Assembly: GCA_025935545.1 (NCBI GenBank)
Contig: JAICVB010000004.1
Location: forward strand, 1 to 34,291
Source of the DNA: Gemmatimonadales bacterium
Lineage (GTDB): Bacteria > Gemmatimonadota > Gemmatimonadetes > Gemmatimonadales > GWC2-71-9
Length of the DNA stretch: 34,291 nt
Direction of reading: 5' to 3'
The translations under genes and the position numbers were made by a program. The notes beneath the pieces are model-generated. The model worked only from the letters and a program-made list of their open reading frames with translations. It ran no database searches and had not been told where the DNA came from. Of the stretch, positions 1-34,291 are shown piece by piece (within the stretch, counting starts at the first letter, position 1; every line of letters starts with the position of its first letter).

Positions 1-1239
1 CCTGGGCACACCCTGGTCACCGCCCCGGAGATTCTCTTCTTCTGGGTCGCTCGGATGATCATGGCGGGCGCCAAGTTCTTGGGGAAGGAACCGTTCACCA
101 CGGTCTACCTGACCGGAACGGTTCGCGACACCCTTCACCGCAAGATGTCGAAGTCACTGGGCAACGGGATCGATCCCCTCGACGTGGTCGAACGCTACGG
201 GGCGGACGCGCTCCGCTACACCATCCTCTCCGGGATGGCGGTCGGGACCGACCTGATCCTCGACCCGGGTGACCTCGAGTCCTCCTTCGCCGCGGGCCGG
301 AACTTCGCGAACAAGCTCTGGAACGCCGGGCGCTTCATCCTCGCGAGCCTCGACGGGCCGACGCGGCCTCTCGCCGGCCGGCACGTCGGGGCGATCCGCC
401 GCGAGGAGCTGGCGCTGGCCGACCGCTGGATCATCGCGCGCTGCGACGCCACCGTGCTCGAGGCGACCGACGCGTACGAGCGCTTCCGTCTCAACGACGC
501 CGCCGCCGCGATCTACCGCTTCCTCTGGAGCGACCTGGCCGACTGGTACATCGAGCAGATCAAGCCCCGGCTCTACGGGGATGTGCCGGGCGGCGACGTC
601 GCGCGCTCGGTGGCGGCCGGCGTGTTCGACGTTGCGCTCCGGCTGCTGCACCCGATCATGCCGTTCATCACCGAAGCCCTCTGGAGCCGCCTCCCGGGCC
701 GCGGAGCGGACGCCACCATCGTCACCGCGCGCTGGCCGCAGCCGGACCCGCGCGCGGTGGATGCCGAGGCCGTGCAGCGATTCGAGCTGGTGCAGGAGCT
801 GGTGGGGGCCGTCCGGGCCATCCGGGCGGAGTACGGGGTGCAGCCGGGTCAGCAGGTGCGGGCGACGGTGACCCCCGAGTCGGACGCCGCGCGCGCCGCC
901 TTCGCCGCCGAGCGCGGCACGATCCTTCGGCTCGCGCGCCTGGCCTCCCTCGCCGTCGAGGCCGGCGAAGGCGTCGGCGGGACGGCGGTGCTGAGCGACG
1001 GCAGCGTCGTCTTCGTCGCGCTGGGCGATGCGATCGACGTGGAGCGCGAGTGCCGGCGGCTCGGCGACGAGATCACGCGGCTGGGCCAGCTCGTCGAGGG
1101 CCAGCAACGGAAGCTCGGCAATGCGCAGTTCACGAGCCGGGCGCCCGCCGACGTGGTCGAGCGCGAGCGCGAGAAGCTCGCGAGCTGGAGCGAGCAGGCC
1201 GCGCGGCTGGGCGAGAGGCGCGCCCTGCTCGGGTGCTGA
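1..1239 (+). CDS. valS: Valyl-tRNA synthetase, C-terminal part (5' truncated by window edge)
   Basis: Open frame from base 1 (PGHTLVTAPEILFFWVARMIMAG...), KMSKS signature RKMSKSLGNGIDPLDVVERYGADALRYT, anticodon-binding region and C-terminal coiled-coil arm; stop TGA 1237-1239. Confidence 0.96.
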   Translation, partial: PGHTLVTAPEILFFWVARMIMAGAKFLGKEPFTTVYLTGTVRDTLHRKMSKSLGNGIDPLDVVERYGADALRYTILSGMAVGTDLILDPGDLESSFAAGRNFANKLWNAGRFILASLDGPTRPLAGRHVGAIRREELALADRWIIARCDATVLEATDAYERFRLNDAAAAIYRFLWSDLADWYIEQIKPRLYGDVPGGDVARSVAAGVFDVALRLLHPIMPFITEALWSRLPGRGADATIVTARWPQPDPRAVDAEAVQRFELVQELVGAVRAIRAEYGVQPGQQVRATVTPESDAARAAFAAERGTILRLARLASLAVEAGEGVGGTAVLSDGSVVFVALGDAIDVERECRRLGDEITRLGQLVEGQQRKLGNAQFTSRAPADVVEREREKLASWSEQAARLGERRALLGC

Positions 1240-2552
1240 GCCGCCGGTCCGTCCGCGCCGGCGCCGTCGCGCTGGGATTGCTCCTCGGCTGCGCCAAGAT
1301 CGAGGCGCCCCCGGGCGCGCCCCCCGATGCGGCCGCCCCGCGGCTCCTCGGGACCTCGCCCGACTCCCTTGCCGTGATGCCCGGCTTCAGCGGTGAGGTG
1401 ACCTTCACCTTCGACGAGGTGATCTCGGAGGGGAGCGTCCCGAGCCAGGGAACGGGAACCAGCGATCTGGAGCGGCTGGTGATCCTGTCACCCACCACGC
1501 GACCGCCCGTCGTGCGGTGGCACCGCGACCGCATCACGGTGCGCCCGCGCGAAGGCTGGGTGGCCAACCGCGTGTACCGAGTCCAGCTCCTCCCCGGCGT
1601 GAGCGACCTCCGGAACAACCGCCAGCAGGGCGGCGGCGCCATCGTGACGTTCACGACCGGTGCGCCGCGGCCGACGCTGACCCTGGAGGGAGCGGCACAG
1701 GACTGGGTCGCCGGCCGCGCTGCGGCGGGCGCGCTGATCGAGGCCGTGCACGCCCCCGACAGCCTGGTGTACCGCGCGCTCGCGGACTCGAGCGGTGACT
1801 TCCAGCTGGGTCCCCTGCCGGCGGGCGCCTACACCGTCTTCGCGACGATCGACCAGAACCACAACATGGTCCGCGACCCGCGCGAGGCGTTCGACTCGGC
1901 CCATGTAGCGGCGGGGGCGACGAGCGCGGGGACGCTCTGGGCCTTCCCGCACGACACCGTCGGACCGCGCATCCAGACGATCGCGGTGCTCGACAGCGCG
2001 TCCGCCAGCGTCACGGTGTCCCAGCCGCTCGACCCGGCGCAGCGCCTCACGCCCGCCGACGTGTCCGTACGCCTCCTGCCCGACTCCTCGCCGGTCGCGG
2101 TCCGGTCCCTGCTCCCCCCCGAGGCGGACGACAGCGCCTTCGGCCGGCGCGCCGACACGACGGGCCGCGCGGACACCGCGCGCCGGGCCGACACCACGAG
2201 CCGAGCCGACTCGAGTCGTCGGCGACAGCCCCCGGCCGCGAAGCCCGCCGACACCCCGGCGCGGGCCCGCGCGGACTCGACCCGCCGGCCGGCGCGGCCG
2301 GTGCTCGCTACCCGGCTCACCCTCAGGATCGTCGGCCGGTGGACGCCGGGTGCCCGCTATGTCGTGACGATCCGAGGGCTCCGGAACGTGAATGGCGTCG
2401 CCGCCGACGCCACGGCTGGTGTTGCCGTGCCCGCCGCGCCGAAGCCGGTCGCTCCGCCGGACAGCACCGGCGCCGCGACATCACCGCCCGACAGCACGGG
2501 GGTGCGTCCCGCCGCTCGCGACACCACGCCAGCCCGCCCCGCGCCGCGGTGA
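1233..2552 (+). CDS. Ig-like (Big_5/SbsA-like) domain lipoprotein
   Basis: GTG start at 1233 gives VLSRRSVRAGAVALGLLLGCAK with lipobox LLGC; body has 'SLAVMPGFSGEVTFTFDEVISEGS...PPVVRWHRDRITVRPREGWVANRVYRVQLLPGVSDLRNN', typical of the bacterial Ig-like fold. Overlaps valS stop by 7 bp. Confidence 0.8.
   Translation: MLSRRSVRAGAVALGLLLGCAKIEAPPGAPPDAAAPRLLGTSPDSLAVMPGFSGEVTFTFDEVISEGSVPSQGTGTSDLERLVILSPTTRPPVVRWHRDRITVRPREGWVANRVYRVQLLPGVSDLRNNRQQGGGAIVTFTTGAPRPTLTLEGAAQDWVAGRAAAGALIEAVHAPDSLVYRALADSSGDFQLGPLPAGAYTVFATIDQNHNMVRDPREAFDSAHVAAGATSAGTLWAFPHDTVGPRIQTIAVLDSASASVTVSQPLDPAQRLTPADVSVRLLPDSSPVAVRSLLPPEADDSAFGRRADTTGRADTARRADTTSRADSSRRRQPPAAKPADTPARARADSTRRPARPVLATRLTLRIVGRWTPGARYVVTIRGLRNVNGVAADATAGVAVPAAPKPVAPPDSTGAATSPPDSTGVRPAARDTTPARPAPR
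2145..2216 (+). repeat. Four degenerate 18-bp in-frame tandem units (RRADTT/GRADTA/RRADTT/SRADSS)
   Basis: Direct reading of codons 2145-2216 within the lipoprotein gene. Confidence 0.8.
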
Positions 2553-3886
2553 CCGACCCTCGGCGGAGCCTTCCGTCGGTGGATGCGCTCCAGCGGGATC
2601 CCCGCGTGCTCGCCGCCATCCGCGAGACGATCGCGGCGGCGCGACGCAGTCGGGCCGGGCCACCCCCCAACTGGGCCTCGGAAGTCGCCGAGCGGTATCG
2701 GCGCGCGAGTGACCCGTCGCTGCGCCCGGTGCTCAACGCCACCGGCGTGGTGCTGCACACGAACCTGGGACGCGCGCCGCTCGCGCGTCAGGCCGTTGAC
2801 GCCATGGTCGCGGTCGCCGCCGGCTACAGCTCCCTCGAGTTCGATCTCCCGTCGGGCTCGCGCGGCCGGCGCAGCGAGCACGCCCGCGCCATCCTCCGCC
2901 GCCTCACGGGCGCCGAGGATGCGCTGGTGGTGAACAACGCGGCGGGCGCGCTGGTCCTGGCGCTCGATGCGCTCGGCCAGGGAGGCGAGATCGCGGTTTC
3001 CCGCGGCGAGCTGATCGAAATCGGCGGCTCCTTCCGCATTCCCGACATCCTGGCGCGAAGCGGCGCCCGCCTCCACGAGATCGGCACCACCAACCGCACC
3101 CACCTCGATGACTACGCCCGCGCGCTCCGGCACGGGGTGCGCGCCCTGCTGATCGTCCACCGCTCGAATTTCGCCCAGCGCGGGTTCGTGGCGACGCCAG
3201 AGCCGCGCGCGATCGCGGAGCTCGCGCGCGCGGCGGGTGTCCCCTGCATCCATGATCTCGGAAGCGGGCTGCTGGCCGATCTCTCCCCCGCCGGGCTGAC
3301 GGGCGAGCCGAGGATTCCCGACGCCGTGGCGGCCGGAGCCGACATCGTCATCTTCAGCGGAGACAAGCTGCTGGGAGGCCCGCAGGCGGGATGCATGGTC
3401 GGCGCGAGCGCCGCGATCGGCCGCTGCCGCGAGAGTCCCTTCGCGCGCGCCGTCCGGGCCGACAAGCTCACGCTCGCGGCGCTGGGGGCGACGCTCCGGC
3501 TCTATGAGGGTGGCGCCGACGCGCTCCGGGAGATTCCGGTCCTGGCGATGCTCCTCGCCGCGCCGGCGGAGCTGGAGCTTCGGGCGCGCGAGCTGGCGGG
3601 GTGTTGCCCGCGGTCGCTCAGGACCGAGCTCGTCCCCGGCTCGTCCGCGGTTGGTGGCGGGGCCTTTCCCGATGCGCAGCTCCCCACCACCCTCGTGGCC
3701 CTGAGCCACGAAACGCTCGGAGCCGAAGCGCTGGCGCTTCGGCTCCGCACCGGTGACCCGGCGATGGTGGCGCGAGTGGGCGGCGGCCGCGTTCTCCTCG
3801 ATCCGCGCACCCTGGCCCTGGAGGACTTCCCGGCGGCCGCGGCGGCGCTGGCCGCCGCCGCCGAGCCGGGCGACCTGCCTCAGTAG
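2549..3886 (+). CDS. selA: L-seryl-tRNA(Sec) selenium transferase
   Basis: GTG start at 2549 overlapping the upstream TGA (GTGA); VLNATGVVLHTNLGRAPL, YSSLEFDL..GSRGRR, SGDKLLGGPQAG (PLP-lysine region) are SelA signatures. Confidence 0.93.
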   Translation: MTDPRRSLPSVDALQRDPRVLAAIRETIAAARRSRAGPPPNWASEVAERYRRASDPSLRPVLNATGVVLHTNLGRAPLARQAVDAMVAVAAGYSSLEFDLPSGSRGRRSEHARAILRRLTGAEDALVVNNAAGALVLALDALGQGGEIAVSRGELIEIGGSFRIPDILARSGARLHEIGTTNRTHLDDYARALRHGVRALLIVHRSNFAQRGFVATPEPRAIAELARAAGVPCIHDLGSGLLADLSPAGLTGEPRIPDAVAAGADIVIFSGDKLLGGPQAGCMVGASAAIGRCRESPFARAVRADKLTLAALGATLRLYEGGADALREIPVLAMLLAAPAELELRARELAGCCPRSLRTELVPGSSAVGGGAFPDAQLPTTLVALSHETLGAEALALRLRTGDPAMVARVGGGRVLLDPRTLALEDFPAAAAALAAAAEPGDLPQ

Positions 3887-4704
3887 GTGAAGGTTCCCAC
3901 CTCGGCCGGCGGGTTGGCGCTGTTGAGCCCGACGAACGAGCCGCTGAACGTCTTCGGGTCATGGCCCGCCATCTGGACCGTCACCACGTAGTCCGACCGG
4001 GCGACGCCGCAGTCGTCGTAGTAGTGCACCACCACCCGGTAGGTGCCGTGCGGTGCCTGGCCGACGGGCCAGACGATGTTCTCGTTGTTCACGTTGTCGA
4101 TGGAGCAGGCGGGGTTCGAGTCGAGGTCGAGCGTCCCGCCGCTCGCCGCCGTCAGGTTGCCGTAGTACACCTCTTCCCCACTCGGATCGAAGACGTGGAG
4201 GTCCACGTCGCTGGCGCCGGTCCACGACACGCTTACCTGGACGTCGCCGGTGCCGACGTGGGTGACGCGGATGTTCTGCGTCCCGTACGCGCCCAGCGCG
4301 CCGCCGCTCATCACCGCGTACCGGATCTGGAAGGTGCTCGCCGTCAGGCTCGGCGCCATGCTCACCACCACATCGGCGGCGGGCACGTCGCCCGGAAGGG
4401 TCAGCTCCCAGTAGTTCTCGAAGCCGGGGATCGCGACGATGACCGTGTTGTAGGCCTGCCCCGCGGATACGGTCACCTGCGAGCTGCCGCCGTTCACCAC
4501 GCTGCCGATGCCGGTGATCGTCGCCGCGTTCCCGGTGCCGCCCGCGGGGGCCGGCCCGGTGCGGAGCACGGCCTGGATGGTGCCATCGGCGTTGGAGACC
4601 CGGGGCAGCAGGTCTTCGATGAGAAGGCCGGGGCCCAGCTGCTTCGGCGACTCACAGCTCATCAGCGCGACCGCGGTCGCGACGGTCAGGATCCTCGCCC
4701 GCAT
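3880..4704 (-). CDS. Putative lipoprotein with DUF2135/YfaP-like domain
   Basis: Start MRARILTVATAVALMSCES with a Cys after a hydrophobic stretch; 'VSWTGASDVDLHVFDPSGEEVYYGNLTAASGGTLDLDSN...ENIVWPVGQAPHGTYRVVVHYYDDCG' resembles DUF2135. Converges with selA (7-bp overlap). Confidence 0.7.
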   Translation of the reverse strand: MRARILTVATAVALMSCESPKQLGPGLLIEDLLPRVSNADGTIQAVLRTGPAPAGGTGNAATITGIGSVVNGGSSQVTVSAGQAYNTVIVAIPGFENYWELTLPGDVPAADVVVSMAPSLTASTFQIRYAVMSGGALGAYGTQNIRVTHVGTGDVQVSVSWTGASDVDLHVFDPSGEEVYYGNLTAASGGTLDLDSNPACSIDNVNNENIVWPVGQAPHGTYRVVVHYYDDCGVARSDYVVTVQMAGHDPKTFSGSFVGLNSANPPAEVGTFTY

Positions 4705-4921
4705 GAGGTTGCTCCAGGTATGGCCGGAAGGGCACGGAATGTCGGGTATGCCGCACGGAACGCGCGCGGAAAATGCAACCATCGTGCCCCCGGTCGCGTG
4801 CCGCTGAACAGCCATCCCATGTTGGACTTACGCCGCCTGCTTCATGTGCCTTGTCCGACCCCCCTCTTGGCAAACCGCCAGCGCTAGGCGAATCCCCGCC
4901 CCTCCGTTAGCTTTTCCGGCC

Positions 4922-5527
4922 ATGCCACTGCGGGTAGCCGTCTGCATCTCGGGACGCGGCAGCAATCTCACGGCGCTGCTCGACGCCCTCGACACCGGCG
5001 CGCCCGCGCGGGTCGTCCTGGTGCTCAGCGATCGCCCGGACGCCGGCGGTCTCGCGCTCGCGCGCGGGCGCGGCGTCGCGACGCACGTGCTGGCTGACTA
5101 CGCGAGCGCCGCCGAATGGCTCGGCGTGCTCGAAAGCGCCTCCGCCGGGCTCATCGTGCTGGCCGGGTTCCTGCGCCTCGTGCCGGCCCCGGTCGTGGCG
5201 CGCTATCGGAATCGCATCATCAACGTGCATCCGGCGCTCCTGCCGGCGTTCGGCGGACCGGGGATGTACGGCATGCGGGTCCACCGCGCCGTGCTCGCGA
5301 GCGGCGCCCGCGAATCGGGCGCCACGGTGCACCTGGTGGACGAGGTGTACGATCGCGGGCCCATCCTCGCGCAGGCGCGGGTCCCCGTGGAGGCTGACGA
5401 CTCGCCCGAGCGGCTCGCCGCCCGCGTCCTCGAGGCGGAGCACCGCCTCCTTCCCGCCGTCGTGCTCGCGGCCGCCGACGCCGGACATCCCGTCCCCCTC
5501 CCCTCTGCCCTGGAGCTATCACGGTGA
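4922..5527 (+). CDS. purN: Phosphoribosylglycinamide formyltransferase
   Basis: MPLRVAVCISGRGSNLTALLDAL, RNRIINVHPALLPAFGGPGMYGMRVHRAVLASG...ATVHLVDEVYDRGPILAQ: PurN signatures. Confidence 0.95.
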   Translation: MPLRVAVCISGRGSNLTALLDALDTGAPARVVLVLSDRPDAGGLALARGRGVATHVLADYASAAEWLGVLESASAGLIVLAGFLRLVPAPVVARYRNRIINVHPALLPAFGGPGMYGMRVHRAVLASGARESGATVHLVDEVYDRGPILAQARVPVEADDSPERLAARVLEAEHRLLPAVVLAAADAGHPVPLPSALELSR

Positions 5528-5537
5528 AGGAATCGGC

Positions 5538-7067
5538 ATGCCGCGTGCCCTGATCTCGGTCAGTGACAAGCGCGGCATCGTCAGCTTCGCGCAGGCCCTG
5601 GCCGCGCTTGGCTGGGAGCTCGTCTCGACCGGCGGCACCGCCGCCGCGCTCCGCTCGGCGGGGGTGGACGTCATGGCGGTCGAGCAGGTGACGGGATTCC
5701 CCGAGGTGCTCGACGGCCGCCTCAAGACCCTGCACCCGATGATCCACGGCGGCCTCCTGGCACGGCGGGACCTGCCGGAGCATCGCGCGGCGATGGCGGA
5801 GCATGGCATCGCGGCCATCGACCTCGTGGCGGTGAACCTCTATCCGTTCCAGCTCACCGTGGCGCGGCCGGGAGTCAGTCTCGAGGTGGCGCTCGACAAC
5901 ATCGACATCGGCGGCCCGTCGATGCTGCGGTCCGCCGCGAAGAACCACGAGTTCGTCATCCCGATCGTGGATCCCACGGACTACGAGCCGATCCTGCAGC
6001 TGCTGCGCGAGGGCGGGGTGCCGATCGAGCGCCGGCGCGAGCTCGCCGCCAAGGTCTTCGCGCACACGTCGGAATACGACAGCGCCATCGCCGGCTTCCT
6101 CACCCCGCGCGAGGACGGCCTGCCGAGCCGGATCGGCCTCTCGATGGAGCGGCTCGAGGCGCTCCGCTACGGCGAGAATCCGACGCAGCGCGCGGCCCTC
6201 TACGTCACCGAGGAGCCGCGCGGGATGCGCGACCTCGTGCAGCGCCAGGGGAAGGAGCTCTCCTTCAACAACCTGCTCGACATCGACGCCGCCATGGCCA
6301 CGGTGGCCAACTGGCCCGCGCGTCCCGCCTGCGCGATCATCAAGCACACGACGCCCTGCGGGCTCGCGGTCGCGGGAAGCGCCGCAGACGCCTTCCGCCG
6401 CGCCCGCGCCACCGATCCGGTCTCCGCGTTCGGCTCGGTGATTGCGTTCAACACCGTGGTGGACCAGGCGACGGCGTCCGCGATGAGCGACCTCTTCGTC
6501 GAGGTGGTGGCGGCGCCGTCGTTCCACGAGGAGGCACTCGCCGTCTTCGCCGCCCGGAAGAACCTGCGCGTCATCGAGCTTCCCGTGGGCCGCGCGGCCG
6601 GCGCCCTCGACTACAAGCGCGTCCGGGGCGGCTTCCTGGTGCAGGATGCCTTCGTCTTCGATCCATCCGAGGAGGGCTGGAAGGTGGCCACCGCCCGTGC
6701 GCCGACCGAGCAGGAGTGGAGCGACCTCCGCTTCGCGTGGGCCGGCGTCGGGATGGTGAAGTCGAACGCCATCCTCCTCGTCCGCGACGAGATGGCGATC
6801 GGCATCGGGGCCGGCCAGATGAGCCGGGTGGACAGCGCGTTCATGGCCGTCCACAAGGCCCGGCGCCAGGGGCACGCGACCGAGGGCAGCGTCCTCGCAT
6901 CCGACGCCTACTTCCCGTTTGCCGACGGCGTGGATGAGGCCGCCGCGGCGGGGGTGACCGCCATCATCCAGCCCGGCGGCTCGATCCGCGACGCTGAGGT
7001 GATCGCCGCGGCCGACCGCCACCGGATCGCGATGGTGCTGACCGGCCGTCGCCAGTTCCGCCACTGA
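5538..7067 (+). CDS. purH: Bifunctional AICAR formyltransferase / IMP cyclohydrolase
   Basis: [38 protein letters not shown]...[41 protein letters not shown]-terminal IQPGGSIRD. Confidence 0.97.
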
Positions 7068-7080
7068 GTCCAGCGAGCCC

Positions 7081-9261
7081 ATGAGCGCACCGTCCCTCTC
7101 CGTCCGGCGCGATCCGCCGCCCTACCTGGCCGCGCTGATCGTCAGCCTGGTCGTCTTCGTGGTGTACGTCCTGACCCTCTCGCCCACGACGGCGTTCTGG
7201 GACACCTCCGAGTACATCGCGGCGGCCAAGGTGCTGGGCATTCCGCACCCGCCGGGCAACCCGCTCTTCACCCTCCTCGCGCACGTCTGGGGGCTCCTTC
7301 CGCTCGCCGCGTCCTACGCCGAACGGATCAACCTGTTCGCGGCGGTCACCAGCGCGGCCACGGCCGGACTCTGGTTCCTGGTCGCGGAGCGCTGGCTGCA
7401 GCCGGTGGTGGCGGTCCGCTGGGCGCGGCTCGCGTCCGCGGCGGCCGGCGTGGCCGTCGGGGCCTTCTCGTGGACGGTCTGGAACCAGTCCACCGTGAAC
7501 GAGAAGGTGTACACGGTGTCGCTGCTCTCGGTCGCGCTGGTGATGTGGCTCGTGGTGCACTGGGCCGACGACGAGGCGGGGCCACACCGCGACCGCTGGC
7601 TCGTGCTCATCGCCTACGTGCTCGCCCTGACCTCGACCAACCACATGATGGGCGTGCTGGCGACGCCGGCCGTCGTCATCTACGCGCTCTGGACCGACTG
7701 GCGCGCCTTCACGCGGCCGCGCGTACTGGCGGGCATCCTGGTCGCGGTGCTGGTCGGGATCTCGCTCAACTACATCTACCTCCCGATGCGCGCGGGCCAG
7801 TTCCCCGCGATCAACGAGGGCGAGCCCATCGGGTTCTTCAGCAAGCCGCTCCTCGATGTGCTCAACCGGGTACAGTACGGCAAGCCGCCGGTCTACGTCC
7901 GGCAGGCGGACTTCATCTCCCAGATCAGCAACTACCTGCAGTACTTCAGCTGGCAGTTCGGCCGCGACTGGGCCGGCGTGCGGAATGCCGCCGCGGTCGT
8001 CTTCGCGGCGCTCGGCCTCTGGGGACTGGTGGCGCTGTGGCGGCGGGACCGGCGGGCGGGGCTCGCGGCGGCGGCGATGCTCGGGACCCTGAGCCTGGCA
8101 CTCGTGACCTACCTGAACTTCAAGTACGGCTACTCGCAGCATCCGGAGATCCCGCAGGACCTCCACGAGGTGCGCGAGCGCGACTACTTCTTCATCGCGT
8201 CGTTCTCGTATTTCGGCGTGCTGGTGGCGGTCGGCTTCGGCGCGCTGCTCCAGAGCATCGTCGCCCTCCTCCGGGACCGCGGAACGCCCGCCAGCCGGTG
8301 GGCGCTGGCCACGCCGGTCCTGGCGCTGGCACTGGTGCCGCTCCTCGGCAACCGGATCACGGCCAGCCGCGCCAACGAATACCTGGCCCGCAACTTTGCG
8401 ATCGACCTGCTGGAGTCCGTCGAGCCCTATGGCGTGCTCATCACGGCGGGTGACAACGACACCTTCCCGCTCTGGTATGCGCAGGAAGTGGAGGGCGTGC
8501 GCCGCGACGTGACGCTCGCCAACCTGTCGCTCATGAATACCGACTGGCACCTGCGCCAGATCCGGCGGCGGGTCACGCCGACCTTCGACCCCGCCGCCGC
8601 CGCGCCCCTCTGGCGCCCGACACCGACCGAGGAAACCGGCCGCGCCCTCACCGACTCGTCCACGGCCGGCCTTGCGGCGCGATCCGCCGTCCGGTGGCCC
8701 AAGCCGACCACGCCACCCTTCTCGCTCACCGAGGCGCAGCTCGACAGCCTGCCCGAGGTGCAGCCGGTGCAGAAGAACAGCGGCCTCAAGCTCGACAGCC
8801 TCGAGATCGCCTTCGGTACCGACTACCTGGAGCGCAAGGATTTTGCCGCGATCTTCCTGATCAAGGACAACCTGCGCAAGCGGCCGATCTACTTCGCCTG
8901 GAGCGATGGCGGGTACCCCGACCAGACCCTGGGCCTCACGGCGTACCTCGTGAGCACCGGGCTCGTGCGGAAGCTGATGCCCGCCCCGGTCGTCCCCAGC
9001 GATTCGGTGGTGCTGTCGCAGGGGCTCGGCTACGTCAACGTGCCCCGGAGCGAGCGCCTCATGTGGGACGTGTATCACTGGAAGAGCGCCGCGCGGGCGC
9101 GACCGCGCGGGTGGGTGGATCCCCCGTCGGCATCGATCCTCTCGCTCTATGCGGTCATCTACGGGGGGATGGGCGACCTGCTCAACCAGAAGGGACGTCA
9201 CGCCGAAGCGATGCGTGCGGATTCGATCTCGAAGGCGGTGATGGCGAACATCGACCGCTGA
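7081..9261 (+). CDS. DUF2723-family multi-TM membrane protein (putative glycosyltransferase, TMEM260-like)
   Basis: N-terminal TM segments, '[37 protein letters not shown]' hallmark, and '[44 protein letters not shown]'. Confidence 0.88.
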
Positions 9262-9273
9262 AGCAGGCCGCCC

Positions 9274-9717
9274 TCAGTCGATGCGCACGCTGTCGGGCCG
9301 CTCGGGGAAGCTCCCCAGGGCGGCCCGATCCGCGTTCCAGGTGGACCAGGTGAGCGGGCATCCCTCGCCGAACGGCGGGTCGGGGTGGCCCGGCCGGCCC
9401 AGCAGCTCGTGCAGCATCTCGTGGCGCACCACCAGCTCGTTGTTCCGGTAGTCGCCGGCCAGGAAGATTTCGTGGCTGGACTCCCAGTGGCCGGCGCAGG
9501 TGCCGCCCGGACACTTGAAGCCCGGGCCCTCCACCACGAACCATTTCACCCGATCGAAGTCGCCGGTGCGGCCGGAGCAGGCTTCGGTCTTCGACCACCA
9601 GTCACGGAACCACGACGGCGGCGTGATCGGCGCATCCCCGGCCGGCTCGAAGCCGCACGCGGCAAGGAGCATCGTGAGCAGGATCGTGGTGCGCGCGCGG
9701 GAGGTGCGGCAGGACAT
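9274..9717 (-). CDS. Small lipoprotein with HExxH putative zinc-metalloprotease motif
   Basis: Start MSCRTSRARTTILLTMLLAACGFEPAG (lipobox LAAC); 'NNELVVRHEMLHELLGRPGHPDPPFGEGCPLTW' includes HEMLH. Confidence 0.65.
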   Translation of the reverse strand: MSCRTSRARTTILLTMLLAACGFEPAGDAPITPPSWFRDWWSKTEACSGRTGDFDRVKWFVVEGPGFKCPGGTCAGHWESSHEIFLAGDYRNNELVVRHEMLHELLGRPGHPDPPFGEGCPLTWSTWNADRAALGSFPERPDSVRID

Positions 9718-9824
9718 GAAACCGGTCGGGTCGGGGATGCGCAGTGAGCGGCAGGGTTCGTACCTCGACGCTCCGACCTCGCGCTCCGCTTGAGGTGGAG
9801 CTCGCAAGCACAATCCATTGAGTA

Positions 9825-9845
9825 GGTTGGGCGACGGTTGGGCGA
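9825..9845. repeat. Direct repeat GGTTGGGCGA x2 with 11-bp period in a divergent intergenic region
   Basis: Read directly: ggttgggcga-c-ggttgggcga. Confidence 0.7.
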
Positions 9846-9987
9846 AGCGTTGCGACCGTGTCGGTGGGACGGTTTCGTGTTGAGGAACCGCGGCTCGCGG
9901 CGCCGCCGTGCACGTCGCGGGTCTTCAGGGGATGCGCAGGCAACGGCCGTGTCCTATGCTCCGCTCGCCCTTCGACTGGAGATCTGT

Positions 9988-10470
9988 GTGTCACGCGCCC
10001 TGGTCATGCTGTCGTGTGTTGCGCTCGGGGGATGTTTCCTCGACCCCGGTGCCTGTCGGTACGAGCATCGCACCCTGGTGCTCGATGGCCCGCTCGCCGC
10101 CGAGGCGGCGCCGCCGGCCGGCTCGGTGCAGGCCACCGTCTCGCTCAACGAGACCCGGAATTCCGGCGCTGACTTCCGGGTTCTCAATCTGGTCCTCCAG
10201 GGCGCCCTTGCGGGCGATATCGCCGGAGCGGAGCTGCAGGATGCCGGAACCGAGCCGGGCACCGTGCTCGCGGCGTGGCCCGGCCAGCCCTGGAACCCCA
10301 ATCTCGATCTCGCCACCGCTGCGCCATCGCACGAGCTCCTTGCCGACCTCGCGGGAGCTGGCCGCCTCCGGCTCGTCGTCCGCCTGCTGGTCCCCGGGTC
10401 CACCGAGACCGTGCAAGGCCTCCTGCATGTCACGGAGGATGGCGACTGGATGCACCCGCGCTGCGACTAG
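9988..10470 (+). CDS. Hypothetical lipoprotein
   Basis: GTG start at 9988: VSRALVMLSCVALGGCFLDPGACRYE with lipobox LGGC; downstream beta-rich sequence. Confidence 0.6.
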   Translation: MSRALVMLSCVALGGCFLDPGACRYEHRTLVLDGPLAAEAAPPAGSVQATVSLNETRNSGADFRVLNLVLQGALAGDIAGAELQDAGTEPGTVLAAWPGQPWNPNLDLATAAPSHELLADLAGAGRLRLVVRLLVPGSTETVQGLLHVTEDGDWMHPRCD

Positions 10471-10552
10471 CGCAGCGCCCGATCGCCGCACGAGCGGCGT
10501 GGGCTGCATCACGGCCCGAGGGCGGGTGACACCATAGATCAGGGTCGGGAGG

Positions 10553-11671
10553 ATGGCCATGACCCGACTGCTGCTGCTCGCACTTCTCGCGACGACGCTC
10601 GGCTGCGAACGAGCCGGGCGTCGCCCCATTGCCCGCGACACGGCACCCCCCTCGCACGCGGCGGGACGTGACACCCTTGCCGCGCCGTCCATCCCTCCGG
10701 TGCCGGCAGATTCGATGACCATCCGCATGAGCGCGACGGGAGACAGCGCCCGGGCGGACACCGCCCTTCCGGCGCTCCATACCGGCGGGGCCGAGTCGGC
10801 CGGCGACAGCGCGACGGTGAGCATCGAGCCGCTGGGCCCGGTGCGCGGCGGCGTGATCGCCGCCACCATCGAGGCGGCCGGCGGTTCGACGCCCCAGTGC
10901 ACCTGGAAATCGGCGCCCCTGCCCTGTTACGCGAGCGGCAGCGCCATCCGTGCCATTATCCCGCTCCCGGCGGACGATCCCGCCGGCGGGTTCCTGCTGA
11001 CCATGGACGCACGCGGCCGCTCCGCACGCCGCACGATTGTGGTGGGTGACCGCGATTTCGGCCGTCAGGTCGTCCTCCTCGATTCGGCACACTACGCGCT
11101 CGTGCGGCGCGGCAAGGAGATCGCGCGGGATGCGCGGGCCATCCGGCAGGTACTGCAGTCGGAGTCTCCGGACGCGCGGTGGTCCGGACGGTGGCTCGAT
11201 CCGGGCGGGGGGGCGCGGGCGGAGGGGTACGGCACCGAGCGGTTCTACTACCGTGCCTCCGACTCGAGCCGCGTGATGTCGCTGCGCCCGTCCGCACGCA
11301 CGACCGGCGACTTCGGCGCGGACACCACGGCGATCGGGTCGAACGACACGCCGTCCTGGCGGCACGCCGGCGTGGACATCGCGCTTGCACGCGGCGCGCC
11401 GGTCCGGGCCGCCGCCGCCGGCATCGTCGCGGCGGCGTCGGAGTACGTGCTGACCGGCCGGACCGTGATCCTCGACCACGGGCAGGGGATCCATACCGCC
11501 TACTTCCATCTCGACACCATCACCGTCCGCCCCGGTGACGTCGTTCGCCGTGGTGAGCGTCTCGGCCGGGTCGGCAGCACCGGGCTCGCCACGGGTCCCC
11601 ACCTCCACTATGGCGTCTACGTCCACGGCCGGGACGTCGACCCGGCTGCCTGGCACCGGATCGCCCGATAA
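10553..11671 (+). CDS. M23-family peptidase (LytM-like), probable lipoprotein
   Basis: MAMTRLLLLALLATTLGCERAG (lipobox LGC) and C-terminal 'WRHAGVDIALARGAPVRAAAAGIVAAA...VILDHGQGIHTAYFHLDTITVRPGDVVRRGERLGRVGSTGLATGPHLHYGVYV' (HxxxD and HLH motifs). Confidence 0.92.
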   Translation: MAMTRLLLLALLATTLGCERAGRRPIARDTAPPSHAAGRDTLAAPSIPPVPADSMTIRMSATGDSARADTALPALHTGGAESAGDSATVSIEPLGPVRGGVIAATIEAAGGSTPQCTWKSAPLPCYASGSAIRAIIPLPADDPAGGFLLTMDARGRSARRTIVVGDRDFGRQVVLLDSAHYALVRRGKEIARDARAIRQVLQSESPDARWSGRWLDPGGGARAEGYGTERFYYRASDSSRVMSLRPSARTTGDFGADTTAIGSNDTPSWRHAGVDIALARGAPVRAAAAGIVAAASEYVLTGRTVILDHGQGIHTAYFHLDTITVRPGDVVRRGERLGRVGSTGLATGPHLHYGVYVHGRDVDPAAWHRIAR

Positions 11672-11765
11672 AGAATCTTTCACAACCCCTTCAGTCGCCC
11701 TTGCCCGGCCGAACGGTATCCTCCTCGCGCAACCTGATGTCCACCGCGACGGAGCGAACCGGAAC

Positions 11766-12791
11766 ATGTCGATCAAGGCGAAGTTTGAGCTGACCACCGC
11801 GACCCTGCTGGCCCTGGCCGGGGTCTTCTTCCTCACCACCGCCGCGGTCCGCCGGCCCCCGGCGCTCGAGCGCGTCGATTTCGGCGCGCGACGGACCGCG
11901 ACGGCGCCCGCGTGGGACGCTCGCGTGGCGCCCGTCGCGGATGCCGCGATCAAGGAATTCCGGATCCCGATTACCCACGACACCGTCGAGATCGCGAACG
12001 GCGTCCGCTACGTCGGCTGGACCTTCGGCGGCACCGTGCCGGGCCCGGTCATCCGCGTTCGCGAGGGCGACCTCGTCCGCATCCGGCTGGTCAACGAGGC
12101 GAAGGGGATGCCCCACTCGATCGACTTCCACGCGGCACGGCTCCCCATGGACCACGCCATGAAGTCCATCGCGCCGGGCGACTCCCTCAGCTTCGAGTTC
12201 ACGGCGACCACGCCGGGCGCCTTCATGGTGCACTGCGGGACGGCCCCGCTGCTGATGCACATCGCGCAGGGCATGTACCTGGCGATCATCGTGGATCCGA
12301 AGGACGGCTGGCCCGGGCACGTCGACAAGGAGTTCGTGCTGGTCCAGAGTGAGTTCTATCCCAGGCCCTCGGCCGCCGACACGTCGGTGCGCGAGGGTGA
12401 CTGGGACGCCATGCTCGCCGGCACGCCCACCTACGTGACCTTCAATGGCCGGGCCGACCAGTATCGGGCCGCCCCGCTCCAGGTCGACGAGGGCGACAAG
12501 GTCCGCTTCTTCGTCGTGAACGCCGGGCCGAGCCGTGACAGCGACTTCCACATCGTCGGCGCCATCTTCGACACCGTCTATCCCGACGGCGACCCGGACC
12601 ACGCGCTGCACGGCCTGCAGACCCAGATGGTCCCGGTGGGTGGCGGCGCCGTGTTCGAGACGACCTTCGCCAGGGGTCGGAGCGGGGAGGGCCACTACGC
12701 CTTCGTGACCCACTCCTTCGCCGATGCGACCCGAGGGGCGGTCGGCGTCATCGAGGTGGGGCATCCGAGGCTGATGGCAGCGGGGCACTGA
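11766..12791 (+). CDS. Two-domain copper oxidase, copper nitrite-reductase (NirK)-like
   Basis: ATG 11766: MSIKAKFELTTATLLALAGVFFLTTAA. Candidate Cu ligands: HSIDFH (12114-12131), MVHC...MHIAQGM (12231-12275), DFHIVGA (12549), VTHSFADATRGAVG (12711). No HCH trinuclear-cluster motif. Confidence 0.78.
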   Translation: MSIKAKFELTTATLLALAGVFFLTTAAVRRPPALERVDFGARRTATAPAWDARVAPVADAAIKEFRIPITHDTVEIANGVRYVGWTFGGTVPGPVIRVREGDLVRIRLVNEAKGMPHSIDFHAARLPMDHAMKSIAPGDSLSFEFTATTPGAFMVHCGTAPLLMHIAQGMYLAIIVDPKDGWPGHVDKEFVLVQSEFYPRPSAADTSVREGDWDAMLAGTPTYVTFNGRADQYRAAPLQVDEGDKVRFFVVNAGPSRDSDFHIVGAIFDTVYPDGDPDHALHGLQTQMVPVGGGAVFETTFARGRSGEGHYAFVTHSFADATRGAVGVIEVGHPRLMAAGH

Positions 12792-12794
12792 ACC

Positions 12795-13001
12795 ATGCAG
12801 ACGCCCTTTCCTTCCCTGGCACCGGCGCTCACCGTCAACGATCTCCTCCGGGAGCGGCCGGAGGCGGCCGCAGTCCTCAATCGGCTCGGCATCGACACCT
12901 GCTGCGGCGGCTCCCTCACTCTCGCCGACGCCGCGGCCTCGGTCGGCCTGCCGCTGGCGGAGCTGCTCGCGGCGGTGCGGCCGCCGCTGGGGGCCCCGTG
13001 A
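12795..13001 (+). CDS. Standalone DUF542 protein (N-terminal domain of Ric/ScdA/YtfE family)
   Basis: LTVNDLLRERPEAAAVLNRLGIDTCCGGSLTLADAAASVGLPLAELLAAV: DTCCGG motif of DUF542; no hemerythrin domain follows. Confidence 0.87.
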   Translation: MQTPFPSLAPALTVNDLLRERPEAAAVLNRLGIDTCCGGSLTLADAAASVGLPLAELLAAVRPPLGAP

Positions 13002-13330
13002 ACGCCTACGATCCCCGCGCCATCGCCGCGGCGGCGGTGTCGGCGGGCCACGACCGGCCGGCCGTCGCGCTGGCGCACGACACGGATGACGGACGGCTGG
13101 TCGTCTTCCGCATCGCGCCCGGCCAGCGGGTGCCCCCGCACACCAGCACGTCGAGCGTGTTCATGACGGTCGTCTCGGGCACCGGCTTCGTGCTCGGCGG
13201 TGACGGGGAGCGCGCGGTGCGGGCCGGGGATCTGCTCGCGCTCGCGCCGCGGGAGCAGCACGGCATGCGCGCCGCGGACGACGAGCTGGTGATCGCGGCG
13301 CTGATCACGCCGCGGCCCGGCAGCCGCTGA
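12998..13330 (+). CDS. Cupin-domain protein
   Basis: GTG start overlapping previous stop (GTGA); 'VFRIAPGQRVPPHTSTSSVFMTVVSGTGFVLGGDGERAVRAGDLLALAPREQHGMRA' cupin pattern. Confidence 0.82.
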   Translation: MNAYDPRAIAAAAVSAGHDRPAVALAHDTDDGRLVVFRIAPGQRVPPHTSTSSVFMTVVSGTGFVLGGDGERAVRAGDLLALAPREQHGMRAADDELVIAALITPRPGSR

Positions 13331-13773
13331 TGGACTGGTTCGTCCGCTGGTTCATCCGGGCGAGCCTCGCGTGGCTCGCCGTCGGCATCACGCTGGGGCT
13401 CTGCATGGCGGCGCATCCGCAGTGGATCATCTACCGCCCGGCCCACGTGCACATGAACCTGGTCGGCTTCGTCACGATGATGATCTTCGGCGTGGCCTAC
13501 CATGTCATTCCCCGCTTCACCGGCCACCCGCTCTGGAGCTCCTCGCTGCCCGCCTCTCACTGGTGGCTGTCCAACGTGGGCCTCGCCGGCATGACCATCG
13601 GGTTCGTGCTCCAGCCGCATCCGGGCATGCATGGCGCGACCTTCCTCGTGGCCGGCGGACTCCTCGAGACGCTGGGCGCCTACCTGTTCGTGTACAACAT
13701 CTGGCGCACGCTCGGAGGAACGCTTCCGTCGGCCGCTCCCGCGCCGCGCCGTCCGCTTCCCACCCGCGCATGA
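13330..13773 (+). CDS. Small multi-TM heme-copper-oxidase-subunit-I-like membrane protein
   Basis: MDWFVRWFIRASLAWLAVGITLGLCMAAHPQWIIYRPAHVHMNLVGFVTMMIFGVAYHVIPRFTGHPLW...: His-rich TM helices resembling the CcoN/NorB type. TGATG overlap with cupin stop. Confidence 0.6.
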   Translation: MDWFVRWFIRASLAWLAVGITLGLCMAAHPQWIIYRPAHVHMNLVGFVTMMIFGVAYHVIPRFTGHPLWSSSLPASHWWLSNVGLAGMTIGFVLQPHPGMHGATFLVAGGLLETLGAYLFVYNIWRTLGGTLPSAAPAPRRPLPTRA

Positions 13774-15176
13774 ACGGCCTTCCGGAAATCATTCAGGGCG
13801 GCATGGGGATCGGCGTGTCCGGCTGGCGCCTGGCACGTGCAGTCTCCTCGGCCGGCCAGCTTGGCGTGGTGTCGGGCACGGCGGTCGAATCGCTGTTCGT
13901 GCGGCGCCTGCAGGACGGCGACGCCGACGGCCATCTGCGCCGCGCCATGGCGGCCTTTCCGCTCCCCGGCGTGGCTGCCGATGCGCTCCGCCGCTACTAC
14001 CTGCGGGGCGGGCGTCTCGCCGGCACGGCGTATCGCATGCTCCCGATGTATCGCCTCGGCGCGTCGCGGGCTCGCGAGAGCATCACCGTGCTGGCAAGCT
14101 TCGTCGAGGTGTGGCTCGCGCGCGAGGGGCACGCCGGGCCGGTGGGCGTCAACCTGCTGACGAAGGTGCAGCTGCCGAATCTCGCCGCGCTCTACGGGGC
14201 GATGCTCGCCGGCGCCGCGGTCGTGCTGATGGGCGCCGGCATCCCGCGGGACATCCCCGCCGTCCTGGACGCCTTTGCCGAGGGCCGTCCGGCCTCGCTT
14301 CGGCTGGACGTGGAGGGGCTGAGCGAGGGCCGCGACGTCCGCGCGAGATTCGACCCCGCCGATTACTTCGATTCGCCCCCCGCGCTCGCGCGGCCGGCCT
14401 TCCTCGCGATCGTGGCGAGCAACTCACTTGCGACGATGCTGGCGCGGAAGGCCAGCGGACGCGTCGACGGATTCGTCATCGAGGGGCCGACCGCCGGTGG
14501 CCACAACGCGCCCCCGCGCAGCGCGGCGCCGCTCAATGAGCGCGGCGAGCCGGTCTATGGCGAGCGGGATGTCGTGGACCTCGACAAGCTGAGGGAGCTG
14601 GGCCTCCCGTTCTGGCTCGCGGGCGGCACGGGATCGCCGGGAGCGCTCCGCGCCGCGTGGGCCGCGGGCGCCGCGGGAATCCAGGTCGGAACGCTCTTTG
14701 CCTACGCCGACGAGTCGGGCCTCGCACCCGAGCTCAGGCAGTCCGTCCTCGAGCATGTGGCGCGCGGGGAGGTGGACGTATTCACCGATCCGCGCGCGTC
14801 GCCGACCGGGTATCCGTTCAAGGTGGTGCGCTGGCCGGCTGATCCCGCGGCAGCGCTGCCGGAGCGGACCCGGATCTGCGACATCGGAGGCCTGCGCGTG
14901 CCCTACCAGCAGCCGGACGGCAGGATCGGCTACCGCTGCGCGGCGGAGCCGGTGGACGCGTACGTGCGGAAGGGCGGGCGAATCGAGGATACGGAGGGGC
15001 GCCGCTGTCTCTGCAATGCGCTGCTCGCGAATGTGGGCCAGGCGCAGCTGAGGGACGACGGTCGGGTCGAGCCCGCCCTGATCACGAGTGGCGACGATTT
15101 GAAGGCGCTTGGCTCCTTCCTTCGAGGACGACGCGGCTACGCGGCCGGAGACGTGCTCGACTACCTGCTCGGGTGA
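13770..15176 (+). CDS. Nitronate monooxygenase-like (2-nitropropane dioxygenase family) flavoprotein
   Basis: ATG 13770 overlapping previous stop (ATGA); MNGLPEIIQGGMGIGVSGWRLARAVSSAGQLGVVSGTAVE; VIEGPTAGGHNAPP; GLPFWLAGGTGSPGALRAAWAAGAAGIQVGTLFAYADESG. Confidence 0.85.
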   Translation: MNGLPEIIQGGMGIGVSGWRLARAVSSAGQLGVVSGTAVESLFVRRLQDGDADGHLRRAMAAFPLPGVAADALRRYYLRGGRLAGTAYRMLPMYRLGASRARESITVLASFVEVWLAREGHAGPVGVNLLTKVQLPNLAALYGAMLAGAAVVLMGAGIPRDIPAVLDAFAEGRPASLRLDVEGLSEGRDVRARFDPADYFDSPPALARPAFLAIVASNSLATMLARKASGRVDGFVIEGPTAGGHNAPPRSAAPLNERGEPVYGERDVVDLDKLRELGLPFWLAGGTGSPGALRAAWAAGAAGIQVGTLFAYADESGLAPELRQSVLEHVARGEVDVFTDPRASPTGYPFKVVRWPADPAAALPERTRICDIGGLRVPYQQPDGRIGYRCAAEPVDAYVRKGGRIEDTEGRRCLCNALLANVGQAQLRDDGRVEPALITSGDDLKALGSFLRGRRGYAAGDVLDYLLG

Positions 15177-15225
15177 CGCTGGTCGCCGCCGGGGCGCGCG
15201 GGAGCCCGCCGCCTGCTCCGCGCGG

Positions 15226-17148
15226 TCAGTCGCCCGCGGCGGGCGACGGCCGGAGCCCGGTAAGGCACTCGGCAAGCCCGTAGGCCGGCACCATGTCGTG
15301 CCACGGCGGGGGAGCCGGGATGCGGAGCGTGTCCCCCCCGCCGCCGGCCGTGACGGTAAACCCGGTCCACCGGCCCCGATGCGCCGCTTCCCGGAGCGAC
15401 GGGTGCGCCCGTCCATACCACGCCGGCACGCACCGCGCGCTCACCAGCACGCCCGTGATACCAGACCGCGCCAGCCAGCGCGAGTGCCACGCCGTCCACG
15501 GCGACCCGAAGAAGGTGCGGAGCTCGACCATGCGTTGCGCCGCGTCCGGCTCGGCGTGGTTGGCGTACTGCAGGTCGGCGACATAGAAGGGCCGTCCGGT
15601 GTAGGCCGTCAGGCTGAATCCCCGTAGCGGGCGGCGGTAGTCCTCCGCCGGATCCGCCAGGTCGCTTGCGATCAGCACGCCGCCCCGGTCCGGCAGCCGC
15701 TGGAGCACCTCGAGCAGCCCCACATCCTCCTCCGCCTGGTACCCCGCCGCCGGCGCGGCGAGCGACGGCACGATGAACAGCAGCGGCGACGCCGCCGTCA
15801 TCCAGCCCACTCCGTGCGCGATCCGCAGTCGTCCGCCGCGCAGGCGCCGCGCGCTCTCGATCAGCCCGGCGATGCTCAGCAGCGCGACGAGCAGGCGCAA
15901 CGGCTGCAGCGAGATGGCAAAGTCGGCGCGTTGAGTGGGATCGGCCCCCAGCTGGACCATCCGGCTCACGATCTCCGGGCGGACCGGGATCCGCACCAGC
16001 GCCCAGAATGCGCCGAGGACCAGCACGCCGGCCGCCGCCGTGAGGAGGAGCGTCCGGACGGCGAGGTTGCGGCGAAGGTAGCGCCGCGCCGCGAGCAGGG
16101 CGCCGAGCAGGAGCGCCACCGGCACGAGCCGATCCTCCACGAAGGGAAACTCGGTTCGCCCCGGCGCCCACGCCGGGGTGCCGAAGCGCCCGTCGATGTG
16201 CGGCAAGGCAGCCAGCAGCCCCGCCGCGAGCATCGCGGCCGCGAGCGCCGCCGTGAGCACGCGCCCGCTGCGCGGCCGGAATCCCGGCACGCCCGCCATG
16301 TAGCCAAGGCCGGTGAGCCCGGCGAGCAGGCCGTAGCCGACGAAGGATTGCGGCTTGATCATGACAAGCGCCCCGAGACCCGCGGCGGCCAGGAAGGTTC
16401 CTGCGGGCCAGGGCTCGGCGTCGAGGAGGAGCGCCAGCGCCGCCATGCCCGCGGCGATGGCCTGGAAGGTGTTGAGGGCGATGTCCGGCGAGAACGTCCA
16501 CAGCACCGAACTGGTCCGGCACGACGTGAGGACGAGACAGTACGCCGTGGTCGGCAGGGTGAAGGCCACGCCCGGGAGCGCCATCACGATGCCGGTCGCG
16601 GCCACCGCCGCGGCGGCGCTCACTCCCCGGGTGGAGAGGAGCCGCACGCCGGCGATGGCGAAGGTAACGGTGCACAGCAGCGGGACCAGGGCAAACAACA
16701 CAGCCCCCGGATCGACGCCGAGGCTGCGCCGGGCGGCGCCGGCAAACCAGGCGGGCCCGACGTGGTACGTGATCGGGACGCCCGCGTAGTCGAGGGACCT
16801 GCCGAGGCCGCCCGTCCGCGCGATGGCCTGAGCGTGGCCCAGAGCGTACTGCCAGTCAACGTTCCAGACGAGCGCCGGGTGGTGGCCGAGGACCCGGATC
16901 GCCTCGAGCTCCGTCGTCGCGAGCGCGGCCAGGGCCATGCCGACGAGGCCCATCACCGGGAACGCGCTCCACGGAGCACCAATCCCCCGGCGCACCGCCG
17001 CCGCGACCGCCCATCCTGTCCCGCCCGCCCAGGCCGCCAGCGCCACGACGAGCACGAGGCTGCGGAGGCTGTCGGGAATCGCCGGCGCCGCGGCGACGGC
17101 CACCGCGCCCAGGACAGCCGACGCCAGGGCCGCGCGTGTCGGCGTCAC
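15226..17148 (-). CDS. Large multi-TM membrane protein, possibly GT39/ArnT-like glycosyltransferase
   Basis: Long frame with many hydrophobic segments (e.g. FAISLQPLRLLVALLSIAGLI, LLLTAAAGVLVLGAFWALV); start placed at GTG 17148 (VTPTRAALASAVLGAVAVAAAP). Confidence 0.6.
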   Translation of the reverse strand: MTPTRAALASAVLGAVAVAAAPAIPDSLRSLVLVVALAAWAGGTGWAVAAAVRRGIGAPWSAFPVMGLVGMALAALATTELEAIRVLGHHPALVWNVDWQYALGHAQAIARTGGLGRSLDYAGVPITYHVGPAWFAGAARRSLGVDPGAVLFALVPLLCTVTFAIAGVRLLSTRGVSAAAAVAATGIVMALPGVAFTLPTTAYCLVLTSCRTSSVLWTFSPDIALNTFQAIAAGMAALALLLDAEPWPAGTFLAAAGLGALVMIKPQSFVGYGLLAGLTGLGYMAGVPGFRPRSGRVLTAALAAAMLAAGLLAALPHIDGRFGTPAWAPGRTEFPFVEDRLVPVALLLGALLAARRYLRRNLAVRTLLLTAAAGVLVLGAFWALVRIPVRPEIVSRMVQLGADPTQRADFAISLQPLRLLVALLSIAGLIESARRLRGGRLRIAHGVGWMTAASPLLFIVPSLAAPAAGYQAEEDVGLLEVLQRLPDRGGVLIASDLADPAEDYRRPLRGFSLTAYTGRPFYVADLQYANHAEPDAAQRMVELRTFFGSPWTAWHSRWLARSGITGVLVSARCVPAWYGRAHPSLREAAHRGRWTGFTVTAGGGGDTLRIPAPPPWHDMVPAYGLAECLTGLRPSPAAGD

Positions 17149-17373
17149 GCCACCTCGAGCAACGGGAGCCGGTTGCACCGCCGACAGAGCAATCCCCGCC
17201 TCCCGTCCGACCGCTGGTGATGCGCTCGATCCCCGTCGCCCGGCCCGGCAGGGGGACGCCAGTCGGAAGATGCACCAAACGGCCGGGCGCGCCAGCAGGG
17301 GCACTCTCGGGCCGCGGCGGCTTGGGGCGGGGCGGGTTGCGCCGACTCGGGGGGTGACCGAGCTTTGAGGCCC

Positions 17374-17460
17374 GGCGTGGTGGCAGAGTGGTTTAATGCA
17401 GCGGTCTTGAAAACCGCCGTACCCTAGCGGGTACCGTGAGTTCGAATCTCACCCACGCCG
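17374..17460 (+). tRNA. tRNA-Ser(UGA)
   Basis: Acceptor GGCGTGG/CCACGCC, anticodon arm GCGGT-CTTGAAA-ACCGC (anticodon TGA), long variable arm (TACCCTAGCGGGTA), T arm GTGAG-TTCGAAT-CTCAC. Confidence 0.96.
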
Positions 17461-17462
17461 CT

Positions 17463-17939
17463 TCATTCGCGGGCCAGCGTAAAGGTTCCGGCCGCGGTGA
17501 CGCTGTCGCCCGTCGCTTTCACCTCATAGCGACATTCGGCCAGGCCCGCGCCGGTCGTGGCCGGGCCGCCGGACGGCGGCGATGGCGTCGACGCGGTGAA
17601 GGCACAGGCCTCGGCGCGATAGCTCAGCGACGTCGCCGAGACCGCGGCGCCGACCACCGGCACCCGGCCGGTGCGAAGCGTCAGGACCCCGACCGGGATG
17701 CATGTGGTGCTCACCACGCCCGAGAATCCCCCCACGTCATTGCTCGGCTCGCGGACGAAGCCGACGGTGCCGGTCTCGTAGCACTTGACCTCGCTCCCGG
17801 CAACCGACGTCGACACGATGAAGCGATACGTCCAGCCCCCGAGTGACGACCCGAGGCTCGGCGCCGTCGGCTCCGTGCAGGCCGCGAGCGCCAGCATGGC
17901 AAGCAGTGCGAAGGAGCGATTCAGCCGCTCAGGCATCAT
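17463..17939 (-). CDS. Hypothetical lipoprotein
   Basis: MMPERLNRSFALLAMLALAACTEPTAPS with lipobox LAAC; rest uncharacterised. Confidence 0.6.
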   Translation of the reverse strand: MMPERLNRSFALLAMLALAACTEPTAPSLGSSLGGWTYRFIVSTSVAGSEVKCYETGTVGFVREPSNDVGGFSGVVSTTCIPVGVLTLRTGRVPVVGAAVSATSLSYRAEACAFTASTPSPPSGGPATTGAGLAECRYEVKATGDSVTAAGTFTLARE

Positions 17940-17984
17940 AGACCCTGCCGTCGTACGAGGGATTCGAGCTGCGGTGAACTTCTC

Positions 17985-20180
17985 ATGAGAGCGGCCTTCC
18001 GCATCAGTGTCGCCCTGCTCTGCTGCGTGCCGCCCACCGGTGCGCTGGCGCAGGTCAGCCGGCCGCCCGCCGTCGTGAGACCGCGGGCGGGCATGGTCGT
18101 CACGGAATCGGTCCGCATTGAGCCTGGCCGGTGGATGCTCCCGGCGCCGACGGACACCGCCGCCATCACCGTCCGCGGCTCAAATATCACCCTGGACCTG
18201 AGCGGCGTCACCCTTCTCGGCACTGACCCCGGCGCCCCGCCCGACCAGGCCCGGGGAGTCGCCATCCTCATCGATGGCGGCGCCAACATCCGGGTGCGCG
18301 CAGGCCGGGTTCGCGGATACCGGGTCGGAATCCTTGCGCGCGGGACTCGCGGCCTCACGCTCGACGACAACGACCTGAGCTACAACTGGAAGCCCCGCCT
18401 CTTCAGCGAGCGGGAGCATGAGAGTCTGGTGGACTGGCTCTCCCATCACCACAACGAGAAGGACGAGTGGCTCCGCTTCGGCGCCGGCGCCTACCTGAGC
18501 GACGTGACGGGGGGCGAGATCCGCGGCAACCGGATCGAGCAGGGCATGGAAGGCCTCATGCTCGTGCGCTCCGACAGCGTCCTCATCTGGAACAACACCA
18601 TCGAGTTCAACTCGGGCGTCGGGATCGGGCTCTACCGCTCGTCGGCGAACACCATCGTCCACAATCACGCGAGCTACAACGTCCGCGGCTACAGCCACGG
18701 GTTCTACCGACGAGGCCAGGATTCCGCCGACCTGCTGCTCTACGAACAGAGCTCCCGCAACGTAGTCGCCTTCAATTCCATGACGCACGGCGGGGACGGA
18801 CTGTTTCTGTGGGCCGGGCAGTCCACCATGGACACGGGCGCCGGGGGAGCGAACGACAATCTGTTCTACGCGAACGATTTCAGCTTCGCCCCGACCAACG
18901 CCATGGAGGCGACGTTCAGCCGGAACCGGTTCATCGGCAACCGCGCGACCGGCTCGGACAACGGTCTCTGGGGAGGGTACAGCTTCGCTTCCGAGATCCG
19001 CGACAACACTTTCGGGGGCAACCGGACCGGGATCGCGATCGAGCACGGCCAGGACAACCTGATCGCCGGCAACCGCTTCGACGGCGACTCGGTGGCGATC
19101 AACCTCTGGGCCAATCCGATCGAGCCGTCGGACTGGGGCTATCCGAGGCATCGCGACACGCGGAGCCGCGACTACCGCATCGTCGGCAACCGGTTCACGG
19201 GGAACCGCGTCGCCGTCCGCGTCGCCGGCAGCGCGAATGTCGGCATCCGCGGGAACACGGTGACCTCGGTGGACACGGTGCTCGCTCGGCGCGACAGCTC
19301 GGATGTGACCATGACGGCGGATCCCGCGCCACCCTCCGCGGCGGACAGCTCCCTTCCCTCCCCGCGACCCGGCGGGCTCCGTATCGCCGACGATCGGCTT
19401 GCCGCGCGGGACCGGTCGGCCATCCTCGTGGACGAATGGGGCCCGTATGACTGGCGCTTTCCGCGGCTGTGGCCGGTCGCCGCGGCAACCGACTCGGTGA
19501 ACCGCCTCAGAGTTCTGGGCCCGCCGGGACGCTGGCGGGTCGTGAGCCGACGAGGCGTCACATCGCTGTCAAAGACGCGCGGAGCCGTCGGCGACACGCT
19601 CGCAGTAGTGCCCGTCGGCGCGTCGTCCGCCGACTGGGAGGTAATCCTCGAGTACCGTGGCGCCGAAACCCTCTCTCAACGGGGCGTTCGGCGGCGCGCC
19701 GGCAGCCCGGTCCGCTTCGGCTATTCCCGGTTCGACCCGCTCCGCGACTGGCAGGTCGCCTTCTTCGCCTGGGCGGACAGCACGGATCCGCGGCACCGGC
19801 CGGAGCGCTTCGAGGCACTGCTGCGCACCTCCCCACTCGTCACCCGTCGCGAGCGTCGGCTCGACTACATGTGGTATCGCCCGACCATCCCGGCCCTTCC
19901 TGCCGAGCGGTTCGCCGCGGTTGCGACGACGACGGTGTCGCTCGCACCCGGCACGTACACCCTCCGGACCATCAGCGATGACGCGGTGCGGGTCCGCGTG
20001 GATGGCCGACTCGTGATCGACCACTGGGCGCCGCACGAGTCCGCCGTGGACCATGCGGCGATCACCGGCGGACGGCACGAGATCCGGGTCGAATACGTCC
20101 AGGTCGATGGCTGGGTCGAGCTGCGGGCGGAAATCGTGCGCGGAAGCGACGTCTCGGAGGGCTCACCCGGCCCGCACTGA
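17985..20180 (+). CDS. Secreted right-handed parallel beta-helix protein with C-terminal PA14-like domain
   Basis: Signal peptide MRAAFRISVALLCCVPPTGALAQ; repeated short strands with N ladders (GGEIRGNRIEQGMEGLMLVRSDSVLIWNNTIEFNSGVGIGLYRSSANTIVHNHASYN...); C-term 'LAPGTYTLRTISDDAVRVRVDGRLVIDHWAPHES' is PA14-like. Confidence 0.82.
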   Translation: MRAAFRISVALLCCVPPTGALAQVSRPPAVVRPRAGMVVTESVRIEPGRWMLPAPTDTAAITVRGSNITLDLSGVTLLGTDPGAPPDQARGVAILIDGGANIRVRAGRVRGYRVGILARGTRGLTLDDNDLSYNWKPRLFSEREHESLVDWLSHHHNEKDEWLRFGAGAYLSDVTGGEIRGNRIEQGMEGLMLVRSDSVLIWNNTIEFNSGVGIGLYRSSANTIVHNHASYNVRGYSHGFYRRGQDSADLLLYEQSSRNVVAFNSMTHGGDGLFLWAGQSTMDTGAGGANDNLFYANDFSFAPTNAMEATFSRNRFIGNRATGSDNGLWGGYSFASEIRDNTFGGNRTGIAIEHGQDNLIAGNRFDGDSVAINLWANPIEPSDWGYPRHRDTRSRDYRIVGNRFTGNRVAVRVAGSANVGIRGNTVTSVDTVLARRDSSDVTMTADPAPPSAADSSLPSPRPGGLRIADDRLAARDRSAILVDEWGPYDWRFPRLWPVAAATDSVNRLRVLGPPGRWRVVSRRGVTSLSKTRGAVGDTLAVVPVGASSADWEVILEYRGAETLSQRGVRRRAGSPVRFGYSRFDPLRDWQVAFFAWADSTDPRHRPERFEALLRTSPLVTRRERRLDYMWYRPTIPALPAERFAAVATTTVSLAPGTYTLRTISDDAVRVRVDGRLVIDHWAPHESAVDHAAITGGRHEIRVEYVQVDGWVELRAEIVRGSDVSEGSPGPH

Positions 20181-20224
20181 GCCTTGCGCCACCTGCCTCC
20201 CCGGGCGATTTTCCGCGCACTCCG

Positions 20225-20314
<90 letters not shown>

Positions 20315-20322
20315 CTCTTCCG

Positions 20323-20348
20323 AGGGTCTACCGGCACCGGTAGACCCT
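20323..20348 (+). terminator. Strong perfect hairpin between tRNA-Ser(GCU) and gltX
   Basis: AGGGTCTACCGG-CA-CCGGTAGACCCT: 12-bp perfect inverted repeat with a 2-nt centre (about 11 bp with a 4-nt loop) followed by TTCGTGCTTG. Only a weak T-tract, so the termination role is inferred. Confidence 0.6.
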
Positions 20349-20373
20349 TCGTGCTTGGAATCCCCGACGACCT

Positions 20374-21801
20374 GTGCCCATGACCGCTCCGCGCGTCCGC
20401 TTCGCTCCGTCGCCCACCGGCTACCTGCATGTGGGGGGCGCACGGACGGCCCTCTTCAACTGGTTCCTCGCCCGGAAGACGGGGGGAACGTTCGTGCTCC
20501 GGATCGAGGATACCGACCGCGAGCGCAGCACGGACGCGCACACCCGTGTGATCCTCGAAGGGCTCACCTGGCTCGGGGTGACCTGGGACGAGGGTCCCTT
20601 TTTCCAGGGCGCCTTCGGTGATCGCCACCGGGCGGACGCCGAGCGTCTCCTGGCGGCCGGCGCGGCCTACCGATGCTTCTGCACCCGGGAGGAGCTGGAC
20701 GCCCAGCGTGCCGCGGCGGAGCGCGCGGGCGGCGGATTCCGCTACGACGGCCGCTGCCGGCACCTCGCACAAGCCGACATCCAATCGCGGCTCGGCGCCA
20801 ACGTGCCGTTCACCATCCGGCTCGTCGTGCCCGATACCGAGCTCGCGTGGGACGACGCCGTCCACGGCCGCATCAGCTTCCAGGGCCGGGACCTCGACGA
20901 CTTCGTGATCCTCCGGAGCGATGGCACGGCGATCTACAACCTGGCCGTCGTATCCGACGACATCGCGATGCGCATCACGCACGTGATCCGAGGCGACGAT
21001 CATGTGTCCAACACCCCGAAGCAGATCGCGATCTACCGCGCCCTCGGCGCCGCGGAGCCGGTCTTCGCCCACGTCCCCATGATCCTCGGTACCGACGGGA
21101 AGAAGCTGAGCAAGCGTCACGGCGCGACCGCGGTCGGCGACTACCAGGACCTCGGCATCCTGCCCGCGGCCATGCGGAACTTCCTCGCCCTGCTCGGATG
21201 GTCGCCCGGGGGCGACCGCGAGATCATGCCGGAGGCGGAGCTGATCGCGGCGTTTTCCCTGGAAGGGATCCAGAGCAAGCCGGCCGTGTTCGACACCGTC
21301 AAGCTGGAGTGGATGAACGGGCAGTACCTCTCCGCCGCGGACGCCGCCGACCTCGTCCCGGCCGTGGAGCGGCAGCTCGCCGTGCTTGGCGTCTCGCCGG
21401 AGGGGCGCGACCTCAGGCCCCTGATCGACGCGGTGAAGCTCCGCTCCCGCACTCTCCTGCAGCTGGCCGAGCAGGTCGCGGTCCGGCTGGCGGGACCGCG
21501 CGGTGAGCCGGATGAGCGCGCCGCCGCGCTCCGGCGGAAGCTCGGGCCCGACTTTGCCCGGAACCTGGTGATCGTGGCCGACGCGCTCCGCGCCGTCCCC
21601 GCCGAGCAGTGGACCGCCGACATTCTGCTGGAGCGCGTGAGGACCGCGGCCGAGGCCGCGGGCCTCAAGCTGGGGGACGCGATGCAGCCCGTGCGTGTCG
21701 CGCTCACCGGCTCGACGGTGTCCGAGCCCGTCAACGAGCTGCTCGCCACGGTGGGCCCGGAGGCGAGCCTCCGCCGCATCGAGGCCGCGGCCGGCACCTG
21801 A
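20374..21801 (+). CDS. gltX: Glutamyl-tRNA synthetase (start may be ATG at 20380)
   Basis: MTAPRVRFAPSPTGYLHVGGARTALFNWFLARKTGGTFVLRIEDTDRERS; KKLSKRHGATAVGDYQDLGILPAAMRNFLALLGWSPG. Confidence 0.96.
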   Translation: MPMTAPRVRFAPSPTGYLHVGGARTALFNWFLARKTGGTFVLRIEDTDRERSTDAHTRVILEGLTWLGVTWDEGPFFQGAFGDRHRADAERLLAAGAAYRCFCTREELDAQRAAAERAGGGFRYDGRCRHLAQADIQSRLGANVPFTIRLVVPDTELAWDDAVHGRISFQGRDLDDFVILRSDGTAIYNLAVVSDDIAMRITHVIRGDDHVSNTPKQIAIYRALGAAEPVFAHVPMILGTDGKKLSKRHGATAVGDYQDLGILPAAMRNFLALLGWSPGGDREIMPEAELIAAFSLEGIQSKPAVFDTVKLEWMNGQYLSAADAADLVPAVERQLAVLGVSPEGRDLRPLIDAVKLRSRTLLQLAEQVAVRLAGPRGEPDERAAALRRKLGPDFARNLVIVADALRAVPAEQWTADILLERVRTAAEAAGLKLGDAMQPVRVALTGSTVSEPVNELLATVGPEASLRRIEAAAGT

Positions 21802-21821
21802 GCAGGGGGTTATCCTTGGAC

Positions 21822-22412
21822 ATGGACAACGCGAATCCCGCCGGCGAGCCCGCGGGCCAGGGCGAAGCGCCGACGCCGGTCGCGCTCGCGGTGACCGATG
21901 CGCCGGTAGAGCTCAAGGTCGGGCTGGTGGAGGACGAGCGCACGCCGGAAGGGATGGTGTGCATGGGAACCTATCGCGGCGAGCGGCTGGTGGCCCGCTG
22001 CGTGATGCCGCCGGAGGCCTGGCAGCAGGTGCAGGAGTTCGGGCTCTTTGACGAGCCCGTAAAGGTCGTCCTGGTGGCGCGCGAGGCGTCGCCCGGGCTC
22101 CAGTGCCAGCTGTTCGCGATGGTGCGGGTGCCCGACCTCGATGATGACGATGATGGCGAAGGCGAGGAGCCCTGGGCGGCGAGCGTACCCGGCGCGGGAT
22201 ACGAGGCGGCGGTTGCGGATGGGGAGGAGGAGGAGGCCGCCGATGGTGAGGAGGTCACGCCGATCCCGCTCGGCAACATCGTGCGGTTCGATCGCGACCG
22301 GGTCTATCGCGACAGCCTCCCGCACGAGGCCGCCGACATACTCATGAAGGTGATCGAGGGAAAGACGTCGGAGGTGGTGGACCGCGCGCTCGCCGACCTG
22401 CTCGGGCTCTAG
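21822..22412 (+). CDS. Hypothetical protein with acidic low-complexity linker
   Basis: ATG 21822 MDNANPAGEPAGQGEAPTPVALAVTDAPVELKVGLVEDERTPEG...; DLDDDDDGEGEEP and DGEEEEAADGEEV tracts. Confidence 0.6.
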   Translation: MDNANPAGEPAGQGEAPTPVALAVTDAPVELKVGLVEDERTPEGMVCMGTYRGERLVARCVMPPEAWQQVQEFGLFDEPVKVVLVAREASPGLQCQLFAMVRVPDLDDDDDGEGEEPWAASVPGAGYEAAVADGEEEEAADGEEVTPIPLGNIVRFDRDRVYRDSLPHEAADILMKVIEGKTSEVVDRALADLLGL

Positions 22413-22847
22413 CTAGACCAGCATCTCCAGGCGGAACCGCCAGATTCGCCGCAGCAGATCATCCAGGATGCCGTGCACGACGAAGGCATCCACCGCCGCG
22501 GCGGTCGAGGCCGCATCGGCGCCCCAGAGGCTCACGCGCTTCACGTCCCCCTCCAGGTCGGCCTGCACGAACACGCGCTCTTCCTCGCTGTAGACGGTGG
22601 AGAGATCGGCGATGTACGCCTGGGTGACGGCATTGGCTCCGGGACCGCCGATCGCGATGGTCGGGTTCTGCTGCAGGACCCCGTTGTCGAGGTACCAGTC
22701 GTCCACCACCGTCACGCCGCGCCGGTAGGCGTGACCTTCCCCGCGCCGGTCGATCTCCCGCTTGAGCCAGCCCGCGAGCTCCCGGTCCCGTTCCGCCGAC
22801 GCGCCCGTGACCAGCACGATGGTCTCGTCGGTATCCACCAGCTTCAC
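22413..22847 (-). CDS. Hypothetical protein, uncharacterised
   Basis: GTG start 22847 overlapping upstream stop (GTGA); VKLVDTDETIVLVTGASAERDRELAGWLKREIDRRGEGHAYRRGVTVVDDWYLDNGVLQQNPTIAIGGPGANAVTQ. Confidence 0.65.
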   Translation of the reverse strand: MKLVDTDETIVLVTGASAERDRELAGWLKREIDRRGEGHAYRRGVTVVDDWYLDNGVLQQNPTIAIGGPGANAVTQAYIADLSTVYSEEERVFVQADLEGDVKRVSLWGADAASTAAAVDAFVVHGILDDLLRRIWRFRLEMLV

Positions 22848-23698
22848 GGCGTTTCCTCCTCCGTCGGCGCGGCGCGCCGGTTCCGGTCGAATTCCCGCTC
22901 CCGCTCCTTGCGCTCGCGGATCTCGCGAATCTCGCGCTTGAAGTCCTCGACGTTGGCCGAGCGCTGGGCGGCGATGCGGAGATCGTCATAGAGCCAGCCC
23001 GTCCGGTCGAACGCCTTCGAGTCGTTGCCGCCCGGCAGGTGCAGCAGTCCCAGCACGGCGGCCGGAATCTTGAGGCCGGCCACGTAGATGTTGCGGCTGT
23101 CGAGCCCGAACTTCCTGCCGGCCACGGTGGTGGTCCAGCTCGGGAGCGTGGCCGCACGGGATGCCGGGTCGGCGGCGATGCTGTCGAGGAACGCCTGGAT
23201 CGTGGCCGTCACCGCACTGTCCACCAGCTCCACGTGCGAACGGTTGAGGCGCTGGGCCAGCTCCTTCGGTGGCAGCGGCAGCGGCTCGACCCAGAGCTTG
23301 CCGCGCGCCAGGCCGGGCGCAATCCGCTGGACCTGCGGCGCCGACCCCGAGTCGGCCGCCGGCGCCGGCGGCCGGGCGATGGCGGGCGCCCGGGTCGGCG
23401 CGGGCATCGCGGGGCGAGCGGCGGAGGACGGTGCGGCGGAGAGCGGCTGCACCCCTGGCGTCTGCCTGAGCCCCGGTCGATGCGTGGCCGGACGCCGGGG
23501 CAGCACCCGGTCAGGCGCTCCGGCAGCCGGCAACGGCGCCAGCACGACCGGGTCCGACGCCGGCACCAGGAGCCGCGGCGCCCAGCCGCTCACCGCGATG
23601 ATGCCCAGCATGGCGACATGGAGGAGGAGGCTCGCGACCAGCGCGAGCCGCGACCTGCGGGAAGGTGGGGGAAGCTGCAGCTCAAGGCGTCGCGGCAA
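22844..23698 (-). CDS. Single-TM protein with TonB-like N-terminus and Pro/Ala-rich spacer, no recognised TonB C-terminus
   Basis: TTG start 23698; LALVASLLLHVAMLGIIAVSGW TM with SxxxH; long Pro/Ala/Arg spacer; distinct C-terminal domain ending in a charged coiled coil. Confidence 0.6.
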   Translation of the reverse strand: MPRRLELQLPPPSRRSRLALVASLLLHVAMLGIIAVSGWAPRLLVPASDPVVLAPLPAAGAPDRVLPRRPATHRPGLRQTPGVQPLSAAPSSAARPAMPAPTRAPAIARPPAPAADSGSAPQVQRIAPGLARGKLWVEPLPLPPKELAQRLNRSHVELVDSAVTATIQAFLDSIAADPASRAATLPSWTTTVAGRKFGLDSRNIYVAGLKIPAAVLGLLHLPGGNDSKAFDRTGWLYDDLRIAAQRSANVEDFKREIREIRERKEREREFDRNRRAAPTEEETP

Positions 23699-24878
23699 GC
23701 ACTCCTCGTTGCACCCGGTCGAGCATCCCGCCGATGCGGCCTACCGCTTCGGTGATGCGCTCGGGGCTGACGGTGAGGGCAATGCGGAAGAACCCCTCGC
23801 CCGCGGGGCCGAACCCGCTGCCGGCCATCACCAGCGCCCCGGTCTCCTCGAGCGTCCGCCGCGCGAACGGCCCCGATGGCACGCCCGCCGGCAGCGGCAC
23901 CCACAGGTACATCGCCGCCTTGGGCGCCTCGAGCGTGAACCCGGCGGCGCGGAGCGCGGCAACGCCGGCATCCCTCCGGCGCTCGAGCTCCGCGCGGATC
24001 GGCGCCACGATGGCCTCCGCGTGGTCGAGCGCCACCACCCCGGCCTTCTGGATGGCGAGGAACGGCCCCGTGTCCACATACGACTTGACGCGCGTCAGCG
24101 CTGAGACGAGCTCCGGCCGGCCCACCGCGAACCCGATCCGCCAGCCGGTCATGGAGAAGCTCTTGGAGAGCGAGAAGAACTCGATCGCCACCTCCCGCGC
24201 GCCATCCACCTCGAAGATGCTGGGGGCGCGGTAGCCGTCGAAGGTGAGATCGCAGTATGCGTTGTCGTACGCCAGCAGGATCCCGTGCCGCCGGCACGCC
24301 GCGACCGTTCGCTCCAGGTACTCGCGGGTCGCGACGGCCGCCGTGGGATTGTTCGGGTAGTTCACGAAGACGATGCGCGCGCGGCGGAGCACGTCCGGCG
24401 GGAGGGTGTCGAGCTCGAGCAGGAAGTCGTGCTCCGGGCGCAGCGGCACGATGTGCGGCACGGCGCCGGCCAGCAACGCGCCGCCGAGGTACGCCTGGTA
24501 CCCCGGCTCGGGCACGATGGCCACGTCGCCCGGATTGATGACGGCGAGCGGCAGGTGGCTCAACCCCTCCTTCGAACCGATGAGCGGCAGCGTCTCCGTC
24601 ACCGGATCGAAGTGGAACCCGAACCGCCGCTCGACCCAGCGGGATGCCGCCTGGCGGAACTCGAGGAGCCCTTGCTGGAACCCGTACTTGCTGAGCGCCG
24701 GGTTGCCGAGGGCGCTCCGCATGGCCTCGACGACGATCGCGGGGGGCGGGGTGTCGTTGTCGCCCGCGCCCAGGTCGATCACGTCCATCCCCGACTCGAT
24801 GAGCCGCCGCTTGATCGTCGGGATTTCCGCCAGCGGATATCCGGGCAGGGCCTGCAGGCGATCGCTGAAGGTGATCAT
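23682..24878 (-). CDS. Class I/II PLP aminotransferase (LL-DAP aminotransferase-like)
   Basis: MITFSDRLQALPGYPLAEIPTIKRRLIESGMDVIDLGAGDNDTPPP; FVNYPNNPTAAVA; SLSKSFSMTGWRIGFAVG (PLP lysine). Confidence 0.88.
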   Translation of the reverse strand: MITFSDRLQALPGYPLAEIPTIKRRLIESGMDVIDLGAGDNDTPPPAIVVEAMRSALGNPALSKYGFQQGLLEFRQAASRWVERRFGFHFDPVTETLPLIGSKEGLSHLPLAVINPGDVAIVPEPGYQAYLGGALLAGAVPHIVPLRPEHDFLLELDTLPPDVLRRARIVFVNYPNNPTAAVATREYLERTVAACRRHGILLAYDNAYCDLTFDGYRAPSIFEVDGAREVAIEFFSLSKSFSMTGWRIGFAVGRPELVSALTRVKSYVDTGPFLAIQKAGVVALDHAEAIVAPIRAELERRRDAGVAALRAAGFTLEAPKAAMYLWVPLPAGVPSGPFARRTLEETGALVMAGSGFGPAGEGFFRIALTVSPERITEAVGRIGGMLDRVQRGVLAATP

Positions 24879-25501
24879 GACGCCGGCGCACTCCGAACGG
24901 GGTTGGACAGCGTGCCAACGCCGGGGATCTCCACCTCCACGACGTCGCCGGGGGCGAGGCGGCCGACGCCCGCCGGGGTCCCGGTGAGGATGAGATCGCC
25001 TGGTTCCAGCGTCATCACGCCGCTGATGTAGGCGACGAGATCGGGAATCGGGAAGTGCATGTCGGTGGCCGGTGCTCGCTGGCGCTCCGCGCCGTTCACC
25101 CGCGTCACCACGCTGAGCGCGCGCCAGTCGAGCCCCTCCGCCACCCGCTCGCCGACGGGGCAGAAGGTGTCGAAGCCCTTGGCCCGGCCCCATTGCCCAT
25201 CGGGCTTCTGGAGGTCGCGCGCCGTCACGTCGTTGGCACACACGTAGCCGCGGATTCCCCGCTCGGCGGCGGCGGCATCCACCCGCCGGAGCCGCCGCCC
25301 GATCACCACGCCGATCTCTCCTTCGTACTCCACCTGGGCGGACGCCGGGGGAAGCTCGATGGCGTCGCCGCTCCCGATCAGCGCGCTGGGCGGCTTGAAG
25401 AACAGCATCGGCCGCTCGGGCACCTCGTTGCCCAGCTCCTTCGCGTGCGCGACATAGTTCCGCCCGACGCAGACGATCTTGGAGGGGGTGACCGGGATCA
25501 T
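24875..25501 (-). CDS. Fumarylacetoacetate hydrolase family protein
   Basis: MIPVTPSKIVCVGRNYVAHAKELGNEVPERPMLFFKPPSALIGSGDAIELPP...EGEIGVVIGRR...VCANDVTARDLQ...GDLILTGTPAGVG. Confidence 0.93.
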   Translation of the reverse strand: MIPVTPSKIVCVGRNYVAHAKELGNEVPERPMLFFKPPSALIGSGDAIELPPASAQVEYEGEIGVVIGRRLRRVDAAAAERGIRGYVCANDVTARDLQKPDGQWGRAKGFDTFCPVGERVAEGLDWRALSVVTRVNGAERQRAPATDMHFPIPDLVAYISGVMTLEPGDLILTGTPAGVGRLAPGDVVEVEIPGVGTLSNPVRSAPAS

Positions 25502-28002
25502 ACGGTGGCTCCGATGCCGTTGCGGGCGAAGAAGTCCTCGCACTTGGTGCGGACCTGTGCCCAGGTGCCCACGATCCGCTCGGCGCGGGGCAGCCCGTGG
25601 AGGACCGTGGGTCCGTACCGCTTGCTGATGACGCGGCTGTCGAGCAGGATCACCACACCCGCGTCCTGCCTGCTCCGGATCAGCCGGCCGAATCCCTGCT
25701 TGAGCTTGAGCGCCGCGTGCGGCACCAGGTAACCGGTGAACCCGTCCTCCCCCTGCTCCGACAGGCGCTCGAGACGCGCCGCCGTGAGGGGCTCGGACGG
25801 CACCTTGAAAGGTAGTTTGTTGAGCACGAGCGCGCGGAGCGCGCGCCCGGGCACGTCCACGCCCTCCCAGAACGAATCGGTGCCGAGCAGGATCGCGTTG
25901 CCCAGCTCCCGAAAACGCCGGAGCAGCGCATCGCGCGGGGCGTCACCCTGGACCAGCAGCGGCCAGCGGGTGCCGAGGGCGTGGCGCAGCGATGCGGCGG
26001 CCCGCTGCAGCGCGGCGTGGCTGGTGAACAGGACGAACATCCCGCCATCGGATGCATAGGCGAGGTCCGTGACCACCTGCGCCACGGCGGCCGAATGCCC
26101 GGCCTCGTCCTCCCGCGGCTCGGGAATGTCGGTGGGGATCCCGAAGAGGCACTGCGATGGGTAGTCGAACGGCGACGGGAAGATCTCGCGGACCGTCACG
26201 GGTGACGCGTCCCCGCCCAGCCCGACGCGGGACTCGAGGAAGCCGAAATCGCCGCCGGCGGCCAGGGTCGCGCTCGTCAGCACCGTCGTGTCGAGACGGT
26301 CGAAGATCAGCTCGCGGAGGATCGGAGCGAGGTCGAGCGGCACCGCCGCCAGCGCGACATCCTGCGAGCGGCGCCCGCTCCGCTCCATCCACCGCACCAT
26401 CGGCGGGCCTCCCGTCGCCGGACGAAGCGTCCGGTTCAGTGCATCGGCCACGCCATCGAGTCGCCGCGTGACCCCGCGGAGCTCCTGCAGCAGCGCGCCG
26501 CGGCGCTCGCTGTCCTCAGCCTGGCCGAGACGGTCGGCGATCGTCTCGACCAGCTCCTTGAGCGCCCGGAACGCCGTGAGGGCCGCGTCCAGCTCGGCAC
26601 CGAGGCCTTCGGCCCAGACGGCGTGGCTTCCGAAGGTGTCATCGAGGCGCAGCTGCCCCCCGCCGAGCCCCTCGAGAAGGGCATGCAGTCGGAGGAACAG
26701 CTGCTCGGTGGAGCGGCGGGCGTCGCCCACGGCCGGCAGGAGCCGCTCGCGGAGGAGGTCGAGGCTCGCCCGGCTCATGAGATCCGCCCGAGCCGCGAGC
26801 TCGTGCGCCAGGGTGGGCGCGAGGCCGCGGCCATTGCGCTCGAAGCGGCCCATCAGCCGGCGGACCGAGCGGCTCGAGACCTGGACGCCGAGGTGACTCG
26901 CCGCCACGTCCTCGAGGTGGTGGGCCTCGTCGAGGATGAGGCGGCGGTAGGGCGGCAGCACCGCCGCCTCGTTCCAGTTGTCCTGCTCCTTCCGCACCGC
27001 GAGGTCGGCCGCCAGGAGGTGATGGTTCACGACCACGATGTCGGCCTCCGCCGCCCGCCGGCGTGCACGGAACAGGAAGCAGCGGTCGAAGTGCTCGCAC
27101 TTCATGCGCATGCACAGGTCGGGCTCGGCGCTGACTTCGTCCCACACCTCCCCGGTCGGCTGGACCGGCAGGTCGCTCAGGGTGCCGTCGGGCGTACGGC
27201 CGGCCCATTCGGCGATGTCGTAGAGCTCCTCCAGCTTGTCCTGCTCCAGCAGGGTACGCTGCGCCGCCACCGCCTGGTGCATGCGCGCGAGGCAGAGATA
27301 GTTCCGCCAGCCCTTGAGGAGCGCGAAGGTCGGGGTGTGCTCCTCGGTGCCCAGTGCCTTCCGGAGGAGCGGCAGGTCCTTGCCGACCAGCTGCTCCTGC
27401 AGGTTGATCGTGTTGGTGCTGACGATGGTGCGCTGCCCGTTGGCGCGGGCCCAGGCCAGCGCCGGCACGAGGTACGCAAACGATTTCCCCACTCCCGTCC
27501 CCGCCTCGAGCAGGAGCGTGCCGCCGTCGTTGTACCCGTCGGCGATGTAGGCGGCCATGTCGCGCTGGCTCTGCCGATCCTCGTACTGGCCCATCAGCCG
27601 CGCGATCGGGCCTTCCTCACCGAGCGACTCGATGACGTCGAACGGATCGATGGGCGCGGTGGGCTGATCCCGCGGCACCTCCACCACGACGTACAGCTCG
27701 GTGGCGTCGTTGTTCAGGATGCCGAACCCCACGCCGCCGTCGTGGAGGCGGGCGGCGACGGCCAGGTCGGGCCCGGACGGATCGAGCCGCCCGCTCGGGT
27801 GGTTGTGCAGCAGCATCTCGCCCCGTTCCGCCGTGCCGGGAAGGGCGAGGACCATCTCGACGGTGCCGCGCGCGCCGACGCGCGCGTCGGTGACGACGCC
27901 GTCCCGGTCCAGTCGGGCGACGAACGACACCTCGCGCCCACCCGCGGCCGCGATCTCGGCGGCCAGGTGGGCGCGGACCCCGGGGGCGATCCGCTCGCTC
28001 AC
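25498..28002 (-). CDS. dinG: DinG-type (XPD-like) Fe-S helicase with N-terminal RadC/JAMM-like domain
   Basis: GTG 28002; N-term LLHNHPSGRLDPSGPD (JAMM H-x-H-x7-S-x2-D); Walker A LEAGTGVGKS; LILDEAHHLED; Fe-S cysteines C (27292) and CMRMKCEHFDRC (27079-27114); ILLGTDSFWEGVDVPG motif. Confidence 0.9.
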   Translation of the reverse strand: MSERIAPGVRAHLAAEIAAAGGREVSFVARLDRDGVVTDARVGARGTVEMVLALPGTAERGEMLLHNHPSGRLDPSGPDLAVAARLHDGGVGFGILNNDATELYVVVEVPRDQPTAPIDPFDVIESLGEEGPIARLMGQYEDRQSQRDMAAYIADGYNDGGTLLLEAGTGVGKSFAYLVPALAWARANGQRTIVSTNTINLQEQLVGKDLPLLRKALGTEEHTPTFALLKGWRNYLCLARMHQAVAAQRTLLEQDKLEELYDIAEWAGRTPDGTLSDLPVQPTGEVWDEVSAEPDLCMRMKCEHFDRCFLFRARRRAAEADIVVVNHHLLAADLAVRKEQDNWNEAAVLPPYRRLILDEAHHLEDVAASHLGVQVSSRSVRRLMGRFERNGRGLAPTLAHELAARADLMSRASLDLLRERLLPAVGDARRSTEQLFLRLHALLEGLGGGQLRLDDTFGSHAVWAEGLGAELDAALTAFRALKELVETIADRLGQAEDSERRGALLQELRGVTRRLDGVADALNRTLRPATGGPPMVRWMERSGRRSQDVALAAVPLDLAPILRELIFDRLDTTVLTSATLAAGGDFGFLESRVGLGGDASPVTVREIFPSPFDYPSQCLFGIPTDIPEPREDEAGHSAAVAQVVTDLAYASDGGMFVLFTSHAALQRAAASLRHALGTRWPLLVQGDAPRDALLRRFRELGNAILLGTDSFWEGVDVPGRALRALVLNKLPFKVPSEPLTAARLERLSEQGEDGFTGYLVPHAALKLKQGFGRLIRSRQDAGVVILLDSRVISKRYGPTVLHGLPRAERIVGTWAQVRTKCEDFFARNGIGATV

Positions 28003-29291
28003 GTCTTCAGTTCTTTCTTCTTGGCTGCCGGGAAGAGGACGTTGTTGAGGATGAGCCGATACCCGGGCGAATGCGGATGCAGGGACAGGTCGGTAGGCGC
28101 GTCCCCGATCTGGTGCTGTGGATCCTCGGGATCGTGGCCGCCGAAGAACGTCCAGGTGCCCTGCCCGTGCTCCCCGTGGATGTACTTGGTCCAGGGCGCG
28201 CCGGGCTCGTCGGCCAGGACGGTCACGGCGGGCTTGAGCGTGCGGCGGGTGAAGGAGGTCGTGAGCCCGTAGAAGTCCGGGATCACCTGGCGATGGTTCT
28301 GCACCAGCATCGAGGCGACGGGGTCGATCTTGGCGCTGAACCCGAAGAGGGTGAAGGAGCCGAGGGGCTGCCGGCGGTCGGGCGCGTTGACCTGATGGCC
28401 GTCGATGTCGGAATAGGACGGAGTCGTGGGGCTCAGCTCCAGCTGCGCGTGCTGGAACGCGAGCGCCCGGTCCCAGTGCATCTTGGCGGCGGCATCGGGA
28501 TCCATCGGAGTGCCGTCGGCGTAGGCGGCGGCGATGTCCACCCCGTCGCTGGCGAGGGCCAGGTCGAGCGTTTCGGTCGCGGTGCACATCGCGAAGAGGA
28601 ACCCGCCGCGCTCGACGAACCCGCTGATCCGCTGGGCCACCGCCCGCTTTTCCGCGGGCACGTTCGCGAAGCCCAGCTGCTTCGCCATCGCCGTGTTGCG
28701 CTGGATCATCTCCGACAGCCAGGGCGCGCCGGCGTAGTTGAGCACGAACTTGGAGTACTGGCCCGTGAAGTCCTCGTGGTGCAGGTGCAGCCAGTCGAAG
28801 GTCGGGAGCTTTCCGGCTACGACCTCCGGGTCCCAGACCTTCTCGTACTTCACGCCCGCGTAATCCAGCGCCATCGTGACGGCATCGTCCCACGGTGCCG
28901 CGTTGGGCGGCGCGTACACCGCCACCTTCGGCGCCTTCTCCAGGGGGACGGCATCCATGTTCCCCTGCTGGATCTCCCCGCGAATGCGGGTCACGCGGCC
29001 ATCATCCGGAGCTTCGGTCGAGATGCCGTTGAGCGCCGCGTCGCGCGCCGCCGCGGACTCCGCGGGCAGGAGGAACGAGCCGCCCCGGTAATTGATGAGC
29101 CACTCGACGCGCACCCCGCGCTCGAGCGCGCGATACGCGAGGCCGTACGCCTTGAGATGATCCGACTGGGCATCGTCCATCGGGACCAGAATCCACGGCC
29201 CCGCGCGGCCGCCCAGGAAGCGTGGGAGGCGGCCGAGGGGGGCGAGCGCGGCGGCGCCGGCGGCCGCGCGGACGAAGTCGCGCCGCTTCAC
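27999..29291 (-). CDS. Tat-exported conserved protein (family often labelled 'asparagine synthetase B' in annotations)
   Basis: Twin-arginine leader MKRRDFVRAAAGAAALAPLG (GTG start); 'WILVPMDDAQSDHLKAYGLAYRALERGVRVEWLINYRGGSFLLP'; GTWTFFGGHDPEDPQHQIGDAPTDLSLHPHSPGYRLILNNVLFPAAKKKELKT. Confidence 0.75.
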   Translation of the reverse strand: MKRRDFVRAAAGAAALAPLGRLPRFLGGRAGPWILVPMDDAQSDHLKAYGLAYRALERGVRVEWLINYRGGSFLLPAESAAARDAALNGISTEAPDDGRVTRIRGEIQQGNMDAVPLEKAPKVAVYAPPNAAPWDDAVTMALDYAGVKYEKVWDPEVVAGKLPTFDWLHLHHEDFTGQYSKFVLNYAGAPWLSEMIQRNTAMAKQLGFANVPAEKRAVAQRISGFVERGGFLFAMCTATETLDLALASDGVDIAAAYADGTPMDPDAAAKMHWDRALAFQHAQLELSPTTPSYSDIDGHQVNAPDRRQPLGSFTLFGFSAKIDPVASMLVQNHRQVIPDFYGLTTSFTRRTLKPAVTVLADEPGAPWTKYIHGEHGQGTWTFFGGHDPEDPQHQIGDAPTDLSLHPHSPGYRLILNNVLFPAAKKKELKT

Positions 29292-31030
29292 GTGCGGGGC
29301 ACCGCGCCGCGGGCCTCGTCGAGGGCGCGCCGCGCCTGCGGCACCAGGGCGCTGGTCGAGTAGGTCAGGATCATGTGCTCCAGCGTGCTGACGGCTTCAT
29401 CCCGCCGCCCCAGGCTCACGAGCAGCCGGCCCAGCTCGAGCTCGGCGGCCGGCGCGGTGGCGGGCGCCGCTTCCTGGTCGGCCGCCCGGAACAGGCGTTC
29501 GGCATCCGGCAAGCGACCCCGGGCGAGCTCGATGCGCCCCGCCAGCAGGCGGAGCTCGGCGCCGCCCCTGTCGGGCGGGAGCTTTCCCGCGGCGCCGACG
29601 AACCCCGCCACCGCGGCCGTGCTGTCGCCCTTCTCCAGCGCGAGGAATGCCGCGCCGATCGCGGGGGCGCTGTCCGCCTCGATGCGCTGAAGAAGTGCCA
29701 GCAGCGACGCACGGGCAGACGCCTCCTCGCGCGTGCCGGTGTAGGGCCCCGCGGCACGGAGCCGGGCCGTGGCGCCCCGGATGTCGCCGCGAAGCAGCGC
29801 GATCCGGCCCGCGACCGCCAGTCCCTCGACGGTGCTGTCGGCCGCGATCATCGACTCGGCGCGCGACAACTCGCCGCGGCGCGCCCAGCCCCATGCCACC
29901 CGGCGCGCGAGGGACGCGTACTCCTCGGGCGGAACGCCCGCGCGGGCGGCCTGCAGCCGCCGCTCGGCTTCGTCGGCACGGCCTTCTCCCAGCAGCACGC
30001 TCACCGCGGTGCCGACCGCGCTCGCCGGCGCCGCGGGTTCACGCCCCGCCCCCGCCCCGTCGAACATCCTGCGTGCAGCTTCCGCGTCGCCTGCGTCGGC
30101 ATAGGCCTGGGCCGCCAGCATGCGGGCGCGGGCCGCGGCGGCGCCGCTCGTGCGGGCGGCGATCGCCTCGAGGGTCATGCCGCGGGCCTGCCGGGCGGGG
30201 GTGGCCGCGGCAGCGGGACTCAGCTGAAGGGCCTCGAGAAACTGGTTGAGCCGCTCGACCGCCTCGCCATTCTCGGTGGGCAGCGAGGAGGCCACGAGCC
30301 GAAAGCCGCCGACCGGATCGCCCCACCGGGCCACGAGCGTTCCCGCGAGCCGGCGTCCCTCCCCCGATCCGTCCTGCTCGAGCTGCCGGAGGATGTCGGG
30401 TCGGGCACGCTCAGGCGCGGGTGAGAGCATGGCCAGCGCCGCGAAGCGGAATCCGCTCATCTGCCGAATGGCCGCGATCCACTCGACCGCGCCCGTCGTC
30501 CAGCTGCCCTCAGCGACCGCGACCTGCGCCGCTTCGGGAGCGAGCGCGTCGGCGCGGCCGAGCCGCCGGCGCGCGAGGCTGATCGCGGCCTGCGCCGCGG
30601 CCCTGTCGCCGCGACCGATGGCCGCGCCGACCCATTCGCGATACGGCGCCTCGTCCCCGGGCGCCAGCGCGGCCCAGTGCTCCACCGCCGCGCGGAGGCT
30701 GTCGCCGGGCCCGACGGCCGACCACGTGCGCACCAGCACCGCATAGCCCACGGCGGGGGAGACGCCGGCGGCAATCGCCGCGCGCGCCGGAGCCAGCAGC
30801 TCGCCCGACCGGTTGAGCGGCACCAGCGCCCGCTCGAGGCCGAGCAGGGCGGCGGGATCCGCCGCGTGCGCCGCGAGGACCGATCGATATGCGTCGGCCG
30901 CCGCTGCAAAGCTGCCCTGTCGCTCCAGGTCGAGCCCGCGGGCCAGGGCCGGCTGCTGGGCGCGGGTGGTCCGCGCACCCGTCACGGTGATGGCGGCCAG
31001 CAGCGTGATCGCGCCCGGGAGTCGCCTCAT
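29288..31030 (-). CDS. Secreted tetratricopeptide-repeat protein
   Basis: ATG 31030 MRRLPGAITLLAAITVTGARTTRAQQ signal peptide; repeated helical TPR-like units (QGSFAAAADAYRSVLAAHAADPAALLGLERAL; GRLPDAERLFRAADQEA; GRRDEAVSTLEHMI). Confidence 0.75.
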   Translation of the reverse strand: MRRLPGAITLLAAITVTGARTTRAQQPALARGLDLERQGSFAAAADAYRSVLAAHAADPAALLGLERALVPLNRSGELLAPARAAIAAGVSPAVGYAVLVRTWSAVGPGDSLRAAVEHWAALAPGDEAPYREWVGAAIGRGDRAAAQAAISLARRRLGRADALAPEAAQVAVAEGSWTTGAVEWIAAIRQMSGFRFAALAMLSPAPERARPDILRQLEQDGSGEGRRLAGTLVARWGDPVGGFRLVASSLPTENGEAVERLNQFLEALQLSPAAAATPARQARGMTLEAIAARTSGAAAARARMLAAQAYADAGDAEAARRMFDGAGAGREPAAPASAVGTAVSVLLGEGRADEAERRLQAARAGVPPEEYASLARRVAWGWARRGELSRAESMIAADSTVEGLAVAGRIALLRGDIRGATARLRAAGPYTGTREEASARASLLALLQRIEADSAPAIGAAFLALEKGDSTAAVAGFVGAAGKLPPDRGGAELRLLAGRIELARGRLPDAERLFRAADQEAAPATAPAAELELGRLLVSLGRRDEAVSTLEHMILTYSTSALVPQARRALDEARGAVPRT

Positions 31031-34000
31031 CGCGCGGCCGGCTCCGAGAGGCGGCGGAAGTAGTCCACCACCAGCCGGCGCTCCTCGGGCGAGAGCCGCT
31101 GCAGCTCGTCCCATCCCGGCATCCGGGGCCGCCCCGATTCGTCGTCGAGGCGCGCGCGGAGCGCGGGCGGCAGGCTCACGCTGTCACCCGTCGCCGTGGT
31201 GCTCTGCCGCTCCTTCTTCTCGTCCTCCTCGCGGCCCTGCAGCGTGCGGCCCGCATCGAGCATGCGGCGGAAGAGCCGCTCCTGCCGCTCGACGGTGCGA
31301 CGGTCGAGGCGGCCGGCCTCCATCTGGCGCGCGAGCTCCTTCGCCTCGTTCGCCATTTCGCCGGCGCCCGGCATGTTGCCCTGCGCGCGCATGCGCTCGA
31401 GCTGCTCGCCGAGGGCCCGCTGCCTGGCCCCGAGCTGCCGCATGGCCGACTCCATGCCGCCGGCACCGAGCATTGGGAGCATCCCCGCGCCCTGCTGGCC
31501 CAGCTGGCCCTGCTGGCGCGCCATCTGTCCCATCCGCTCGATCGCCTCCGCCATGCCGCTTCCCGACTGCGCCCCGGAGACGTCGCTGCGCGACCGCACC
31601 AGCTCGTAGCTGGCCGCGTTGAGCGCGTCCACCGCCGCGCCGGCCCGTTCGGCCGCCTCCCGCGCGTTGGGGGACGCCGACGATACCGCCTCCCGCGCCT
31701 GTTCCATCTGCTGCTGCGCGGCGGACAGCGCGGCCCCGATCTGCGGCGAGATCAGCGCGTTCTTGCCGGCGGCCTGCCTGAGCTGGTCGAGCAGCTTCTG
31801 CACCCCCTCCTCCACCGCCCCCTGTTCCCCGCGGGCGCCGGCCACGTTGCCACCCTGCTGGAACTGCTGCTGCACCTTGAGCTCGCGCTCCGTGAGCCGC
31901 GCCGTCTCCGCCAGCGAGCGATCCAGCGCGTCCGCCACCTCCTGCCGCCACTCGGCCTGCATCGCCTCCTTCATCTGGTCGATCTGCGCACCCATCGGCT
32001 CGAGCGACTGGGCGGCCTGCTCGCCCTGCTGCCCGGCGCGCGACCGCTGCCCCGCGCTCGCCGACTGCGCCGCCGATTTCATCTGACCGGCGGCCGCCTT
32101 CGCGCGCTCGGCCGCGGTCTCGAGCGGCTTCGCGTGGGCGGAATCACCCGCCTGCTCCGCCGCGTCGCGGAGCGCCGCGGCAAGGGAGTCGGCGCGGGCG
32201 GCCAGCTCCTGTTCCGCCGCCGCGGCGCGCGCGGAGTCGGCGCGCGCGACCTGCTCGTTCCACTGACGCTGCTCCTGCGCGAGATCGCGTGCCTCCTCCG
32301 AGAGATTCGCGAGCTCGCCTTCGAGCGCCGCCCGCTTGAAGAGCTCGCGCGCGCGCTCGAGCGCCTCCTTGAGCTGCCGCTGGGCCTCGGCGAGCCCCTT
32401 GAGGGCCTCCTGGGCGCGCTCGGCGTCCAGCTGCTTGAGCGCGTCCTGCAGCTCGGCCAGCCGCTCCCGCATCTCGGGGGTCAGCGCCTGGTCCAGCTGA
32501 CGGCGGATCTCGTCGAGATGCTTCTGCCATTCGGGATCGTTGAGCCCCGCCTGCCGCGCGCTTTCCTGGAGCTGTTCGATGGACTGCTTCAGGGCTTCCG
32601 CCTCCCGTACGAGCTGCTCCTGCGCCTGCCCCGCCGCCTCCGCCTTGCGCGCCTGGTCGTACTGCAGCGTGCGCTCGCTCCCCGGCTGGGCGGCGTTGTC
32701 CGGCCGCGGCTGCTCGGCCGCGAGGTCCTCCGATTGCCGCTCGAGCTGCGCGCTGCGCTCGGCGATCGAGTCGAGCCGCCCCGCGATGGCGTCGCTCGCC
32801 TCGCGCTGGGCGGCGCGCATCTCGCTCGCCGTCGGGATCCGGATCACGAATTCGCGGGAGCGGCCCACGTGCGCCGCCGGCGCGTTGTCGCCGGCCACGG
32901 CCCGGTAGCGGAGGGAGTCGCCCGGGAGGAGGCCCCGCCGGTCGAGCAGCAGGCTCCACGCGACAATGGCCCGGTCGGGCCGTCCCGCCGGGAGCGGAAT
33001 CGTCTCCCGCAGCACCGAATCGCCCACGCCGAGCCGGCTCACCCGCCGGCTCTCCAGGGTGACGCTGGCCAGGCCGTGGTCGTCGCGCACGTCGATCACG
33101 AGCGGAACCTTGAGATCGAGGGGCGCGACGGTGTCGGCGCCAGGCACGGGGATCTCCACGTGCGGCGCGCTGTCGGCCAGCACGCGGATCGGCAGGCGGA
33201 CGGTGTCGCCGCCGATCGGCGCGCCGCTTGCCGTCGTGAGCGTGAGCGTCCATGCGCCGCTCGATGCGGGCACGAGGCTGCCGGCGAAGGTCGCCCCGCG
33301 AACCGCCAGTGCGTGCGCTTCCCGGCCGGCCGCCCAGGCAGCGGCGCGGAGCTCCGCCGTCGCTTCGCCCCGGGTGTCGAGCCGGGTCCCCGCCGGCACC
33401 ACGATGGTGTCGCCACCGACCGGAAGCGGCTCGTCGTCGAGGTGGAGGTATGGCGGGTAGTGCGCGCTCACGGTAAGCGTCCCGAGGAAGGCCGGGAGGC
33501 GGACGTGCACGAGCACGGTATCGGAGCTCCGAGTTCCGCTCGTGAGGCGCGCGTAGAGGTCGCTCTCCAGCGGACCGATCCGCCGCTCGGCATGACCGGT
33601 CGAATCGAGCGCGACGGCCTGCGGCCGCCATCCCTCGCCGGGCGCGCGAAGCCAGAGCGTGGCCTGCCGCCGTCCCAGGGCGTCCATCGCGAGCGAAACA
33701 GTCGAGCCGCGGTCCACGGCGCGGGCCGACGCGCGCAGCCGCACCGGTGCGCGCGTCGCCTCCCACGCGCGGTGCGGATGCCAGAGCGCGGCGGCGGTTC
33801 CCCGGACCGGCCCCGCCGTGCCGATCACCGCGAAGCCCGCGAGCGCCGACAGCGCGCCGGCCATGGCACGACGCCGGACCGGCGCCGCGATGGGCTCGAG
33901 CGCGCCCGGACCGCGGACACGAACGGCGTCGGCACCCGAGCTGTCCGCCGTGGCGTAGAGGGCATCGCTCCCGCCCGGCGCGGGCGGGACGAGCAGCGAT

Positions 34001-34291
34001 GTGAGCGCGCCCTGCCGCCAGGCGCCGCCCGACTCGAGCCGCCGGGCGACGGCCGGCGTGGCGAGGCCGCGGGCCGCCCGCCGCGCCGCCATCAGGGTCA
34101 CGGCCAGCGCCGACGCGGAGATGCCCCACGCGAGCAGCACCCACCAGGGCGCGTCGAGCCAGTGGAGGCGCGCCGACCAGGCGGCGGCGCCGAGGAGCAC
34201 GGTCATGCCCCCGACCGCAAGGGCCGCCCACGCGGCGCGGTCAAGCGCCACGACCGGCGCCAGGATCCGCTCGAGCGCACCGCGCGTCGCG
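31027..34291 (-). CDS. DUF4175-like membrane protein with long coiled-coil C-terminal half (5' end probably beyond window)
   Basis: Frame stays open to the window edge (TRGALERILAPVVALDRAAWAALAVGGMTVLLGAAAW...); two N-terminal TM segments, beta-rich middle, long Ala/Gln/Glu-rich coiled coil and C-terminal 'LPPALRARLDDESGRPRMPGWDELQRLSPEERRLVVDYFRRLSE'. Confidence 0.72.
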   Translation of the reverse strand, partial: ATRGALERILAPVVALDRAAWAALAVGGMTVLLGAAAWSARLHWLDAPWWVLLAWGISASALAVTLMAARRAARGLATPAVARRLESGGAWRQGALTSLLVPPAPGGSDALYATADSSGADAVRVRGPGALEPIAAPVRRRAMAGALSALAGFAVIGTAGPVRGTAAALWHPHRAWEATRAPVRLRASARAVDRGSTVSLAMDALGRRQATLWLRAPGEGWRPQAVALDSTGHAERRIGPLESDLYARLTSGTRSSDTVLVHVRLPAFLGTLTVSAHYPPYLHLDDEPLPVGGDTIVVPAGTRLDTRGEATAELRAAAWAAGREAHALAVRGATFAGSLVPASSGAWTLTLTTASGAPIGGDTVRLPIRVLADSAPHVEIPVPGADTVAPLDLKVPLVIDVRDDHGLASVTLESRRVSRLGVGDSVLRETIPLPAGRPDRAIVAWSLLLDRRGLLPGDSLRYRAVAGDNAPAAHVGRSREFVIRIPTASEMRAAQREASDAIAGRLDSIAERSAQLERQSEDLAAEQPRPDNAAQPGSERTLQYDQARKAEAAGQAQEQLVREAEALKQSIEQLQESARQAGLNDPEWQKHLDEIRRQLDQALTPEMRERLAELQDALKQLDAERAQEALKGLAEAQRQLKEALERARELFKRAALEGELANLSEEARDLAQEQRQWNEQVARADSARAAAAEQELAARADSLAAALRDAAEQAGDSAHAKPLETAAERAKAAAGQMKSAAQSASAGQRSRAGQQGEQAAQSLEPMGAQIDQMKEAMQAEWRQEVADALDRSLAETARLTERELKVQQQFQQGGNVAGARGEQGAVEEGVQKLLDQLRQAAGKNALISPQIGAALSAAQQQMEQAREAVSSASPNAREAAERAGAAVDALNAASYELVRSRSDVSGAQSGSGMAEAIERMGQMARQQGQLGQQGAGMLPMLGAGGMESAMRQLGARQRALGEQLERMRAQGNMPGAGEMANEAKELARQMEAGRLDRRTVERQERLFRRMLDAGRTLQGREEDEKKERQSTTATGDSVSLPPALRARLDDESGRPRMPGWDELQRLSPEERRLVVDYFRRLSEPAAR

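Follow-up and report, generated by a model that had tools for sequence, protein, structure and literature searches.

In YtfE, the vicinal cysteine pair of the DUF542 domain passes electrons to a di-iron site (PMC9052748), and the same domain is found in ScdA and RIC. In Thermus thermophilus, DrpA (DUF2249) and DrpB (DUF1858-DUF2249-DUF2249) are encoded in nitrate respiration clusters, and DrpB takes part in nitrate-dependent regulation (PMC6282519). In Bradyrhizobium, bsl7085, a standalone DUF1858 gene beside nnrR and near nirK, is strongly NnrR-dependent (PMC6710368). Gemmatimonadota are abundant soil bacteria carrying nosZ (PMC10581226).

We analysed a 34,291-nt window (the whole of the examined stretch, from contig JAICVB010000004.1 of a Gemmatimonadales bacterium) in which five genes encode a copper nitrite reductase (CuNIR)-like protein, a standalone DUF542 protein, a cupin, a small heme-copper oxidase-like protein (mini-HCO) and a nitronate monooxygenase (NMO)-like protein. 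We propose, with a probability of about 50%, that these genes form a nitrite/NO operon centred on a membrane module in which mini-HCO handles NO with DUF542 as its dithiol partner.

A five-gene operon with a CuNIR-like protein

All five genes lie on the + strand. The CuNIR ORF (11766..12791; ATG at 11766, TGA ending at 12791; 341 aa) is followed after a 3-bp gap by the DUF542 ORF (12795..13001; 68 aa), which overlaps the GTG-initiated cupin ORF (12998..13330; 110 aa) at GTGA (12998-13001). The mini-HCO ORF (13330..13773; 147 aa) shares TGATG (13328-13332) with the cupin, and the NMO-like ORF (13770..15176; 468 aa) overlaps mini-HCO at ATGA (13770-13773). Re-reading the sequence confirmed these ORFs and all four junctions as an earlier note had described them, and every gene label has a Pfam score above the gathering cut-off. 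The 3-bp gap and three overlaps agree with that note's view of one tight operon and suggest that the five genes are co-transcribed; no notable promoter or terminator was found on the + strand upstream or downstream. In mini-HCO-carrying Gemmatimonadota genomes, 25/41 DUF542 genes have mini-HCO no further than 3 kb away compared with 0.07 expected, and the gene arrangement is therefore not due to chance.

The CuNIR has a hydrophobic signal/anchor helix at its N-terminus and retains the type-1 (H117, C157, H165 and M170) and type-2 (H122, H156 and H316) copper ligands and the catalytic residues D120, H262 and V264, with H262 aligned to the FH-x-V of GtNIR. The nearest solved structure was GtNIR (3wkq; E 1.4e-58, 265 residues aligned). 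The protein scored 52.6 bits with Cu-oxidase_3 (Pfam) and 201 bits with the copper nitrite reductase model TIGR02376, below its cut-off of 296. The complete ligand set with AspCAT and HisCAT, aligned with 3wkq, upholds the CuNIR-like label. A nitrite/NO setting for the cassette is likewise supported.

The fifth gene product resembles a TIM-barrel flavoprotein, with homologues 61-66% identical. It scored 56 bits with Pfam NMO (cut-off 28) and 43 bits with FabK, below the cut-off of that model, and the closest solved structures were FabK and chains named '2-nitropropane dioxygenase'. An additional C-terminal part carries C370, C390, C413 and C415, invariant in 10 aligned sequences. Because both the NMO and FabK models match, a four-cysteine extension is present and nothing ties the protein to nitroalkanes, the nitronate/nitrite role proposed earlier for this gene is not supported.

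As had been noted, the cassette contains no NO reductase gene. The window genome encodes NosZ, and its HCOs besides mini-HCO are of the aa3/caa3 type only, in an assembly that is 67% complete; no Hcp was found in the same 67%-complete assembly. A 'NosD' match downstream (17985-20180) proved to be a beta-helix and PA14 protein with no Nos cluster. Taking PF00115 to be sensitive to cNOR and qNOR, nine of ten near-complete mini-HCO genomes lacked an NOR-type HCO among the PF00115 matches. To our knowledge, a recognised NO reductase is often absent from Gemmatimonadota with nirK.

The mini-HCO protein and its small partners

Mini-HCO matched COX1 (Pfam; 38.7 bits), and a mini-HCO profile matched all three arcs of CcoN (E 9e-18). 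Its AlphaFold model has four helices (pLDDT 94.8), and the best 50 Foldseek matches were all HCO subunits, with TM scores of at most 0.78 by query length. The motif H39-V40-H41 (13444..13452, +) aligned to the helix-10 heme-ligand HxH of CcoN, and both histidines were invariant across 50 sequences from several phyla. Another histidine, H58, is replaced by Gln in one clade and has been lost from type B. Mini-HCO thus has the helix-bundle fold and HxH of an HCO for one four-helix arc, without the twelve helices and the CuB/FeB ligands of helices 6-7, and as a single arc it is not a complete catalytic HCO-type subunit with the non-heme metal site of an NO reductase. Judged from its model, mini-HCO is one arc, i.e. 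one third, of HCO subunit I, and further metal ligands could come from a homo-oligomer.

A relative with 12 helices, encoded in an operon of similar make-up, consists of three mini-HCO units in tandem. Its AlphaFold model matched full-length CcoN in Foldseek, which is supportive only because the confidence of the model is low (56.5). Single-unit and tandem three-unit forms occur within one operon (L122), so the single-arc protein is a test case for the origin of the three-arc HCO fold. Elsewhere (L137), one mini-HCO is fused to two DUF1858-family domains, and its mini-HCO part matched Pfam NnrS weakly (E 0.0097, below the cut-off). We found no literature on a four-helix HCO unit or on DUF542 with HCO genes in a search that covered subscription journals poorly.

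The DUF542 protein, the only one in the genome assembly, scored 42.9 bits with ScdA_N/DUF542 (PF04405; cut-off 32.5). Its vicinal cysteines C36-C37 lie within IDTCCGG (codons 12900..12905, +). ScdA_N was the sole Pfam domain found, the C-terminal di-iron hemerythrin domain of RIC/YtfE is absent, and the score with TIGR03652 was 30 against 205 bits. By analogy with YtfE, mini-HCO may take the partner role of the missing hemerythrin domain. The cupin (Cupin_2, 37.3 bits) has only H48 and H88 in its barrel motifs rather than the 3-His-1-Glu metal set; H48 is conserved in 28/28 aligned sequences and H88 in 23/28.

Gene neighbourhoods and competing readings

Conservation beyond close strains held for sub-blocks of the cassette and failed for the exact five-gene order, which occurred in no second genome among those searched. 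The order CuNIR-DUF542-cupin-mini-HCO recurs in another family, DUF542-cupin-mini-HCO-NMO recurs elsewhere, and NirK-(FGE/SCO)-DUF542-cupin-mini-HCO is present in several genera. Since no other five-gene locus exists in this set and CuNIR and NMO vary around a DUF542/cupin/mini-HCO core, the self-contained unit that the earlier note envisaged is not supported. Instead, the conserved unit is mini-HCO with DUF542/DUF1858 and cupin; mini-HCO was listed previously as one gene of five, and the evidence places it at the centre. The DUF542-cupin-mini-HCO order accompanies two CuNIR subfamilies, one comprising the window and L098 (near 200 bits) and the other G080, G159 and G170 (at least 350 bits). 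A gene for a CuNIR-like protein lies no more than 5 kb from only 20/68 type-A mini-HCO genes, and many therefore function without CuNIR; the odds ratio for co-occurrence of mini-HCO and CuNIR was 7.5, ignoring kinship of the genomes.

The mini-HCO unit is also found in Nitrospirota, 'Deltaproteobacteria', Actinobacteria and Bacillota. Across 45 non-Gemmatimonadota loci, the neighbours include DUF1858/DUF542 (26), Crp/Fnr (21), NifU (12), ferredoxin (11), cupin (10) and Mrp (8). An FNR-like palindrome, ATGAY-N4-RTCAT, lies upstream of 26/43 such loci compared with 0.06 expected and is close to the HcpR-type box TTGAC-N4-GTCAA (PMC1274295). No FNR-like box was present upstream of the window operon or any of 74 Gemmatimonadota operons, and these 74 upstream regions contained no shared palindrome. 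Attempts to place the adjoining Crp/Fnr proteins with HcpR, NnrR or DNR failed; they matched generic CRP/FNR models only, below cut-off. These regulators and boxes would fit a non-catalytic sensor module, in which mini-HCO is a membrane receptor for NO, O2 or redox state that signals through DUF542/DUF1858 and cupin to Crp/Fnr, as would the regulatory role of DrpB, since a protein with the same domain order adjoins mini-HCO in L061/L062. We consider this possible but unlikely, because the window cassette has no regulator gene, Crp/Fnr may simply regulate the operon, and the Fe-S carriers and eNOR in these operons fit defence equally well.

Three types of N-oxide metalloenzyme adjoin mini-HCO across loci, namely CuNIR, the Nos cluster and eNOR. 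The last occurs in five 'Deltaproteobacteria' loci, where the mini-HCO operon is divergent to a CoxB-like cupredoxin and HCO pair of eNOR type. The HCO of this pair has GHxSQQ in place of GHPEVY, and the Gln-for-Tyr change is a marker of eNOR (PMC8756737). Given these neighbours, and the SCO and FGE-type genes within several CuNIR operons, mini-HCO and its partners might instead assist in loading CuNIR, NosZ, eNOR or oxidases with heme or copper. This is improbable, as most Nitrospirota loci have no CuNIR, Nos cluster or eNOR alongside and Fe-S carriers are ill-suited to copper or heme insertion. The same neighbours make it decidedly improbable that the module shields Fe-S proteins of anaerobes or microaerophiles from O2 and not NO: the HCO fold, Fnr-like control, Fe-S carriers and numerous Nitrospirota and 'Deltaproteobacteria' carriers would suit O2 too, but mini-HCO associates with CuNIR, Nos genes and eNOR, and its recurrent neighbours include no recognised oxygen-defence gene. 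Finally, a loose clustering of individually useful N-oxide genes in Gemmatimonadota with no joint mechanism, which the single five-gene locus and a same-genus genome without type-A mini-HCO (G214) would allow, is highly improbable given the tight junctions kept in L098, the pairing of the trio with two CuNIR subfamilies, its recurrence in other phyla and the L137 gene fusion.

A putative NO-handling module compared with known systems

Gene context supports the link of the module to NO well. Our model builds on the genes, their motifs and neighbourhoods, the fold predicted for one mini-HCO unit, the DUF1858-family fusion and the FNR-like box in other phyla, all of which are shown; from these we infer heme binding, an oligomer, a direction of electron flow and activity on NO. 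The exported CuNIR is predicted to convert nitrite to NO. Most likely, a mini-HCO homo-oligomer would rebuild an HCO-like three-arc ring, or mini-HCO would do so with the type-B paralogue where present. Through its HxH motif, mini-HCO would bind heme and meet NO at the membrane, where the DUF542 CC pair would hand over electrons or a signal and mini-HCO would reduce, scavenge or sense NO, with the NMO-like flavoprotein as a plausible electron supplier. Fe-S proteins would thereby be spared. Against this model weigh the many type-A mini-HCO genes with no CuNIR-like gene nearby, the absence of the FNR-like box from the window and other Gemmatimonadota operons, the variable H58 and the lack of a phylogenetic correction in the odds ratio. 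On the best reading, mini-HCO would be a heme-carrying membrane oligomer whose task, shared with a dithiol partner and coupled here to a CuNIR, is to bind, reduce or sense NO.

A bolder proposal, which we regard as doubtful, is that a mini-HCO trimer is a minimal HCO-like NO-removing enzyme that stands in for the absent NOR in those Gemmatimonadota that have CuNIR and NosZ but lack NOR. Mini-HCO would then be a living single-unit HCO fold and its triplicated 12-helix relative the fused stage. More broadly, a single-arc HCO protein that is widespread, has no name and is linked to DUF542/DUF1858 would be a candidate for the Gemmatimonadota NOR gap or for NO sensing, and its association in several phyla with small redox, regulatory or NO genes suggests undescribed NO handling.

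Compared with known systems, the window CuNIR shares all copper ligands and the Asp/His/Val trio with GtNIR, of the Geobacillus type, but forms its own subfamily below the TIGR02376 cut-off. The DUF542 protein has the vicinal cysteines of YtfE, ScdA and RIC, unlike which it stands without a hemerythrin domain. The DrpB domain order recurs in a protein of some mini-HCO loci, and the accessible part of the Thermus report names no mini-HCO alongside DrpA/DrpB (PMC6282519). NnrS, a heme-copper membrane protein of NO regulons, has an NO-linked context in common with mini-HCO, but its model of 371 positions is more than twice as long. The HCO fold is likewise common to mini-HCO and cNOR, qNOR and eNOR, although mini-HCO itself is no 12-helix catalytic subunit. 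The mini-HCO unit also resembles CcoN, subunit I of cbb3-type oxidases, and the HCO superfamily at large: it superposes on HCO subunits (TM 0.78 with 8smr_E by query length), with its HxH at the helix-10 heme ligands. In contrast to CcoN and other HCOs, mini-HCO is one third as long, lacks the CuB histidine set and the cross-link Tyr, and adjoins DUF542/DUF1858 and cupin genes instead of oxidase partner subunits.

Gene layout and the copper protein

The cassette lies on the forward strand and encodes a copper nitrite reductase-like protein (CuNIR, 11766-12791), a standalone DUF542 protein (12795-13001), a cupin (12998-13330), a 147-aa heme-copper oxidase (HCO)-like protein (mini-HCO, 13330-13773) and a nitronate monooxygenase (NMO)-like protein (13770-15176). 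On re-reading the window sequence, the five co-directional ORFs and the junctions claimed in the earlier note matched exactly. An M23 peptidase gene ends upstream at 11671, and a reverse-strand gene downstream (15226-17304) encodes a hydrophobic protein of 692 aa that matches no Pfam family. Elsewhere in the window, two tRNA-Ser genes (TGA and GCT) flank a beta-helix and PA14-domain gene (17985-20180) within 17374-20315, and a SelA (L-seryl-tRNA selenium transferase) gene (2339-3886) suggests that this organism may make selenoproteins.

The solved structure nearest to CuNIR is Geobacillus GtNIR (3wkq, E 1.4e-58). Aligned to it, the window protein carries the type-1 ligands H117, C157, H165 and M170, the type-2 ligands H122, H156 and H316 and the catalytic residues D120, H262 and V264, the roles being those established for these residues in CuNIR. 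Its TIGR02376 score (201 bits) is below the cut-off of 296, as are those of many Gemmatimonadota homologues. Since its N-terminus is a hydrophobic helix, CuNIR is probably exported. The NMO-like protein matches FabK as well as NMO models, and the nitronate role proposed for it is unsupported. Because C370, C390, C413 and C415 are common to all ten aligned NMO-like sequences, the protein may hold a metal or Fe-S site.

A relative of one heme-copper oxidase arc

A single-sequence search with mini-HCO gave weak matches to the cbb3-type oxidase subunit I (CcoN) at three separate places. The profile of 50 homologues matched CcoN with E 9e-18, with separate matches in three arcs (residues 13-155; 215-248, at 6.6 bits only; and 308-403 plus 420-468), and aligned the HxH of CcoN helix 10 with the invariant H39 and H41. 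The AlphaFold model has four helices (pLDDT 94.8), and Foldseek retrieved HCO subunits of the cbb3, ba3, aa3 and NOR types with TM scores up to 0.78 (query length). Based on these profile and model comparisons, mini-HCO corresponds to one arc of an HCO; such a single-arc relative is apparently undescribed, as far as the open-access literature shows.

Across 298 Gemmatimonadota genomes, we found 68 strong (type A) and 53 weaker (type B) matches; type B keeps the HxH with Trp replacing H58, and 16 of the 53 sit no more than 3 kb from a type A gene. In a scan of genomes of 84,980 species, relatives are encoded at 323 places, and the 80 best-matching ones belong to Gemmatimonadota, Nitrospirota, records titled Deltaproteobacteria, Thermoleophilia and other Actinobacteria, Bacillota and one Nitrospinaceae. 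The Nitrospinaceae locus (L137, 8001-8984) contains a 327-aa ORF joining mini-HCO in frame to two DUF1858-family domains, the second carrying GCFTCP, which is a direct physical link between these families. A 426-aa, 12-helix protein at locus L122 (2227-3507) has three tandem profile matches (37, 32 and 18 bits), one for each of three consecutive mini-HCO units, and adjoins genes for DUF59, single-unit mini-HCO and DUF542 proteins; homologues occur at L035 (10795-12201), L061 (5186-6646) and L062. Pfam matches are weak or absent for the L122, L035 and L061 proteins. AlphaFold modelled the L122 protein poorly (pLDDT 56.5), yet the top four Foldseek matches of this model are HCO subunits, at full length.

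Neighbouring genes and an upstream palindrome

Among Gemmatimonadota genomes with type A, 25 of 41 DUF542 genes have it at a distance of 3 kb or less, against 0.07 expected by chance, and a CuNIR-like gene is present in 44/66 genomes with type A versus 49/232 without (odds ratio 7.5, kinship ignored). Our gene-order search showed that sub-blocks of the cassette recur outside the window's family, but that content varies among loci. L098 (genome G048, another family) has CuNIR-DUF542-cupin-mini-HCO followed by a type B copy, with a CuNIR 60% identical to that of the window and tight junctions (DUF542/cupin, ATGA; cupin/mini-HCO, TGATG). The order is DUF542-cupin-mini-HCO-NMO at L089, multicopper oxidase-cupin-mini-HCO-NMO-CuNIR at L066 (same family as the window), and, at L082, G080, G159, G170 and G196, NirK-FGE (formylglycine-generating-enzyme-like) ahead of DUF542-cupin-mini-HCO, with SCO or a different gene in between at some of them. 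Genes for nos functions lie near mini-HCO in at least six loci (L035, L036, L045, L057, L065 and L069). Many Gemmatimonadota CuNIR operons comprise nirK then an FGE-like gene, some with SCO (L082, L117, G080, G159 and G196).

Outside Gemmatimonadota, ORFs were called and clustered anew at 45 phylogenetically non-independent loci. The proteins encoded there include a small DUF1858/DUF542 protein (26 loci, seven of them with the CCGG type), Crp/Fnr (21), NifU (12), ferredoxin (11), cupin (10) and Mrp (eight); for the DUF542/DUF1858, cupin and mini-HCO clusters, Pfam confirmed representative members. A perfect palindrome, ATGAY-N4-RTCAT, often in two copies, precedes the operons in 26/43 of these loci (L108-L151; 0.06 expected), mostly 67-86 bases before the start, and genomes G299 and G300 have 17-18 sites each versus 5-8 for the reversed control pattern. 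It is probably a Crp/Fnr-type operator. None was found upstream of the 74 Gemmatimonadota mini-HCO operons tested.

A candidate role in NO handling

In YtfE, the DUF542 cysteine pair delivers electrons to a di-iron site (PMC9052748). Because a standalone DUF542 adjoins, or DUF1858 is fused to, a membrane heme-type protein, analogy suggests that these domains may do the same job with mini-HCO as partner. Oligomeric mini-HCO would bind heme, and NO from CuNIR would be acted on by it; we give this combined model, in which mini-HCO reduces, scavenges or senses NO, a probability of about 0.5. A pure sensing role is a distinctly less probable reading, an assembly role is improbable, and defence against O2 slightly more so. 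As context for NO handling by mini-HCO, the window genome, whose relatives place the host in Gemmatimonadota, contains NosZ, and its two full HCOs retain the oxidase Tyr (assembly 67% complete); of ten near-complete genomes that carry mini-HCO, G065 alone encodes an eNOR-type HCO (GHxSQQ; C4:43058-44398). The observation in the earlier note was confirmed, and its interpretation was upheld in part, the nitronate role being unsupported. It is mini-HCO that lifts the finding, through its association, across phyla, with N-oxide genes as well as with DUF542/DUF1858 proteins.

Two features of the loci in other phyla resemble known systems. The upstream palindrome is similar to the HcpR box (PMC1274295). 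At five Deltaproteobacteria loci (L108, L121, L127, L128 and L131), genes for a CoxB-like and a full COX1 protein are divergent to the mini-HCO operon, and in these COX1 proteins GHxSQQ replaces the oxidase GHPEVY; they thus share the Gln-for-Tyr change that defines eNOR, the HCO-family NO reductase (PMC8756737).
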